Shown here: one piece after another, positions 1 to 64,000 of the stretch
Position numbering within the stretch: position 1 is the first letter of the stretch
Layout of the letters: each line of letters opens with the position of its first letter
DNA from: Streptomyces lichenis
Lineage (GTDB): Bacteria; Actinomycetota; Actinomycetes; Streptomycetales; Streptomycetaceae
Length of the DNA: 64,000 nucleotides
Direction of reading: 5' to 3'
NCBI RefSeq assembly: GCF_023218175.1
Contig: NZ_JALPTH010000006.1
Location: 124,001-188,000 of the forward strand
Notes under the pieces: model-generated
What the model was told of the DNA's origin: nothing
The model's input: only the letters and a program-made list of their open reading frames with translations
Databases searched by the model: none
Position numbers and translations under genes: made by a program

Positions 1-69
1 GTCGCCGCACACCAGGCTCAGCACGGCCAGTTGGCGCAGATACGCCTTGGTACCGAAGAGGACGAGCAT
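1..69 (-). CDS. zinc-ribbon domain protein, N-terminal fragment
   Basis: Only the first 23 codons are inside the window; the gene runs off the left edge. The translated start, MLVLFGTKAYLRQLAVLSL followed by VCGD, resembles the short streptomycete zinc-ribbon proteins that open with MLVLFGTK and continue with a Cys-rich ribbon and a membrane segment. The first Cys is visible at residue 21. The ATG at 67-69 has a GGGAGGTGC ribosome site just upstream on the minus strand. Function is unknown in the family as I know it. The family assignment rests on recalled similarity of the opening residues, so it is moderate only. Confidence 0.55.
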   Translation of the reverse strand, partial: MLVLFGTKAYLRQLAVLSLVCGD

Positions 70-117
70 CCGGCACCTCCCTCTCCACTCGCGTTCCCGA
101 CCTGCCCAACGTCCCCG

Positions 118-2436
118 TCAGGCGAGTCGTTCCCCGCCGTGCTCCCGGCCGTGGCCCAGCGCCCGCCGGCAGAGGGCCAGCAGTTCCTCGTCCCGGTGGA
201 TGTCCTGGTGGCCGGCGAGCTGCCCGGCCACCTGCTCGGCGGCGTTGTGCCGGCGCGGCCGGGCCAGCTCGGCCCGTAGCAGCGCGGCCGCCTCCGCCGG
301 GACCGGGCCCCGCTCGGCCAGGCAGCGCGCGACGGCCGGCCTGACGTGACGGTTCTCCTGCCAGGCCGCCACCAGCACCGGCAGCGACTCCTCCGCGCTG
401 CCCGTCACCGCCCACAGCGCCGCCGCCGCGTCCACCCGCACCGACGCGTTCGGCGCCATCATGCAGCTCCGCAGCTCGGCGGCGGTCGCCCCGGCGGCAG
501 GTCCCATCGCGCCCGCCACCTGCGCCGCCCGCCGCCGGTGCCCGGCGTCCGGGTACCGCAGCAGCACGCGCAGCCCCGGCACCGCGGTGTCCGCGTCCGC
601 CTCCACCGCCCACAGCGCCCGGGCCGCCGCGGCCGCCACCGCCGGGGAGCCGTGCGCCAGCAGGGTCCGCAACTCCCCGGCGGCCGCCCCGCGCGCCTCC
701 GCGCCGATCGCGGCCAGCGTCAGCAGCGACCGCTCCACCATCCGGTCCCGCTGCGCCGCCGGGGCGCCGTGCAGCATCCGCAGCACCTCCGGCAGGGCCT
801 CGGCCCCGCCCACCCGGGCCAGCGCCGCGAGCAGCGGCTCCGCCGTCTCCGCGAGCCTGCCGTCCAGCGGCAGCCGGGCCAGCCTGCGCCGCAGCGCCGG
901 CACCAGCGGGGCCGCCGCCCCGCCCAGCCGGGGGATGGCACGCAGCAGCCGGCCGTCCGGCTCCGGATGCCCCAGTGCCCGGGCCAGCCCCGGCACCGCC
1001 CGGGCGTCCCCGGCCCGGGCGAGCGCCAGCAGGGCGTGGCCGCCCGTGCCCAGCCCGTCGTCCTGCTCGGCCGCCCACGGGGCGGTGGCCAGGGCCGCCG
1101 CCTCCGCCAGCGCGTCGGACGCCGGACGGGCCAGCGCGAACAGCTCCTCCAGTCGGACCGCGGCGGCCCGGGCCAGCCAGGGGTCCGCCTCCGCGAGCTG
1201 CGCCCCGATCAGGGCCACCACCTCGTCGTACGAACCGCGCCACACGCGGAGCAACTCGCCGCAGACCCAGACCGCGTCGGCGCGCCGGCCCCGGTCGGGA
1301 CTGCGCAGCTGCACGGTGACCAGGGCGGTGCGGTCGGCGACCCGGTCGTTCAGGGCGCCGTGCAGGGTACGGAGCAGATCGTCCGCCCAGGCAGTGCCCC
1401 GTTCGCCCCGCTCACCGGCCCGGGGCCCCTCCCGCGACGGCCGCGCCTGCCCCAGCAGGATCGGCGCCGGCTCGGCGGCCCCGTCGGCCCCCGGCCCGTA
1501 GACCTCCCCGGGCAGGGCGTCGAAGGGGCCGCCCGCACCCTCCGGCGGCACGCCCCAGGCGGACCGCGCCCAGATGGCGAAATCCAGCCCCTCAGGCTCC
1601 CCGTACCCGCCGTACCGTGCGCCGGCGGACGGCTCCGGCGCGGACGGTCCCAGCGCTCCCGGCGCGGGCGCCCCCTGCGCGGACGCTCCCGTCGCGGGCG
1701 CCTCCCGCAGGGCGGCGAGCAGCTCGGTGACCCGGGCAACCACATCCCCCGGCAGCCGGGCCGGGGCGCAGCGGGCCAGCCGGGTCAGCGCGGCCAGCCG
1801 GACCGCCGGGTCCTGGGCGGCGCCCATCAGCCAGCCCAGCCAGTCGGTGATCTCGTCCCGCAGCGAGGCGTACCGCAGCGCCAGCCGCCCGATCGCCTCG
1901 ACCAGCGCGAGCCGCACCTCGGTCTCCGGCTCCGTGGTCAGCCGCTCCCGCAGCAGGCCTAGCACCCGGGCCGGGTCGCCGTGCATCGAGGCCAGCGCCC
2001 CCGGTACGGCCAGCCGCACCTCGGGGTCCCGGTCCCCGAGCAGCCCCACGAACACCTCCGCCCCGGCGGCGACCGCGGCCGAGGCCATGGCGTAGTTCGC
2101 CGCGTCCTCGAACCCCTCGTCCTCCGGGTCGAGCGCGGCCATCTCGTCGTCGCCGTCCAGGTCGATGCCGCCCACGCTGGCCAGCAGCTCCACCACGCAG
2201 CCCCGGTCCCGTACCGCCGGGTCCGCCACCAGCTCCAGCAGGAACGGGATGCAGGCGAGCGTGGAGTCGTACACATCGCCCTGGTGGTGGACGGCCCCGT
2301 ACATGGCGTCGAGCGCCGCCTCACGCTCCCCCGGGTCGGCCGACGCGAGCCCGCGCAGCAGCCCGGGTACGTCGTCCGCCGGTCCGTAGGCATGACTCAA
2401 CGAGGCCCAGTCGACCTCCTCGATCCCCCTGAACAT
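118..2436 (-). CDS. HEAT-repeat protein
   Basis: 772 residues. The protein is a long series of degenerate alpha-helical repeats rich in Ala, Leu and Arg (for example PGLARALGHPEPDGRLLRAI and VPGLRVLLRYPDAGHRRRA), typical of HEAT/PBS-lyase solenoids. These usually act as protein-binding scaffolds rather than enzymes. No catalytic motif, signal peptide or membrane segment is visible. A disordered Gly/Pro/Ser-rich insert lies near residues 250-350 and splits the solenoid in two. The ATG at 2436 is chosen because a GGGGAGGG ribosome site precedes it; 29 further codons upstream are open but have no such site and look non-coding. It stands alone on the minus strand, 152 bp from the ligase gene. A specific role cannot be inferred. 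Confidence 0.8.
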   Translation of the reverse strand: MFRGIEEVDWASLSHAYGPADDVPGLLRGLASADPGEREAALDAMYGAVHHQGDVYDSTLACIPFLLELVADPAVRDRGCVVELLASVGGIDLDGDDEMAALDPEDEGFEDAANYAMASAAVAAGAEVFVGLLGDRDPEVRLAVPGALASMHGDPARVLGLLRERLTTEPETEVRLALVEAIGRLALRYASLRDEITDWLGWLMGAAQDPAVRLAALTRLARCAPARLPGDVVARVTELLAALREAPATGASAQGAPAPGALGPSAPEPSAGARYGGYGEPEGLDFAIWARSAWGVPPEGAGGPFDALPGEVYGPGADGAAEPAPILLGQARPSREGPRAGERGERGTAWADDLLRTLHGALNDRVADRTALVTVQLRSPDRGRRADAVWVCGELLRVWRGSYDEVVALIGAQLAEADPWLARAAAVRLEELFALARPASDALAEAAALATAPWAAEQDDGLGTGGHALLALARAGDARAVPGLARALGHPEPDGRLLRAIPRLGGAAAPLVPALRRRLARLPLDGRLAETAEPLLAALARVGGAEALPEVLRMLHGAPAAQRDRMVERSLLTLAAIGAEARGAAAGELRTLLAHGSPAVAAAAARALWAVEADADTAVPGLRVLLRYPDAGHRRRAAQVAGAMGPAAGATAAELRSCMMAPNASVRVDAAAALWAVTGSAEESLPVLVAAWQENRHVRPAVARCLAERGPVPAEAAALLRAELARPRRHNAAEQVAGQLAGHQDIHRDEELLALCRRALGHGREHGGERLA

Positions 2437-2588
2437 GCCATCCCTCCCCGCCAGCCCTGCACTTGGGGGCAATAGTGCACCACAAGCCTGAGAGCGATGC
2501 CCCGGCAATCGGACACCTTTCAACGGCTTTTCCGCGAGTCGGCACGGGGTGCCGCACCTGGCCGAAAACCATCCCCGCCCGTCCCCGG

Positions 2589-3542
2589 TCAGCCGACGGG
2601 CCCGCGCCCGGGCGGGTCACCCTCCGGCCCCCGCAGCCGCAGCACGGTGGTCACGGTGTGCCGGGTGGTGCCCGTCGCCACCTCCGCCAGCAGGCCCGGT
2701 TCCACCTCGCGGTACGCCACATCGCCGAGCCCCACCGCCATCGCGGTGGCCTCCCCGCCGGTCGGCCGCCCGCGCAGCACCGCCCCCGCACCGGCCCGGA
2801 GCGCGGGCGGCAGCGGGCTGCTCACCACCGGTGTGTCGTCGTCCGGCAGCACCACCACCAGCGAGACCGGGCGCTCGGCGGGCCCGGTGAAGCCGACCAC
2901 CGCCGCCTCCTGGGTGTCGGTGTGCCGCAGCTTGCGCCAGGCCCGTACGCCCGGCCGATACGGCTGGTCCAGCCGCTTGACGACCAGCCCCTCCACCCCG
3001 ATCCCCGGCAGTGTCTCGAACCAGGTGGCGGCCAGTTCCGGGTCGGTGGTCATCGGTACCGGCTGGATCGGCGGCCCCAGTCCCCCCAGCAGCCCCACCA
3101 GCCCCTCCCGCCGCACCGAGTACCGCAGGGACCGCAGATCCTCGCCGCCCACCCCCAGCAGATCGAAGGCGGCGTACGAGGCCGGCAGCCGCTCGGCGAG
3201 TAGCGGCGCCCGGCCCGGGGTGGCGGCGGCCCGCCCCTGCACCGCGGCGAAGTCGATCCTGCCCTCCCGCCACACCACCACCTCCCCGTCCAGCACCGTC
3301 CCCTCCGGCAGCCGCCGCGCCGCCGCCGCCAGATCGGGGAACGCGCCGGTCACGATCCGCCCCGACCGCGCCTGAAGCACCACACCCCCCTCCCTCCCCC
3401 TCACCCCGCCCGTCCGGAACACCACCATCCGGTGCCCGTCGAACTTCGGCTCGTACGCCAGTCCCGCCTCACGCGGCAGGACGCCCACCGTCTCGGCCAG
3501 CGCGACCCGCACCGGCGGCGCCAGGGGCCCGAGCCCCCTCAC
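2589..3542 (-). CDS. ATP-dependent DNA ligase (end-joining type)
   Basis: 317 residues. An ATP-dependent ligase seals nicks by forming an enzyme-AMP intermediate on a Lys. The nucleotidyltransferase motif KFDGHR is at residues 33-38, with K33 the expected adenylated residue. Later elements such as DGEVVVW (motif III region), EGLVVKRL (motif IV) and AWRKLR (motif V) follow in the right order, and the C-terminal part is an OB-fold domain. The length fits the compact bacterial LigC/LigD-ligase class with no extra domains. The GTG start (3540-3542) overlaps the stop of the polymerase gene by 4 bp (GTGA), so the two are translationally coupled. With the polymerase next door and ku divergent, it very likely works in non-homologous end joining. 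Confidence 0.88.
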   Translation of the reverse strand: MRGLGPLAPPVRVALAETVGVLPREAGLAYEPKFDGHRMVVFRTGGVRGREGGVVLQARSGRIVTGAFPDLAAAARRLPEGTVLDGEVVVWREGRIDFAAVQGRAAATPGRAPLLAERLPASYAAFDLLGVGGEDLRSLRYSVRREGLVGLLGGLGPPIQPVPMTTDPELAATWFETLPGIGVEGLVVKRLDQPYRPGVRAWRKLRHTDTQEAAVVGFTGPAERPVSLVVVLPDDDTPVVSSPLPPALRAGAGAVLRGRPTGGEATAMAVGLGDVAYREVEPGLLAEVATGTTRHTVTTVLRLRGPEGDPPGRGPVG

Positions 3543-4423
3543 GGCAGCCGTCCCGCGCGCTCCGGGTCGAGCAGCGGGGCCAGCAGATCCCCGTACCGCT
3601 CGAACCGCGCCGGCAGATCGGCGGGCAGGAACACCAGCCGCTCGGCGTCCCGGCAGGCGCCGACCTCCTCCCAGGTCACCGGCGCCGAGACGGCAGGCAA
3701 GCGACGGGCCCGCAGGGTGTAGGGGGCGGCCGTGGTCTTGGTGGCGGCGTTCTGGCTGTGGTCCACGAAGACCTTGCCGGGCCGCAGCGCCTTGGCCATC
3801 CGGTGGACGACCTCACCCGGCAGCTCCGCCTCCGCCTCCCGCGCCAGGCGCCGTGCGTAGGCGGAGACCCGCTCCGAGGGCGCCGGCTCCAGCGCCGCGT
3901 ACAGATGCAGGCCCTTGGCGCCGGAGGTCTTGGCGTACGCCTCCAGCCCGTCGGCCGCGAGCCGCTCCCGCAGCCACAGGGCGACCCGGCAGCAGTCCAC
4001 CACGGTCGCCGGCGCCCCCGGGTCCAGGTCCAGCACCAGCCGGTCGGCGATCGCGGGGGCGGCGGCCCGCCACTGCGGGGTGTGCAGCTCGGCCACCAGG
4101 TTCGCCGCCCACATCAGCGAGGGCAGGTCCTCGACCAGCACCTGGTGCGCGCCGGGGTCGTCGGAACGGGGCACCGGGGCGACCCTCACCCAGTCGGGCG
4201 TGCCGGGCGGCGGGTTCTTGGTGAAGAACAGCTGCCCGTCCGGGCCGTCCGGATAGCGCAGGAAGGAGAGCGGCCGGTCCCGCAGATGGGGGAGGAGACG
4301 GGGCGCGGCGGTGGCGTAGTAGTGCAGCAGCTCGCCCTTGGTCGTCCCGGTGGCCGGATGGATGACCTTGTCGAGGTTGCTGAGGGCCAGCCGCCGCCCC
4401 TCCACCTCCGTGATCGGCGTCAT
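3539..4423 (-). CDS. ligD: LigD-type polymerase/primase domain protein
   Basis: 295 residues, a stand-alone archaeo-eukaryotic-primase-like polymerase of the LigD PolDom family. These fill in or extend broken DNA ends, often with ribonucleotides, before sealing. The metal-binding DLD is at residues 132-134 (LVLDLDPG), followed by KTSGAKGLHLY, the conserved nucleotide-binding segment with its His. The N-terminal LSNLDKVIHP and LSFLRYPDG stretches are also family hallmarks. The ATG at 4423 is chosen because the homologous region begins with the TEVEGRRLALSNLDK stretch; longer in-frame extensions would run into the ku gene. The following ligase gene overlaps it by 4 bp. The symbol ligD is used for the family only: ligase and polymerase are separate proteins here and no nuclease domain is present. 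Confidence 0.9.
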   Translation of the reverse strand: MTPITEVEGRRLALSNLDKVIHPATGTTKGELLHYYATAAPRLLPHLRDRPLSFLRYPDGPDGQLFFTKNPPPGTPDWVRVAPVPRSDDPGAHQVLVEDLPSLMWAANLVAELHTPQWRAAAPAIADRLVLDLDPGAPATVVDCCRVALWLRERLAADGLEAYAKTSGAKGLHLYAALEPAPSERVSAYARRLAREAEAELPGEVVHRMAKALRPGKVFVDHSQNAATKTTAAPYTLRARRLPAVSAPVTWEEVGACRDAERLVFLPADLPARFERYGDLLAPLLDPERAGRLP

Positions 4424-4478
4424 AAGATGAGAATCCCATAAAACCGTACAAACCATCCCCCACCCGAAAGGGATGAAA

Positions 4479-5555
4479 GTGCGATCCATCTGGAACGGCG
4501 CGATCTCGTTCGGCCTGGTCAGCATCCCCATCAAGCTGGTGAACGCCACCGAGAACCGCTCCATCTCCTTCCGTCAGGTGCACGTCGAGGACGGCGGCCG
4601 CATCCGCTACCGCAAGGTGTGCGAGCTGGACGGCGAGGAGGTGACCTCGGCGGAGATCGGCAAGGCGTACGAGGAAGCCGACGGCACCATGATCCCGATC
4701 ACCGACGACGATCTGGCCGCCCTGCCGCTGCCGACCGCCAAGACCATCGAGATCGTCTCCTTCGTGGCGGCCTCCGAGATCGACCCCATGCAGATGGACA
4801 CCGCCTACTACCTCTCCGCCAACGGGGTGCCGGCGGCCAAGCCGTACACCCTGCTGCGCGAGGCGCTCAAGCGCAGCGACCGCGTGGCCATCGCCAAGTT
4901 CGCCCTGCGCGGGCGGGAGCGGCTGGGCATGCTGCGGGTCGTCGACGAGGTGATCGTGATGCACGGGCTGCTCTGGCCGGACGAGATCCGCCGCCCCGAG
5001 GGCGTCGCCCCGGAGACCGACGTCACGGTGCGCGACGCCGAACTCGACCTCGCCGACGCGCTGATGAACACCCTCGGCGAGGTGGACCTCGACTCACTGC
5101 ACGACGACTACCGGGAGGCGGTCGAGCAGATGATCGCCGCCAAGGCCGAGGGCGTCGAGGAGCCCACCCCCGCCCCCAAGGGCGAGCGCGGCGGCCAGGT
5201 CATCGACCTGATGGCCGCCCTGGAGAGCAGCGTACGGGCGGCCCGCGAGGCACGCGGCGAGGAGGAGGGCACCCAGGAGGGCGCCTCGGTCACCGAACTC
5301 CCCTCCCGCGAGCCGGAGAAGCCCGCCACCCCCTCCCGCGCCAAGAAGGCCCCCGCCAAGCCCAAGGAGCCCAAGTCCGCCTCCGGCAGCGGCTCGTCCA
5401 CCGGCAAGACGGCGGCCAAGAAGGCGGCCTCCGCCTCCAAGTCGACCGCGAAGAAGTCGGCGGCCAAGACCACCGCCAAGAAGGCCGCCGCCAAGTCCGA
5501 GTCCGCGTCCCCGACCAAGCCCGCCGCCAAGTCCGGCCGCAAACGCGCCTCCTGA
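4479..5555 (+). CDS. ku: Ku, DNA-end-binding protein
   Basis: 358 residues. Ku forms a homodimeric ring on double-strand ends and recruits the end-joining polymerase and ligase encoded divergently 55 bp away. The core, opening with RSIWNGAISFGLV, covers roughly residues 1-255 and is typical. From about residue 270 the protein continues as a Lys/Ala/Ser-rich tail with repeated AKK and KTAAKK units, like a histone H1 tail. Such tails are known in some bacterial Ku proteins and probably add sequence-independent DNA binding. GTG 4479 is preferred because AAGGG lies 6 nt upstream; an ATG at 4473 is in frame but directly abuts that site. The very short divergent gap means the promoters for both directions overlap. 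Confidence 0.93.
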   Translation: MRSIWNGAISFGLVSIPIKLVNATENRSISFRQVHVEDGGRIRYRKVCELDGEEVTSAEIGKAYEEADGTMIPITDDDLAALPLPTAKTIEIVSFVAASEIDPMQMDTAYYLSANGVPAAKPYTLLREALKRSDRVAIAKFALRGRERLGMLRVVDEVIVMHGLLWPDEIRRPEGVAPETDVTVRDAELDLADALMNTLGEVDLDSLHDDYREAVEQMIAAKAEGVEEPTPAPKGERGGQVIDLMAALESSVRAAREARGEEEGTQEGASVTELPSREPEKPATPSRAKKAPAKPKEPKSASGSGSSTGKTAAKKAASASKSTAKKSAAKTTAKKAAAKSESASPTKPAAKSGRKRAS

Positions 5556-5757
5556 ACCCGCCGGGCCCACCCAGTCCCCAGACCGACCGATCCAATCCGC
5601 CCCACCCCCCACTCCGAATCCTTCGCGACCCGCCCCCTCGTACCGACCTCCGTACCGGCGCACCGCCACGGGAACCGCACACTGGTCCCGTACGCCCCCG
5701 CACCCGTATCGGCCCGGTGCGCGCCGCCGCGCGCGGCGCTTCGCGAATGGAGACCCC

Positions 5758-6240
5758 ATGCCCAAGTCCCCCGAAGTCGGCTCCCCCGTCCCCGACTTCA
5801 CCCTCTCCGGCGGTGTCCTGGCCGACGGCGACTTCCAGCGCCGCGACTACACCCTCTCCGCCGAGCAGGGCACTTTGCTGGTGCTCGCCTTCTACCCCGG
5901 GGACGACACCTCCGTCTGCACCCGGCAGCTGTGCTCCTACTCCTCCGGCTTGGAGGCGTTCACCGACCTCGGGGCCCAGGTCTGGGGCATCAGCCCGCAG
6001 GGCGTGGACAGCCATGAGTCCTTCGCCCGCCGGCACGGCCTGCGCATGCCCCTGCTCGCCGACCCCGACCGCACGGTGGCCCGCTCCTTCGGCATCACCG
6101 CCCCCGGCATCGGCCTCCGCCGGGCGGTCTTCCTGGTCGACGCCGACTCCATCCTGCGCTGGAAGCACGTCTCCCTGCTGGGCGCCACCTTCCAGAGCGT
6201 CGAAGAGCTCTCCCGCCACCTGGCAGCGGCCCGCACCTGA
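5758..6240 (+). CDS. peroxiredoxin (AhpC/TSA, BCP-like)
   Basis: 160 residues, thioredoxin-fold peroxidase that reduces hydroperoxides. The active-site segment YPGDDTSVCTRQLC carries the peroxidatic Cys at C54 and a second Cys five residues later at C59, the spacing of the atypical 2-Cys BCP/PrxQ class where the two form an intramolecular disulfide. The Pro and Thr that position the thiolate (P47, T51) are present. No signal peptide, so cytosolic. A GGAG ribosome site sits 5 nt before the ATG. The 202 bp between ku and this gene hold nothing recognisable beyond GC-rich spacer. It is probably its own transcription unit; it converges on the phosphopantetheinyl transferase gene. Confidence 0.9.
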   Translation: MPKSPEVGSPVPDFTLSGGVLADGDFQRRDYTLSAEQGTLLVLAFYPGDDTSVCTRQLCSYSSGLEAFTDLGAQVWGISPQGVDSHESFARRHGLRMPLLADPDRTVARSFGITAPGIGLRRAVFLVDADSILRWKHVSLLGATFQSVEELSRHLAAART

Positions 6241-6266
6241 GGCCGCCGCGACGGGGCGCCGAACGC

Positions 6267-6402
6267 AGGCACCCCGCCGGCCGTCCGCGCCGGAGGCACC
6301 CCGCCCCCCAGCCAGGGCACCCCGCCCACCGGAGGGCACCCCGCCCCCCAGCCAAGGCATCCCGCCCACCGGGGGCATCCCGCCCACCGGAGGGCCACCC
6401 CT
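6267..6402. repeat. short degenerate tandem repeats, GGCACCCCGCC family
   Basis: Six degenerate copies of an 18-22 bp unit built on GGCACCCCGCCCACCGGA or GGCACCCCGCCCCCCAGCC fill the gap between the convergent peroxiredoxin and phosphopantetheinyl transferase genes. They end at the transferase stop codon. On the minus strand they would read as Gly/Pro/Val-rich peptide, but no start signal or gene is apparent. Probably slippage-generated intergenic sequence. Confidence 0.7.
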
Positions 6403-7060
6403 ACCCCTCCCCTGCCCCCTCCACCGCGATCGCCGTCAGCACCAGCCCGCCCTTCGCCATCCACCGCCCGGAGAACCCGGTCAGCGGCCGGCCCAGCAAC
6501 TCCGGCCCCGGCACCAGGATCCGCGCCTCGAAGGTGCCGTCCGCCAGGATCGCCACCGAGGCCTCCTGGAAGTCCAGGAACCGCCGGGCCAGCGGGAACC
6601 ACGCCTTGTACACGGACTCCTTGGCGCTGAACAGCACCCGGTCCCAGGCCGGTCCGCCCGCCGGCAGGGCGGCCATGGCCGTCAGGTCCTCCGGGCGGGC
6701 GATGGCCTCCAACACCCCTTCCGGTACGGGTGCGTCCGGCTCCGCGTCGATACCCAGCGCGGCCACATCGCCGACCCGCGCCACCGTGGCGGCGCGGTAG
6801 CCCGCGCAGTGCGTCATGCTGCCCACGACACCGTCCGGCCAGCCGGGCGCCCCCCGCTCCCCGGGCAACAGCGGCGCCGGCGGGTAGCCGAGCTTCGCCA
6901 GGGCTTCCCGCGCACACGCGCGCACCGTGGTGAACTCGACCCGCCGCTTGGCGACGGCCCGAGCGATCACCGCCTCCTCCTCCGGAAACAGCGGCGTCTC
7001 CAGCCGATCCCCGAAAGTGTGGACGCTCACCACACCCACCGGCAGCAGCTCCTCGATCAC
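6401..7060 (-). CDS. 4'-phosphopantetheinyl transferase (Sfp type)
   Basis: 219 residues. Transfers the phosphopantetheine arm of CoA to a Ser on acyl or peptidyl carrier proteins, activating fatty-acid, polyketide or non-ribosomal peptide synthases. The two family motifs are clear: GIDAEPD at residues 103-109 (metal-binding Asp) and FSAKESVYKAW at 144-154, with K147, E148 and K152. Length and the early THCAGY block fit the Sfp/EntD class with broad carrier specificity. The GTG at 7058-7060 overlaps the stop of the upstream metallophosphoesterase gene by 4 bp (GTGA), so the two are coupled. No biosynthetic cluster lies beside it, so it may serve several pathways elsewhere in the genome. Confidence 0.92.
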   Translation of the reverse strand: MIEELLPVGVVSVHTFGDRLETPLFPEEEAVIARAVAKRRVEFTTVRACAREALAKLGYPPAPLLPGERGAPGWPDGVVGSMTHCAGYRAATVARVGDVAALGIDAEPDAPVPEGVLEAIARPEDLTAMAALPAGGPAWDRVLFSAKESVYKAWFPLARRFLDFQEASVAILADGTFEARILVPGPELLGRPLTGFSGRWMAKGGLVLTAIAVEGAGEG

Positions 7061-7950
7061 GCCCCCACCCTCCCCGCGACCTCGTCCGGCACATCCCGCG
7101 CCGGCACGATCTGCCGCGCCAGGTCCTCCCGCAGCCCGAACCGGCGCCACTCGCGCGGATAGCCGAGCGAGACCTCCTCGAACCGCACCCCGTCGTACAC
7201 CGTCCGCCGGGGGATGTGCAGATGGCCGTAGACCACCGCCTCCACCCCGAACCGGGTGTGCCAGTCGGCCGTCCGCTCCGTCCCGCACCACTGCGCGAAC
7301 TCCTGGTACGTCATGATCCTGGTCGGCTCCCGCACCAGCGGCCAGTGGTTGACCAGCACCAGCGGCAGATCGCCCGCCACCTCCGCCAGCCGCCGCTCGC
7401 TCTCCGCCACCCGCGCCGCACACCACTCCGCCCGCGACGCGTACGGGTCCGGGTGCAGATAGAACTCGTCCGTGCACACCACACCCGTCTCATGGGCGTA
7501 CGCCAGGGACTCCTCCACCGTTGACGTCCCCGGCGCCAGCCAGGAGTAGTCGTACAACGTGAACAGCGGCGCGATCCGCACCGGCCCGCCCGCGCCGGTC
7601 CACACCGGGTACGGGTCCTCCGGCGTCAGCACCCCCAGCCGCCGGCACATCTCCACCAGCGCCTCATACCGCGCCACCCCCCGCAGCCCCAGCGAACCCC
7701 CCTTCCCCTCGTCCTTCTTCTCCACCGTCCACAACTCATGGTTCCCAGGCGCCCACACCACCTGCTCGAACCGGTCCCGCAGCAGCCCGAGCACCCACTC
7801 GACGTCCTCGAACCGCTCCCCGACGTCCCCCGCCACGATCAGCCAGTCACCCGGCGAGCCGGGCTCCAGCTTCTCCACGATCGCCCGGTTGTCCGCATAC
7901 GACACATGCAGGTCGCTGACCGCACGCAGCACGCTCTCGGTCCCCCTCAT
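7057..7950 (-). CDS. metallophosphoesterase
   Basis: 297 residues of the calcineurin-like fold. All the metal-ligand blocks are in order: SDLHVSY near residue 12, AGDVGE near 40, APGNHE near 70, VNHWPL near 195 and YGHLHIPR near 245. The two-metal phosphoesterase centre is therefore intact. There is no signal peptide, so it is cytosolic. The substrate is not evident. It is the first gene of a two-gene operon with the phosphopantetheinyl transferase, overlapping it by 4 bp. A role in CoA or carrier-protein turnover, such as phosphopantetheine hydrolysis, would suit this coupling but is only inference. Confidence 0.9.
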   Translation of the reverse strand: MRGTESVLRAVSDLHVSYADNRAIVEKLEPGSPGDWLIVAGDVGERFEDVEWVLGLLRDRFEQVVWAPGNHELWTVEKKDEGKGGSLGLRGVARYEALVEMCRRLGVLTPEDPYPVWTGAGGPVRIAPLFTLYDYSWLAPGTSTVEESLAYAHETGVVCTDEFYLHPDPYASRAEWCAARVAESERRLAEVAGDLPLVLVNHWPLVREPTRIMTYQEFAQWCGTERTADWHTRFGVEAVVYGHLHIPRRTVYDGVRFEEVSLGYPREWRRFGLREDLARQIVPARDVPDEVAGRVGA

Positions 7951-8073
7951 CCCGCCAGCCTAACCCGCCCCCCACACGCCTCCCCGGGACCGCGCCCCCC
8001 TCGGGCACCTTCCCACCCCCTCCCACGTTGCCCCCTCACAACACCCGGCACTCAGCAGTCACAGGGGGACCGC

Positions 8074-8610
8074 ATGCGCAAGATACCGAGCAGGCCATGG
8101 GCCATCACCGCGCTGGTGGTGGCCCTCGCCGCCGCCGGCCTCGGGATGTACTGGTTCCAGCCCTGGAAGCTGTGGCAGGACGAGACCCTCCACGAAGCCC
8201 TCCCCGAGGCCACCGCCCCCACCACCCCCGGCTCCACCTCCACCCCCACCCCTCCCCGGACCCTGGCGACCGGCGACCTCATCAGCCACGAGCACACCAC
8301 CTCCGGCACCGCCAAGCTCGTCCGCCTCGGCGACGGTTCACACGTCGTACGCCTGGAGGGCCTGGACACCAGCAGCGGCCCCGACCTCCGCGTCTGGCTC
8401 ACCGACGCTCCCGTCAAGAAGGGCCGAGCCGGCTGGTTCGTCTTCGACGACGGCAAGCACCTCAGCCTGGGCAAGCTCAAAGGCAACAAGGGCGACCAGA
8501 ACTACCCCCTCCCCACCGGCACCGACCCCGCCGACTACACCAGCGTCACCATCTGGTGCGACCGCTTCGACGTCTCCTTCGGCGCCGCGGAACTCACCCG
8601 CCGGACATAA
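8074..8610 (+). CDS. DM13-domain membrane-anchored protein
   Basis: 178 residues. An N-terminal uncleaved signal anchor (about residues 8-28, [18 protein letters not shown]) is followed by a Thr/Pro/Ser-rich linker (48-65) and a DM13 domain (about 70-172). The domain is recognised from blocks such as GTAKLVRLGDGSHVVRLEGL, DLRVWLTDAPV and YTSVTIWCDRFDVSFG, which includes the conserved Cys. DM13 domains are predicted extracellular, cytochrome-like or redox-linked modules, so this is probably an outward-facing envelope protein. A GGGGGAC ribosome site lies just before the ATG. It is monocistronic, divergent from the metallophosphoesterase gene. Confidence 0.85.
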   Translation: MRKIPSRPWAITALVVALAAAGLGMYWFQPWKLWQDETLHEALPEATAPTTPGSTSTPTPPRTLATGDLISHEHTTSGTAKLVRLGDGSHVVRLEGLDTSSGPDLRVWLTDAPVKKGRAGWFVFDDGKHLSLGKLKGNKGDQNYPLPTGTDPADYTSVTIWCDRFDVSFGAAELTRRT

Positions 8611-8770
8611 CCAGGAGTTCTTCTCCGCATTCTGCGGCTTGTCGCACTGAATCAGACCGCATGTCCGCCCTTGTGACGGCTGCGGCGCAACCAGAATGGT
8701 TCAGAGCAAACACCCGGCCCTCGCATTGTCTGACTGTGTGACTAATGTGATCGCGATGGAGGGGGAGTGC

Positions 8771-10276
8771 ATGACGCAGGCGGAGAGCACCGTACGACCC
8801 GACGTGGTGACGACCGGCGAGTGGCTGCTGCAGCCGATCGGGCGCGCGATCAACGGAGGACCGACCCACTACGCCCATTCGATCGAGCGGGGCGTCGACC
8901 TTGCCGATCCCGAGTACGCGCAGCTGCTAGGGCCCGAGGCGGAAGACCTTGGGACGCTCTACCAGGGACGGCCTGCCCGGTTCTGGGGGTCGACATGGTC
9001 CACGACGGGTGGACGCGCGAAGAACAAGGCGATCGACAGCATCCGGCCCGGTGACGAGGTGTTGTTCATCTCCGAGAAGAAGGTCATCGCCCGTGCCAGG
9101 GTCGTTTTGGCCTTCCGCAACCGCGCCTTGGCGGAGAAGATCTGGGGCCTGGACAAGCTGGGCAGGGCCTGGGAGCACATGTACGCGGTCGACGATGTCG
9201 TGGAGACCGACCTGCTGGTGTCGGAACTCACCGGAGAGCTCGAGTGGAGGAAGTCCTGGGTCCAGGGGCTCAGCCGGCAGGTCGGCGACAAGGCGACCCG
9301 CATTGATGCGCTCCTCGGCAGGGAGCTGGCGGTCGTCCCGGGCCAGCGCTCCACCGGTCCGGACCGCCGCGCCACGGGGTCCGGCCTCGACCAGCAGGCA
9401 CTTCTGCAAGCGATCACGGCTCTTAGGACCGACACCGCACCCGATGGGCCCGCCCGCCAGAAACCGCTCGCTCTGCTGTGGGCTGTCGGGCGGCTGACCG
9501 CGGGACGGGAGCGAATGACTCCCTGGGATGAGTTCGAGAACGAGGTCGGTCCTCTCCTCGACGAGTTCGGTGGTGCAGGTGAGGCACGGACACCGGAGTG
9601 CCCGTTCTGGCACCTTCGCAACAGCAGGCTGTGGGAAGTCCAGGGTGTCGATGTCGATGGCGCCGCGCCTTCGCCCGGCGCCTTGAGCGCGGCCGGAGCG
9701 CGGGCCGGCCTGAGCAGCGATGCCGCCCGGCTTCTGAAGAGGGCACGAACCCGGGCCCGTGCGGTCTCCCGTCTGATGTCCGAACACTTCGACAGCACCG
9801 AGGTGGACAAGACGGCGCTGCTCGAGCGCACCGGCCTCGGGGGCTACCTGAGCGCCAGTGGTGAGGGCCGCGACGACTCGTCCGGGCCCGGCCCCGTTGG
9901 TCGCCGTCCCTCCACTGTCTCCCGGCCGGACCGCGACCGGGACCTGCCCGCGCAGGTCAAGGAACTCTACGGTCATCGGTGCCAGGTGTGCGACGAAGTA
10001 CTGGAGACGCGGGACGGCCTGATCAGCGAAGCCGCCCACATCCAGGGCCTGGGGCGCCCGCACGACGGCACCGACACCCTGGACAACATGCTCTGCCTCT
10101 GTCCCAACCACCACCGTCAGTTCGACAGGTTCGGCCTCTACATCGACGAGGACTGGTCGGTCCACTTGACGGGGACTGGGGAGCGCAGGTGGGAACGACT
10201 CAGAATCAACCCCGAACACGTGATCAGTCCGGAATTCGTCGCCTACCACCGTGAGCTGTGCCTCCGACCATGGTGA
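8771..10276 (+). CDS. sulfur-binding-domain HNH endonuclease (ScoMcrA-like type IV restriction)
   Basis: 501 residues. The middle part (about 195-340) resembles the sulfur-binding domain of ScoMcrA, which reads phosphorothioated DNA: PLALLWAVGRLTAG at about 232-245 and CPFWHLRNSRLWEV at about 277-290 are its characteristic blocks. The C-terminus is an HNH nuclease with CQVC at about 403, EAAHI near 422 and LCPNHHRQF near 445, an intact ββα-metal core. The first 140 residues, with FWGSTWS and GDEVLFISEKKVIARARV, look like a small PUA/EVE-type modified-base reader; that part is inference. ATG 8771 is preferred because GGAGGGGGAG precedes it; an in-frame ATG at 8756 lies 7 nt past a TAATGT -10-like element. 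With the helicase gene 101 bp downstream it looks like a restriction or defence module against modified DNA. Confidence 0.85.
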   Translation: MTQAESTVRPDVVTTGEWLLQPIGRAINGGPTHYAHSIERGVDLADPEYAQLLGPEAEDLGTLYQGRPARFWGSTWSTTGGRAKNKAIDSIRPGDEVLFISEKKVIARARVVLAFRNRALAEKIWGLDKLGRAWEHMYAVDDVVETDLLVSELTGELEWRKSWVQGLSRQVGDKATRIDALLGRELAVVPGQRSTGPDRRATGSGLDQQALLQAITALRTDTAPDGPARQKPLALLWAVGRLTAGRERMTPWDEFENEVGPLLDEFGGAGEARTPECPFWHLRNSRLWEVQGVDVDGAAPSPGALSAAGARAGLSSDAARLLKRARTRARAVSRLMSEHFDSTEVDKTALLERTGLGGYLSASGEGRDDSSGPGPVGRRPSTVSRPDRDRDLPAQVKELYGHRCQVCDEVLETRDGLISEAAHIQGLGRPHDGTDTLDNMLCLCPNHHRQFDRFGLYIDEDWSVHLTGTGERRWERLRINPEHVISPEFVAYHRELCLRPW

Positions 10277-10377
10277 TGCGGCTGACCGCGCGCCCCGGCG
10301 GACGGAGGGCAGCCCTCCCGCAGGGTGACGCGCCGTCGCTAGGGTGATCGGTCTGGCACGGAGGCAGGGGAGTACGG

Positions 10378-13300
10378 ATGTCGGCGCGCAGCGAACGGAG
10401 TCGTAGGGCTGACATCGTGCGCTACTGGCGCGCGGTGGAGATGTTCAGCCCGCAGAAGGTGGGGAAGGTCGCGCCGCGAGCCGGGATGTACGCGGTCGAC
10501 GCGGGAGCCCCGCTGCCCTGGGAACACGGGCACCCGGTTCGTCGTGTTCGGGTCGACCGGAACATGGAACGGCAGCACGTCGTCTACTGCGGTGTGTACT
10601 CCGTCGCGTCCGTACGAGATGTGCTCCTCGACGTGTTCGGCGGCAGCGAGGAGGAGCACGACGGACGGCTCGACGGCGACAGCGCGATGCTCGCGTTCGA
10701 AGTCACCGACGAAGGCCTGTTGATCCAGGACTCACTCACCTTCTCCGCGTGCGCGTGGGCAACCGGCCGCGCTCGCAAGCCCGGGCCCCGCGCACGCTCG
10801 TGGCTCGATGGCTTCGAGGAGGAGGCGGAGGACTGCGAGCGCACCGTCCTGGCACTCGGCGACGGGAAGCTCGACACCGTCGATCTTGCCCCGGGCTCCT
10901 CTGTCCCGTTCGCGGGACTGCTCTGCCGGGTCGCTCTCGGCGCCCTGGGAGGGGCGCTCGTACCCGCGGTCCCGCCGCTTCTGGGGGACTCCGCGGCCGG
11001 ACTCCTCGCCGACGGCGCGCTGCGGGCTGTCCAGGAGTTCGTTCCGGACCTGCCGGGCGGTGAGGACGAAGGCAACGTCCGGGCGGCGGACGGGGACGAC
11101 GAGGCGCCCAAGCTCGGAGACAAGCCCCTGACCACCCGGGAGCTCTCCGCCCTCACCCGGTGGCTCGCCGACCGCTTCGACGTGGCGGAGGACTTGCGGC
11201 CCCACGCGGTGCGGGTGCAGACCCGGCTGGTGTCCAAGCGCAAAGTCGGCAGGGCGGGCGGCTCGGACTTCCTCAACAGCTTCATCGCCGCGGACCTCGA
11301 CCTCATCGCGCGGCGACTGACCGCGGAGGACCCGGGGCAGGCCCTGCGCGACTACCTGACCGCCACCCACGCGATCCGGACGGAGGACCGGATCGACCTG
11401 CGCGAGCATCCGGGCGTGGTCCTCGCAGGGGTGCGACCGGGCCGCTTCCCGCTGGGGCGCTGGCCGGCCAGGACCGCGCATCCCCTGGTGCTCAGCCAGC
11501 AGTTCGCCGTCAACACCATTCTGGAGCGGCTCGCCGACAGCGAAGGCCTCTACGCGGTCAACGGGCCGCCCGGAACAGGCAAGACCACGCAGCTGCGCGA
11601 CCTCATCGCGGCCGTGCTGGTGCGGCGGGCCGAACGGCTCGCCGACCTCCGACGCCCCGAGGACGCCTTCCAGGGGGCACCGCTGCGCTGGAGCACGGGC
11701 AGCTTCCCCCGCTCGTTGCAGCCGCTCAGGCCGGAACTCACCGGTGACGAGATGGTCACCGCGTCGGCCAACAACGGGGCGGTCGAGAACGTCTCCATGG
11801 AGCTGCCCGCCACCGCGTCCATCGCCGAGGAATGGCAGAGCCAGGCCTCGTTCTTCCCCGAGCAGGGTGGACTGCTCCTCGACGGAGCACCCGCCTGGGG
11901 GACACTCGCGGCCCGCCTCGGCAACAAGGCCAACCGGCAGGACTTCCGGAACGCCTACTGGTTCGGCCCGACTCGGCGGACCGGGCGTGCGCGGGACGGA
12001 GCCGGAGCCGAGCTGCCCGCCGAAGAGATCGTCGGTATGCGTGAACTGCTGAAACAAGCAGCGGCGCAGGGGCCCAGCCAGGCCGACTGGCACCGGTCCG
12101 TGCGGCACTTCCGCGACGCCCGCAGCGCCGTAGTGCGGTTGCAGGACGAGCGCCGGCGCGCCTGCGATGCCATCGACGAGTACGAGGAACGCTGGGCGCC
12201 CGTGGAGCATCTGCGCCGCGCCAGGGACGCGGCAGACCAGGCGGTGCGAGCCGCGCAGGTACCGCTGGCCCAGGACCGCACCGCGTGCTGGGCGGCCCAG
12301 GCGGCCCTCGAAAGCCGGGCCGGGCTGCTCGCGAGGCATGAGGAGACCAGACCCGGTGTCCTGGCGGGAGTGTTCTCCTTGGGAGGGGCCCGACGAGCCT
12401 GGGACGGTGAACACCGGCTGCTGGCGGACGCGGTCGGGCAGGCCCGCACGGCCCTCGACGACACCGTCCGCCGTGTGGAGGCCGGTGAGCGAGCCGAACG
12501 GGCCTCCCGCGCGGAACAGACGAGGCTGCACGAGGAGTTCGCCGGTGCGCAGGCTCGGGCCACCGCGGTGGAGCAGACCGTCCAGGACGCCGTTCAGCGC
12601 TGGGGCCGTCACCTGCCGGGTCTCGAGGAGGCGGACGGGCGCACCCCGGAGGACGCCCGGGAGCTTTCCTCGCCCTGGTCCGATCCGGAGTTCACCCGTG
12701 CCCGTACGCGACTCTTCCTCGCCGCCATGGACCTGCACCGGGCGTTCCTCCTCGGTGCCGCCGACCGCATGCGCAAGAACCTGGACGCGGCCATGGACGT
12801 CCTGTGCGGCGACGCACCGAACACACTCCCGCCGACGACGGTGCTGGCGGCGTGGCAGAACCTCTTCCTTGCCGTCCCGGTAATCTCCACCACCTTCGCG
12901 TCCCTGGACCGGATGTTCACCGGTCTCGGTCCGGGCGCGCTTGGTTGGATGCTCATCGACGAGGCAGGCCAGGCGACCGCGCAGATGCCGGTCGGAGCCC
13001 TGTGGCGGTCCCGGCGCGCGGTCATCGTGGGAGACCCGCTCCAGCTCTGGAGCCGGTCGTCACCCTCCCGCACACCGGGCAGGAAGCACTCCGCCGGACG
13101 TACGGCGTCGCCGAGGAGTGGTCTCCGTCCCGGACTTCGGCGCAACGAGTGGCGGACCGGCTGAACCCCTACGGAACCTTCCTGCCCGCATCGGAGGGCG
13201 GAGACGCCGACCGGGTGTGGGTCGGATCTCCGCTACGTGTGCATCGCCGCTGCGACGACCCGAGGTTCAGCATCAGCAACGACATCGCCTACGAGGGCCT

Positions 13301-13835
13301 CATGGTGCACGGGGTCACTCGCTCCGATGACTACGCGGTGGCACGCCGCAGCGTGTGGTGGCACGTCCCCGCCGGCGCATCGGAGGGGAAGTGGAGCCCG
13401 GCGGAAGGCGAGGCGGCCAACGTCATCGTCCATCGGCTGATGGACCAGGGCCTCGATCCCACGGAAATCTTCGTCATCAGCCCCTTCCGCGACGTCGTGG
13501 CCGGGCTCAGTCGCAGCCTGTGCCGGGTGGTCCCGCGTGAGCGGATCGGCACGGTGCACACCACCCAGGGCAAGGAAGCGAACGTTGTCCTCGTCGTCCT
13601 CGGTGCGGGAGGCCGATCCGGCCCCCGCAACTGGGCGGCGTCGACCCCTAACCTGCTCAACGTGGCCGTCAGCCGCGCACGTCGGCGTCTCTTCGTCGTG
13701 GGCGACTACGAGGCTTGGCGCGGCCATCGCTACTTCGACGTCCTCGCCCAGAGCCTCCCGTCCCTGTCAGCCGAGGAACAGGCAGTGATGCGCACCCACG
13801 CCCCCATCCGCCTCCCCCACGGCTGCCGCTGCTGA
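10378..13835 (+). pseudogene. SF1 DNA2/Upf1-like helicase, frameshifted at motif III
   Basis: The intact reading would be about 1150 residues. Motifs are Walker A GPPGTGKTTQL (about residue 396), a coiled-coil-rich insert (about 570-730), Walker B LIDEAGQA (about 860), motif III GDPLQL (about 884), then FVISPFRD, TVHTTQGKEANVV (motif V) and NVAVSRARRRLFVVGD (motif VI). This is the SF1B helicase layout. A CTCT at 13045-13048 stands where CT would keep the frame (GDPLQLEPVVTLP). With CTCT, translation leaves frame and stops at 13164, losing motifs IV-VI. Either one genuine 2-bp duplication inactivated the gene or this is an assembly error; everything else looks well conserved. A TAGGGT -10-like element at 10340 may give it its own promoter. 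Probable partner of the upstream nuclease. Confidence 0.8.
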
Positions 13836-13874
13836 GCCTCCGCCCCGGCCCGACCCTACGCACGCATACGCAAA

Positions 13875-13910
13875 GACCCCGACCTCAGCGCTTCCGCTGG
13901 TGTCGGGGTC
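13875..13910 (-). terminator. hairpin terminator between helicase and tRNA-Arg
   Basis: Perfect outer stem GACCCCGAC / GTCGGGGTC (13875-13883, 13902-13910) with an inner stem CAGCG / CGCTG around a CTTC loop. It lies 20 bp downstream of the tRNA-Arg gene and 40 bp after the helicase stop, so it can serve both convergent units. Confidence 0.75.
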
Positions 13911-13930
13911 CCTTGGCACTTCCTGCGAAG

Positions 13931-14002
13931 TGCCCCCGGCAGGATTCGAACCTGCGCACACGGCTCCGGAGGCCGTTGCTCTATCCCCTGAGCTACGGGG
14001 GC
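13931..14002 (-). tRNA. tRNA-Arg (anticodon CCG)
   Basis: On the minus strand the 72-nt sequence folds as a cloverleaf. The acceptor arm is GCCCCCG paired with CGGGGGC plus discriminator A. The D-arm region is TAGCTCAGGGGATAGAGCA. The anticodon stem ACGGC/GCCGT carries the loop CTCCGGA, giving anticodon CCG for CGG codons, and the T-arm contains GGTTCGAATCC. No CCA is encoded. CGG is a common Arg codon in this genome, so the gene is likely important. A terminator follows at 13875-13910. No duplicate of its 3' end was found nearby, so it shows no sign of having served as an attachment site here. Confidence 0.95.
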
Positions 14003-14079
14003 GTTCGCCGTGTTGCTCGGCGACGGGTAGAACACTACCAGCTCCCACGGGGTGCCCGTGAACAGGTATTTCCGGGCGT

Positions 14080-14147
14080 GGGGGAGGGGTGGGGGCGGGG
14101 GTGGGCGGGGGTGTGGGGCGAGGGGACCGGTGGGGGTGGAAGTGGGG
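14080..14147 (+). other. G-run tract, possible G-quadruplex
   Basis: The 68 bp between the tRNA and the response-regulator gene contain at least eight runs of 3-5 G on the plus strand separated by 1-5 nt (for example GGGGAGGGGTGGGGGCGGGG). This satisfies a simple quadruplex pattern several times over. It lies immediately upstream of the likely promoter of the next gene and is on its non-template strand. Confidence 0.55.
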
Positions 14148-14177
14148 AAAACCGGGACGCAGGGGTGGGGCGGGTCC

Positions 14178-14183
14178 TACTCT
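14178..14183 (+). promoter_or_regulatory. -10 element of probable leaderless response-regulator transcript
   Basis: TACTCT lies exactly 6 nt before the GTG start at 14190, which would place the transcript start on the start codon. There is no ribosome-binding site before the GTG. No good -35 is visible at the expected distance, so confidence is limited. Confidence 0.4.
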
Positions 14184-14189
14184 CGAGTT

Positions 14190-14651
14190 GTGTCAGGCGT
14201 GTCCGGCCGGGTGCTCGTCGTGGACGACAACAGGGTCATCCGGCAGTTGATCAGGGTCAACCTGGAGCTGGAGGGCTTCGAGGTCGTGACCGCGGCCGAT
14301 GGTGCCGAGTGCCTGGCGGTGGTGCACGAGGTGCGGCCGGACGCCATCACGCTCGATGTGGTGATGCCGGGGCTCGACGGGCTGCGGACCGCGCGGATGC
14401 TGCGGGACGACCCCCGGACGCGGGACCTTCCGGTGGCGATCGTCAGTGCCTGCACGCCGGGGGAGGCGGAGTGGGAGGCCGTGGGGGAGGTCGGCATCGA
14501 CGGGTACCTGGCGAAGCCGTTCGATCCGGAGGAGCTGGTGGCGCTGGTCCGGCGGCTGGTGAACCGGCAGCCGGAGCCTCCGCTGGAGGGCAGCCACGGA
14601 GGTGGGCAGCCCTGGACGGGTGGCGGTGCCGGGGGCGGGCCGGGCGGCTGA
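14190..14651 (+). CDS. single-domain response regulator
   Basis: 153 residues: a receiver domain (about 6-122) and a Gly-rich tail with no DNA-binding output domain. The phosphorylation pocket is complete, with VVDD at residues 10-13, LDVVMP carrying the acceptor D56, SA at about 90 and the YLAKPF Lys near 105. Such single-domain regulators act by protein-protein contact, like CheY or Spo0F. No histidine kinase gene is adjacent, so the partner is elsewhere. The GTG at 14190 is chosen because the receiver fold starts immediately after it and a -10 element ends 6 nt upstream; the open frame before it is Gly/Val-rich readthrough of the G-run tract. The next gene, nrtL, starts 92 bp downstream with its own promoter-like element. 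Confidence 0.88.
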   Translation: MSGVSGRVLVVDDNRVIRQLIRVNLELEGFEVVTAADGAECLAVVHEVRPDAITLDVVMPGLDGLRTARMLRDDPRTRDLPVAIVSACTPGEAEWEAVGEVGIDGYLAKPFDPEELVALVRRLVNRQPEPPLEGSHGGGQPWTGGGAGGGPGG

Positions 14652-14710
14652 GCGGAGGAAGTGTTTCCGCTGGTCAATGGAGTGGGTGACCGGATGGCGA
14701 AACCCGTTCC

Positions 14711-14737
14711 TTGGTGCGCCTCCTTCTCCCCTAGGCT
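14711..14737 (+). promoter_or_regulatory. promoter of nrtL, leaderless start
   Basis: TTGGTG (14711-14716) and TAGGCT (14732-14737) are separated by 15 bp, and 6 nt separate TAGGCT from the GTG start at 14744. The transcript would begin on or next to the start codon, and no ribosome site is present. The spacer is shorter than the usual 16-18 bp. Confidence 0.45.
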
Positions 14738-14743
14738 GGAGTT

Positions 14744-15727
14744 GTGACCCCCGCCGATCTCTCTGTGACCGTGCTGCGCGCTGTGCGTCGCGCGGTGGAC
14801 GAGGGTGCGTTGCCGCGGGGGGTCGCGGTGCCGGAGCGGGTGGTGGTGGAGCGGCCGCGGGCCGGCGGGTGCGGGGACTGGGCGACCAATGCGGCGCTGC
14901 GGCTGGCGCGGGACGCCGGGATGGCGCCGCTGGCGGTGGCGGAGGTGCTGTCGTCCGCGCTGAGGGGTGAGCCGGGGATCGGGCGGGTGGATGTCACCGG
15001 GCCGGGGTTCTTGAATGTCACGGTGGACGGGGCGGGGAGTGGGGTTGGGGCGGCGCTGCGTGAGGTGGGGGTGCGAGGGGTGCGGTATGGGTTCGGGGAG
15101 GGGATGCGGGGAGAGGACGTCGAGCTGGTGCATGGGGGTGGGGTGCGGGAGCGGGTGTATGCGGAGGCGGTGCGGGGGCTGCTGGCCGCCCAGGGGGCGG
15201 ATGTGAGGGTGCGGGAGGGGAAGGACGTCTCGGTGGTGGTGCGGGGTGCGCACTATGACCCGAGGGGGTTGGGTGCGGACGCGTGTCAGTGGGCGCTGCT
15301 GCGGCCGGCGGCGGGGGACCGGGTGCTGGATGGACCACCTCTGCTCGTACAGGGGGAATCCAATCCGCTGTTTGTGGTGCGGTATGCGCATGCCCGGGCT
15401 CGGGCGCTGGTGCGGAACGCCGCGGAGTGGGGATTCGCGGGGGAGTGGGCCGGGGACGAGATCGGCGGTGCGCGGTTGGGTGGGTTGATCGTGGAGTATC
15501 CGGGGGTGCTGGAGGCGGCCGCGCGGTTGCGGGCGCCGGATCGGGTGGCTCGGGCGCTGGAGGCGGTGGCGGATGCGCTGCTGGACTTCCAGCACGGGGT
15601 GCTGCCCATGGGGGAGGAGAAACCCTCGGCCGCCCACCGCTCCCGGCTCGCCCTTGCCGAGGCCGCCGGGACGGTGCTGGCCGGCGGCCTGGCCCTGCTC
15701 GGCGTGAGCGCACCTGACCACCTGTGA
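14744..15727 (+). CDS. nrtL: ArgS-related anticodon-binding protein NrtL
   Basis: 327 residues, related to arginyl-tRNA synthetase but much shorter than ArgS (about 580). It keeps an N-terminal ArgS-like additional domain ([26 protein letters not shown], shown here as [12 protein letters not shown] and following; [12 protein letters not shown] near 85) and an ArgS-type helical C-terminal anticodon-binding domain ([20 protein letters not shown]). No HIGH or KMSK-type catalytic signature is present in between. It should therefore bind tRNA-Arg or an ArgS partner without aminoacylating. The gene lies about 740 bp from tRNA-Arg(CCG). Codons are markedly G-ending (GTG, GGG, CGG) compared with the C-ending bias of most neighbours. 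lysA follows after 34 bp, so the two may be cotranscribed. The name is that used for the family; the biological role is unproven. Confidence 0.82.
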
Positions 15728-15733
15728 CCGTCG

Positions 15734-15747
15734 GGTCACCTGTGACC
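15734..15747. promoter_or_regulatory. inverted repeat upstream of lysA
   Basis: GGTCACCTGTGACC is a perfect 6-2-6 palindrome 14 bp before the lysA start. It lies inside two direct copies of CACCTGTGACCGT (15719-15731 and 15737-15749, 18 bp apart), the first overlapping the nrtL stop. A repressor or activator site for lysA is possible but no regulator is recognised. Confidence 0.35.
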
Positions 15748-15761
15748 GTAGTGAGAGTGAT

Positions 15762-17153
15762 ATGAGCCGTTCCGCACATCCCGCCGGGCCCCGCCACGGG
15801 GACGTTCTGCCTGAGGGGCATTACTCGGCGCCGCCTGCTGATCTCAACCAGCTGGAGGGGAAGGTCTGGGCTCGGACTGTTCGGCGCAACGCCGACGGGG
15901 TGGTGGAGGTGGGTGGGGTTCCGGTGACCCGGCTCGCGGAGGAGTTCGGGACGCCGGGGTACTTCCTGGACGAGGACGATTTCCGGGAGCGGTGCCGGGG
16001 GTGGGTGGCGGCGTTCGGGGCGGATGCCGATGTGTTCTACGCGGGCAAGGCGTTCCTGTCCCGGGCCGTGGTGCGGTGGCTGTACGAGGAGGGGCTCAAC
16101 CTGGACGTCTGCTCGGAGGGGGAGTTGGCCACCGCGCTCGCCGCGGGGATGCCGGCCGAGCGGATCGCGCTGCACGGCAACAACAAGAGCGTGCGGGAGA
16201 TCGAGCGGGCGGTGCGCGCGGGGGTCGGGCGGATCGTGCTCGACTCGTTCCAGGAGATCGTGCGGGTGGCGCATGTCGCGCGGGAGCTGGGTGTGCGGCA
16301 GCGGGTGCAGATCCGGGTGACGGTGGGCGTCGAGGCGCATACGCATGAGTTCATCGCGACGGCGCACGAGGACCAGAAGTTCGGGTTGGCGCTGGCGGGT
16401 GGGCAGGCGGCGGAGGCGGTGCGGCGGGCACTGACGCTGGACGGGCTGGAGCTCATCGGGATCCACTCGCATATCGGCTCGCAGATTTTCGACATGGCGG
16501 GATTTGAGGTGTCCGCCCGCCGGGTGGTGCAGTTGCTGGGGCAGATCCGGGATGAGCACGGGGTGGAGCTGCCGGAGATCGATCTGGGGGGTGGGTTGGG
16601 GATCGCCTACACCGCGGACGATGATCCGCGGGAGCCGCAGGAGATCGCCAAGGCGCTCAGGGAGATCGTCACCAGGGAGTGCGAGAGCGCGGGGCTGCGG
16701 ACGCCGCGGATCTCGGTGGAGCCGGGGCGGGCCATCGTGGGGCCGACGGCGTTCACGCTGTACGAGGTGGGGACGGTCAAGCCGCTGGAGGGGCTGCGCA
16801 CCTATGTCAGCGTGGACGGCGGGATGTCGGACAACATCCGCACCGCCCTGTACGACGCGGAGTACACCGTCGCGCTGGTGTCGCGGACCTCGGACGCCGC
16901 GCCGATGCTCAGCCGGGTGGTCGGCAAGCACTGCGAGAGCGGTGACATCGTCGTACGGGACGCCTTCCTGCCCGCCGACCTGGCGCCCGGGGACCTGATC
17001 GCGGTCGCCGCCACCGGGGCGTACTGCCGGTCGATGGCCAGCAACTACAACCATGCGCTGCGGCCGCCGGTCGTCGCCGTCAAGGACGGGGAGGCGCGGG
17101 TGATCGTACGGCGGGAGACGGAGGAGGATTTGCTTCGTCTCGATGTCGGGTGA
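15762..17153 (+). CDS. lysA: diaminopimelate decarboxylase
   Basis: 463 residues. PLP-dependent enzyme that decarboxylates meso-diaminopimelate to L-lysine, the last step of the pathway. It is a fold-III alanine-racemase-like barrel. The PLP Lys is K96 in [23 protein letters not shown] (phosphate loop), EPGRAIVGP and [10 protein letters not shown], the last with the Cys and Glu that complete the active site from the other subunit, follow in order. Length is slightly above the usual 420-450 because of an N-terminal extension of about 45 residues common in actinobacteria. ATG 15762 is preceded by GTGAGAGTGAT, a weak ribosome site. Its position before hom, thrC and thrB groups aspartate-family genes, although a 150-bp gap with its own elements separates it from hom. 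Confidence 0.97.
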
Positions 17154-17204
17154 GGGAAGGCTTGGCGGTGGGCGGGCCGCTTGGTGAAAGATACGTCTCA
17201 TAAT

Positions 17205-17233
17205 CCGGACGTAGGGGGGAAATGCACGTCCGG
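17205..17233. promoter_or_regulatory. inverted repeat in hom leader
   Basis: CCGGACGT (17205-17212) and ACGTCCGG (17226-17233) form an 8-bp inverted repeat with a 13-nt G/A-rich loop, starting 4 nt after a CATAAT -10-like sequence (17199-17204). It could be an operator or a leader hairpin controlling hom-thrC expression. No specific regulator is identified. Confidence 0.35.
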
Positions 17234-17305
17234 TGAGTGAGACTGGATGCCGCTGTGATGGGCCGGGACAGGCCGCCGACGTAGTGAAGAAGTGAAGGGT
17301 GTCGG

Positions 17306-18640
17306 ATGATGCGTACGCGTCCGCTGAAGGTGGCGCTGCTGGGCTGTGGAGTGGTCGGCTCAGAGGTGGCGCGCATCATGACGACGCATGCCGACGACCT
17401 CGCCGCCCGTATCGGGGCCCCGGTCGAACTGGCCGGGGTCGCCGTCCGCCGCCCCTCCAAGGTCCGCGCGGGCATCCCCGCGGAGCTGATCACCACCGAT
17501 GCCACCGCGCTGGTCAAACGCGGGGACATCGACGTGGTGGTGGAGGTCATCGGGGGTGTCGAGCCGGCTCGGGGGTTGATCACCGCCGCCTTCGAGCACG
17601 GGGCTTCGGTGGTGTCGGCCAACAAGGCGCTGCTCGCGGAGGACGGGGCCGCGCTGCACGCCGCGGCGGAGGCGGCCGGGCGGGATCTCTACTACGAGGC
17701 GGCGGTGGCGGGTGCCATTCCGCTGATCCGGCCGCTGCGCGAGTCGCTCGCCGGGGACAAGGTCAACCGGGTCCTCGGCATCGTCAACGGCACCACCAAC
17801 TTCATCCTGGACAAGATGGACGGGTCCGGCGCCGGGTACAGCGAGGCCCTGGACGAGGCCACCGCGCTCGGGTACGCCGAGGCCGACCCGACGGCGGACG
17901 TCGAGGGCTTTGACGCCGCCGCCAAGGCCGCCATCCTGGCCGGGATCGCCTTCCACACCCGGGTGCGGCTGGACGACGTCTACCGGGAGGGCATGACCGA
18001 GGTGACGGCCGCGGACTTCGCCTCGGCGAAGCGGATGGGCTGCACCATCAAGCTGCTCGCCATCTGCGAGCGGGCCGCCGACGGGGGCTCGGTCACCGCC
18101 CGCGTCCACCCGGCGATGATCCCGCTCAGCCACCCGCTGGCCTCGGTGCGCGGCGCCTACAACGCGGTCTTCGTGGAGGCCGACGCGGCCGGGCAGCTGA
18201 TGTTCTACGGGCCCGGGGCGGGCGGCTCGCCGACGGCCTCGGCGGTGCTCGGCGACCTGGTCGCGGTCTGCCGCAACCTGGTCAACGGGGCCACCGGACC
18301 CGGCGAGTCCGCGTACGCGGCGCTGCCGGTGAGCTCCATGGGCGAGGTCGTCACCCGGTACCACATCAGCCTCGACGTGGAGGACCGGCCGGGCGTGCTC
18401 GCCCAGGTCGCGACCGTCTTCGCCGAGCACGGGGTGTCCATTGACACGCTCCGCCAGCAAGGGCGGGACAGCGGCGGTGCCGACGGTGCCACCGCCGAGG
18501 GACGCGAGGGCGGCGAGGCCTCCCTCGTCGTCGTCACCCACCGCGCGCCCGACGCCGCCCTCGCGGGGACGGTCGAGGCGCTGCGCAAGCTCGACACCGT
18601 GCGCGGTGTCGCCAGCATCATGCGGGTTGAAGGAGAGTAA
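17306..18640 (+). CDS. hom: homoserine dehydrogenase
   Basis: 444 residues. Reduces L-aspartate-4-semialdehyde to L-homoserine, the branch point to threonine and methionine. The N-terminal Rossmann motif is LLGCGVVGSEVA (about 12-23). The catalytic domain has NKALLAEDGAALH, EAAVAGAIPLIRPL, NGTTNFIL and the family signature around EADPTADVEGFDAAAK. The C-terminal ACT domain (about 353-440, HISLDVEDRPGVLAQVATVF) is the usual site of threonine feedback; within it is a Gly/Asp-rich insert (DSGGADGATAEGREGGEA). Two adjacent ATGs at 17306 and 17309 are possible starts; the first has GTGTCGG upstream. thrC starts 6 bp after its stop, so both are in one operon. Confidence 0.97.
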   Translation: MMRTRPLKVALLGCGVVGSEVARIMTTHADDLAARIGAPVELAGVAVRRPSKVRAGIPAELITTDATALVKRGDIDVVVEVIGGVEPARGLITAAFEHGASVVSANKALLAEDGAALHAAAEAAGRDLYYEAAVAGAIPLIRPLRESLAGDKVNRVLGIVNGTTNFILDKMDGSGAGYSEALDEATALGYAEADPTADVEGFDAAAKAAILAGIAFHTRVRLDDVYREGMTEVTAADFASAKRMGCTIKLLAICERAADGGSVTARVHPAMIPLSHPLASVRGAYNAVFVEADAAGQLMFYGPGAGGSPTASAVLGDLVAVCRNLVNGATGPGESAYAALPVSSMGEVVTRYHISLDVEDRPGVLAQVATVFAEHGVSIDTLRQQGRDSGGADGATAEGREGGEASLVVVTHRAPDAALAGTVEALRKLDTVRGVASIMRVEGE

Positions 18641-18646
18641 CCAGCA

Positions 18647-19705
18647 ATGACCCACCAGTGGCGCGGAATCATCGAGGAGTACCGGGACCGGCTGCCGGTC
18701 ACCGACACGACGCCGGTCGTCACCCTCCGCGAGGGCGGCACGCCGCTTGTACCCGCGCAGGTGCTCTCCGAGCGCACGGGCTGCGAGGTGCATCTGAAGG
18801 TCGAGGGCGCCAACCCCACCGGCTCCTTCAAGGACCGCGGCATGACGATGGCGATCACGCGGGCCAAGGAGGAGGGCGCGCAGGCCGTGATCTGCGCGTC
18901 CACGGGCAACACCTCGGCCTCGGCGGCCGCGTACGCGGTGCGCGCGGGCATGGTGTCGGCGGTGCTCGTGCCGCGGGGCAAGATCGCGCTGGGCAAGATG
19001 GGCCAGGCGCTGGTGCACGGCGCCAAGATCCTCCAGGTGGACGGCAACTTCGACGACTGCCTGACACTGGCCCGCGCGCTCTCGGACAACTACCCGGTGG
19101 CGCTGGTCAATTCGGTCAACCCGGTCCGTATCGAGGGCCAGAAGACCGCCGCCTTCGAGATCGTGGACATGCTCGGTGACGCCCCCGACATCCATGTCCT
19201 GCCGGTCGGCAACGCGGGCAACATCACCGCGTACTGGAAGGGGTACAAGGAGTACGCCGCCGACGGCGTCTCCTCCCGCACCCCGCGTATGTGGGGCTTC
19301 CAGGCCTCCGGTTCGGCGCCGCTGGTGCGCGGCGAGGTGGTCAAGGACCCCTCGACCATCGCCACCGCGATCCGGATCGGCAACCCGGCCTCCTGGAGCT
19401 ACGCGCTGGCCGCGCGGGACGAGTCGGGCGGGTTCATCGACGAGGTGACGGACCGTGAGATCCTGCGCGCCTACCGGCTGTTGGCCTCCCAGGAGGGCGT
19501 CTTCGTGGAGCCCGCCTCGGCCGCCTCGGTCGCCGGTCTGCTGAAGGCCGCCGAGCAGGGCAAGGTCGACCCGGGCCAGAAGATCGTCTGCACGGTCACC
19601 GGCAACGGGCTCAAGGACCCCGACTGGGCCGTCGCCGGCGCCCCCCAGCCGGTCACCGTCCCGATCGACGCCACGGCGGCGGCGGAGAAGCTCGGGCTGG
19701 TCTGA
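18647..19705 (+). CDS. thrC: threonine synthase
   Basis: 352 residues. PLP enzyme converting O-phospho-L-homoserine to L-threonine. The PLP Lys is K62 in [11 protein letters not shown], followed by [15 protein letters not shown] (phosphate/substrate loop) and [18 protein letters not shown]. It is the short fold-II class typical of actinobacteria, without the long N-terminal domain. A GAAGGAGAG ribosome site overlaps the end of hom, and only 6 bp separate the genes, so they are cotranscribed. thrB comes 653 bp later, beyond a repeat block, which is a larger gap than expected inside a threonine operon. Confidence 0.97.
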
Positions 19706-19800
19706 GGGGGCCCGCGGGCGGGCCGGGAGCCGGAGACGGCACGCCAGGCCCGCCCCGGCCCGCCACGCGCGCCGGTGGCGTACGAGGGACCGCCCCCGGA

Positions 19801-20010
19801 CCCGTAGGCCTACGGGGCCGCCCCGGGCCCGTACGCCTACGGGGTCCCGTCCCCGAGCCCGTACGCCTGCGGGGCTGCTGCCCTCGGGCCCGTACGCCTG
19901 CGGGCCGCCGCCCTTGGGCCCGTACGCCTGCGGGGCCGCCCCCGAGCCCGTACGCCCGACGGGGCCGCCGCCCTCGGGCCCGTACGCCTGCGGGTGCCCG
20001 TACCGGCTGC
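19801..20010. repeat. array of CCCGTACGCCTGCGGG palindromic repeats
   Basis: Seven copies of a 16-17 bp core start at 19801, 19828, 19858, 19889, 19919, 19947 and 19979, about 30 bp apart, with a partial eighth at about 19997. Each is an imperfect inverted repeat CCCGTA...TACGGG or CCCGTACGCC...GCGGG; the first, CCCGTAGGCCTACGGG, is a perfect palindrome. Spacers are GC-rich. The rest of the 653-bp thrC-thrB gap holds no gene that I can support. On the minus strand the array would read as PQAYGPEGG-type peptide in several frames, recalling Pro/Gln/Gly/Tyr-rich tails of streptomycete envelope proteins, but no start or body of such a gene is present. Confidence 0.75.
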
Positions 20011-20358
20011 GTACGGGCCCCCCGCCCCGCCTCCGGCTCCGTACGCCGTACCGTCGGGATCGCGCCGGTCGGCGGGCTCCGGGTGCGTGATCGCGCACTC
20101 GCGCCGTACCCTCCGGATGGCCGGAAACGGCGGTCCGGCCGGGAAGCACGGGGTGGGGTGCGACACGCATCGTGCGCCTCCTGTGCGCCCTATGTCGCCG
20201 CGGAACCTTCCTTCGATAGTCTGTACCGAACCCGTCCCGCCGCATACGCCGCGGTGCGTCCGCGTCCCGCCGCAACCGGCCGACGCAAGGGGCTCCGCCG
20301 GGCCCCGACGAAATCCCCGCCGCACTGCCGCCAGATCCCCAAGGAGAGTCACCGACCG

Positions 20359-21276
20359 ATGGCCGGTCCCGCGTTCCGCGCCGCCGCCGTCCGGGTGCGC
20401 GTTCCCGCCACCAGCGCCAATCTCGGCCCGGGCTTCGACGCCCTCGGGCTGTCGCTGGGGCTCTACGATGACGTGGTCGTCCGGGTCGCCGACTCCGGGC
20501 TGCACGTCGACATCGCCGGAGAGGGCGCCGAGACGCTCCCGCGCGACGAGAGCCATCTGCTCGTACGCTCCCTGCGCACCGCCTTCGACCTGCTCGGCGG
20601 ACAGCCGCGCGGCCTGGAGGTCGTCTGCGCCAACCGCATCCCGCACGGCCGGGGCCTCGGCTCCTCCTCCGCCGCGATCTGCGCCGGCATCGTTGCCGCC
20701 CGCGCGGTGACGACAGGCGGTGACGCCCGGCTCGACGACGCGGCGCTGCTGGAGCTCGCCACCGAGATCGAGGGCCACCCCGACAACGTCGCCGCCTGTC
20801 TGCTCGGCGGCTTCACGCTGGCCTGGACGGACGGCGGCTCCGCCCGTGCGATCAGGATGGACCCGTCCGATTCCGTCGTTCCGGTGGTTTTCGTCCCCGG
20901 GAAGCCGGTGCTCACCGAGACCGCCCGCGGCCTGCTGCCGCGCACCGTGCCGCACGTCGACGCCGCGGTCAACGCGGGCCGTGCCGCGCTGCTGGTCGAG
21001 GCCCTGACCCGGCGTCCCGAGCTGCTGCTCGCCGCCACCGAGGACCGGCTCCACCAGGAGTACCGGGCCCCGGCGATGCCGCAGAGCCTCGACCTGGTCC
21101 ACCGGCTGCGCGCCGAGGGCGTGCCCGCGGTGGTCTCCGGCGCCGGCCCCACCGTGCTGGCGCTGGCCGACGAGGGCACCGCCGACAAGGTCGCGCGGTT
21201 CGCGGGCGAGGAATGGGCCGCCACCCGGCTGGCCCTCGACGCCACCGGGGCGTGTGTGCTGCCGCTGGCCGCGTAG
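20359..21276 (+). CDS. thrB: homoserine kinase
   Basis: 305 residues. Phosphorylates L-homoserine for threonine synthase. GHMP-kinase fold: substrate-binding VPATSANLGPGFDALGLSL near residues 15-33, the ATP loop PHGRGLGSSSAA at 95-106, and the C-terminal GAGPTVLAL block. Length is normal. ATG 20359 has AAGGAGAG upstream (20341-20348). Open frame continues far upstream but there it is Arg/Pro-rich and without a ribosome site. It is separated from thrC by the repeat block, so it may have its own promoter. It precedes rho by 379 bp. Confidence 0.96.
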   Translation: MAGPAFRAAAVRVRVPATSANLGPGFDALGLSLGLYDDVVVRVADSGLHVDIAGEGAETLPRDESHLLVRSLRTAFDLLGGQPRGLEVVCANRIPHGRGLGSSSAAICAGIVAARAVTTGGDARLDDAALLELATEIEGHPDNVAACLLGGFTLAWTDGGSARAIRMDPSDSVVPVVFVPGKPVLTETARGLLPRTVPHVDAAVNAGRAALLVEALTRRPELLLAATEDRLHQEYRAPAMPQSLDLVHRLRAEGVPAVVSGAGPTVLALADEGTADKVARFAGEEWAATRLALDATGACVLPLAA

Positions 21277-21655
21277 GAGCACGGTTGCCGGTGTGGGAGA
21301 GGGGGAATGTTTGTTGGAGCCGGTAGTGTTAACCTCAAGTCTGCACCCGCTGCCTTCATGGCGCGGTGCTGAGTGTCCCCTTCCGGGACCACCATTCTTC
21401 CGGGAGCCTCCTCCACTGCCTGTGCAGCCTGCCTGAGCAGTTTGAGCACGCTCCGGAACCGGCGCGCGACACCCCTCGCTCATCCCGAGCAGAGGGCCGA
21501 GCAGGGGGCCTCGGGCCGGACAGCACGTCATCTCCCTCCGCCGTACCCGGCGGGACCACCGCCCCGACACGGTCCATCCATCGAGGACCGCCGTCGGACA
21601 GCACAACCGGTCGCCGAGCCAGAAGGCCGACGTCCGCTCCAGGGAAGGACCCTTC
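21277..21655 (+). promoter_or_regulatory. long leader region of rho
   Basis: This 379-bp gap carries no convincing gene. An AT-richer island at about 21306-21335 contains TAGTGTTAAC (21324-21333), whose TAGTGT fits a streptomycete -10; no matching -35 is seen at 17 bp. About 320 nt of C-rich, Arg-codon-free sequence then lead to rho. Rho leaders are long in other bacteria and serve autogenous attenuation, because C-rich RNA is a Rho loading site. The promoter position and any attenuation here are inference. Confidence 0.4.
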
Positions 21656-23749
21656 GTGAGCGACACCACCGATCTGATGGGCGTGACTGCCGACTCCACC
21701 GTCGACAACGCCGCGCCCGCCGAAGGTGCTGCCACTGGCACCACCTCACGGCGCCGCCGCTCCGGCACCGGCCTTGAGGGCATGGTCCTGGCCGAGCTGC
21801 AGCAGGTCGCGTCGGGCCTCGGCATCAGGGGCACCGCGCGGATGCGCAAGAGCCAGCTGATCGAGGTCATCAAGGAGGCGCAGGCCTCCGGCGGCGCCTC
21901 CGCGCCGAAGGCCGCCGACGCCGCGGCCGGCGCCGAGACCAAGCCCAAGCGGCGCGCCACCTCCCGCACCCGCACCGGTGAGGGCGAGGAGGCCAAGGCC
22001 GCCAAGGGCGACGACAAGCCCGCCAAGGCCGCCGCGAAGGCCGCCAAGGGCGAGGCCCAGGCCGGCAAGGCCGCCGAGCAGGCCGCCGCCCAGCAGCAGA
22101 TCGAGATTCCCGGCCAGCCCTCCGGGCAGGGCGCGCCCAAGGCCGCCGCCCCGGTCGAGCAGGCCGAGGAGCAGCCCGCGGGCGAGCGCCGCCGCCGCCG
22201 CGCCACCGCGCCGGCCGGCGCCCCCGAGGGCGACACCCGCACCGAGGTGCGCGCGGAGGCCCGGACCGAGGTCCAGGGCGAGCCCGGCGCCAAGGAGGGC
22301 CAGCAGGACGGTGCCGAGGGTTCCCGCCGGGACCGCCAGCGCGACCGTCAGCGTGACCGCCAGGACCGTCAGGACCGGCAACGCGACCGCCAGGACCGCC
22401 AGGGCCGCGGCAAGGGCGACGACCAGCAGGGCGGCGGCGGCCAGCGCCAGCAGCGCCAGGGCGGCCAGCAGGGCGGCCAGTCCGGCCCGCAGGACGACTT
22501 CGACGACGAGGGCGGCCGCCGCGGGCGCCGCGGCCGGTACCGCGACCGCCGCGGCCGCCGCGGGCGCGACGAGTTCGGTGCCGAGCCGCAGGTCTCCGAC
22601 GACGATGTGCTGATCCCGGTCGCCGGCATCCTCGACATCCTCGACAACTACGCGTTCATCCGGACCTCCGGCTACCTGCCCGGCCCGAACGACGTGTACG
22701 TCTCCCTGGCCCAGGTCCGCAAGAACGGGCTGCGCAAGGGCGACCACGTCACCGGCGCGGTGCGCCAGCCCAAGGAGGGCGAGCGCCGCGAGAAGTTCAA
22801 CGCGCTGGTGCGGCTGGACTCCGCCAACGGCATGGCCGCCGAATCCGGCCGAGGCCGCCCGGAGTTCAACAAGCTCACCCCGCTCTACCCGCAGGACCGG
22901 CTCCGTCTGGAGACCGACCCGGGCGTGCTGACCACGCGGATCATCGACCTGGTGTCGCCGATCGGCAAGGGCCAGCGCGGTCTGATCGTGGCCCCGCCGA
23001 AGACCGGCAAGACCATGATCATGCAGGCGGTCGCCAACGCGATCACCCGCAACAACCCCGAGTGCCACCTGATGGTCGTCCTGGTCGACGAGCGTCCGGA
23101 AGAGGTCACCGACATGCAGCGGTCGGTCAAGGGCGAGGTCATCTCCTCGACCTTCGACCGCCCGGCCGAGGACCACACCACCGTCGCCGAGCTGGCCATC
23201 GAGCGCGCCAAGCGCCTGGTGGAGCTGGGCCACGACGTGGTCGTCCTGCTGGACTCCATCACCCGCCTGGGCCGCGCCTACAACCTCGCGGCGCCCGCCT
23301 CCGGCCGCATCCTGTCCGGTGGTGTGGACTCCACCGCGCTCTACCCGCCGAAGCGGTTCTTCGGTGCCGCACGGAACATCGAGGACGGCGGCTCGCTGAC
23401 CATCCTGGCCACCGCGCTGGTCGACACCGGCTCCCGGATGGACGAGGTGATCTTCGAGGAGTTCAAGGGCACCGGCAACATGGAGCTCAAGCTCGACCGG
23501 AAGCTCGCCGACAAGCGCATCTTCCCGGCCGTCGACGTGGACGCCTCCGGCACCCGCAAGGAGGAGATCCTGCTCGGCAGCGACGAGCTCGCCATCGTCT
23601 GGAAGCTCCGCCGGGTGCTGCACGCCCTGGACCAGCAGCAGGCCGTCGAGCTGCTGCTGGACAAGATGAAGCAGCACAAGTCGAACGGCGAGTTCCTGAT
23701 GCAGATCCAGAAGACGACCCCGTCGGCCGGAAACGGCAACAACGACTGA
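21656..23749 (+). CDS. rho: transcription termination factor Rho
   Basis: 697 residues, hexameric RNA-dependent ATPase that terminates transcription. The N-terminal helical domain (about 38-85, [20 protein letters not shown]) is followed by a low-complexity insert (about 90-310) rich in Ala, Lys, Gln, Arg and Asp, with RDRQRDRQ runs and [16 protein letters not shown]. The RNA-binding cold-shock-like domain ([20 protein letters not shown]) begins near 322. The ATPase follows, with P-loop APPKTGKT near 446 and the Q- and R-loop regions [19 protein letters not shown]. coli Rho is 419 residues; the long insert is usual for actinobacteria and probably adds RNA contacts. GTG 21656 follows GGGAAGGACCC. 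A perfect terminator hairpin lies 24 bp after the stop. Confidence 0.97.
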
Positions 23750-23773
23750 CGCAGCCCGTCCGTCCGCGACACC

Positions 23774-23809
23774 GGACCGCCCCGTCACCCCGAGGTGACG
23801 GGGCGGTCC
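23774..23809 (+). terminator. rho terminator hairpin
   Basis: A perfect 16-bp stem (GGACCGCCCCGTCACC, 23774-23789, paired with 23794-23809) closes on a CCGA loop. It stands 24 bp past the rho stop. There is no T-tract. Confidence 0.85.
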
Positions 23810-23903
23810 CGTCTGCGCCCCGAGCCTGCGAACCCGCTGTCAGACGGCCGGTCGGTCCGCGTATGATCAGCCGATCGGGTGGGGGATTTCCACTGCGCAG
23901 CGG

Positions 23904-24001
23904 CGGCAGGGTCCGAGGGACCCGCGAGCCGCGCTGCCCGCAACGCTTGCCGTGCCCCGCCGTCCGAGAGACGTTCTCCGGCGGGGCGCCGTGCCCTGCC
24001 G
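23904..24001 (+). ncRNA. possible structured leader of the protease mRNA
   Basis: CGGCAGGG (23904-23911) can pair with CCCTGCCG (23994-24001), enclosing a long hairpin GCCCCGCCG / CGGCGGGGC (23954-23962, 23979-23987) whose loop contains a GAGA/TCTC helix. GGGTCC / GGACCC (23909-23914, 23918-23923) is a small hairpin competing with the closing stem. Such mutually exclusive pairing just before a ribosome site (GAAGGA at 24010) is what a cis-regulatory RNA would look like. It does not match the c-di-AMP, cobalamin, glycine or SAM riboswitch signatures I know. High GC makes chance pairing easy, so this is speculative. Confidence 0.3.
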
Positions 24002-24022
24002 GGCCTACCGAAGGACTACCGA

Positions 24023-25837
24023 GTGCAGATACGCACCCGCGGTGGCCGGCACAAGCGTCGTCTGCGCCTCGCGCTGCCGGCCTTCGCCGCCGTCGCCGTA
24101 CTGACCGGGGTCGGCGTCGTCGTCTCCGGCCCCGGCTCCGCCGAGGCCAGCGCGACGCCGCAGCTCAGCGCCGGCCCGTCGAAGCCCGCGCCGGTCTCCC
24201 AGCAGGAGCTGAGCGCCCGGCTGGCCAAGATACTGAAGGCCGGTGCGAAGAACCAGCGCTCCCTCGTACGGCAGCCGGACGCCGCCGCCCGCGACGCGGC
24301 GGAGAACACCGACGGCGGCGAGGGCAAGCCGAGCGCCCGCATCATCGGCGGTTCGACCACCACCATCTCCGCGGCCCCGTGGATGGCGCAGCTCTACTAC
24401 GAGGACGGTGCGGGCGACAGCTACTTCTGCGGCGGCGCGGTCATCGCCCCCACGAAGATCGCCACCGCGGCGCACTGCGTCAAGGGCGTCAAGTGGTCCG
24501 ACAAGGGCGTGGTCGTGGTCGGCACCGACCGGACACTCGCGACTCCGCCCAGCTCCGGTCAGACCACCGGCCTGAACGGGGGCACGGCGATCGGCGCCTA
24601 CCGTCAGTGGCACCACCCGCTGCACGACGACTACTCGCTCGACAACGACGTCGCCGTGCTCACGCTGGACACCCCGGTGCCGAGCAACGTGAAGATCCTG
24701 CCGCTGGCGCAGCCGACCGACTCCGCGCTCTACCAGGCCGGCCGCGACGGCAAGGTGTACGGCTGGGGCCGCACCAGCTCCACCGTCCTCGACAGCGGCT
24801 CGCCGAAGCTGAAGGTCGCCGACGCCGACATCGTCTCCGACGCCTCGTGCGCGGCGGCGTACCCGGATGGCTTCATCAAGGGGCACATGCTGTGCGCCGG
24901 AGCCGCGCCCACCGGGTCCGACGCCACCTCGGAGACCACCTGCAACGGCGACTCCGGCGGTCCGCTGGTCGTCGGCGGCAAGCTCGCCGGCATCGTCTCC
25001 TGGGGCGACCAGGACTGCTCGGCCAAGGGCAAGTTCGGGGTCTACGCCAAGGCCACCACGTACTCCGCGCCGATCCAGTCCCGGGTCGACGACACCAACT
25101 GGAGCGGGGACCACACGGCTGACCTGCTGGCCCGCCGTACCTCGGACAAGTCGCTGTTCAGTTGGCACTCCAAGGTCACCGGTCTGACCCGCGTCGACAA
25201 CCTCGGCGGCTTCAAGGGCTTCACCCTGCTCCTCCAGACCGACCTGGACCGCGACGGCATCCAGGACCTGCTGTACCGGAGCGCCGGCGGCGACGTGTAC
25301 TGGGAACACGTCGGCCCGGACGGCGGCGAGGGGCAGCGGAAGCTGGTCGCCAAGGGCTGGAGCAAGCACAAGCAGATCCTCGCCCCCGGTGACGTCACCG
25401 GCGACGAGGTGCCGGACATGATCGCGGTCGACTCCACCGGCATCATGCGGATCTACCCCGGCAAGGGCGACGGCGGCTTCGCCGCGCCGGTGAGCGTCGG
25501 CTCCGGCTGGGGCGCCTTCACGATGGTGCGCGGCCACGGCGACTTCACCGCCGACGGCAAGGCCGACATCTTCGCCCGCAAGAGCGACGGCAAGACCTAC
25601 CTGTACAAGGGCACCGGCGTCGCCGCCAAGCCGTGGGCGGCGCCCGTGCTGGTCGGCGCCTTCGGCAGCATGAACGCCCTGGTCACCACCGGTGACGTCA
25701 ACAGCGACGGCCACGCCGACGTGCTCGCCCGCGACACCGCCGGCAAGCTCTGGCTCTACCCCGGCAAGGGCAACGGCGGCTTCAACGCCCGTCTCGCCTT
25801 CGGCAGCGGCTGGCAGGCGTACAACCTGTTCGGCTGA
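24023..25837 (+). CDS. secreted trypsin-like serine protease with FG-GAP repeats
   Basis: 604 residues. An Arg/Lys-rich start and hydrophobic stretch (LALPAFAAVAVLTGVGVVVSG, split here as LALPAFAAVAVL then TGVGVVVSG) form a signal peptide of about 42 residues. A propeptide of about 65 residues precedes IIGG (107-110), the typical mature N-terminus of trypsins. The catalytic triad is H151 (TAAHC), D209 (DNDVAVL) and S311 (CNGDSGGPL). From about 370 onward come VCBS/FG-GAP-like repeats with calcium-type DxDxDG loops (TDLDRDGIQDLLYR, DVTGDEVPDMI, DVNSDGHADVL), a beta-propeller probably used for adhesion or substrate binding. The GTG at 24023 has GAAGGA upstream. It is secreted, single-gene and closed by a terminator at 25857. 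Confidence 0.92.
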   Translation: MQIRTRGGRHKRRLRLALPAFAAVAVLTGVGVVVSGPGSAEASATPQLSAGPSKPAPVSQQELSARLAKILKAGAKNQRSLVRQPDAAARDAAENTDGGEGKPSARIIGGSTTTISAAPWMAQLYYEDGAGDSYFCGGAVIAPTKIATAAHCVKGVKWSDKGVVVVGTDRTLATPPSSGQTTGLNGGTAIGAYRQWHHPLHDDYSLDNDVAVLTLDTPVPSNVKILPLAQPTDSALYQAGRDGKVYGWGRTSSTVLDSGSPKLKVADADIVSDASCAAAYPDGFIKGHMLCAGAAPTGSDATSETTCNGDSGGPLVVGGKLAGIVSWGDQDCSAKGKFGVYAKATTYSAPIQSRVDDTNWSGDHTADLLARRTSDKSLFSWHSKVTGLTRVDNLGGFKGFTLLLQTDLDRDGIQDLLYRSAGGDVYWEHVGPDGGEGQRKLVAKGWSKHKQILAPGDVTGDEVPDMIAVDSTGIMRIYPGKGDGGFAAPVSVGSGWGAFTMVRGHGDFTADGKADIFARKSDGKTYLYKGTGVAAKPWAAPVLVGAFGSMNALVTTGDVNSDGHADVLARDTAGKLWLYPGKGNGGFNARLAFGSGWQAYNLFG

Positions 25838-25856
25838 GAACGCGCCACCCCTGCCC

Positions 25857-25889
25857 CCACCGCCCACTGCCTTCCGCAGTGGGCGGTGG
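25857..25889 (+). terminator. protease-gene terminator
   Basis: Perfect 14-bp stem CCACCGCCCACTGC / GCAGTGGGCGGTGG around a CTTCC loop, 20 bp after the protease stop codon. Confidence 0.85.
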
Positions 25890-26007
25890 CCTGTCCCAAA
25901 GCGCCGGTGATGAAGGTGGGCACCGGATCTCCGGCAGCTCTGACCATGAACCTCACGAGGTATGTGGACTGGGGCCCGTCCGGCAGTGGGCATCTCCTCA
26001 ATGCCGA

Positions 26008-26530
26008 GAAAACCACCAGTCTCGGTTGGATCTCCCGCCGCGCTCGTGAACGAAGACGTCGCTGTCGGGCTGAGCGGTACCGTCCTCGCCGGCGCGGCGC
26101 GCTGTCTCTCCAGCGCCGGAGACGAGAAGCCCTACTTCGGTGCGCCAGTGATCCTCCACCGATCTTCCCGATCTGGGCACCGCGACGACTGACGCGGACG
26201 GTGAGTGGTCACTGACCCTGCCCGCGAAACTGCCGACCGAGGTGCAGGCGGTGGTAGACGGCAACGGCGGCGCCCTCGACGTGACGGCCACTACCGTCGC
26301 GACAACGGAGACGGGTGTTCACGCTCATCGGTGCCGGCAACATCACCGCTGCGCCGAAGAGTCCCCGCACCGGCGCGCGAACCGCGTTCGCATCCAAGCT
26401 GTCGAACACCGTCGATGTCGGCCTCAGTATGTCGGGAAGTGCCGGAAGGTAAGCGGATCGACGTCCATCGGGTCCAGTGCCGCCGGCGTCTCCGGATTCA
26501 GTTGGCAGGAAACACTACATTTGGGGTAAC
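26008..26530 (+). pseudogene. decayed secreted-protein gene
   Basis: Protein-like segments lie in three plus-strand frames one after another. LSGTVLAGAARCLSS and GAPVILHRSS are in one frame (to about 26150). TTDADGEWSLTLPAKL, TEVQAVVDGNGGALDVTATT are in a second (about 26172-26310). FTLIGAGNITAAPKSPRTG and TAFASKLSNTVDVGLSMSGS are in a third (26315-26450), then KVSGSTSIGSSAAGVSGFSW is back in the second. Together they look like one secreted beta-rich protein (DADGxWSLTLP is typical of Ig-like extracellular modules) broken by at least three frameshifts. No start or ribosome site remains. Remaining family identity is not recognised. Confidence 0.6.
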
Positions 26531-26531
26531 A

Positions 26532-27098
26532 GTGCGCCTCCCGGTGCTCACGTGGGTGTCATCTACTCGAACTGAGAGAGTTGTAGCCCTATCGGTGCTG
26601 ATGTGCCTCCTCTCCTTCGGCTGCTCTGTCCCGCTGTCGAAGGAGAGGGAGGGGGTGGCCCTCGACGGAGGAAATCAGTCCAACGGAACCGTCGGTTACT
26701 CATTCGCCGAGAAGGGGGATGCCTTCTGGTTCGCCCTTCCCCTCCCTTCCAATGCCTCGGGCAAGGATCTTCGGGTGGTCGGTGCTGAGATATCCGATCT
26801 TCCCGAGGGGTTGGAAGTCGTCCGCTATGGTGCATTCGACCTGAACGACACCGAGGGGATTCCCCTGCTTCTGCGGGACGGTGATCCAGGGAATCCGGAG
26901 TTCGATCAGATGAAGGACCACTCCCAGGGGTTCACGGTCAAGGCCCGCAAGCTCAGTGACTACGTCTACATGGCCAAGCTGAAGATCACCGGCAAGGTCC
27001 AGAAGAACGGCACGAGCTGCCGGTACCGCTACCGGCAGGGCGGGGAGACGTACACGCAGTCGCTGCGGTGCTCCTTCTCGATCCGGCTGAAGAAGTAG
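26532..27098 (+). CDS. putative lipoprotein of unknown function
   Basis: 188 residues from the GTG at 26532, which follows GGGG by 5 nt; a GTG at 26544 is an alternative. A short charged N-terminus leads to a hydrophobic segment VVALSVLMCLLSFGC ending in Cys, a weak lipobox, followed by a polar region. The rest (about 45-188) has blocks such as GDAFWFALPLPSNASGKDL and YVYMAKLKITGKVQKNGTSC without any motif I recognise, and ends RLKK. Codons include AGA, CTA, TCT and GTA, rare in the neighbours, and GC content drops locally. Together with the decayed gene just upstream, this suggests acquired or degenerating DNA. Export to the membrane surface is likely; function is unknown. Confidence 0.65.
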   Translation: MRLPVLTWVSSTRTERVVALSVLMCLLSFGCSVPLSKEREGVALDGGNQSNGTVGYSFAEKGDAFWFALPLPSNASGKDLRVVGAEISDLPEGLEVVRYGAFDLNDTEGIPLLLRDGDPGNPEFDQMKDHSQGFTVKARKLSDYVYMAKLKITGKVQKNGTSCRYRYRQGGETYTQSLRCSFSIRLKK

Positions 27099-27212
27099 GC
27101 GCGGGCCTGGCGGAAGGCGATAGAGGTGCGACATGCGCCACCTCCACCGGTCGCCGGCCGATGTGCCGCAGGCGCCTCTCAGCGGGTGAAACCGCAGCTC
27201 ATGCCGCATATC

Positions 27213-27241
27213 GCGCCCACCGGGGCCCACCCGGTGGGCGC
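27213..27241 (+). terminator. hairpin before the LCP gene
   Basis: 12-bp stem GCGCCCACCGGG / CCCGGTGGGCGC with a 5-nt loop, followed by CGCGCGTTCTTC. It lies 115 bp after the lipoprotein-like gene and isolates it from the LCP gene. Confidence 0.7.
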
Positions 27242-27367
27242 CGCGCGTTCTTCGGGGCCTCTTATGAGCCCGTGCAACCCTGAGGGCCGCTTACCCGTCT
27301 GACAAGCCGGACAGCGTCCGCTTGTCCCGGCCGGGGGGTAGTGGGAACAGCAAGGACTGGGGAGAGC

Positions 27368-28462
27368 ATGGCCGACAAGGGCAAGAGCAGCCGCATACGC
27401 GCCACCGGACGCCGCCGCCGGCCGCTGGGCAAGGGGCGCCGGACGGCTCGCGTCGCCGCCTGGTCGGCCGCCGGTGTGGTCCTGGTCGGCGGCTGCGGGC
27501 TCGGTTACGCGTACTACACGCTCAACGGCAACATCGACAGCGTGGACATCAACGCCGCGCTCAACGGCGACGACCGCCCGCAGAACGTGGACAACGGCTC
27601 CATGGACATCCTCGTCCTGGGTTCCGACTCCCGGGCCGGGGCCAACGGCGACTACGGCAAGGACGAGGGCGCGGCCCGCTCCGACACCGCGATGATCGTC
27701 CACCTCTACGAGGGCCACAAGAAGGCCAGCGTGGTCTCCGTCCCCCGGGACACCATCGTCCAGCGCCCCGACTGCACGGCCGCCGACGGCTCCACCGCGC
27801 CCGGGCAGACGCACGCCATGTTCAACACCGCCTTCGAGGCCGGCGGGCCCGCCTGCGCGGTGAAGACCGTGGAGCAGATGTCCGGCATCCGCATGGACCA
27901 CTACATCGAGGTCGACTTCACCGGCTTCAAGAAGCTGATCGACGACCTCGGCGGGGTGGAGGTCACCACCACCAAGCCGATCAAGGACGGCAAGAGCCAT
28001 CTGGATCTGGCGGCCGGCACCCACACCCTGGACGGCGAGCAGTCCCTCGGCCTGGTCCGCACCCGCAAGAGCGTCGGCGACGGCAGCGACCTGGGCCGCA
28101 TCCAGCTCCAGCAGGCCTTCATGAAGGCCTTCATCGAGCAGGCCGGCTCGGTCGGGGTGTTCAGCAACCCCAAGAAGCTCTGGGACCTCGCCGACACCGC
28201 CACCAAGACGATCACCCCGGACTCCGAGCTGGACACCGTCAAGGAGCTGGCCGACTTCGCCGGCGGGCTGCGCGGACTGGGCGCCGACGACGTCAGGATG
28301 GTCACCCTGCCGGTGCAGTACGACCCCAGCGACCCCAACCGCGTGGTGCCGCTGGAGAAGCAGAGCCGCCAGGTGTGGGACGCCCTGCGCAAGGACAGGC
28401 CCATCCCCGCCTCCGCCACCAAGGACGCCGCGACGGGGCAGGCCGACGGCGTGCTGAAGTAG
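27368..28462 (+). CDS. LytR-CpsA-Psr (LCP) family cell-wall ligase
   Basis: 364 residues. LCP proteins transfer glycopolymers such as teichoic acids from undecaprenyl carriers to peptidoglycan outside the membrane. A basic cytoplasmic start (RATGRRRRPLGKGRRTAR) precedes one transmembrane segment (about 37-58). The LCP catalytic domain follows, with LVLGSDSRAG near 80, ARSDTAMIVHL near 100, VVSVPRDTIV near 118, DFTGFKKLIDDLGGVEV near 183 and GEQSLGLVRTRKS near 225. The Asp and Arg residues that hold the pyrophosphate and Mg are present. ATG 27368 has GGGGAGAGC immediately upstream. It sits between rho and rpmE as in other streptomycetes. A wecA/tagO-like gene 6 kb away could supply the lipid-linked substrate. 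Confidence 0.92.
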   Translation: MADKGKSSRIRATGRRRRPLGKGRRTARVAAWSAAGVVLVGGCGLGYAYYTLNGNIDSVDINAALNGDDRPQNVDNGSMDILVLGSDSRAGANGDYGKDEGAARSDTAMIVHLYEGHKKASVVSVPRDTIVQRPDCTAADGSTAPGQTHAMFNTAFEAGGPACAVKTVEQMSGIRMDHYIEVDFTGFKKLIDDLGGVEVTTTKPIKDGKSHLDLAAGTHTLDGEQSLGLVRTRKSVGDGSDLGRIQLQQAFMKAFIEQAGSVGVFSNPKKLWDLADTATKTITPDSELDTVKELADFAGGLRGLGADDVRMVTLPVQYDPSDPNRVVPLEKQSRQVWDALRKDRPIPASATKDAATGQADGVLK

Positions 28463-28527
28463 GGACGGAGACCGGCGGGGACGGCCCGGAGCCCGCGCCC
28501 CGCCACGGGCCGCCGGCTGCGTGTGCG

Positions 28528-28951
28528 GCCCAGCTGCCGCCCAGGTCCCGCGCCTGCGGCCTGCGGCCCGGTTTCCGCTGCCGTCCGCGTCCCGGTTTCC
28601 GCCCCCGCTCGCGGCCCGGCTGCCGCCCAGGTCCCGCGCCCGCGGCCTGCGGCCCGGCCCTCGCCTCCGTCCGCGGCCGGCTGACCGCCCAGGTCCCGCG
28701 CCCGCGGCCTGCGGCCCGGTTTCCGCCTCCGTCCGCGCCCGGTTTCCGCCCCGCTCGCGGCCCGCCCCCGGCTCCGTCCGCGGCCCGGCTGCCGCCTCCG
28801 TCCGCGTCCGGTTTCCGCCGCCGCTCGCGGCCCGGCCCCCGCCTCCGTCCGCGGCCGACTGCCGCCCCCGCTCACGGCCCGGCTTCCGCCCCGCTCACGG
28901 CCCGAATCCCGCCTCCGTCCGCGTCCGGTTTCCGCCCCGCTCGCGGCCCGG
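28528..28951. repeat. GC-rich degenerate tandem repeats between LCP gene and rpmE
   Basis: About 420 bp are built from interleaved units: CAGGTCCCGCGCC plus GCGGCCTGCGGCCCGG (three copies, near 28537, 28636 and 28700) and CCTCCGTCCGCG plus CCGGTTTCCGCC (about seven degenerate copies), linked by CCGCTCGCGGCCCG. Open frames cross the block on both strands but give only Arg/Pro/Gly-rich peptide without start signals, so I see no gene. The array lies upstream of the rpmE promoter. Confidence 0.75.
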
Positions 28952-28975
28952 AATAGATCCGCCCCCACCCCGGTT

Positions 28976-29004
28976 TTGGGAGATACGGCCGGTCCTGGCA
29001 GACT
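28976..29004 (+). promoter_or_regulatory. rpmE promoter (HrdB type)
   Basis: TTGGGA (28976-28981) and CAGACT (28999-29004) are 17 bp apart, a good vegetative match, about 75 bp before the rpmE start. In S. coelicolor rpmE is reported to be under the thiol-stress sigma factor SigR; a GGGA at 28978 could be part of such a -35, but the expected GTT about 18 bp on is not exact here. Confidence 0.55.
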
Positions 29005-29079
29005 GGTACGTCGGCCCCGGTTCACGCATCCGCATCCCGCGTCCTGCGACCCGGCGCCCTCCCGAACCTAGGAGACACC

Positions 29080-29304
29080 TTGAAGCGCGACATCCACCCC
29101 GAGTACGTCGAGACCCAGGTCAGCTGCACCTGCGGCGCGTCGTTCACCACCCGGAGCACCATCGGCAACGGCACCATCCGTGCCGAGGTCTGCTCCGAGT
29201 GCCACCCGTTCTACACGGGCAAGCAGAAGATCCTCGACACCGGTGGCCGTGTGGCCCGCTTCGAGGCCCGCTTCGGCAAGAAGGCCGCTTCCGGCACGAA
29301 GTAG
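29080..29304 (+). CDS. rpmE: 50S ribosomal protein L31 (zinc form)
   Basis: 74 residues. Large-subunit protein L31 bridges the two subunits. Two pairs of Cys, CTC at about 16-18 and CSEC at about 37-40, mark the zinc-binding form; [20 protein letters not shown] is the family core. Streptomycetes also have a zinc-free paralogue used under zinc starvation, elsewhere in the genome. The start is TTG at 29080, supported by GGAGACACC just upstream; no ATG or GTG fits the family N-terminus (KRDIHPEY). It is followed by its own terminator hairpin and then prfA. Confidence 0.96.
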
Positions 29305-29314
29305 CCCGTCACAG

Positions 29315-29358
29315 CGCCGGTTCCCGGCCGCCCCGGGCAGGGGTGGCGGGAACCGGCG
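29315..29358 (+). terminator. rpmE terminator hairpin
   Basis: 12-bp stem CGCCGGTTCCCG / CGGGAACCGGCG (29315-29326, 29347-29358) with a 20-nt loop that can itself pair (CCCC / GGGG), followed by TTTGCCGTCT. It is 10 bp after the rpmE stop. Confidence 0.75.
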
Positions 29359-29439
29359 TTTGCCGTCTCGCAGCAGCCCGCAGGCGGGGCCGGAACAGCA
29401 CCCGCAGCCCCCACCGCGTACACCCCCAGGAGCCCCCGA

Positions 29440-30507
<1,068 letters not shown>

Positions 30508-30576
30508 AGCCCGCCCGCAAGACGGCGCACCGGACCCGCACCCGCCCGCGCCGAGAAGTCCATCCGGAGGACCAGC

Positions 30577-31458
30577 GTGCAGCCACACACCGGGGGGCGC
30601 ACCCCAGGCCCCCGCAGCCTGCTGCTTGCCGAGGTGGCCCAGGCCACCCAGCGGCTGGCGGACGCCGGCGTGCCCTCGCCGCGCTTCGACGCCGAGGAGC
30701 TCGCCTCCTTCGTGCACGGCGTCAGGCGGGGCGAACTGCACCTGGTCGAGGACGGCGACTTCGACGCCCGCTACTGGGAGGCCATCGCCCGCCGGGAGGC
30801 CCGCGAGCCGCTCCAGCACATCACCGGCCGCGCCTTCTTCCGCTATCTGGAGCTCCAGGTCGGCCCCGGCGTCTTCGTGCCCCGGCCGGAGACCGAGTCG
30901 GTCGTCGGCTGGGCGATAGACGCGGTCCGCGCCATGGACGTGGTCGAGCCGCTGATCGTGGACCTGTGCTCCGGCTCCGGCGCCATCGCGCTGGCCATGG
31001 CCCAGGAGGTGCCGCGCTCCCGGGTGCACGCCGTGGAGCTGTCCGAGGACGCCCTGGTGTGGACCCGGAAGAACGCCGAGGGGTCCCGGGTCACCGTCCA
31101 CCAGGGCGACGCGCTCAGCGCGCTGCCCGAACTCGACGGCCAGGTCGACCTGGTGATCTCCAACCCCCCGTACATCCCGCTCACCGAGTGGGAGTACGTC
31201 GCCCCCGAGGCCCGCGACCACGACCCGCAGATGGCCCTCTTCTCCGGCGAGGACGGCCTGGACACCATCCGCGGCATCGAACGCACCGCCCACCGGCTGC
31301 TGCGCCCCGGCGGCCTGGTCGTCGTCGAGCACGCCGACACCCAGGGCGGCCAGGTCCCCTGGATCTTCCACGAGGGCGCCGGCTGGTCCGACGCCGCCGA
31401 CCACCCCGACCTCAACAACCGCCCCCGCTTCGCCACGGCCCGGAAGGCGACGCCGTGA
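30577..31458 (+). CDS. prmC: release factor glutamine methyltransferase
   Basis: 293 residues. SAM-dependent enzyme that N5-methylates the Gln of the GGQ motif in release factors; RF1 is the preceding gene. Motif I is VDLCSGSGAIALAMA (about 128-142) and the substrate-binding NPPY is at residues 196-199. The helical N-terminal domain that contacts RF is present (about 10-90). The GTG at 30577 has CGGAGGACCA upstream. tsaC starts 34 bp after its stop, so prfA, prmC and tsaC are probably one operon. Confidence 0.95.
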   Translation: MQPHTGGRTPGPRSLLLAEVAQATQRLADAGVPSPRFDAEELASFVHGVRRGELHLVEDGDFDARYWEAIARREAREPLQHITGRAFFRYLELQVGPGVFVPRPETESVVGWAIDAVRAMDVVEPLIVDLCSGSGAIALAMAQEVPRSRVHAVELSEDALVWTRKNAEGSRVTVHQGDALSALPELDGQVDLVISNPPYIPLTEWEYVAPEARDHDPQMALFSGEDGLDTIRGIERTAHRLLRPGGLVVVEHADTQGGQVPWIFHEGAGWSDAADHPDLNNRPRFATARKATP

Positions 31459-31492
31459 CGTACCGAGTGACCACAGAAAGCAGGCACCGCTG

Positions 31493-32140
31493 ATGGCACG
31501 GCGTTACGACACCAACGACGCGACGGACCGTACGACCGGTCTGCGCGAGGCCGCGTCCGCCGTGCGCCGCGGGGAGCTCGTGGTGCTGCCCACCGACACG
31601 GTGTACGGCATCGGCGCGGACGCCTTCGGCTCGGAGGCCGTGGCGGACCTGCTGGCGGCCAAGGGGCGCGGCCGCTCCATGCCCACCCCGGTGCTCATCG
31701 GCTCGCCGAACACCCTGCACGGCCTGGTCACCGACTTCACCGAGCAGGCCTGGGAGCTGGTGGACGCCTTCTGGCCGGGCGCGCTCACCCTGGTCGCCCG
31801 CCACCAGCCGTCCCTCCAGTGGGACCTGGGCGACACCCGCGGCACCGTCGCCATCCGGATGCCGCTGCACCCGGTGGCCATCGAACTGCTCACCGAGGTC
31901 GGCCCGATGGCCGTCTCCTCGGCCAACCTCACCGGCCACCCCTCCCCGGAGGACTGCGACGCCGCGCAGAACATGCTGGGCGACTCGGTGTCGGTGTACC
32001 TGGACGGCGGGCCGACGCCCGGCATCGTGCCGTCCTCCATCGTGGACGTCACCGGGGAGCACCCGGTGCTGCTGCGGGCCGGCGCCATCGACGCCGACGA
32101 GCTGCGCAAGGTGGTACCCGACCTCGAGGTGGCCAGTTGA
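31493..32140 (+). CDS. tsaC: L-threonylcarbamoyladenylate synthase (YrdC/Sua5)
   Basis: 215 residues. Makes threonylcarbamoyl-AMP from Thr, bicarbonate and ATP for the t6A37 modification of ANN-decoding tRNAs. The YrdC fold is clear: VVLPTDTVYGIGADAF near residue 29, KGRGRSMPTPVLI near 63, FWPGALTLVA near 93, VAIRMPLHP near 118 and VSSANLTGHPSP near 141. No Sua5 C-terminal domain, so it is the short bacterial form. The stop TGA overlaps the TTG start of the next gene (TTGA), showing translational coupling. Confidence 0.95.
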   Translation: MARRYDTNDATDRTTGLREAASAVRRGELVVLPTDTVYGIGADAFGSEAVADLLAAKGRGRSMPTPVLIGSPNTLHGLVTDFTEQAWELVDAFWPGALTLVARHQPSLQWDLGDTRGTVAIRMPLHPVAIELLTEVGPMAVSSANLTGHPSPEDCDAAQNMLGDSVSVYLDGGPTPGIVPSSIVDVTGEHPVLLRAGAIDADELRKVVPDLEVAS

Positions 32141-32781
32141 CCGCCCCTGAGGGGCGTGGCATAGGCACCGAAGTGTTCCGCATCCTCCACGTCAGCACCG
32201 GCAACGTCTGCCGCTCGCCGATCACCGAGCGGCTGACCCGCCATGCCCTGGTCCACCGGCTCGGGAGCCCCAACGGGGACACCGCGGGCGGGCTGATCGT
32301 GGAGAGCGCGGGCACCTGGGGCCATGAGGGCGCCCCGATGGAGGCCAACGCCGAGGCGGTGCTCGCCGACTTCGGCGCCGACGCCAGCGGCTTCACCGGC
32401 CGCGAGCTGCTGGACGAGCACGTCATCCGCGCCGACCTGGTGCTCACCGCCACCCGCGACCACCGGGCGCAGGTCATCTCCATGGGCCACTCGGCGGGGC
32501 TGCGCACCTTCACGCTGAAGGAGTTCACCCGGCTGGTACGGGCGATAGACCCGGCGACCCTGCCGGACCCCCGGCAGGAGGGCATGGTGGAGCGGGCCCG
32601 GGCGCTGGTACGGGCCGCCGCCGCGCTGCGCGGCTGGCTGCTGGCGCCGAGCGCCGAGGCGGACGAGGTCAACGACCCCTACGGGGCGCCGATCACCTAC
32701 TTCCGCTCGGTCGGCGACGAGATCAACCAGGCCCTGGACCCGGTGGTCACCGCGCTCACCGGCGTACCCACCCGGCACTGA
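32137..32781 (+). CDS. low-molecular-weight phosphatase-fold protein with Cys-to-Ser change
   Basis: 214 residues. The fold is that of low-molecular-weight protein-tyrosine phosphatases: the P-loop STGNVCRSP at residues 20-28, a SAGT near 55, and the acid loop NDPYG near 188. In active enzymes the loop starts with the nucleophilic Cys (C-x5-R-S). Here residue 20 is Ser, codon AGC at 32194-32196, while the second Cys (C25), R26, S27 and the general-acid Asp remain. Classical Cys phosphatase chemistry therefore looks impossible; it may bind phosphotyrosine or a phosphosugar, or use Ser. The TTG at 32137 overlaps the tsaC stop; a GTG at 32173 is an alternative start. From memory, streptomycete homologues share the Ser. 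Confidence 0.82.
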   Translation: MTAPEGRGIGTEVFRILHVSTGNVCRSPITERLTRHALVHRLGSPNGDTAGGLIVESAGTWGHEGAPMEANAEAVLADFGADASGFTGRELLDEHVIRADLVLTATRDHRAQVISMGHSAGLRTFTLKEFTRLVRAIDPATLPDPRQEGMVERARALVRAAAALRGWLLAPSAEADEVNDPYGAPITYFRSVGDEINQALDPVVTALTGVPTRH

Positions 32782-32871
32782 GCCGGATCTCCGGCCCCGC
32801 TCCAGCGCGCCGCCGCCGCGCCCCCGGCCTACATTGGGCATACGGGCCACGCACAGCCGCCTGGAGCCACC

Positions 32872-34212
32872 ATGCCGACCGCCGCCGCCGACGCGGGCGC
32901 CACCGCCCAGCCGGGCACCGCGGGGCCCCGAGCGCCCCGCGAGCCGGCGTACGGGCCCTCGGCAGGCGCCCTGGGCCGCCAGGACCCCGAGCTGGCGGCC
33001 GTGCTCGCCGCCGAGGAGCGGCGGCAGGCGGAGGGCCTGCAACTGGTCGCCGCCGAGAACTTCACCTCCCCCGCCGTGCTGGCCGCGCTCGCCTCCCCGC
33101 TGGCGAACAAGTACGCCGAGGGCTACCCGGACGCCCGGCACCACGGCGGCTGCGAGGCGGCCGACGAGGCCGAGCGGATCGCGGTACGCCGCGCCTGCGC
33201 GCTGTTCGGCGCCGAGCACGCCAACGTCCAGCCGCACTCCGGCTCCTCGGCCGTGCTGGCGGCGTACGCGGCGCTGCTGAGGCCCGGGGACGCGGTGCTG
33301 GCGCTGGGCCTCGCGTACGGCGGGCACCTCACCCATGGCTCACCGGCCAATCTCTCCGGCCGCTGCTTCGGCTTCACCGCGTACCGCACCGATCCGGCCA
33401 CCGGACTGATCGACTACGACCAGTTGCGCGACCTGGCCCGCCGGGTGCGGCCGCGGGCCGTCGTCTGCGGGTCGATCAGCTATCCGCGCCATCCCGACTA
33501 CGCGGCCTTCCGGGAGATCGCCGACGAGTGCGGCGCCTGTCTGATCGTGGACGCCGCCCATCCGATCGGGCTGGTGGCGGGCGGGGCGGCGCCCAGCCCG
33601 GTGCCGTACGCGGACGTGGTGTGCGCCACCACCCACAAGGTGCTGCGCGGGCCGCGCGGCGGGATGCTGCTGTGCGGCGCGGAGCCGGCCGAGCGGATCG
33701 ACCGGGCGGTGTTCCCGTTCACCCAGAGCGGCGCCCAGATGCACAGCATCGCGGCGAAGGCGGTGGCCTTCGGGGAGGCGGCGGAGGCGGACTTCGCCGA
33801 GTACACCGGGCGGGTGGTGATGAACGCCCGGGCCCTGGCCGGGGCGCTCGCCGAGCGGGGCGCCGGGATCGTCACCGGGGGCACGGACACCCATCTGATC
33901 GTCGCCGACCCGGCGCCGCTGAGGCTGGACGGGCGGGCGGCCAAGGCCCGGCTGGCGGCGGCCGGGATCGTGCTGGACAGCTGCGCGCTGCCGTACGGGG
34001 ACGGGCGGCGCGGGCTGCGGCTGGGCACCGCCGCGGTGACCACCCAGGGCATGGGCCCGGGGGAGATGGACCACATCGCCGAGCTGTGCGCCCTGGCGCT
34101 GGCCGAGGGCCCGCACCCGGAGGCGGCCGGGCGGCTGCGCGGCCGGGTACGGGAGCTGGCGACGGCCTTCCCGCGCTTCCCGGGGATCCGCGCGGACATG
34201 CCTCCGCCGTAG
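32872..34212 (+). CDS. glyA: serine hydroxymethyltransferase paralogue
   Basis: 446 residues. SHMT interconverts serine and glycine with tetrahydrofolate. Family blocks are ENFTSPAVLAAL, NKYAEGYPDARHHGGCEAAD, VQPHSGSSA, GGHLTHGSPANLSG, DAAHPIGLVAGG, the PLP loop ATTHKVLRGPRGG with K256, and RLGTAAVTTQG. It differs from the housekeeping form: the conserved RYYGGCE reads RHHGGCE (H90, H91), replacing the active-site Tyr pair, and it has a 40-residue Ala/Pro-rich N-terminal extension. A TGGAG ribosome site precedes the ATG. Streptomycetes usually carry another glyA, so this may be a specialised aldolase or SHMT. It lies 90 bp after the phosphatase-fold gene. Confidence 0.85.
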   Translation: MPTAAADAGATAQPGTAGPRAPREPAYGPSAGALGRQDPELAAVLAAEERRQAEGLQLVAAENFTSPAVLAALASPLANKYAEGYPDARHHGGCEAADEAERIAVRRACALFGAEHANVQPHSGSSAVLAAYAALLRPGDAVLALGLAYGGHLTHGSPANLSGRCFGFTAYRTDPATGLIDYDQLRDLARRVRPRAVVCGSISYPRHPDYAAFREIADECGACLIVDAAHPIGLVAGGAAPSPVPYADVVCATTHKVLRGPRGGMLLCGAEPAERIDRAVFPFTQSGAQMHSIAAKAVAFGEAAEADFAEYTGRVVMNARALAGALAERGAGIVTGGTDTHLIVADPAPLRLDGRAAKARLAAAGIVLDSCALPYGDGRRGLRLGTAAVTTQGMGPGEMDHIAELCALALAEGPHPEAAGRLRGRVRELATAFPRFPGIRADMPPP

Positions 34213-34375
34213 CCGCGCGGCCTTGCGGGGCGTACGCGCAGGCCTTGCCGCCGTAGCCACGCGGCCTGCCGTGGCCGGTGCCGCAACCGTCCGCCGTACC
34301 TGGGTGTCCTTCCCTGTGGGGTGGCAGGACTAGGGTGTGGGGCTGAGATGGCCGGCGAGACTTGTGGGGCAGCCC

Positions 34376-35713
34376 GTGCGTGATTACCTGCTGACGCTCT
34401 GCGTCACGGCCGCGGTGACCTATCTGCTGACCGGTCCGGTGCGGAAGTTCGCCATCGCGGTCGGCGCGATGCCGGAGATCCGCGCCCGGGACGTGCACCG
34501 CGAGCCGACGCCGAGACTCGGCGGGATCGCGATGTTCTTCGGGCTCTGCGCGGGGCTGCTGACCGCCGACCACCTGGCCAACCTCAGCAGTGTCTTCGAG
34601 CTGTCCAACGAGCCCCGGGCGCTGCTCTCGGGCGCCGCGCTGATCTGGCTGATCGGGGTGCTGGACGACAAGTTCGAGATCGACGCGCTGATCAAACTGG
34701 GCGGCCAGATGATCGCCGCGGGCGTCATGGTGATGCAGGGCCTCACCATCCTGTGGCTGCCGATCCCGGGTATCGGCACGGTGGCGCTGACCCAGTGGCA
34801 GGGCACCCTGCTGACGGTGGCGCTGGTGGTGATCACCATCAACGCGGTGAACTTCGTGGACGGCCTGGACGGGCTGGCCTCGGGGATGGTGTGCATCGCG
34901 GCCTGCGCGTTCTTCCTGTACGCCTACCGCCTCTGGTACAGCTACGGCATCGAGGCGGCCGCCCCGGCGACCATGTTCGCGGCCATCCTGATGGGCATGT
35001 GCCTGGGCTTCCTGCCGCACAACATGCACCCCGCGCGGATCTTCATGGGCGACTCCGGCTCGATGCTGATCGGCCTGATCCTGGCCGCCTCCGCGATCTC
35101 CATCACCGGCCAGGTGGACCCGGACACCCTGAAGATCTTCGAGGGGTCGACCCGGGAGGCCACCCACGCGGCGCTGCCGGTCTTCATCCCGCTGCTGCTG
35201 CCGCTGACCATCATCGCGATCCCGATGGCCGACCTGGTGCTGGCGATCGTGCGCCGCACCTGGAACGGGCAGTCGCCGTTCGCGGCCGACCGGGGCCATC
35301 TGCACCACCGGCTGCTGGAGATCGGCCACTCGCACAGCCGCTCGGTGCTGATCATGTACTTCTGGTCGGCGCTGATCGCCTTCGGGACGCTGTCGTACTC
35401 GGTCCACTCGGCGTCCATGTGGATCGTGCTGGCGATCGTGGCGCTGAGCGCCATCGGCCTGGTGCTGCTGCTCCTGCCGCGGTTCACCCCGCGCGCCCCG
35501 CGCTGGGCGGAGTCCTTCGTCCCGCCGCGCTACCGGCGCCGGCGCCGCCGGCCGGCCGCCACGGAGGCCGGCGAACTGCCTCCGTACGCCTACCAGGCGC
35601 CGGAGGACGGCGGCGAGGAGCGCGAGCCGGTCCCGGCGGGGGTCAGCGGGGCGACCGCACTGAGCGCCCTCTCCGGTACGCACGAAAGGCGGAAGGCCGG
35701 AACGCGAGGCTGA
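34376..35713 (+). CDS. undecaprenyl-phosphate GlcNAc/GalNAc-1-P transferase (WecA/TagO family)
   Basis: 445 residues with about 10-11 transmembrane segments. Enzymes of this family transfer a sugar-1-phosphate from UDP-sugar to undecaprenyl phosphate, the first step for teichoic-acid-like wall polymers. Motifs are VHREPTPRLGG (about 42), LDDKFEIDALIKLGGQ (about 97), NAVNFVDGLDGLA (about 157), FMGDSGSM (about 223) and the cytoplasmic DRGHLHHRL (about 305), which distinguishes this branch from MraY. The C-terminal 65 residues are a hydrophilic Arg/Pro/Glu-rich tail. The GTG at 34376 is chosen because a TAGGGT -10-like element at 34331-34336 would put the transcript start after the more upstream GTG at 34337. 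The LCP gene upstream may use its product. Confidence 0.9.
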   Translation: MRDYLLTLCVTAAVTYLLTGPVRKFAIAVGAMPEIRARDVHREPTPRLGGIAMFFGLCAGLLTADHLANLSSVFELSNEPRALLSGAALIWLIGVLDDKFEIDALIKLGGQMIAAGVMVMQGLTILWLPIPGIGTVALTQWQGTLLTVALVVITINAVNFVDGLDGLASGMVCIAACAFFLYAYRLWYSYGIEAAAPATMFAAILMGMCLGFLPHNMHPARIFMGDSGSMLIGLILAASAISITGQVDPDTLKIFEGSTREATHAALPVFIPLLLPLTIIAIPMADLVLAIVRRTWNGQSPFAADRGHLHHRLLEIGHSHSRSVLIMYFWSALIAFGTLSYSVHSASMWIVLAIVALSAIGLVLLLLPRFTPRAPRWAESFVPPRYRRRRRRPAATEAGELPPYAYQAPEDGGEEREPVPAGVSGATALSALSGTHERRKAGTRG

Positions 35714-35780
35714 CGAAACCGCGTTTCGGGGGTCATTACCAGACAAAGCGCGGCCCTGTCGTGCACACACGCGCAGGGTC

Positions 35781-35798
35781 ACTCTCATGTGTGAGAGT
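35781..35798. promoter_or_regulatory. inverted repeat upstream of the atp operon
   Basis: ACTCTCATGTGTGAGAGT is a perfect 7-4-7 inverted repeat, about 40 bp upstream of the Rex-like site. It may be an activator or repressor operator for atpI. It could alternatively be a weak terminator for the upstream transferase gene, 67 bp away. Confidence 0.45.
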
Positions 35799-35834
35799 AA
35801 GCACACCTTATGGGTAAAGACCTATTCAAATAGT

Positions 35835-35852
35835 TTGTGATACCGTTCACGA
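35835..35852. promoter_or_regulatory. probable Rex operator (ROP) upstream of atpI
   Basis: TTGTGATACCGTTCACGA matches the Rex consensus TTGTGAAnnnnTTCACAA at most half-site positions, with the required 18-bp length. Rex senses NADH/NAD+ and represses respiratory genes when NAD+ dominates. From memory, Rex of S. coelicolor controls cydA, nuo and also atp genes. The site overlaps the likely promoter: TAGTTT (35831-35836) could be a -10 with TTATGG (35808-35813) 17 bp upstream. Confidence 0.65.
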
Positions 35853-35976
35853 GACCCGGCGACAGAGCCGAAGGACCGTAGTGCGACGGTTCCTCAGCCC
35901 CGAGACACGCCTCGGACCGGGCCTACGCTCGTCCATGACGACACCCTGCCCCCACCAAGCAAGCGGAGATGCCGCC

Positions 35977-36405
35977 ATGCCGTCCAACGACGCACGCACC
36001 CTTCTGTCCGCAGCCGTACCCACCCTCGGCGTCGGCGCGATCGCCGCCGTCGTGAGCGGTGTGGTCGCCGGCGGCAAGGGGGCGATCGGCGGCGTTGTCG
36101 CGACCGTGGTGACGGTGCTGTTCATGGCCGGCGGGCTGCTGGTGCTCCAGCGGACCGCCAGGACCCTGCCCCATCTCTTCCAGGCGATGGGGCTGCTGCT
36201 CTACACCACGCAGATCCTGCTGCTCTTCGTCTTTCTCGCCGTCTTCAAGAACACCACGCTGTTCCACCCGCGGGCCTTCGCCTTCTCCCTGATCGCGACC
36301 ACCCTCACCTGGATCGGCGCGCAGACGGTGGCGCACATGAAGGCCAAGACCCTCTACGTCGAACCGGAATCGAGCCGTTCGAGCGAGCGGACCACCGCCT
36401 CGTGA
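35977..36405 (+). CDS. atpI: ATP synthase assembly-type protein I
   Basis: 142 residues with four predicted membrane segments (about 13-33, 38-57, 72-95 and 103-125) and a short charged C-terminus. AtpI helps assemble the c-ring and may carry Mg2+; it is poorly conserved, and the call rests mostly on position as first gene of the atp operon plus size and topology. ATG 35977 has GGAG nine nt upstream. A longer frame to 35881 contains no ribosome site. Another 262 bp separate it from atpB, where a TGCTATCGT extended -10 (36478-36486) could give a second promoter. Confidence 0.8.
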   Translation: MPSNDARTLLSAAVPTLGVGAIAAVVSGVVAGGKGAIGGVVATVVTVLFMAGGLLVLQRTARTLPHLFQAMGLLLYTTQILLLFVFLAVFKNTTLFHPRAFAFSLIATTLTWIGAQTVAHMKAKTLYVEPESSRSSERTTAS

Positions 36406-36667
36406 CCTTCCGGAAGACCGAGGGGCGGGGCCGTCACCGTGCGGGGTAGGGCCGGGATAAAGGCGCGTTCGATGAACTGCTATCGTCCGGTGCCAACTGC
36501 GGCACTGCGGGCGCGGGCATCCGAGCCGACGCCTGTCCCAGCGCGAGGCACGATGCCTGACCGCCGCCCCCACATCCGTAACACCAGTCCAGTGCCGAAC
36601 AGCGGCCGTGCGCCGCGCCGACACAACGAGGTTGCCGTACCCATGCGCCATGCTGAAGGAGCCCGCG

Positions 36668-37483
36668 GTGAGTGCTGACCCGACGCAGGTGCTCGCCTTC
36701 GAGGTCGACTGCCACATCTTCGACGGATGCGGCTTTCCGGCCCCCGGCCTGCACTCCTTTGTCTTCGAGCCGCTGTTCACCGTCGGCGGTATCGACTTCA
36801 ACAAGCCGATGCTCCTGGCGCTGGTGAGCACGCTGGTCGTCGTGGGCTTCTTCTGGGCGGCGTTCAACAAGCCGAAGCTGATCCCCGGCAAGCTCCAGAT
36901 GGTCGGTGAGGCGGGCTACGACTTCATCCGCCGCGGCGTCGTCTACGAGACCCTCGGCAAGCGCGAGGGCGAGAAGTACGTCCCGATCATGGTCTCGATG
37001 TTCTTCTTCATCTGGATCATGAACATCTGGTCGATCGTCCCGCTCGCCCAGTTCCCGGTGACCTCGGTCATCGCCTTCCCGGTCGGACTGGCCGCGATCG
37101 TCTACATCATGTGGGTCAGCCTGACCTTCAAGCGCCACGGCTTCGTCGGCGGCTGGAAGAACATCGCCGGCTACGACAAGTCGCTCGGCGCGGTGCTCCC
37201 CGCGGTCATGCTGATCGAGCTCTTCTCGAACCTGCTGATCCGGCCCTTCACCCACGCGGTGCGGCTCTTCGCCAACATGTTCGCCGGGCACGTCCTGCTG
37301 CTGATCTTCACCATCGCCAGCTGGTACCTGCTCAACGGCATCGGCATCGCCTACGCGTCGGTGTCCTTCGTGATGGTGCTCCTGCTGACGGTCTTCGAGC
37401 TGTTCATCCAGGCGCTCCAGGCCTACGTCTTCGTCCTCCTGGCCTGCAACTACATTCAGGGCGCTCTCGCCGAGCACCACTGA
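36668..37483 (+). CDS. atpB: ATP synthase F0 subunit a
   Basis: 271 residues, membrane subunit a that forms the proton half-channels against the c-ring. The essential Arg lies in SNLLIRPFTHAVRLFANMFAG, in which LRxFANxFAG is the family signature, here VRLFANMFAG. The C-terminal helix VFELFIQALQAYVFVLLACNYI is typical. The GTG at 36668 is chosen because GAAGGAG sits 6 nt upstream; in-frame ATGs further upstream lack this. The 262-bp gap from atpI holds no other gene. Confidence 0.95.
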   Translation: MSADPTQVLAFEVDCHIFDGCGFPAPGLHSFVFEPLFTVGGIDFNKPMLLALVSTLVVVGFFWAAFNKPKLIPGKLQMVGEAGYDFIRRGVVYETLGKREGEKYVPIMVSMFFFIWIMNIWSIVPLAQFPVTSVIAFPVGLAAIVYIMWVSLTFKRHGFVGGWKNIAGYDKSLGAVLPAVMLIELFSNLLIRPFTHAVRLFANMFAGHVLLLIFTIASWYLLNGIGIAYASVSFVMVLLLTVFELFIQALQAYVFVLLACNYIQGALAEHH

Positions 37484-37810
<327 letters not shown>

Positions 37811-37850
37811 CCGGTTCGTCGGACTTTCCCTTTCGACGAAAGGCAGTGAC

Positions 37851-38396
37851 ATGAGCCACCTGGTTCAGCTGGCGTCCGAGGAGATCCAGAACCCCCTCCT
37901 CCCGCCGATTCCCGAGCTCGTCATCGGCCTCATCGCCTTTGCCATCGTCTTCGGCGTCCTCGCCAAGAAGCTCCTCCCGAACATCAACAAGGTTCTGGAA
38001 GAGCGCCGCGAGGCGATCGAGGGCGGCATGGAGAAGGCCGAGGCCGCCAAGACCGAGGCCGAGAGCGTTCTGGAGCAGTACAAGGCCCAGCTCGCCGAGG
38101 CCCGCCACGAGGCCGCCCGGTTGCGCCAGGAGGCCACCGAGCAGGGCACCGCGATCATCGCCGAGATGCGCGCGGAGGGTCAGCGCCAGCGCGAGGAGAT
38201 CATCGCCGCCGGCCACGCCCAGATCGCGGCGGACCGCAAGTCCGCGGCCACCTCGCTCCGTCAGGACGTGGGCAAGCTCGCCACCGACCTGGCCGGCAAG
38301 CTGGTCGGCGAGTCCCTGGAGGACCACGCCCGCCAGAGCCGCACCATCGACCGTTTCCTCGACGAGCTTGAGGAGAAGGCCGAGGCCGCCCGATGA
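37851..38396 (+). CDS. atpF: ATP synthase F0 subunit b
   Basis: 181 residues. An N-terminal membrane helix (about 24-44, ELVIGLIAFAIVFGVLAKKL) is followed by a long charged coiled coil (about 50-170) rich in Ala, Glu, Arg and Gln that forms the peripheral stalk and binds delta. The first 20 residues before the helix are longer than in E. coli, as usual in actinobacteria. The stop overlaps the atpH start by 4 bp (ATGA). An AAAGGCAGTG ribosome site precedes the ATG. Confidence 0.96.
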   Translation: MSHLVQLASEEIQNPLLPPIPELVIGLIAFAIVFGVLAKKLLPNINKVLEERREAIEGGMEKAEAAKTEAESVLEQYKAQLAEARHEAARLRQEATEQGTAIIAEMRAEGQRQREEIIAAGHAQIAADRKSAATSLRQDVGKLATDLAGKLVGESLEDHARQSRTIDRFLDELEEKAEAAR

Positions 38397-39208
38397 ACGG
38401 AGCGAGCCGCGAGGCACTGGTCGCCGCACGCGAGCGACTCGACGCGCTGACCGACGCCACGTCGGTCGACGCGGCGGGGATCGCGGGCGAACTGGCCGCC
38501 GTCACCGCGCTGCTCGACCGCGAGGTCTCGCTGCGCCGGGTCCTCACCGACCCGGCGCAGCCCGGCGAGGCCAAGGCCGTGCTGGCCGGGCGGCTGCTCG
38601 GCGGTCAGGTGGGCGGCGCGACCGTCGACCTGGTCTCCGGCATGGTCCGCGCCCGCTGGTCGCGGTCCCGCGACCTGGTCGACGCGGTCGAGGAGCTGGC
38701 GAACACCGCCGACCTCACCGCGGCGCAGCGGGCCGGCGCCCTGGACGACGTGGAGGACGAGCTGTTCCGGTTCGGCCGGATCGTCGGCGCGAACAAGGAG
38801 CTGCGCTCCGCGCTGACCGACAAGGCCGCCACCGCCTCCGCCAAGTCCGCGCTGGTGCGCAGCCTGCTGGGCGGCCGGGCCAACCCGGTCACCGAGCGGC
38901 TGGTCGCCCGTCTGGTCACCGCGCCGCGGGGACGTAGCCTGGAAGCGGGACTGGAGTCCCTGTCCAAGCTCGCCGCCGCCCGGCGGGACCGGATGGTCGC
39001 GGTCGTCACCTCGGCCGTGCCGCTCAGCGACGGGCAGAAGCAGCGCCTCGGTGCCGCCCTGGCCACGCTGTACGGCCGCCGGATGCACCTCAACCTCGAC
39101 GTGGACCCCACGGTCCTCGGCGGGATCCAGGTGCGGGTGGGCGACGAGCTGATCGACGGCAGCGTCGTCAGCCGCCTCGGCGAGGCGGAACGGCGCCTGG
39201 CCGGCTGA
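38393..39208 (+). CDS. atpH: ATP synthase F1 subunit delta
   Basis: 271 residues; E. coli delta is 177, but actinobacterial delta subunits are longer, with an extra N-terminal helical segment (about 1-90). The conserved C-terminal block LGAALATLYGRRMHLNLDVDPTVLGGIQVRVGDELIDGS, seen here as MHLNLDVDPTVLGG and IQVRVGDELIDGSV (about 220-262), clinches the family. It joins the peripheral stalk to the alpha3beta3 head. It is translationally coupled to atpF. The 181 bp before atpA contain no gene. Confidence 0.96.
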   Translation: MNGASREALVAARERLDALTDATSVDAAGIAGELAAVTALLDREVSLRRVLTDPAQPGEAKAVLAGRLLGGQVGGATVDLVSGMVRARWSRSRDLVDAVEELANTADLTAAQRAGALDDVEDELFRFGRIVGANKELRSALTDKAATASAKSALVRSLLGGRANPVTERLVARLVTAPRGRSLEAGLESLSKLAAARRDRMVAVVTSAVPLSDGQKQRLGAALATLYGRRMHLNLDVDPTVLGGIQVRVGDELIDGSVVSRLGEAERRLAG

Positions 39209-39389
39209 CGCCGGCCGCACACAAGCAACGCGTACAGAAGCAAGCAGTACCGAAGCAGTACCGACGGCCCGGTTGGGCCGTGCACAGGATGCAGAAGCTC
39301 TGGGGGCCCGCGGCGCCAGCCGCACCGGGCAGCACAGCCCCAGACCCCCATGAAGACTTCGGGCCCAACAAGGAGAGCAGGGAACCCAG

Positions 39390-40988
39390 ATGGCGGAGCT
39401 CACGATCCGGCCGGAGGAGATCCGGGACGCACTGGAGAACTTCGTCCAGTCGTACAAGCCGGACGCGGCCTCGCGCGAGGAGGTCGGAACGGTCAGCCTG
39501 GCCGGCGACGGCATCGCGAAGGTGGAGGGCCTGCCCTCCGCCATGGCGAACGAGCTGCTGAAGTTCGAGGACGGCACCCTCGGCCTCGCCCTCAACCTTG
39601 AGGAGCGCGAGATCGGTGCCATCGTCCTCGGTGAGTTCAGCGGCATCGAGGAGGGCCAGTCGGTCACCCGCACCGGCGAGGTCCTGTCCGTCGCCGTCGG
39701 CGAGGGCTACCTGGGTCGCGTCGTCGACCCGCTCGGCAACCCGATCGACGGCCTCGGCGAGATCGCGACCGAGGGCCGCCGCGCCCTCGAACTGCAGGCC
39801 CCCACGGTCATGCAGCGCAAGTCGGTGCACGAGCCGATGGAGACCGGCTACAAGGCCGTCGACGCCATGACCCCGATCGGCCGCGGTCAGCGCCAGCTGA
39901 TCATCGGCGACCGGCAGACCGGCAAGACCGCCCTCGCCGTCGACACGATCATCAACCAGCGCGACAACTGGCGCTCGGGCGACCCGGAGAAGCAGGTCCG
40001 CTGCATCTACGTCGCCATCGGCCAGAAGGGCTCCACCATCGCCTCCGTGCGCGGTGCCCTGGAGGACGCCGGCGCGCTGGAGTACACCACCATCGTCGCC
40101 GCCCCGGCGTCCGACCCGGCCGGCTTCAAGTACCTGGCGCCGTACACCGGTTCGGCCATCGGCCAGCACTGGATGTACCAGGGCAAGCACGTCCTGATCG
40201 TCTTCGACGACCTGTCGAAGCAGGCCGACGCCTACCGTGCCGTCTCCCTGCTGCTGCGCCGCCCGCCGGGCCGCGAGGCGTACCCGGGTGACGTCTTCTA
40301 CCTGCACTCCCGTCTGCTGGAGCGCTGCGCCAAGCTCTCCGACGACATGGGCAAGGGGTCGATGACCGGTCTGCCGATCGTCGAGACCAAGGCCAACGAC
40401 GTCTCGGCGTTCATCCCGACCAACGTCATCTCCATCACCGACGGCCAGTGCTTCCTGGAGTCCGACCTGTTCAACGCCGGCCAGCGCCCGGCCCTGAACG
40501 TCGGTATCTCGGTCTCCCGCGTCGGTGGCTCCGCCCAGCACAAGGCCATGAAGCAGGTCTCCGGCCGGCTCCGCGTGGACCTCGCCCAGTTCCGTGAGCT
40601 GGAGGCGTTCGCCGCCTTCGGTTCCGACCTGGACGCGGCCTCCAAGGCCTCGCTGGAGCGCGGCAAGCGCATGGTCGAGCTGCTGAAGCAGGCCCAGTAC
40701 CAGCCGATGCCGACCGAGAACCAGGTCGTCTCCGTGTGGGCCGGCACCACCGGCCGGATGGACGACGTCCCGGTCAACGACATCCGCCGCTTCGAGGCCG
40801 AGCTGCTGGAGCACCTGCACCGCGAGCACAAGGGCCTGATGGACTCGATCCGCGAGGGCGGCAAGATGTCCGACGACACCCTGACCTCGGTGTCCGACGC
40901 CATCGCCGGCTTCAAGAAGCAGTTCGAGACCTCGGACGGAAAGCTGCTGGCCGAGGACGCCCCGGCCGCCGCCAACGTCTCGAAGTGA
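39390..40988 (+). CDS. atpA: ATP synthase F1 subunit alpha
   Basis: 532 residues. Non-catalytic nucleotide-binding subunit of the F1 head. The Walker A is [10 protein letters not shown] near residue 173, with Gln before the loop as in other alpha subunits. The arginine-finger region is [18 protein letters not shown] near 379 ([11 protein letters not shown] class), and the C-terminal helical domain is complete. ATG 39390 follows GAGAGCAGGGAACCCAG. atpG begins 20 bp after the stop. Confidence 0.98.
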
Positions 40989-41008
40989 CGACGGAAGGGA
41001 CCTGACTC

Positions 41009-43365
<2,357 letters not shown>

Positions 43366-43383
43366 GAGGCTCCAGCCGTGAAG

Positions 43384-43415
43384 CGAGGGGGGCGGGGCTC
43401 GCCCCGCCCCCCTCG
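43384..43415 (+). terminator. strong hairpin between atpD and atpC
   Basis: A perfect 15-bp all-GC-rich stem (CGAGGGGGGCGGGGC, 43384-43398, with 43401-43415) and a minimal TC turn. It sits within the operon, 19 bp after atpD and 137 bp before atpC, so it would act as a partial terminator or an mRNA-stabilising boundary that lowers atpC relative to atpD. Confidence 0.7.
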
Positions 43416-43551
43416 TCCACTCCCGGCCACCCTGTTCGACCCCGCTCGACCCCGCTTCACCCGGAGCCCGGCGCCGCAGGCGTCCGGCGCCCCACTAGAC
43501 TGACGAATGACACCCGGCCGGACGGCCGGGTGGAGACCCGAGGAGCCACCC

Positions 43552-43926
43552 TTGGCCGCTGAGCTGCACGTCGAGCTGGTCGCCGCGGACCGGAGTGTCT
43601 GGTCCGGCGAGGCCACCCTGGTCATCGCGCGCACCACCTCCGGCGACATCGGCGTCATGCCCGGCCACCAGCCGCTGCTGGGTGTGCTGGAGTCGGGCCC
43701 GGTGACCATCCGTACGAGTGACGGCGGGACCGTCGTCGCCGCCGTCCACGGCGGTTTCCTCTCGTTCGCCGACAACAAGCTCTCGCTGCTCGCCGAGATC
43801 GCGGAGCTGGCGGACGAGATCGACACCCAGCGCGCCGAGCGCGCGCTGGAGCGCGCCAAGTCCGACTCGGACGCCGCCGCCGAGCGGCGCGCCGACGTCC
43901 GGCTGCGCGCGGTGTCGGCGCACTAG
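43552..43926 (+). CDS. atpC: ATP synthase F1 subunit epsilon
   Basis: 124 residues. Binds the rotor and inhibits ATP hydrolysis. The N-terminal beta sandwich is clear (AELHVELVAADRSVWSGEA, GDIGVMPGHQPLLGVLESG), followed by the two-helix C-terminal part (about 88-120), which is Arg/Ala-rich. The start is TTG at 43552, with GAGGAG 7 nt upstream; an ATG at 43507 is in frame but would add 15 non-homologous residues and has no ribosome site. The operon ends in the terminator at 43950. Confidence 0.95.
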   Translation: MAAELHVELVAADRSVWSGEATLVIARTTSGDIGVMPGHQPLLGVLESGPVTIRTSDGGTVVAAVHGGFLSFADNKLSLLAEIAELADEIDTQRAERALERAKSDSDAAAERRADVRLRAVSAH

Positions 43927-43949
43927 CCCCGTCACCGACTGGTTGTGCC

Positions 43950-43997
43950 CTCAGCCGCGGTGCGGTCTGGAATCATCCGGACCGCACCGCGGCTGAG
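43950..43997 (+). terminator. atp operon terminator
   Basis: An 18-bp perfect stem (CTCAGCCGCGGTGCGGTC, 43950-43967, paired with 43980-43997), extended by three more pairs to a 6-nt AATCAT loop. It stands 24 bp after atpC. Direct T-rich context is absent. Confidence 0.88.
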
Positions 43998-44074
43998 GTC
44001 GATGCAGGTGTACGCAGGTTGTATGCAGGTGTAACGCGGTCCGCTACGAGATGTGAGCGAGGAGGTCGGTGGAG

Positions 44075-44539
44075 ATGTCCCTCGCTCTGCTGGTGAGCGC
44101 CCTGGTCGTCGCGCTGGTGGTGATCGGGCTCTTCGTCTTCGGACTGCGCAGGCGGCTGATCCAGCGCTCCGGCGGCACCTTCGACTGCAGTCTGCGCTGG
44201 CAGGTGCCCGAGCCGGCCGAGCTGCCGCCGGGCACCGGGCCCTCCGGCAAGGGCTGGGTGTACGGCGTGGCCCGCTACGGCGGCGACCGGGTGGCCTGGT
44301 TCCGGATCTTCTCCTACGCCCCCCGTCCGCGCCGGACGCTGGAGCGCTCCGGCATCGAGGTGCTGGCCCGCCGGATGCCCGAGGGCGAGGAGGAGCTGGC
44401 GCTGCTGTCGGACTCGGTGGTGCTGGGCTGCCTGCACCACGGCCACCATGTGGAGCTGGCGATGAGCGAGGACGCCCTCACCGGCTTCCTCGCCTGGCTG
44501 GAGGCGGCACCGCCCGGCCAGAGGGTCAATGTGGCGTGA
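44075..44539 (+). CDS. DUF2550 membrane protein
   Basis: 154 residues. One N-terminal membrane helix (about 3-23, ALLVSALVVALVVIGLFVFG) with a short outside and a cytosolic or extracytoplasmic domain of about 125 residues containing RRRLIQRSGGTFDCSL, GWVYGVARYGGDRVAWFRI and SDSVVLGCLHHG. This domain is known as DUF2550 and is conserved directly downstream of atp operons in actinobacteria. Its function is unknown; a PH-like fold is possible. ATG 44075 lies 10 nt after AGGAGG; a GTG at 44069 is an alternative start. The upstream atp terminator makes it a separate unit. Confidence 0.85.
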   Translation: MSLALLVSALVVALVVIGLFVFGLRRRLIQRSGGTFDCSLRWQVPEPAELPPGTGPSGKGWVYGVARYGGDRVAWFRIFSYAPRPRRTLERSGIEVLARRMPEGEEELALLSDSVVLGCLHHGHHVELAMSEDALTGFLAWLEAAPPGQRVNVA

Positions 44540-44563
44540 GGCGTCCACCCCCTGACTGGGGGT

Positions 44564-44586
44564 CCCCCCGGACGGAGTCTGGGGGA
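44564..44586. repeat. short Streptomyces-type intergenic palindrome
   Basis: TCCCCCCGGAC / GTCTGGGGGA around GGA forms a near-perfect hairpin, preceded by an extra GGGGG that can pair with the same C-run. Sequences of this style (runs of C, a short variable stem, runs of G) recur between genes in streptomycete chromosomes. Confidence 0.5.
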
Positions 44587-44617
44587 GAGTGAACGTCGCT
44601 TGAGTTGCTGACAGTGG

Positions 44618-44648
44618 CGCGGCCGCACCCACTTCGGGTGCGGCCGCG
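44618..44648. terminator. bidirectional terminator between DUF2550 and chitinase genes
   Basis: 13-bp perfect stem CGCGGCCGCACCC / GGGTGCGGCCGCG around an ACTTC loop, in the gap between the convergent DUF2550 (+) and chiC (-) genes. Confidence 0.75.
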
Positions 44649-44800
44649 TTGGCGTCGGCGCGGGCGACGGCCGCCCGGGCGGGCGGGGGCCGCCATGGGG
44701 GAGCGACACCGCGCCGTACGCCGGAAGGCGGCCCGGGAGGAACCGGTGTCCGCTGACACCGGCCCCGCCCCGGACCGCCGGGTCCGTCAGGCGCCCAGGG

Positions 44801-46660
44801 TCACTTCAGGCCGCCGCTGATCGCGGAGACCAGTTCGCCGTTGGCGGTGTCACCGCTGAACTCCCAGAAGAACGCGCCTCCCAGGCCCTGGCTCTTGGCC
44901 CAGGCCATCTTGGAGGTGACGGTCGCCGGGGTGTCGTAGCTCCACCAGTTGGTGCCGCAGTGCGCGTACGCGGTACCGGCGATGGTGCCGTTGGCCGGGC
45001 AGGAGGTCTTGAGGACCTTGTAGTCCTCGATGCCCTGCTCATAGGTGCCGGCGGCCGGTCCGGTGGCGGTGCCGCCCGGCTCCTTCTGGGTGACGCCGGT
45101 CCAGCCGCGGCCGTAGAAGCCGATGCCGAGCAGCAGCTTGGAGGCGGGCACGCCCTTCGACCTGAACTTGGCGATCGCGTCGGCGGAGGTGAAGCCCTGC
45201 TGCGGGATGCCCGGGTACGAGGTCAGCGGCGAGTGCGGGGCCGTCGGGCCCTTGGCCGCCCAGGCGCCGAAGAAGTCGTAGGTCATCACGTTGTACCAGT
45301 CGAGGTACTGGGCGGCGCCGCCGTAGTCGGCCGCGTCGATCTTGCCGCCGTCGGTGCCGTCGGCCGTGACGGCCGCGGTGACCAGGTTGTTGGCGCCGAA
45401 CTTGGCGCGCATCGCCTGCATCATGTTCTTGAAGGCGGCCGGGCCGCTGGTGTCGCAGGTCAGACCGCAGGCGTTGGGGTACTCCCAGTCCAGGTCGATG
45501 CCGTCGAAGACATCGGCCCAGCGCGGGTCCTCCACCAGGTCGTAGCAGGACTGGGCGAAGGCGGCCGGGTTCTGCGCGGCCTGGCCGAAGCCGCCGGACC
45601 AGGTCCAGCCGCCGAACGACCACAGCACCTTGATGTGCGGGTACTGGGCCTTCAGCTTGCGCAACTGGTTGAAGCTGCCGCGCAGCGGCTGGTCCCAGGT
45701 GTCGGCCTTGCCGTCCACCGACTGGTCGGCGGTGTAGGCCTTCTCGTAGTCGGCGAAGCCGTCACCGATGGTGCACTTGCCGTTCTGCACGTTGCCGAAG
45801 GCGTAGTTGATGTGGGTGATCTTCTGCGCGGAGCCGGAGGTCACCAGGTTCTTGACGTGGTAGTTGCGCCCGTAGACGCCCCAGTTGGTGAAGTAGCCCA
45901 GGTTGATCTTGCCGCCGGGGCCCGGCTCGCCCGGGTCGGTCCCGCCGCCGGTGGTGCGGACCTTGACGGAGGCGCCGACCGGGCCGGTCTGGTCCTTGGA
46001 GTCGCGGGCCTGCACGGCGTACGAGTAGTCGGTGCCGGCGGTGAGCCCGCTGTCGGTGTACGTCAGCCCGGTGACCGTGGCGACCTTGGCCCCGTCCCGG
46101 AGCACGTCGTAGTTCTTGACGCCGTTGTCGTCGGTGGCCGCGCCCCAGGAGAGCTTCACCGAGGTGTCGGTGATGGCGGAGGCGGAGAGTGCGCCGGGGG
46201 CGCTGGGCGGGTTGTCGCCGGGGACCTGGGGCCCGCCGTCGCAGGAGCCGCCGTTCAGCTTGCAGCCGGTCGGGGAGCCGGGACCGGAGCCGTTGAAGCC
46301 GAAGGAGACGGAGGCGCCCGGGGCGACGGTCCCGTTCCAGCCGACGTTCTTGGCGGTCCAGTGGTTGCCGCTGTTGGTGACGGTGGCGTCCCAGGCGGAG
46401 GTGACCTTGGTGCCGGCCGGGAAGTCCCACTCGACGGTCCAGGAGGACAGCGTGGTGGTGCCGGTGTTCTTCACCGTCCAGGAGCCGCCGAAGCCGGAGC
46501 CCCAGTCGGAGGTCTTGGTGAAGGTGGCGGTGGCCGAGGTGGCGGCCTGGGCGGGGGAGGCGAGGCCGACCATGGCGGCCAGCGGGAGCAGCAGCGCGGT
46601 GAGTCCGGCCGTGGCTCGGGCCCGGAATCTGCTGGTGCGCGGTCGTGCTTGAGTGCTCAA
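44801..46660 (-). CDS. chiC: secreted family-18 chitinase with CBM2 and FnIII domains
   Basis: 619 residues. A signal peptide (about 1-40, ending SPAQAA) precedes a CBM2-type chitin/cellulose-binding domain (about 41-140, SDWGSGFGGSWTVKNTG, WTVEWDFPAG), a fibronectin type III domain (about 152-236) and a GH18 catalytic barrel (about 250-619). The catalytic motif DGIDLDWEYP, with the acid Glu, and SFGGWTWSGGFG are intact. It hydrolyses chitin outside the cell. The start is TTG at 46658-46660 with GAGGAGC 6 nt upstream. Downstream of chiR on the same strand, it has its own promoter with paired 12-bp repeats, as in chitin-inducible, glucose-repressed streptomycete chitinases. Confidence 0.95.
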   Translation of the reverse strand: MSTQARPRTSRFRARATAGLTALLLPLAAMVGLASPAQAATSATATFTKTSDWGSGFGGSWTVKNTGTTTLSSWTVEWDFPAGTKVTSAWDATVTNSGNHWTAKNVGWNGTVAPGASVSFGFNGSGPGSPTGCKLNGGSCDGGPQVPGDNPPSAPGALSASAITDTSVKLSWGAATDDNGVKNYDVLRDGAKVATVTGLTYTDSGLTAGTDYSYAVQARDSKDQTGPVGASVKVRTTGGGTDPGEPGPGGKINLGYFTNWGVYGRNYHVKNLVTSGSAQKITHINYAFGNVQNGKCTIGDGFADYEKAYTADQSVDGKADTWDQPLRGSFNQLRKLKAQYPHIKVLWSFGGWTWSGGFGQAAQNPAAFAQSCYDLVEDPRWADVFDGIDLDWEYPNACGLTCDTSGPAAFKNMMQAMRAKFGANNLVTAAVTADGTDGGKIDAADYGGAAQYLDWYNVMTYDFFGAWAAKGPTAPHSPLTSYPGIPQQGFTSADAIAKFRSKGVPASKLLLGIGFYGRGWTGVTQKEPGGTATGPAAGTYEQGIEDYKVLKTSCPANGTIAGTAYAHCGTNWWSYDTPATVTSKMAWAKSQGLGGAFFWEFSGDTANGELVSAISGGLK

Positions 46661-46727
46661 CGGTGCTCCTCAAGATGCGGACGGACAGGGTGGGGGTCCG
46701 TGGTCCGTGGTGGGAGTGCGCGCCGTG

Positions 46728-46756
46728 AGCGTAGGAAGGTCTGGACCAATCGTCAA
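46728..46756 (-). promoter_or_regulatory. chiC promoter
   Basis: On the minus strand TTGACG (46751-46756) and TACGCT (46728-46733) are separated by exactly 17 bp, a good vegetative promoter about 68 bp upstream of the chiC start. It is embedded between and within the two 12-bp repeats. Confidence 0.75.
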
Positions 46757-46769
46757 TAGGTCCAGACCA
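46737..46769 (-). promoter_or_regulatory. paired 12-bp direct repeats of chitinase promoter
   Basis: Minus-strand copies TGGTCTGGACCT (46758-46769) and TGGTCCAGACCT (46737-46748) flank and overlap the -35. Such repeats are known to mediate chitin induction and glucose repression in Streptomyces chi genes, and both also resemble the DasR (GntR, GlcNAc-responsive) site, an inverted TGGTCTAGACCA. The ChiR/ChiS pair encoded next door is another possible user. Confidence 0.75.
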
Positions 46770-46789
46770 AAGGAAAGCTGCTTGGATGG

Positions 46790-46932
46790 TCCGGGGGAGG
46801 GCGCCCGGACGGCCGGGGGACGGGTGTCCGGGCGGTCGGGGGAGGGGTGTCCGGACGGTCCTGGGGAAGGTGCCCGGAGGGTACGGGGACGGGTGTCCGG
46901 ACGGTCCGGGGAGCGGTGACCGGGGGTCCGCG
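46790..46932. repeat. tandem repeats between chiR and chiC promoter
   Basis: About 140 bp of degenerate 22-24 bp repeats built on GGGGACGGGTGTCCGGACGGTCC (for example at about 46818, 46845 and 46888). The half-palindrome GTCCGGAC recurs. No gene is present. Function unknown; slippage-derived spacer is the simple view. Confidence 0.65.
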
Positions 46933-46933
46933 G

Positions 46934-47632
46934 TCAGACGCCCAACTCCTGGGCCAGCACCGCCGCTTGCACCCGGCTGCGCAGCTCCAGCTTGGCCAGC
47001 AGCCGGCTCACATGGGTCTTCACCGTGGCCTCCGCCATCTCCAGGCGTACGGCGATCTCCGCGTTGGACAGCCCCTCGCCGAGGCAGGACAGCACCTCCC
47101 GCTCCCGCCGGGTCAACGCGTCCAGCACCGCCGGATCGGTGCCCGTGGCCCCGCGCGGCGGCCGGCTCGGCGCGGCGAACTCGGCGATCAGCCGGCGGGT
47201 CACCGCCGGGGCGATCAGGCCCTCACCGCGCGCCACCGTCCGTACCGCCTCCAGCAGGTCCCGGGCGTCGGCGTTCTTCAGCAGAAAGCCCGCCGCCCCC
47301 GCGCGCAGCGCCCCGAAGACGTACTCGTCCAGGTCGAAGGTGGTCAGCACCAGCACGTCCGCCAGCCCCTCGGCGACCACCTGACGGGTCGCCGACACCC
47401 CGTCCAGCCGGGGCATCTGCACATCCATCAGCACCAGGTCGGGCCGCAGCTCCCGGGCCAGCCGGACCGCCTGCTCGCCGTCCCCCGCCTCCCCGACCAC
47501 CTCGATGTCCGGGGCGCTGCCCAGGATCAGCACCAGCCCGGCCCGTACCGCGCTCTGGTCCTCGGCCACCAGCACCCGCACCGGCGCCGCCTCCGCGCCC
47601 CGGGGGCCCGCGCCCCGCTCCTCCGTACTCAC
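46934..47632 (-). CDS. chiR: NarL/LuxR-family response regulator ChiR
   Basis: 232 residues. Receiver domain (about 18-135) with phospho-acceptor D70 (LVLMDVQMP), TTFD and the K in FLLKNADA, and a C-terminal LuxR-type helix-turn-helix (about 165-225, LTRREREVLSCLGEGLSNAEIA). In streptomycetes the pair ChiS/ChiR next to a chitinase gene controls chitinase expression; the same order here supports the name. The GTG at 47630-47632 overlaps the stop of chiS by 4 bp, so kinase and regulator are coupled. Confidence 0.85.
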   Translation of the reverse strand: MSTEERGAGPRGAEAAPVRVLVAEDQSAVRAGLVLILGSAPDIEVVGEAGDGEQAVRLARELRPDLVLMDVQMPRLDGVSATRQVVAEGLADVLVLTTFDLDEYVFGALRAGAAGFLLKNADARDLLEAVRTVARGEGLIAPAVTRRLIAEFAAPSRPPRGATGTDPAVLDALTRREREVLSCLGEGLSNAEIAVRLEMAEATVKTHVSRLLAKLELRSRVQAAVLAQELGV

Positions 47633-48867
47633 GCCTCCGGCTCCCTGTCCTCCTCGGCGACGGGCAGCTCCGCCCGTACCCGCCACGCTTGCGCCCCGCT
47701 CCCCGGATCCTCCACCGGGCCCGCCTCGAACACCCCGCCCAGCAGCGCGACCCGCTCACGCATCCCGATCAGCCCGGCGCCCGACCCCGGGGCGCGCGGC
47801 CCCGGCCGCTCCCCGCGCGGGCTGACCACCTCCACCACCAGCCCCCGCTCCGAGGCGGCCAGCGAGACCACCACCTGCCCGGGCCCGGCGTGCTTGAGCG
47901 CGTTGGTCAGCGACTCCTGGACGATCCGGTACGCGGCCAGCTCCACCGGCGCGGGCAGCCGCGGCCCCGGCGCCGGGTCATGCTCCAGCCGTACGGTCAG
48001 ACCGCCCGCCGCCCCGTTCGCCCCGGCCTGCCGGACCAGCGCCTCCAGCCCGGCCAGCGTGGGCGCCGCCGCCGGCTGCTCGCCCTCCCCGCCGCCGTCC
48101 CGCAGCAGACCGATCAGCCGGCGCATCTCCGCCAGCCCGGCCACGCTGTTCTCCCGGATCACCCCCAGCGCCTCCCGGGTGGTGCGCTCGTCGTCCAGCG
48201 ACTGGGCGGCGGTGGAGTGGATGGCGATCGCGGAGAGATGGCCGGCCACCACGTCGTGCAGCTCCCGGGCCATCCGGGCCCGTTCGGCGGTGACCGCCTG
48301 CACCCGGTCCATCTCGGCCAGCAGCGCGGTCTGCTCGGCCCGCAGCCGCGCCGCCTCGGCGGCCTCCCGGTGGTTGCGCACCACCGCCCCGCTGATCGCC
48401 GGGACGAAGGTGATCAGGGCGGTGACCAGCCCCGCCAGCAACGCCACCGCGTCCTGGTACCAGGCCAGATACCCCAGGGTCAGGGCGGCGGCGACCATCG
48501 CCATGGAGAACGGCAGCCGGCGCGCGGTGGCCGGCGGCCCGTACACCACGGCCGCGTACACCAGGTCGGCGAAGAGGACGACGGTGGCCAGATTGCCCCG
48601 GGTCCAGGCGTCCAGGGCCACCGCGAGCGTGCCGGCGGCCAGGGCGAACCGCGGCCGGCTGCGCCGTAGCAGCGCCAGCGCGGACATCGCCACCAGCGGC
48701 ACCAGCACCAGCCACCCGGCCCTCAGCGGCCGGTAGTCGGTCGGGCCGCCGGAGTACAGCCCCAGGGACCACAGCAGCAGCCCGACCGCCAGCCCGCCGG
48801 CGCCGAGCAGCACGTCGTCGCGGTGCGGAGGGCCCGGCAGCAGCCGGACCCCGGGGGAAGCTCTCAC
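47629..48867 (-). CDS. chiS: sensor histidine kinase ChiS
   Basis: 412 residues. Four to five membrane segments in the first 165 residues (for example VLLGAGGLAVGLLLWSLGLY and ATVVLFADLVYAAVVYG), then a HisKA_3 dimerisation domain with MARELHDVVAGHL, phospho-acceptor H204. The ATPase follows, with IVQESLTNALKHAG (N box) and GAGLIGMRERVALLGG (G box). This is the NarX/DesK-type kinase that pairs with LuxR-type regulators such as the coupled chiR. The GTG at 48865-48867 has GGATGGGGG upstream; a GTG at 48880-48882 is an alternative. The input domain is mostly membrane, so the signal is not obvious. Confidence 0.85.
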   Translation of the reverse strand: MRASPGVRLLPGPPHRDDVLLGAGGLAVGLLLWSLGLYSGGPTDYRPLRAGWLVLVPLVAMSALALLRRSRPRFALAAGTLAVALDAWTRGNLATVVLFADLVYAAVVYGPPATARRLPFSMAMVAAALTLGYLAWYQDAVALLAGLVTALITFVPAISGAVVRNHREAAEAARLRAEQTALLAEMDRVQAVTAERARMARELHDVVAGHLSAIAIHSTAAQSLDDERTTREALGVIRENSVAGLAEMRRLIGLLRDGGGEGEQPAAAPTLAGLEALVRQAGANGAAGGLTVRLEHDPAPGPRLPAPVELAAYRIVQESLTNALKHAGPGQVVVSLAASERGLVVEVVSPRGERPGPRAPGSGAGLIGMRERVALLGGVFEAGPVEDPGSGAQAWRVRAELPVAEEDREPEA

Positions 48868-49030
48868 GCCCCCATCCAACACGCCGCCCGCCCGCCCCGG
48901 CGTCCCCGCCCCGGGCGAACCGCCACCCCGCCCCGCTCCATCGAAGGATGCAGTGCCATCTCCTCACCGCCGACGACGATCCGGCCGCCCCGCCCCGCCA
49001 GGCTGGAGGCACCGGGAAAGGAGACCCGCC

Positions 49031-49612
49031 GTGATCGTCACCCTCATCATCGTCTGCGAGGTCGGCTTCTGGGTGCTGCTGGCCGCCGGGCTCGGCGCCC
49101 GCTATGTGCTGCGGATGCCCCGCACCGGCGCCGCGCTGCTGCTCTGCGAGCCGCTGCTGGAGGTGGTGCTGCTGGTGGCGACCGCCGTGGACCTGAAGAA
49201 CGGGGCCGACCCCAGCGCCAAGCACGGCATCGCCGCGCTCTACATCGGCTACACCGCGGGCCACGGCCACCGCACCGTGAAGTGGCTCGACGGCCACGCC
49301 GCCCACCGCTTCGCCGGCGCCCCCAAGCCGCCCGGCCCGCCCCGCTACGGCCTGGCCCGCGCCGCCCACGAGGGCCGCGTCTGGCTCGGCACCCTCACCG
49401 CGGCGGCGGTCGCCACCGGCCTGCTCTGGCTGGCCGTCCTCTACGTGGACGACCCCGCCCGCACGACCTCCCTGTACAGCTGGATGCACACCGCCTGGCG
49501 GGCCGCCGGCATCCACGGCCTGATCGCCCTCTCCTACGCCCTCTGGCCCCGGAAGGCCCCCGCCCGGGAACCGAAGCCCGAGCCGAAGCCGCAGGACGCA
49601 CGGCTGCGGTGA
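49031..49612 (+). CDS. integral membrane protein, unknown
   Basis: 193 residues with about four membrane segments (roughly 2-24, 32-56, 120-143 and 160-180). The loop after the second has KNGADPSAKHGIAALYIGYT and GHGHRTVKWLDGHAAHRFAG, rich in His. The C-terminus is Lys/Pro/Glu repeated (EPKPEPKPQ). I recognise it only as a membrane protein common in streptomycetes. The GTG at 49031 has AAAGGAG 7 nt upstream; longer frames start in unrelated Arg-rich sequence. It is divergent from chiS. Confidence 0.75.
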   Translation: MIVTLIIVCEVGFWVLLAAGLGARYVLRMPRTGAALLLCEPLLEVVLLVATAVDLKNGADPSAKHGIAALYIGYTAGHGHRTVKWLDGHAAHRFAGAPKPPGPPRYGLARAAHEGRVWLGTLTAAAVATGLLWLAVLYVDDPARTTSLYSWMHTAWRAAGIHGLIALSYALWPRKAPAREPKPEPKPQDARLR

Positions 49613-49743
49613 CCCGGCGGCCGGTGGGGCGGGCGGTACGGGGACGGGTGCGGGGGCCCGCCTCCGTACCGCTCGTCCCGGACGCGGCGAATCGCCGCGC
49701 ACGCCTGCCGGGTTCGGCACACTGGTCGTTGCTCGCCCGGCAG

Positions 49744-49779
49744 GCGGCGCGCCCCCTCGCCGGCGAGGGGGCGCGCCGC
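49744..49779. terminator. perfect 36-bp palindrome, bidirectional terminator
   Basis: Eighteen bp (GCGGCGCGCCCCCTCGCC) are followed at once by their exact reverse complement, in the gap between the convergent membrane-protein (+) and cobO (-) genes. In RNA it would fold into a 16-bp stem with a minimal loop in either direction. Confidence 0.8.
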
Positions 49780-49886
49780 GCTTCACACTGGCCGAGGTCC
49801 TCGCGGACCTCTCCGGCGCGTCGGCGCCTCCCACGGCAGACCCCCGCCGGACGCAGACCGGTTCCTCGCCGCCGAGGCGGCGTGTC

Positions 49887-50459
49887 TCAGCGCTCGCCGC
49901 CCGGGACCCAGAGGACGTCGCCGACCTCCTTGTTGGCGGTGCGGGCGAGGATGAAGAGCAGGTCGGAGAGGCGGTTGAGGTAGGTGGCGGTGAGCGCGTT
50001 CATCGACGTGCCGTGCTCCTCCAGCGCGGCCCAGGTGGAGCGCTCGGCGCGGCGGACCACGGTGCAGGCCTGGTGCAGCAGGGCCGCGCCCGGGGTGCCG
50101 CCGGGGAGGATGAAGGAGCGCAGCTTCTCCAGCTCCTCCAGATAGCGGTCGCAGTCCGCCTCCAGCTTGTCGACGTAGGACTGCTCCACCCGCAGCGGCG
50201 GGTACTGCGGGTTCTCCACCACCGGTGTCGACAGGTCCGCGCCCACGTCGAACAGGTCGTTCTGCACCCGGACCAGGACCTTGACCACGTCCTCGGCCAG
50301 GGCGCCCAGCGCGATGGCGGTGCCGATCGCCGCGTTGGCCTCGTTGGCGTCGGCGTACGCGGCGATCCTCCGGTCGGTCTTGGCGGTGCGGCTCATGTCA
50401 CCGAGCGCCGTGGTGCCCTGGTCGCCGGTACGGGTGTAGATGCGCGTCAGATTGACCAT
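49887..50459 (-). CDS. cobO: ATP:cob(I)alamin adenosyltransferase (PduO type)
   Basis: 190 residues. Transfers the adenosyl group of ATP to cob(I)alamin, making coenzyme B12. The N-terminal ATP loop is TRIYTRTGDQGTTALGD, followed by YADANEANAAIG. The C-terminal region has CTVVRRAERSTWAAL and LNRLSDLLFILAR with the conserved Arg and Asp of PduO-type enzymes. Although often annotated cobO, the fold is PduO (MMAB), not CobA/CobO. It is probably a separate unit, 9 bp from the ABC permease stop on the same strand, so cotranscription with the ABC genes is possible. Confidence 0.93.
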   Translation of the reverse strand: MVNLTRIYTRTGDQGTTALGDMSRTAKTDRRIAAYADANEANAAIGTAIALGALAEDVVKVLVRVQNDLFDVGADLSTPVVENPQYPPLRVEQSYVDKLEADCDRYLEELEKLRSFILPGGTPGAALLHQACTVVRRAERSTWAALEEHGTSMNALTATYLNRLSDLLFILARTANKEVGDVLWVPGGER

Positions 50460-50468
50460 GCGGCCAGC

Positions 50469-51218
50469 CTACTGAGCCGCGCGGCGGAAGAGACGGGCGC
50501 CGATGGTCAGCCCGGCGGTCGTGAGAGCGACGGCGGCCAGCAGGCCCCAGAGCATCGCGGGACCGGTGTAGTCGCCGACGTACGCGGCGCGCATCGCGTC
50601 CACCAGGTACCGCAGCGGCGTCAGCCGGGAAAGCAGGTCCAGCCAGCCGGGCGCCAGGGCCATCGGCAGCATCAGCCCGGAGAGCAGCATCAGCGGCATG
50701 GTCGTCGCGTTGACCACCGGGCCGAACTCGTGCGGCCTGGCCACCCGCAGCGCCAGCGCGTACGAGAGGGAGGCCAGCGCCACCGTGAGCACCCCGGTGA
50801 AGGCGAAGCCGATCAGTACGCCGGCCAGCGGTGCGCGCAGCCCCATGGCGACCGCCACCAGCACCAGCAGCACCGCCTGGAGGACGAAGACCGCCCCGTC
50901 CCGCAGCACCCGGCCCAGCAGCAGGGCGAGCCGGCTGACCGGGGTCACCCGCATCCGCTCGACCACCCCGGTGTTCTTCTCCACGATGATCGCGAACCCG
51001 GCGAACGAGGAGCCGAAGAGCGCCAGTTGGAGCAGCAGTCCGGGGACCAGCACCTGCCAGGAGTCGCCCGCGCCGCCGAGCGGCAGACCGGTGAGCAGCG
51101 GCCCGAAGAAGAGCAGGTAGAGCAGGGGCATGAGCACCCCGAAGAGCATCTGGAACCGTGAGCGCAGGGTCTGGCGGGCGTAGCGCGAGAAGACCAGCGT
51201 GGTGTCGTGGACGAGCAA
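50469..51218 (-). CDS. ABC-2 type transporter permease
   Basis: 249 residues, six predicted membrane segments, with LRYLVDAMRAAYVGD near the C-terminus, typical of DrrB/NodJ-like exporter permeases. An ABC ATPase gene lies 24 bp upstream on the same strand. The start is TTG at 51216-51218 with GGAGG 5 nt upstream. Probably a drug or lipid exporter controlled by the divergent TetR gene; the substrate is unknown. Confidence 0.9.
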   Translation of the reverse strand: MLVHDTTLVFSRYARQTLRSRFQMLFGVLMPLLYLLFFGPLLTGLPLGGAGDSWQVLVPGLLLQLALFGSSFAGFAIIVEKNTGVVERMRVTPVSRLALLLGRVLRDGAVFVLQAVLLVLVAVAMGLRAPLAGVLIGFAFTGVLTVALASLSYALALRVARPHEFGPVVNATTMPLMLLSGLMLPMALAPGWLDLLSRLTPLRYLVDAMRAAYVGDYTGPAMLWGLLAAVALTTAGLTIGARLFRRAAQ

Positions 51219-51242
51219 GGGAACCTCCGGGGACGCGGGTGG

Positions 51243-52025
51243 TCAGACGGCGGCGGGGGTGGGGGTGGCCGGGGCGGGGCGGCGGCCGGTGAGGGCGAGG
51301 AAGGCGTCCTGGAGCGAGGCGGCCGGGGACCCGGCGTACCGCTCCTTGAGGGCCGCCGGGGCGCCCTCGGCGACCACCCGGCCGTGGTCGATCACCACCA
51401 GCCGGTCGGCCAGCGCGTCCGCCTCGTCCAGGTAGTGGGTGGTCAGCACCACGGTGGTGCCGTGCTCGTCGCGCAGCCGCCGCACCAGGTCCCACAGGTC
51501 GGCCCGGCTGCCGGGGTCGAGCCCGGTGGTCGGCTCGTCCAGGAAGAGCACCCGGGGTCGGTGCGGGAGCGCCATGGCGATGTCCAGCCGCCGCCGCTGC
51601 CCGCCGGAGAGCGCCGCGCAGGGGCGCTCCAGCAGTGCGCTGAGGCCGAGTTCGGCGGCCAGCTCCTCGGTACGGGCGGCCGCCTCGGCCTTCGGCAGCC
51701 GGTACAGCCTGCCCTGGGTGGTCAGCTCCTCGCGGACGGTCAGCGCCGGGTCGAGCCCGCCGCCCTGGGCCACGTAGCCGATCCGCTCCCGTACCCCGGC
51801 CGGGTCCCGCAGCAGGTCGCGGCCGGCCACGGTGGCGGTGCCGCCGGTCGGCGCGAGCAGGGTGGTGAGCATCCGCAGGGTGGTGGTCTTGCCCGCGCCG
51901 TTGGGGCCGAGTAAGCCCAGGATCTCGCCCGGCCTGACCGTCAGGTCGATGGAGCGCACGGCCCGCACGGGGCCGCCGGGGGTGGCGAAGGTATAGGCCA
52001 GTCCGGCCGTCTCGATGAGGGTCAT
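51243..52025 (-). CDS. ABC transporter ATP-binding protein (DrrA type)
   Basis: 260 residues. Walker A GPNGAGKTTT near 40, Q-loop YVAQGGGLDP, signature LSGGQRRRLDIAMAL near 140, Walker B VLFLDEPTTGLDP near 160 and switch TTHYLDEAD near 195 are all intact. A C-terminal 55-residue extension ending Pro/Thr/Ala-rich is typical of the DrrA class. It energises the ABC-2 permease downstream. ATG 52025 is preceded by AGGAAATC-type leader and shares a short divergent regulatory gap with the TetR gene. Confidence 0.92.
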   Translation of the reverse strand: MTLIETAGLAYTFATPGGPVRAVRSIDLTVRPGEILGLLGPNGAGKTTTLRMLTTLLAPTGGTATVAGRDLLRDPAGVRERIGYVAQGGGLDPALTVREELTTQGRLYRLPKAEAAARTEELAAELGLSALLERPCAALSGGQRRRLDIAMALPHRPRVLFLDEPTTGLDPGSRADLWDLVRRLRDEHGTTVVLTTHYLDEADALADRLVVIDHGRVVAEGAPAALKERYAGSPAASLQDAFLALTGRRPAPATPTPAAV

Positions 52026-52039
52026 GGCGACAGGAAATC

Positions 52040-52067
52040 AGAGTCGCTTAAAGTTTGCAATGACTCT
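52040..52067. promoter_or_regulatory. probable TetR operator in the ABC/TetR divergent gap
   Basis: AGAGTC (52040-52045) and GACTCT (52062-52067) form an inverted repeat with a 16-bp AT-rich centre, immediately upstream of the ABC ATPase gene and before the TetR gene. This AT-rich island, in an otherwise GC-rich region, is where the two promoters must lie. A self- and exporter-repressing TetR site fits best. Confidence 0.5.
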
Positions 52068-52150
52068 AATTTTTGAGGGGGTGCAGGAAGATACGATGGC
52101 GCCGGCGGTGCGGGACGGGCGGGCGAGGCAGGGCGAGGGAGCGGAAGGCC

Positions 52151-52795
52151 ATGGCGGCGACCGAGGGGCTCAGGGAGCGCAAGAAGCGGCAGACCCGGCA
52201 GCACATCTCCGACACCGCCACCCTGCTGTTCCTCCAGCGGGGCTTCGACGCGGTGACCATCGGGGAGATCGCCCGCGTCGCCGACGTCTCGGTCAACACC
52301 GTCTACAACTACTTCCCGGCCAAGGAGGACCTCTTCCTCGACCGGACCGAGGACACCGTCGACCGGCCCGCCCGCTGGGTGCGGGGCCGGCGCACCGGGG
52401 AGTCCGCCGCCGGGGCCCTGCTGCGGGAGCTGCGCGAGGCCGTGGAGGGCTGCTCGCCCGCCGTCGGGCTCTTCGCCGGCTACGCCGACTTCATGAAGGT
52501 GGTCAGCGAGGCCCCCACCCTGCGCGCCCGGCTGGGAGGGATCAGGGAGGAGAGCCTGGACGCCCTGGTCCGGGCGGTGCGCGCGGAGGCCGCCGAGGAG
52601 GACGGCCCGCTCCTGCCCGAGCTGGTGGCGGGCCAGCTGCACTGGGTGCAGACCACGGTCATGGGCTGGATCTCCGCCCGGATGCTGGAGCGCCGCGACC
52701 CCGCCGAGGTCTCCCGGGACGCCCTCGTCCTGCTGGACGAGATCGAGGAACTGCTCGCCCCGAGGGTGCTCGGATACGCGGTACGGCGCCCCTGA
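52151..52795 (+). CDS. TetR-family transcriptional regulator
   Basis: 214 residues. The N-terminal helix-turn-helix domain is clear: RERKKRQTRQHISDTATLLF, FDAVTIGEIARVADVSVNTVYNYFPAKEDLF (about residues 8-62). The C-terminal ligand/dimer domain is not diagnostic. ATG 52151 has GGAAGG directly upstream; an in-frame ATG at 52073 would add a low-complexity Arg/Gly stretch. Divergent to a DrrAB-like exporter, it very likely represses that operon through the AGAGTC/GACTCT repeat and is relieved by the exported compound. Confidence 0.92.
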   Translation: MAATEGLRERKKRQTRQHISDTATLLFLQRGFDAVTIGEIARVADVSVNTVYNYFPAKEDLFLDRTEDTVDRPARWVRGRRTGESAAGALLRELREAVEGCSPAVGLFAGYADFMKVVSEAPTLRARLGGIREESLDALVRAVRAEAAEEDGPLLPELVAGQLHWVQTTVMGWISARMLERRDPAEVSRDALVLLDEIEELLAPRVLGYAVRRP

Positions 52796-52953
52796 AACGG
52801 TCATGACGCACCGTCACGGTGTGATGTCCGTCAGATGAGACGTGACGCGTATCTCTTCGCCGCCACAGGCTCGCCCGGGCCCGATAGCCTCCGCCGGAGA
52901 GCAGGTAGAGCACGTAGCAGCAGACAAGCAAACGGGCGTTAAGGGGAAGAAAC

Positions 52954-53802
52954 GTGGCCAGGAAGCTCGCCGTCATCGGTGCCGGACTCATGGGCTCCGG
53001 AATCGCGCAGGTCTCCGCCCAGGCGGGCTGGGACGTGGTGCTGCGCGACGTCACCGACGCCGCGCTGACGCGCGGGACCGACGGCATCAAGGCGTCCTAC
53101 GACCGGTTCGTGGCCAAGGGCAAGCTGGACGCCGCCGACGCCGAGGCCGCCCTGGCCCGTATCACCACCACCACCGACCTGGACGCGGTCGCCGACGCCG
53201 ACCTGGTGGTGGAGGCGGTCTTCGAGAAGCTGGAGGTCAAGCACGAGATCTTCCGCACCCTCGACAAGATCGTCCGCGAGGAGGCCGTCCTCGCCTCCAA
53301 CACCTCCGCCATCCCGATCACCAAGATCGCGGCGGTGACCGAGCGCCCGGACCGCGTGGTCGGCACCCACTTCTTCTCGCCGGTGCCGATGATGCAGCTC
53401 TGCGAGCTGGTGCGCGGCTACAAGACCAGCGACGAAACCCTCGCCACCGCCCGCGAGTTCGCCGAGTCCGTCGGCAAGACCTGCATCGTGGTCAACCGCG
53501 ACGTGGCCGGCTTCGTCACCACCCGGCTGATCTCCGCGCTGGTCGTCGAGGCGGCGAAGCTCTACGAGTCGGGCGTGGCCACCGCCGAGGACATCGACAC
53601 CGCCTGCAAGCTGGGCTTCGGCCACGCCATGGGGCCGCTGGCCACCGCCGACCTGACCGGCGTGGACATCCTGCTGCACGCCACCGGCAACATCTACACC
53701 GAGTCCCAGGACGAGAAGTTCGCCCCGCCGGAGCTGATGCGCCGGATGGTGGACGCCGGTGACATCGGCCGCAAGAGCGGGCAGGGCTTCTACAAGCACT
53801 GA
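52954..53802 (+). CDS. 3-hydroxybutyryl-CoA dehydrogenase
   Basis: 282 residues. NAD-binding motif VIGAGLMGSGIAQ (7-19). The catalytic His-Glu dyad is in THFFSPVPMMQLCELV (about 137-152), and the C-terminal dimer domain has NRDVAGFVTTRL, GFGHAMGPLATADLTGVD. It oxidises (S)-3-hydroxybutyryl-CoA in butyrate or ethylmalonyl-type metabolism. Single-domain HBDs of this size (280) are typical of PaaH/FadB2 enzymes. GTG 52954 follows AAGGGGAAGAAAC. It appears monocistronic. Confidence 0.95.
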   Translation: MARKLAVIGAGLMGSGIAQVSAQAGWDVVLRDVTDAALTRGTDGIKASYDRFVAKGKLDAADAEAALARITTTTDLDAVADADLVVEAVFEKLEVKHEIFRTLDKIVREEAVLASNTSAIPITKIAAVTERPDRVVGTHFFSPVPMMQLCELVRGYKTSDETLATAREFAESVGKTCIVVNRDVAGFVTTRLISALVVEAAKLYESGVATAEDIDTACKLGFGHAMGPLATADLTGVDILLHATGNIYTESQDEKFAPPELMRRMVDAGDIGRKSGQGFYKH

Positions 53803-54122
53803 GCGCGTACGAGCACGGAGCGCGCCGGGCGGGGCCGGGCGCACACCGACCGGGGACCGTCGCCACGTTCCTGAACGTTTCCGATGGTTCCCGGCGGTTT
53901 CCTCCGGTGCGGAGCGCCCGTCCATCACCCCCTGGGGTGAATTCGGTATCGGTTCGCTTACAAGGCGCAACGGCTGTGCCTGTCGGACAGTCAGTTGGTG
54001 CATAGAAAGACAGGACCACGAGGACACGAAGAGATGACGCCGATCCCGCTGTTCCACCGGCCCGTCGGGCGCACGCCGGCACGGCGGCGGGCGGACACCG
54101 GCGCAGGGATGACGGCGGAGAC
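53803..54122. promoter_or_regulatory. intergenic region before the STAS gene
   Basis: No gene is seen in these 320 bp. It contains TCACCCCCTGGGGTGA (53925-53940), a perfect 7-2-7 inverted repeat of operator type, and an AT-richer stretch (53941-54010) where a promoter is likely. Nothing matches a known binding site well enough to name. Confidence 0.35.
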
Positions 54123-54482
54123 GTGACGACGCAGACGCAGCACTCACCGGGAGCGCATATGCACATCAGGGGCGACCACGCCGAGCTGGTCGTCGGGGGC
54201 CGCCTCGACGTCCGCAGCGCGGCGGACGCCCGTACGGTCCTGCACTCGGCCGTCGACAACGGAGCCGGCGACCTGGTGCTCGACCTGACCGGACTCGACT
54301 CCTGGGACGCCACCGGCCTCGGCGTCATCATGGGCGCCCACCGGCGGGCCGGGCGCTGCGGCCGCCGGCTGGTGCTGCGCGGCGTGCCCCCGCAGATGCA
54401 GCGGCTGCTGGTGGCCACCCGGCTGCACCGCATCCTCGCCATCGAGGGCGGCCTCGCCGCCGACTCGCTGCCCCGGGTCTGA
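54123..54482 (+). CDS. STAS-domain anti-sigma-factor antagonist
   Basis: 119 residues. SpoIIAA-like STAS domain (about 13-112) with GRLDVRSAADARTVLHSAVD and LVLDLTGLDSWDATGLGVIM. Antagonists free sigma factors by binding the anti-sigma kinase, and are switched off by phosphorylation of a Ser in DSSG. Here the motif reads DATG, so Thr (about residue 63) is the only likely acceptor. GTG 54123 has GGAG close upstream; an ATG at 54159 (MHIRGDHAEL) preceded by GGGAG is an equally good start. No kinase partner lies beside it. Confidence 0.85.
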   Translation: MTTQTQHSPGAHMHIRGDHAELVVGGRLDVRSAADARTVLHSAVDNGAGDLVLDLTGLDSWDATGLGVIMGAHRRAGRCGRRLVLRGVPPQMQRLLVATRLHRILAIEGGLAADSLPRV

Positions 54483-54565
54483 CCCGGCGGCGGCGCGCGG
54501 GCCCGGCCCGTACCGCTTCCGGCTCACAAGACGGTGACGTTGTGGGCACGGGGGGACCCCGGCTC

Positions 54566-54594
54566 TTCAATCACATCGGGTTAACGTCTAGGGT
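54566..54594 (+). promoter_or_regulatory. promoter of the large repeat protein, leaderless start
   Basis: TTCAAT (54566-54571) and TAGGGT (54589-54594) are 17 bp apart, and the TTG start at 54601 follows 6 nt after TAGGGT. The transcript would begin at or next to the start codon. No ribosome site is present. Confidence 0.45.
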
Positions 54595-54600
54595 GCGGAT

Positions 54601-57600
54601 TTGACGCCCGCCCATCAAAACGAGAACCAGCGCGGGCACCGGACCGGAAGCGGCAGCGGGCGTGCGGGAAGGCCGGGATGGGCTGACGACGCACCGCGCT
54701 ACATGGGGGCTTGCACCTTGGACCCGATCGACCGGCGACCGGACGACGACTTCGGCACCGACGCCAGCGACGCCGCTACCGGCGGCACCCGCGACCTCCA
54801 CCAGCCCCCCGTCGACGGCGCGGCCGGTGCGGTCGGCTCCTTCGACGGCTTCGCCGCCGGGGCGCCCGGCGCCTCCCGGGACGCCGACGGCGGTGCGTCC
54901 GCCGGCCCCGCCGAGGCCGATGACCGCCCCGCCCCCGCCCCCGAACCGCGGGACGAGGCGGCCACGTCCCCGCTCGTCCCCGGCGCGCTCGGTGGCGGCT
55001 CCGGCCGGGTCCGCACCACCCAACTGGTCTCCGGCGGCTTCCTGCTCACCGTCAACCCGGTGGACGGCAGCGAGATAGAGCACTGCCCGCCCGGCCGGAA
55101 GCCCGAGGAGGCGCGCCGCCGCACCACTGAGGAGCGCGCCGAGCACACCCGCGCCGGCGGCCCGCCGGTGCCCGCCACCCCCGCCGCGGCGCCGCTGCCC
55201 CTGCTGCGCCGCGAGGAGGAGCGGGAGCGGCTGCTGCGGCTGCTCGCCCGCGACCGCTCCGCCCTGGTCACCGGCCCGGCCGGCTCCGGGCGCACCGCGC
55301 TCCTCGACGCGGTGGCCGCCGACTGCGCCGAGCTCGCCGAGGACGGCGTCATCCGGCTCAGCGGAGTGGGCCGCACCCCCGCCGAGGTGCTGTACGAGCT
55401 GCACGCGGCCGTGCTGCACGCCCCCGGGCACCGCCCCGACCGCGAGGGGCTCACCGCCGCCCTCACCGGGCTGGACGCGGTCATCGTCGTGGACGACCTG
55501 GAGTTCGGCGGCGCCGCGCTGGACGAGCTCCTGGACGCCGTACCCGAGAGCGTCTTCCTGTGCGCCGCGCTCAGCGGCACCGTGGAGCCCTCCGAAGGCG
55601 CCTGGATGGACGAGGTGCCGCTGCCCGGACTGGACCGGGACGCCGCCGTGGAGCTGGTCAGGCGCGCCGTGGACCGGCCGCTCACCGAGGACGAGGCCAA
55701 CTGGACCGGCGACCTCTGGTTCGAGTCCGAGGGGCTGCCGCTGCGGTTCGTCCAGGCCGCCGCCCTGCTGCGGCAGCGCGACGAGCTCAGCCCCGCGCCC
55801 GCCGACCCCGACGCGCTCTCCCAGTACGACGAGGACGACGTCTTCGCCGACACCCACGCGGCTCCGCTGCCCTCGCTCGGCGACGGCGCCGCCCCCGCCC
55901 CGCTGCTCGCCTCCCGGCTGACCGAGGCGGCCCGGGAGACCCTGCGCTTCGCCGTCGCGCTCGGCGGCGAGGTCCCGCACCCCGCGCATCTGCCCGCGCT
56001 GGTCGGCGACACCCACGCGGACGCCGCCCTCGGCGAACTGCTGCGCTGCGGACTGCTCAGCCCGGCCGGCCCCCGCTACCGGCTGGCCGCCGGGGTGCTC
56101 ACCCAGCTCACCGCCGACGGCTACGGGGAGGGCGCCGACGCCCGCGCGCACAGCGCCGCCCGGCACTACGCCTGGTGGACCGGCCACCCCTCGGTCAGCC
56201 CCGAGCGGGTCGCCGCCGAGGCCGATTCGGTGCTCGCCGCGATGACCGCGCTGCTGCCGAGCGCCGAGGCCGGGCACGCCAGTTCGGTGGTGCTGCTCGC
56301 CCGCAGCGCCGCGCCCGCCTTCGCCGCGGCCCTGCACTGGGGCGCCTGGGAGCGTGCCCTGCGGGCCGGCTCCGAGGCCGCCCGGATCGCCGGTGAGGTC
56401 GCCGAAGAGGCGTACATCCACCATGAGTTGGGGATCATCGCGCTCTGCGCCGGCAATCTGGACCGGGCCCGCGCCGAGCTGGAGGCGTCCACTTCCATGC
56501 GCGGGGCGCTGGCCGACAAGCGCGGTGCGGTGGCCGGCCGGCGCGCCCTCGCCCTGGTCGCCGACTGCGAACGCGCCCGCCCCGGCGAGGAGCCCGCGCC
56601 GCTCGCGCTGGTCCCGCCCCGCCAGGAGGGCCCGGCCTCACCGGCCGGCGGCGTACCGGCGGCGGCCGGACTGCCGTATCTGCCGGGGCTGTCCAAGACC
56701 CCGCCGCCGGGTCCGGTGCCCGCGTACGACACCCCGGTCGGCACACCGCTCGGTCTGCCGGCCGCCCGGTCGGCCGCCACCTCGCCCGGCTGGTCGGTGA
56801 GCGCCCCCACCATGGTGTCCGGCCCCACCGGCCGCGGCTCCCGGGTGCGGCGCACCCTGCTGAGCGGCGCCCGGCGCAATCTGGCCGCGGTCGGCGCCGG
56901 CGCCCTGCTGGTGGCCGTGCTCGGCACGGTGGTCACCCTGGGCGCGACCTCCGGCGACGGCAAGGCCGACCCGGGGCAGGTCATCACCGAGCGGTCCACC
57001 CCCAAGGACACCGGCGACGGCGGCCCGGGCACCGACGAGCCCGCCGAGGGCTCGACCCGCGACCCGGGCGGGCAGCTGCCCGGCACCACCGGCGGGGGCG
57101 CCGCCGCCTCGGGCGGTTCCGGCGACTCCGGGGCGACCTCCGGGCCCGGCGGGGACGACGGCACGACCGAGTCGCCCACCCCGTCGGACAAGCCGAGCTC
57201 CCCGGACGGCACCGACCCGTCGACCGGCACCCCCGGCCCGACCACCAGCGGCCCGACCACCAGCGGCCCCACCGGCGGCACCGACCCGACGGGCGGCACC
57301 GACCCCACCGGCGGTACGGACCCCACCGGGGGCACCGATCCCACCGGGGGCACCGACCCGACCGGGGGCACCGACCCGACGGGCGGCACCGACCCCACCG
57401 GCGGCACGGACCCGACCGGCGGCACGGACCCGACGGGCGGCACCGACCCCACCGGCGGCACGGATCCCACCGGGGGCACGGACCCGACCGGCGGCACCGA
57501 CCCGGTGGGCGGCAACCAGGGCGGTGCGGGCTCCTCCTCCGGCGGCGGCAGCGACGCCGGAGGCGCCCAGGCGGCCGGCGGCGGCGCGGGCGGCAGCGCC

Positions 57601-57612
57601 TCGGCCGACTGA
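54601..57612 (+). CDS. large P-loop-like membrane protein with GGTDPT repeats
   Basis: 1003 residues. A disordered acidic N-terminus (1-200) precedes an ATPase-like region (about 205-480) with [10 protein letters not shown] at 225-234, a Walker A in which the Lys is R231, and Walker [10 protein letters not shown] near 300. Helical, TPR-like repeats follow (about 545-660, [40 protein letters not shown]), then one membrane helix (about 760-783). The outside part (784-1003) is low complexity, including 13 GGTDPT units. It resembles LuxR/STAND-type regulators in layout but lacks a DNA-binding end. A sensor or scaffold reaching into the wall is a guess. The TTG start at 54601 is supported only by the promoter spacing; an ATG at 54703 is possible. 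Confidence 0.78.
57274..57507 (+). repeat. 13 tandem 18-bp repeats encoding GGTDPT
   Basis: Thirteen in-frame copies of an 18-bp unit (GGCGGCACCGACCCGACG with synonymous variation; last unit GGTDPV) inside the large membrane protein gene. Third-position differences among copies show the array is not freshly expanded throughout, though neighbouring copies are often identical. Confidence 0.95.
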
Positions 57613-57691
57613 CGGCCGGCTGCCGACTGACGGGGCCTTGAGGGTCCGAGAGACGGCAACGGGCCCCGCGGGAGGCCCCCGAGAGACGGCA

Positions 57692-57730
57692 ACGGCCCCG
57701 GGACGCGCCAACGCGGCGCCCCGGGGCCGT
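57692..57730. terminator. bidirectional terminator between the large protein gene and nucS
   Basis: Stem ACGGCCCCGGG / CCCGGGGCCGT (57692-57702, 57720-57730) with an inner CGCG/CGCG helix. It lies between convergent genes. A 16-bp direct repeat, CGAGAGACGGCAACGG, occurs twice just before it. Confidence 0.8.
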
Positions 57731-57747
57731 ACTCATGCCCGTGGGTA

Positions 57748-58410
57748 CTAGAAGAGCTTGAGCTTGTCGTCCTCGATGCCGCGCAGCCCGTCGTAGTCCA
57801 GTACCACGCAGCCGATGCCGCGGTCCGTCGCCAGCACCCGGGCCTGCGGCTTGATCTCCTGGGCGGCGAACACGCCCCGGACCGGCGCGAGGTGCGGGTC
57901 GCGGTTGAGCAGCTCCAGATAGCGGGTCAGCTGCTCCACGCCGTCGATCTCGCCGCGCCGCTTGATCTCCACCGCCACGGTGGCGCCGCCGCCGTCCCGG
58001 CAGAGGATGTCCACCGGCCCGATGGCGGTGGGGTACTCGCGGCGGATCAGCGTGTAACCGTCGCCCAGTGTCTCGATCCTGTCGGCGAGCAGTTCCTGGA
58101 GGTGCGCTTCCACGCCGTCCTTCACCAGCCCGGGATCGACGCCCAGTTCGTGCGAGGAGTCGTGGAGGATCTCCTCCATCGTGATGATCAGTTTCTCGCC
58201 CGCCTTGTTGACGACCGTCCACACACTGCCGTCGCCCTCCTTGAGGGTGCACGGCGGCGACATCCAGTTGAGCGGTTTGTACGCTCGGTCGTCGGCGTGG
58301 ATCGACACGCTGCCGTCCGCCTTGACCAGGATCAGTCGGGGTGCGGAGGGCAGGTGGGCGGTGAGCCGGCCCGCGTAGTCCACGGAGCAGCGGGCAATGA
58401 CGAGACGCAT
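57748..58410 (-). CDS. nucS: mismatch-specific endonuclease NucS/EndoMS
   Basis: 223 residues. NucS cuts both strands around mismatches (G-T, G-G, T-T) and provides mismatch repair in actinobacteria, which lack MutS/MutL. The nuclease core has D134 (GPVDILCRD), E148 and K150 (VAVEIKRRG), a PD-D/ExK-type centre. The N-terminal domain matches the family ([20 protein letters not shown]). The C-terminal DYDGLRG...KLKLF ends in the LxLF-type peptide used for sliding-clamp contact. ATG 58410 is the conserved start; upstream in-frame codons are not homologous. Divergent from an SCO5389-type gene. Confidence 0.96.
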
Positions 58411-58626
58411 GGTCGGCAACGCTACTCGACGGACCTGGCCATGCGCGATTCGGCCCTGAAATCCCCTTCTTCCGTGGCCGGTTGTGGCCCCGTTCGCCTG
58501 GTGCGGTCCGGACAGCGCGCTTACCGTGGAGACAGGAGGTTGCCGCGCGTACACGCTGCGTGTAACGGCGGGTGCCTTCTTCCCTGCCCGTAAGACCCCC
58601 GTCCCAGGGGTCCGAGAGGAGAACCC

Positions 58627-59019
58627 ATGTCGCTCGACGTCTCACCGGCGCTGTTGGAACAGGCCGAGCGAGGCGAGGTCGACGAAGCCGCCTTCGTCGA
58701 CTGCGTCCGGACCTCCCTGCCCTTCGCCTGGCAGATGATCAGCAACCTGGTGGCCCAGCTGAAGGTGGACGGCGGTGCGTTCGCCGACAACCAGACGCCT
58801 CCGCCGGACGAGCAGGCGCGCGGCCAGCTGCTGCGCGCGCTGGCGAGTGATGCGATCCGGGGGGCGCTGCAACGGCACTTCGGTGTGCGGCTGGCCTTCC
58901 AGAACTGCCACCGCGTCGCGGTGTTCCCGCTGGACCCCTCGGCCGACGAGCGGCTGGCCCGCTTCACGTCCGTACGGGCCCAGCTGCTGAACCAGTCCCC
59001 GGAACTGCGCGACTGCTGA
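58627..59019 (+). CDS. SCO5389-type conserved protein
   Basis: 130 residues, soluble, no signal or membrane segment. The protein ([76 protein letters not shown]) matches, from memory, the streptomycete family named after SCO5389, of unknown function. It is mostly alpha-helical with two Cys (about 28 and 96). GAGAGGAG precedes the ATG by 5 nt. Conserved neighbourhood with nucS makes a role in DNA maintenance or stress conceivable, but nothing in the sequence says so. Confidence 0.8.
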
Positions 59020-59269
59020 CCCACCGTGCCGCCGCCCCGCGCCACGGGGCGGGCGCCGGGCGCCGCGGACAGCGGCGCGCCCGAGGCACGCGGTCAACCC
59101 GGGCCGGGACGCCGGCCCGAGCGCGGTGGCCACCAGAGGGGCGCGGCCACCGGCCGGTGCCGTACTCGCCGGGCGGGGCGGGGACGGTGCCGGAGTGAGG
59201 GCGGTCGCCGGCGGTACGGGCGGACGCCGGTGGTACGGGCGGCTGCCGGCGGCGAGGCCCGCACAGGAG

Positions 59270-59302
59270 CCGGGGCCGGGGCGGTGCGGGCCCCGGCCCC
59301 GG
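59270..59302 (-). terminator. terminator of the LLM oxidoreductase gene
   Basis: 13-bp stem CCGGGGCCGGGGC / GCCCCGGCCCCGG with a 7-nt loop, starting next to the stop codon of the minus-strand gene. The rest of the 283-bp gap (59020-59302) holds only GC-rich spacer with GTACGGGCGG near-repeats. Confidence 0.75.
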
Positions 59303-60352
59303 TCAGCCGAGCCGGGGCAGCACCTCGGCGCCCAGCCGCCGTACGTTCTCCTCGGTGGCCGCCAGGTCCCCGGAGCCCTCCACCAGCAGCGCGAACCGGG
59401 TGATGCCGGTCCGCTCGGCGGTCGCCGCCAGCCGGTCGGCCGCCCGCTCCGGGGTGCCCACCGGGTGCAGCCGGCACAGCAGTTCGGTGTACGCCACCGG
59501 GTCGCGCATGGCCCGCTGCCGCCCGTCGACGGTGACATGCGCGTCCAGCCCCTGCCTCAGCCAGCCGGGCAGCGACTTCAGCAGCGTCTCCGCCGCGTCC
59601 TGGGTGCGGTCGGCCAGCTGCGCCACGCCCGCCGACACATGGCGGGAGGCGGTCCGCGCCACCTCCTCGGGGCCGTGTCCGGCGGCCAGCGCCTCCTGCC
59701 GCCAGAGCGCGGTCATGGCGGCCTTGTCCTCGTCGCCGCAGTGCATGCCCAGCAGCATCGGCAGCCCGCGCTCGGCGGCCAGCCGTACGGACGCCGGGGA
59801 GGTGCAGGCCACGATCGCCTCCGGCCCGGCGGACGCGGTCCGCCCGGGCGGGTCCAGCAGTTCGTCCGGGCGGGGGACCACGGCGACCTCGCGGAAGCGG
59901 TAGCGGGGGCCCTCGGCGGACACCCGCGGCTCGCGCAGCCAGCGCAGCAGCAGGTCCAGCGACTCGGGGAAGCCCTGCTCGTAGGCGTCCAGACCCGCGC
60001 CGAAGACCTCCAGGTCCACCCAGGGCCCGCCGCGCCCCACACCGAGCGTGAACCGGCCGCCGGAGGTCAGATGGAGCAGCGCGGCCTGCTCGGCCAGGGC
60101 CACCGGATGCGCCGTCGGCAACACGCTCACCGCCGTGCCCACCCGGATCCGGCGGGTCCGCCCGAGCAGCAGCGCGGCGAGCGTGACCGCGGAGGGGCAC
60201 ACCCCGTACGGCACGAAGTGGTGCTCGGCCAGCCAGACCGAGTCCAGCCCCGCCTCCTCGGCCACCTCGGCGGACCGCACCGCCCGGTGCAGCGTCTCGC
60301 CCTGCCCCTGGCCGGGAAACTGGGCCGCCAGTACGAAAGTCCCCACGCGCAT
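59303..60352 (-). CDS. LLM-class flavin-dependent oxidoreductase
   Basis: 349 residues, luciferase-like TIM barrel using reduced FMN or F420. Blocks are VGTFVLAAQFPGQGQGETL, EEAGLDSVWLAEHHFVPYG, TAVSVLPTAHPVALAEQAA and GGRFTLGVGRGGPWVDLEVFG, the last lining the flavin site. The substrate is not predictable; such enzymes are monooxygenases or F420-dependent reductases. ATG 60352 has AAGGAGG 8 nt upstream. Its upstream region contains paired direct repeats (60441-60469) and CTTGTCGGGACAAG (60503-60516). It appears monocistronic. Confidence 0.9.
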   Translation of the reverse strand: MRVGTFVLAAQFPGQGQGETLHRAVRSAEVAEEAGLDSVWLAEHHFVPYGVCPSAVTLAALLLGRTRRIRVGTAVSVLPTAHPVALAEQAALLHLTSGGRFTLGVGRGGPWVDLEVFGAGLDAYEQGFPESLDLLLRWLREPRVSAEGPRYRFREVAVVPRPDELLDPPGRTASAGPEAIVACTSPASVRLAAERGLPMLLGMHCGDEDKAAMTALWRQEALAAGHGPEEVARTASRHVSAGVAQLADRTQDAAETLLKSLPGWLRQGLDAHVTVDGRQRAMRDPVAYTELLCRLHPVGTPERAADRLAATAERTGITRFALLVEGSGDLAATEENVRRLGAEVLPRLG

Positions 60353-60440
60353 CGCCAACTGCCTCCTTGACCGGCCGACGCGGCTCCCCTCCCAGAGCAA
60401 CGGCCGACACGTGCCAAAGGCAACGGGCAGGCGGCAACTT

Positions 60441-60516
60441 TTGTTGGATCAGTGGGTTGTTGGATCAGTCGGGTGGTGGGATGAGCTCTTGTGCGATCAC
60501 CTCTTGTCGGGACAAG
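60441..60516. promoter_or_regulatory. direct repeats and palindrome in the LLM/zinc-finger divergent gap
   Basis: TTGTTGGATCAGT occurs twice, at 60441-60453 and 60457-60469, a 16-bp period, followed by CTTGTCGGGACAAG (60503-60516), a perfect 6-2-6 palindrome. The gap is AT-richer than its surroundings. These are likely regulator sites for the LLM gene (-), the next gene (+), or both. Confidence 0.5.
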
Positions 60517-60625
60517 AAGGCAAAACGATTCCTCCCGGCAGCGGTCGGCGAACGGGCGGATGGCCTCCCGTGCGGCCCTTAGGCTGGGGGACCGGTCCGT
60601 ACGCGCTGTGAGAGAGGTGCCCGAC

Positions 60626-60955
60626 GTGTCCCCGCGCCGCAACCGCCCCCGAGGCGGCGACCAGTCGAACGCCGACGCCGCCGAGCCGGGGGACCGTTAC
60701 GGCGGGTTCCAGCGCACCGAGTCCTGGCAGGGCGAGGAGTGGGCGGTCCGCCAGGTCGCGGGCGCCGGGGCGACCGGCAAGCGCTACCGCTGCCCGGGCT
60801 GCGACCAGGAGATCCCCTCGGGCGTACCGCATGTGGTGGCCTGGCCGGAGTACGGCGGGGTGGACGACCGCCGGCACTGGCACAAGGCCTGCTGGAACGC
60901 CAAGGACCGCCGCACCAGCCGGGTGCAGCGGTCCAGGAACGCCCCGCGCCACTGA
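60626..60955 (+). CDS. small zinc-finger-like protein
   Basis: 109 residues. A basic N-terminus precedes a compact domain with CPGCDQEIPSG (about 55-65) and DRRHWHKACW (about 83-92), i.e. C-x2-C ... H-x-H-x2-C, which could hold one zinc. The C-terminus is again Arg-rich, suggesting nucleic-acid contact. Similar streptomycete proteins are often labelled ATP/GTP-binding, but no P-loop is visible. The GTG at 60626 follows GAGAGGTGC by 5 nt. Convergent with the next gene, 16 bp apart. Confidence 0.75.
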   Translation: MSPRRNRPRGGDQSNADAAEPGDRYGGFQRTESWQGEEWAVRQVAGAGATGKRYRCPGCDQEIPSGVPHVVAWPEYGGVDDRRHWHKACWNAKDRRTSRVQRSRNAPRH

Positions 60956-60971
60956 GGCGGGGCGGACGGGC

Positions 60972-61547
60972 TCAGCCGACGACCCGCACCGGCGTACCGG
61001 TGGCGGCGAACTCCCACAGCGCCTCGCCGTCGGACTCCCTGGTCCGCACCGCGCCGCCGCGCACCTCGGGCGAGGAGGTGGGCGAGGCGCCGTCCGCGGC
61101 GTGCGAGAAGGCCACCCAGACGCCCTCGGTGTTGGCGAAGTAGACGACATGCTCCACGGGCACCCCGTCGGAGCCGTTCCCCGAGGCACGGCGGGTGGAG
61201 ACCTTGTGGTCGCCCTCGGCCGGGGCGACGCCGCCCGGCCAGACCGCGAAGCTGCGCAGCGGCAGCTCGTTCTCGCCGACCAGCCAGACCCGCTGCCGGC
61301 CGAGCGAGTACACCACCCGCCGGCCCTCGCCGGAACCGTCCGGCAGGGCGTCCTGCTTCGGGGTGGGGCGGGGAGCGGGGGAGCCGCCCGGGGAGGCGGA
61401 GGGGGAGGAGGCCGGCTTGGCCGAGGCGACCCCGCCCTCGGGGACCTTGCCGCGCGCCTGGACGGCGAGCACGGCCACGACCACCAGGGCAGCCGCCGTG
61501 AGTACCGAGACCCAGGCCCAGGTGGGCGTCCGGCGGCGGGCATGCAT
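60972..61547 (-). CDS. membrane-anchored extracytoplasmic protein, unknown
   Basis: 191 residues. N-terminal signal anchor (about 9-31, WAWVSVLTAAALVVVAVLAV), a Ser/Pro/Lys-rich linker (about 40-68) and a beta-rich domain (about 75-191) with GRRVVYSLGRQRVWLVGENE and VEHVVYFANTEGVWVAFSHA. I do not recognise the family. The protein is likely anchored facing the wall. ATG 61547 immediately precedes the anchor; a longer in-frame Arg/Pro-rich stretch is not convincing. It lies downstream of nothing on its strand within 238 bp, where no gene is seen. Confidence 0.75.
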   Translation of the reverse strand: MHARRRTPTWAWVSVLTAAALVVVAVLAVQARGKVPEGGVASAKPASSPSASPGGSPAPRPTPKQDALPDGSGEGRRVVYSLGRQRVWLVGENELPLRSFAVWPGGVAPAEGDHKVSTRRASGNGSDGVPVEHVVYFANTEGVWVAFSHAADGASPTSSPEVRGGAVRTRESDGEALWEFAATGTPVRVVG

Positions 61548-61785
61548 CGGGGCGGGTCTCCTTGGCTCTCGGGCTGTCCGGGGAAGCGGTCCGGGGACGG
61601 TACGGCGGGGGACGGTACGGCGGCGGGGCGCGGTCCGCACCTGGCGCGACCGCCGGGCCGCCGGGTCCGCGCGGACACCCCCATCCGTACGGTCGGATCA
61701 TCGTACTCGGGCCCGGCGCGGCCCCGTAACCGCGTGGCCCCGTCACCGTAGACGCCCCGGCCCCACCCCGTGGGCAGGTGTCCGG

Positions 61786-62625
61786 TTACACGTCCCGCCT
61801 GCTCAGCATCAGATACGCGCCGCCCAGCACCACCGCGGCCAGCCCGGCGAGGATGCCCAGCGGCGTCCAGCCGTGCGGACCGCCGTCGATCAGCCCGGAC
61901 TCGCTGTAGAAGCCGATCAGCAGGCTCGGGATGGCGTACTTGAACAGGAACTCCTGCACGCCCCGCAGGGACTCGGTGCCCATCATGAACAGCCCCGCCA
62001 CCAGCGGCAGCAGGATGACCCCGATCATGATGGTGATCGCGCCGGCCGAGTGCCGCACCAGCGCCCCGACACCCAGTGCCAGCAGTCCGAGCGTGGCCAC
62101 GAACAGTCCGGCGCCGACGGTGGCGCGCAGCCACTGCTCACCGGTGGGCTCCGGGCCGTCGATCACGCCGACCTGGGCGGCGGCGACCAGCGTGGCGGTG
62201 GCCGTGGTCACCGTGAAGACCAGCAGGAAGAACACCACGGCCTTGGCGGTGAGCACCCGGCCCCGGCTCGGGCAGGCCGTCAGGGTGGTGCGGATCATCC
62301 CGGTGCCGTACTCCGAGGCGATGGTCAGCACGCCCAGCGTCACCACGCAGAGCGAGCCGAGCAGCACCCCGTAGATGCCGAGGACGAACACCGGCTCCCC
62401 GCCGGTCGCGGTCTCACCGCTGCCGGTGTCCACGCTGGAGACCGCCCAGGCGATGAGCAGCCCCACCGCCAGCATCAGCGCCACCATGACGCCGAGCGTC
62501 CACAGGGTGGAGCGCACCGAGCGGATCTTGGTCCACTCGGAGGCCAGCGCGTCCCCGAGGTGCGCCCGGCGGACCGGGATGGGGGAGGTGTACTGCTGCT
62601 GCGAGGGCGGGTACGCGGCGCTCAT
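61786..62625 (-). CDS. ABC-2 type permease subunit
   Basis: 279 residues, about six membrane helices, with the EWTKIRSVRSTLWTLG start block and EYGTGMIRTTLTACPSRG typical of ABC-2 permeases in Gram-positive bacteria. The stop of the ATPase gene overlaps its ATG (62623-62625) by 4 bp. Function of this pair is unspecified export; in streptomycetes they are common and of unknown substrate. It ends 239 bp before the secreted-protein gene. Confidence 0.9.
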   Translation of the reverse strand: MSAAYPPSQQQYTSPIPVRRAHLGDALASEWTKIRSVRSTLWTLGVMVALMLAVGLLIAWAVSSVDTGSGETATGGEPVFVLGIYGVLLGSLCVVTLGVLTIASEYGTGMIRTTLTACPSRGRVLTAKAVVFFLLVFTVTTATATLVAAAQVGVIDGPEPTGEQWLRATVGAGLFVATLGLLALGVGALVRHSAGAITIMIGVILLPLVAGLFMMGTESLRGVQEFLFKYAIPSLLIGFYSESGLIDGGPHGWTPLGILAGLAAVVLGGAYLMLSRRDV

Positions 62626-63869
62626 CGGGGGTCCTCGTTCTTGCTCAGGTCTGCGGGGGCGGCGGCGGGCGGCGCCTGCGGCACGGGCGGGGCGTCCGCC
62701 GGTACGGCCGGTCCCGGCACGGGCGCCGGACCACCGGACACCGGCGCGCCCGGCGCGGTCGCGGACGGCGGACCCGCGGGCGGCTGCGGGGCGGGGGCAC
62801 CCGCGTACGGGCCCTGCCCGCCGGCGTACGGGTTCTGCCCGGGCGGCGGCGGGGCGTACCAGCCCTGCTGGGGCACCTCCGGGACCACCGGCTGCGGCTG
62901 GGGCGGCAGGTAGCCGGGCGGCTGCTGCTGCATCAGCCCGGCCTTCCGGTCGTCCGTGGAGCGGTAGTCCACCGCCCCCTGGGTCAGGCGCATGTACGCC
63001 TCCTCCAGCGAGGCCTGGTGCGGGGAGAGCTCCCACAGCCGTACGTCCGCGCCGTGCGCCAGGTCGCTGATCCTCGGCAGCGGCAGCCCGGTGATCCGCA
63101 GCGCCCCGTCCGGCTCGGACAGCACCTGGCCGCCGGCCTCGGCGAGCACCGTGACCAGCTTCTCCCGCTGGGTGGGCTCGGTGTCGGGGGTGCGCACCCG
63201 GGCGAAGTCCGCGGAGTTCGCCGAGATGAACTGCTTCACGCTCATGTCGGCCATCAGCTGGCCGCGGCCGATCACGATCAGGTGGTCGGCGGTCAGCGCC
63301 ATCTCGCTCATCAGGTGCGAGGAGACGAAGACCGTGCGGCCCTCGGCGGCCAGCGCCTTCATCAGGTTGCGGACCCAGAGGATGCCCTCCGGGTCCAGCC
63401 CGTTGACCGGCTCGTCGAAGAGCAGCACCTGCGGGTCGCCGAGCAGCGCCGCGGCGATGCCGAGGCGCTGCCCCATGCCCAGCGAGAAGCCCTTGGAGCG
63501 CCGCTTGGCCACGCTCTGGAGCCCGACCACGCCCAGCACCTCGTCCACCCGGCGGGCCGGGATGCCGGCCAGCTGCGCCAGGGACAGCAGATGGCTGCGG
63601 GCGCTGCGCCCGCCGTGCACCGCCTTGGCGTCCAGCAGCGCGCCCACCTGGCGGGGGGCGTTCGGCAGCTTCCGGTAGGGGTGGCCGCCGATCGTCACAT
63701 GGCCGGAAGTGGGCTGGTCGAGCCCCAGGATCATGCGCATGGTCGTGGACTTGCCGGAGCCGTTGGGCCCCAGGAAGCCGGTCACCGTACCCGGCCTCAC
63801 CTGGAAGGAAAGGTTGTACACGGCCGTCTTGGCGCCATAGCGCTTGGTCAGGCCGACTGCCTCGATCAT
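62622..63869 (-). CDS. ABC transporter ATP-binding protein with Pro-rich tail
   Basis: 415 residues. Walker A GPNGSGKSTT (about 35-44), signature SLGMGQRLGIAAAL (a variant of LSGGQ; normal for this class), Walker B VLLFDEPVNGLDPEG and VSSHLMSEMA are intact. The first 305 residues are an ordinary ABC ATPase. The last 110 are low complexity, Pro/Ala/Gln/Gly/Tyr-rich (YLPPQPQPVVPEVPQQ, NPYAGGQGPYAG), not part of the enzyme. Translationally coupled to the permease. Upstream on the minus strand is the 131-bp edge of the window. Confidence 0.92.
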   Translation of the reverse strand: MIEAVGLTKRYGAKTAVYNLSFQVRPGTVTGFLGPNGSGKSTTMRMILGLDQPTSGHVTIGGHPYRKLPNAPRQVGALLDAKAVHGGRSARSHLLSLAQLAGIPARRVDEVLGVVGLQSVAKRRSKGFSLGMGQRLGIAAALLGDPQVLLFDEPVNGLDPEGILWVRNLMKALAAEGRTVFVSSHLMSEMALTADHLIVIGRGQLMADMSVKQFISANSADFARVRTPDTEPTQREKLVTVLAEAGGQVLSEPDGALRITGLPLPRISDLAHGADVRLWELSPHQASLEEAYMRLTQGAVDYRSTDDRKAGLMQQQPPGYLPPQPQPVVPEVPQQGWYAPPPPGQNPYAGGQGPYAGAPAPQPPAGPPSATAPGAPVSGGPAPVPGPAVPADAPPVPQAPPAAAPADLSKNEDPR

Positions 63870-63945
63870 TCTCCAGCCCCATCGAACAGGTCGTGGTCAT
63901 CGGGCCCCTGCGGCACAAGCACCGATGGCCCCCGTAAGAGGTAAG

Positions 63946-63976
63946 AGACTATCGAGCCGTTGACGGTTCCGGCCAA
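63946..63976 (-). promoter_or_regulatory. possible promoter of the ABC operon
   Basis: On the minus strand TAGTCT (63946-63951) is a good -10; TTGGCC (63971-63976) lies 19 bp upstream, slightly too far. It is 77 bp before the ATPase start. Weak prediction. Confidence 0.3.
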
Positions 63977-64000
63977 GCCCGTCACCGCCCCGGCTACGCG

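Follow-up and report, generated by a model that had tools for sequence, protein, structure and literature searches.

A conserved STAND-fold protein with an arginine P-loop, a predicted membrane helix and a low-complexity exterior tail

A long open frame on the plus strand (54601-57612) of the window, as we call the whole stretch of 64,000 nucleotides analysed here, raises the question of what a protein might do that appears to join an ATPase-like module inside the cell to a repetitive tail outside it. Most of what is known of STAND proteins concerns switches of the cytoplasm that act in immunity, in cell death and in transcription. The genome carrying the window measures 7.1 Mb, and in our tree the core of the encoded protein groups with named Streptomyces loci. 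We read the product, with a probability of roughly 0.35, as a membrane-tethered and probably hydrolysis-poor STAND signalling protein, whose disordered tail would sense or engage the wall.

The open frame is present as the preliminary description had given it, but its length of 1003 residues reduces to 964 once the start is moved. The N-terminus could be read in 107 ORFs, counting that of the window; 104 of them have an in-frame M-[DNE]-[PHRQ] ahead of the core, and in an N-terminus alignment the ATG start (MDP..) of the relatives falls on a TTG at 54718-54720. This TTG, and not 54601, is most likely the translation start, and the first 39 residues of the frame are probably untranslated; residue numbers used here are consequently the earlier ones minus 39 (R231 becomes R192). 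A start at the ATG of 54703, which overlaps the putative ribosome-binding site, is less likely.

54589..54594, plus strand: TAGGGT, a conserved -10-like hexamer in the gap separating the STAS and STAND genes (consensus columns of the upstream alignment)
54705..54709, plus strand: GGGGG, putative ribosome-binding site 8 bases 5' of the TTG (conserved GGGG columns, upstream alignment)
54718..57612, plus strand: corrected coding sequence, 964 residues, TTG start, stop at 57610-57612 (alignment of the relatives' starts)

The upstream alignment took in 19 of 76 sequences, and 14 of these 19 regions contain the exact TAGGGT, a hexamer that was not called by our promoter scan, which is of the E. coli type. 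We also asked whether the conserved leader contains a structured RNA of a known class and discarded the idea, the one Rfam match (E 0.25) lying on the opposite strand and at chance level.

Matches were found in 100 of the 101 genomes sampled from the family, Streptomycetaceae (its own included), with a best E of 2.5e-42 or lower in each, and some of these genomes carry a second, paralogous match; the missing genome (G038) is split into about 1650 contigs and has a contamination of 7%. Order-wide, all 45 genomes of the window's genus matched, as did three of 15 genomes from other families (1.7e-105, 1.4e-104 and 5.6e-45), values to be read beside the 2.3e-116 scored by a known paralog. Across the class, a single-protein query matched 36 of 197 genomes at E 0.001, of which the 16 strong ones are those of the window's genus and the other 20 lie at 2.9e-7 or weaker; a profile matched 28 of 197 at 1e-12, the best of the other 12 reaching 4.9e-21 over part of the core.

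This distribution bears on whether the protein could be an effector of conflict or cell death, a role that other STAND proteins have in multicellular bacteria. STAND NTPases do occur in systems of that type, according to the available text of PMC7159879, and we obtained one weak PADLOC match (PDC-S68, E 6e-4). However, nearly all genomes sampled have the gene, mostly in the same genomic setting, its product has no further Pfam or NCBIfam domain, and a collection of 72,556 plasmid records returned a single weak partial match, in a record of 11.9 Mb, on which plasmid carriage was rejected as well; we consider an effector role very unlikely.

SCO5388 of S. coelicolor is nucS in the accessible part of PMC5290159, from which, together with synteny, the ortholog there would probably be SCO5387. 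Neither this number nor SCO5386, derived in the same way, is mentioned in the one open-access collection searched, and within that collection we found no print record on the protein; Pfam, NCBIfam, the best 60 of 389 PDB sequence matches and the same collection of literature likewise yielded no close homologue with a known function. CvnF8 was set aside as an unrelated GAF-domain protein (PMC13343842, in the portion available), and nothing useful on context was present in the available portions of PMC4255298 and PMC11109965. The protein is real and conserved, and it is uncharacterised as far as searched.

To describe its architecture, we distinguish a cytoplasmic part with the following features.

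54718..54999, plus strand: cytoplasmic N-terminus (residues 1-94) with predicted disorder (pLDDT mostly below 50)
55000..56577, plus strand: predicted STAND-fold core, residues 95-620 (AlphaFold2 and fold matches)
55732..55743, plus strand: what we take to be a GLPL-type motif, within a stretch of 10 protein letters not shown (columns of alignment A2 with little or no variation)
56269..56577, plus strand: TPR-like helices, residues 518-620 (helices and helical hairpins in the full-length model)

The AlphaFold2 model of residues 95-633, from 87 aligned sequences, had a mean pLDDT of 92.5 and a pTM of 0.90, with a small beta element, a P-loop domain, a helical domain, a winged helix and a helical tail, in this order. 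The full-length model (48 sequences; mean pLDDT 67.7, pTM 0.64) is of low confidence over residues 1-94, confident through the core to about residue 620, and continues with a low-confidence linker, a helix and a low-confidence end; we read its low-confidence stretches as disorder. Within the N-terminal region, the MDPxxxGPEE start is conserved in the consensus of alignment A2, which was built from 47 of the 94 relatives that qualified (an ORF qualified if its start was found and it measured at most 960 residues from there).

Solved STAND proteins headed the fold matches of the core model: the TPR-sensor STAND protein 6mfv (Z 18.0, rmsd 3.9, 340 aligned), the NB-ARC of NRC1 (8bv0; Z 17.9, rmsd 3.2, 287 aligned), Apaf-1 (3sfz; Z 17.6, rmsd 4.8, 409 aligned) and chain C of 8bob, from maltose-system regulation and presumably MalT (Z 15.6, rmsd 4.1, 354 aligned). 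The TPR protein LGN (6hc2) had a Z of 14.5 and an rmsd of 6.2, and other AAA+ entries, such as Cdc6/ORC, scored about 12.6 and lower. Helical models often give middling Z values; the STAND entries still came out on top, with matches spanning the P-loop, helical and winged-helix parts, and Foldseek ranked Apaf-1 first, 6mfv second and NRC2 fifth. The STAND-like interior of the preliminary description is thus borne out by the model. The whole-model TM-scores of the best STAND entries in Foldseek were low (0.34-0.45, normalised to query length), indicating that the domain placement differs or is unsure, which weighs against our reading.

The family search proposed earlier for the ATPase-like region gave Pfam AAA_16 (PF13191) 22.0 bits over the full frame and 26.5 bits over the core, short of the cut-off of 32.6 bits. 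No other Pfam or NCBIfam family exceeded its cut-off either, and the best 60 of 389 matches among PDB sequences were generic P-loop matches. The TPR-like helices are present in the model, although their support from Pfam is weak (TPR_2, E 0.077); LGN TPR entries were among the fold matches. Strong constraint acts on the core, where 110 columns reach at least 99% identity. A search of the protein for an N-terminal anti-sigma domain of the RsgI type (RsgI_N) found none in Pfam and NCBIfam at E up to 1. We also considered loss of the histidine of a presumed MHD-type motif as a sign of inactivation, and rejected it because paralogs with a P-loop lysine lack this histidine too at the aligned position.

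The putative nucleotide-binding site itself departs from the canonical Walker A, GxxxxGK[ST].

55273..55296, plus strand: Walker A-like GPAGSGRT, with the Arg codon at 55291-55293 (ORF comparison)
55480..55497, plus strand: Walker B, VIVVDD (all 111 close ORFs keep the two Asp)

As first described, arginine (R192) replaces the Walker-A lysine, and it does so in all 111 close ORFs, that is, the window's own and its relatives (108 distinct, with three duplicate pairs); they read GxxGxGR[ST], and all keep the P-loop glycines and both Walker-B aspartates. Among 20 divergent orthologs this position is R in 18, K in one (L143) and G in one (L144), with a Walker B of DD in 18 and DE in two; a P-loop glycine is also lost in orthologs L137, L140 and L141 (GPASSGRT twice and GPSSSGRS). 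The 14 paralogs have K in 11 cases and T in three. In the tree, 74 orthologs (72 R, one K, one G) form one supported clade (99*), apart from 12 paralogs with K or T. Alignment A1 was drawn from alternate members of the other 110 close ORFs (55), minus L058 and minus L080, which a filter for X or stop had removed, leaving 53, plus 33 of 34 further loci (all except L159); the tree additionally lacks L152. A single K-to-R change at the base of the ortholog clade with two changes afterwards would be most economical, its direction following from midpoint rooting of a tree with several long branches. Conservation in 111 of 111 close ORFs and a probable single origin at the clade base rule out that the arginine is recent decay or a sequencing error.

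Elsewhere in the same genome a Walker-A arginine is uncommon, judging from the best 30 of 89 AAA_16 matches: 25 K and four R were counted, and three loci had no motif by pattern. Two of the four, in L165 (plus strand) and L176 (second frame), were judged out of frame, since both loci also have an in-frame K motif, which leaves 25 K and two R (L164 and L177). Our literature search on the Walker-A arginine turned up nothing relevant.

P-loop mutants with K changed to R often bind ATP without hydrolysing it, and doubtful ATP hydrolysis by this P-loop is a fair inference from the sequences. The alternative that the arginine P-loop binds and hydrolyses ATP, so that the protein cycles like other STAND switches, draws on the glycines and Walker B kept in every close ORF, on the lysine of ortholog L143 and on the AAA_16-type L164 and L177, which also have R; the replacement of lysine at the base of the clade, the glycine in L144 and the P-loop glycines missing from L137, L140 and L141 speak against it and leave it rather doubtful. 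The one K ortholog and the one G ortholog also weigh against the hydrolysis-poor signalling protein that we prefer.

A single hydrophobic helix is predicted to follow the core and its linker.

56872..56946, plus strand: predicted transmembrane helix, residues 719-743 (full-length model, hydrophobicity and charge bias)
56947..57609, plus strand: exterior tail rich in G, T, P, D, S and A, without Cys or aromatics, predicted disordered (composition; block pLDDT about 30-40)
57274..57507, plus strand: 13 tandem GGTDP[TV] units of 18 bp (TRF, residue count)

This lone helix (719-743 of 964) has a block pLDDT of about 52-60 in the full-length model, a low confidence that weighs against the preferred reading; its best 19-residue window has a Kyte-Doolittle mean of 2.24, and its mean column consensus is 0.81. 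Over 15 residues to either side, K+R average 4.3 before the helix and 0.7 after it; the preceding side is the richer one in 109 sequences of a set of 111 that takes in the window's own. By the established positive-inside rule, this bias predicts the tail to be outside, as the preliminary description had it. The same description spoke of a sensor turned inside-out, which is a picture only, the STAND module being predicted to be cytoplasmic as in other STAND proteins; the odd feature is the C-terminal helix with an outside tail, not the location of the STAND part. The overall plan, a single-pass protein with a cytoplasmic STAND switch, a disordered linker, one helix and an outside disordered tail, is strongly predicted by the models.

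The exterior measures 219 residues, close to the 220 first estimated, and its 13 repeat units were likewise recovered, although 12 of them are exact GGTDPT and one is GGTDPV (TRF: 13.2 copies of an 18-bp unit, score 322). The weight earlier placed on this array did not survive comparison, because it is local to this protein: GGTDPT occurs in two of 109 complete tails, that of the protein itself and that of its nearest relative, L014, which has one unit among mainly other repeats. We therefore rejected the array as a functional feature. Where the C-terminus is complete (109 sequences), the exterior ranges from 120 to 421 residues (median 170) and consists of G, S, T, P, A and D to a median of 83% (lowest 62%); the median number of aromatics is zero, and a single tail contains Cys. 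Column consensus averages 0.45-0.48 over the tail versus 0.77-0.81 in the core domains, and identity to L014 drops from 381/518 in the core to 75/198 in the tail. Together with the stable composition, these values indicate that the tail keeps its make-up but not its sequence; the conserved trait would be a P/S/T/G-rich exterior, to which the 18-bp repeat is one local solution.

Such a fast-changing tail also suits a passive spacer, which weighs against wall sensing. The protein could then be a structural tether, a cytoplasmic scaffold anchored to the wall by a passive or glycosylated tail that senses nothing, and the absence of conserved sequence from this low-complexity region agrees with that. 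O-mannosylation of an unstructured Pro-Thr linker has been described in actinobacteria (PMC12757957, available text), and PF02366 has four matches in the genome carrying the window; this presence says little on mannosylation, since PF02366 also matches in eight of 14 control genomes, including E. coli and B. subtilis. A mere tether would not need the constraint seen in the 110 core columns, nor would it be expected from paralogs that bear other exterior parts, and we hold this reading to be possible but tentative.

The paralogs (L146-L159), fetched as weak matches and found in part of the genomes only, have a STAND-type core of the same kind (25-31% identity, 13 aligned), then a hydrophobic stretch and then differing exterior C-terminal parts, several of them longer than the tail described above. 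Grouped by BLASTP at E 1e-3, their exteriors fall into at least four types that are unalike in sequence: a Cys-bearing group (L146, L151, L153 and L154), a second group (L156-L158) and a pair of 370 residues (L149 and L152), besides L147, L148, L150 and L159, which match none of the other paralogs; the exterior of L155 resembles choice-of-anchor D (34.2 bits, below the cut-off of 45). Swapping of exteriors, as receptors do, counts for the signalling protein, and on a STAND-helix chassis it is the best argument for what may be a receptor plan.

The neighbouring genes could point to the output of such a receptor.

54123..54482, plus strand: STAS-domain gene (anti-sigma factor antagonist type), the usual upstream neighbour (PF13466, E 9.7e-16; TIGR00377 over cut-off)
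57748..58554, minus strand: nucS (endonuclease NucS), the usual convergent downstream neighbour (PF01939, E 3.6e-40; PF21003, E 8.9e-33)

Both genes are present in 72 of 80 named loci, STAS only in five and nucS only in three, giving totals of 77 for STAS and 75 for nucS. The three loci without STAS start at a contig end, and four of the five without nucS are shortened by one (L085 is not). Of the 20 divergent genomes, 15 have STAS and 11 have nucS close by, within about 2.4-4 kb. Upstream of the STAND gene, tblastn at E up to 1e-4 over about 2.4-3.5 kb found no STAS gene in L137, L138, L140, L141 and L142; in L136 the STAS and STAND genes are separated by a long frame, presumably of a mutase. 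Where found (92 of 100 loci searched), the STAS protein has Thr in 91 cases and Ser in one at what we take to be the usual STAS phospho-site. Besides the STAS ORF, we scanned ten chosen ORFs between 49887 and 63869, which correspond to NucS, a NucS shadow, 3-hydroxyacyl-CoA dehydrogenase, TetR, ABC transporter parts, cobalamin adenosyltransferase, a luciferase-like protein and one ORF without a match; no MoxR or vWA neighbour was among them.

Of the 75 loci measured, 65 have a gap of 176-289 bp between the STAS and STAND genes, which with the conserved TAGGGT box suggests that the two genes may be transcribed apart. This box, and a STAS gene separated or not found upstream in six of 20 divergent genomes, make the STAS coupling weak. 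They would agree with an output other than a sigma factor, in which the protein serves to dock factors of DNA repair, division or polar growth at the membrane and STAS reflects chromosomal order only; given that the STAS neighbourhood is kept in 77 of 80 named loci, we judge this unlikely.

If the protein does signal, its tail would reach the peptidoglycan and report density or damage, as proposed for RsgI of Bacillus; the membrane helix would relay the wall signal to the STAND core, which would bind nucleotide, hydrolyse it poorly or never, and serve as a switch for assembly or docking. Its signal may leave the core by partner switching via the adjacent STAS protein and a SigB-type sigma factor; nine SigB homologues are named for S. 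coelicolor (PMC8346170, in the text available). In favour of this reading we count the core model with its fold matches, the charge bias, the kept arginine, a tail that changes in sequence but not in make-up beside a helix as conserved as the core, the near-universal presence in the family, the STAS neighbour, the paralogs and the RsgI precedent. The complete version, a wall-integrity receptor throughout Streptomycetaceae in which a STAND module, held in one nucleotide state by its arginine, is switched mechanically by the wall-probing tail and not by ATP hydrolysis and feeds a SigB-type network through STAS, with the paralogs as receptors with swapped exteriors, strikes us as improbable as a whole. 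Were the signalling protein confirmed, a STAND module with a wall-facing tail, along with paralogs of exchanged exteriors, would be a distinct route for envelope information inward in antibiotic-producing bacteria. The protein also offers a natural case of Walker-A Lys replaced by Arg, kept through most of the family, by which the role of hydrolysis in STAND switching becomes testable.

According to its model, the protein is a STAND fold with an altered P-loop. It has in common with STAND NTPases (6mfv, Apaf-1, plant NB-ARC and MalT) the order of P-loop, helical, winged-helix and putative helical-repeat parts, the Walker B and the GLPL-type motif; unlike them, it has arginine for the Walker-A lysine, a C-terminal membrane helix and an exterior tail, and stays under the Pfam AAA_16 gathering score (26.5 versus 32.6 bits). 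Brunet et al. in 2022 reportedly linked the disordered exterior regions of RsgI and PBP1 of Bacillus subtilis to detection of peptidoglycan gaps. Detection of such gaps by the disordered exterior region of RsgI is proposed for Bacillus in the accessible part of PMC13059805, and that of PMC10216114 deals with PBP1 and the disordered exterior regions of membrane proteins in Bacillus subtilis. Like RsgI, the present protein is a predicted membrane protein with a predicted disordered exterior, but its cytoplasmic part is a STAND fold and not an anti-sigma domain. The iSTAND of MoxR-vWA systems is an inactive STAND domain in systems that are partly linked to membrane or wall and reported as almost absent from actinobacteria, as far as the available text of PMC7159879 goes; our protein resembles it in its probably hydrolysis-poor STAND domain and its predicted membrane link, and differs in having no MoxR or vWA among the scanned neighbours. 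The layout, first presented as unusual and unnamed, indeed matches no Pfam or NCBIfam family above cut-off, but the word unusual has to be qualified, given the published iSTAND (PMC7159879) and the paralogs L146-L159, which share its plan of STAND core, helix and exterior and differ in a P-loop with K or T.

The focal gene encodes a predicted membrane protein with a STAND-fold core, and is separated from the upstream STAS gene by a leader that is conserved in the upstream alignment (19 of 76 sequences). This alignment also delimits a TAGGGT element, followed on its 3' side by a conserved stretch with CCGGACC. Comparison of the leader with Rfam returned no family above the cut-off.

54483-54717, conserved leader, STAS gene to focal gene
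54589-54594, TAGGGT in the leader
54718-54999, cytoplasmic N-terminal region of the focal protein, low model confidence
58627-59019, ORF adjoining nucS

In the alignment consensus, the N-terminal region conserves an MDPxxxGPEE start and an RPxRxxLxxDxGQ motif, and perhaps serves as a docking peptide. On the nucS side, the adjoining ORF matches the Pfam entry 'NucS shadow ORF' (PF20704, E 7e-65).

Two divergent genera (loci L137, L138, L140, L141 and L142) contain the focal-gene ortholog in other surroundings, with long stop-free stretches upstream, where the STAS gene would stand.

The window holds other GC-rich tandem arrays, one of them imperfect and lying after an ORF ending at 28462, which we take to resemble a LytR-CpsA-Psr protein.

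28525-28951, imperfect GC-rich tandem array
19786-20000, GC-rich tandem array, periods of about 30/61/90 bases
46784-46930, GC-rich tandem array, periods of about 23/46/69 bases

In the Streptomycetaceae paralogs (L146-L159), a STAND-type core is followed by a hydrophobic stretch and then by an exterior part, the latter of at least four mutually unalike types in BLASTP comparisons. Three of them (L149, L151 and L152) are a further degenerate branch, in which Thr replaces the lysine of Walker A and the second Walker-B residue is Asn.
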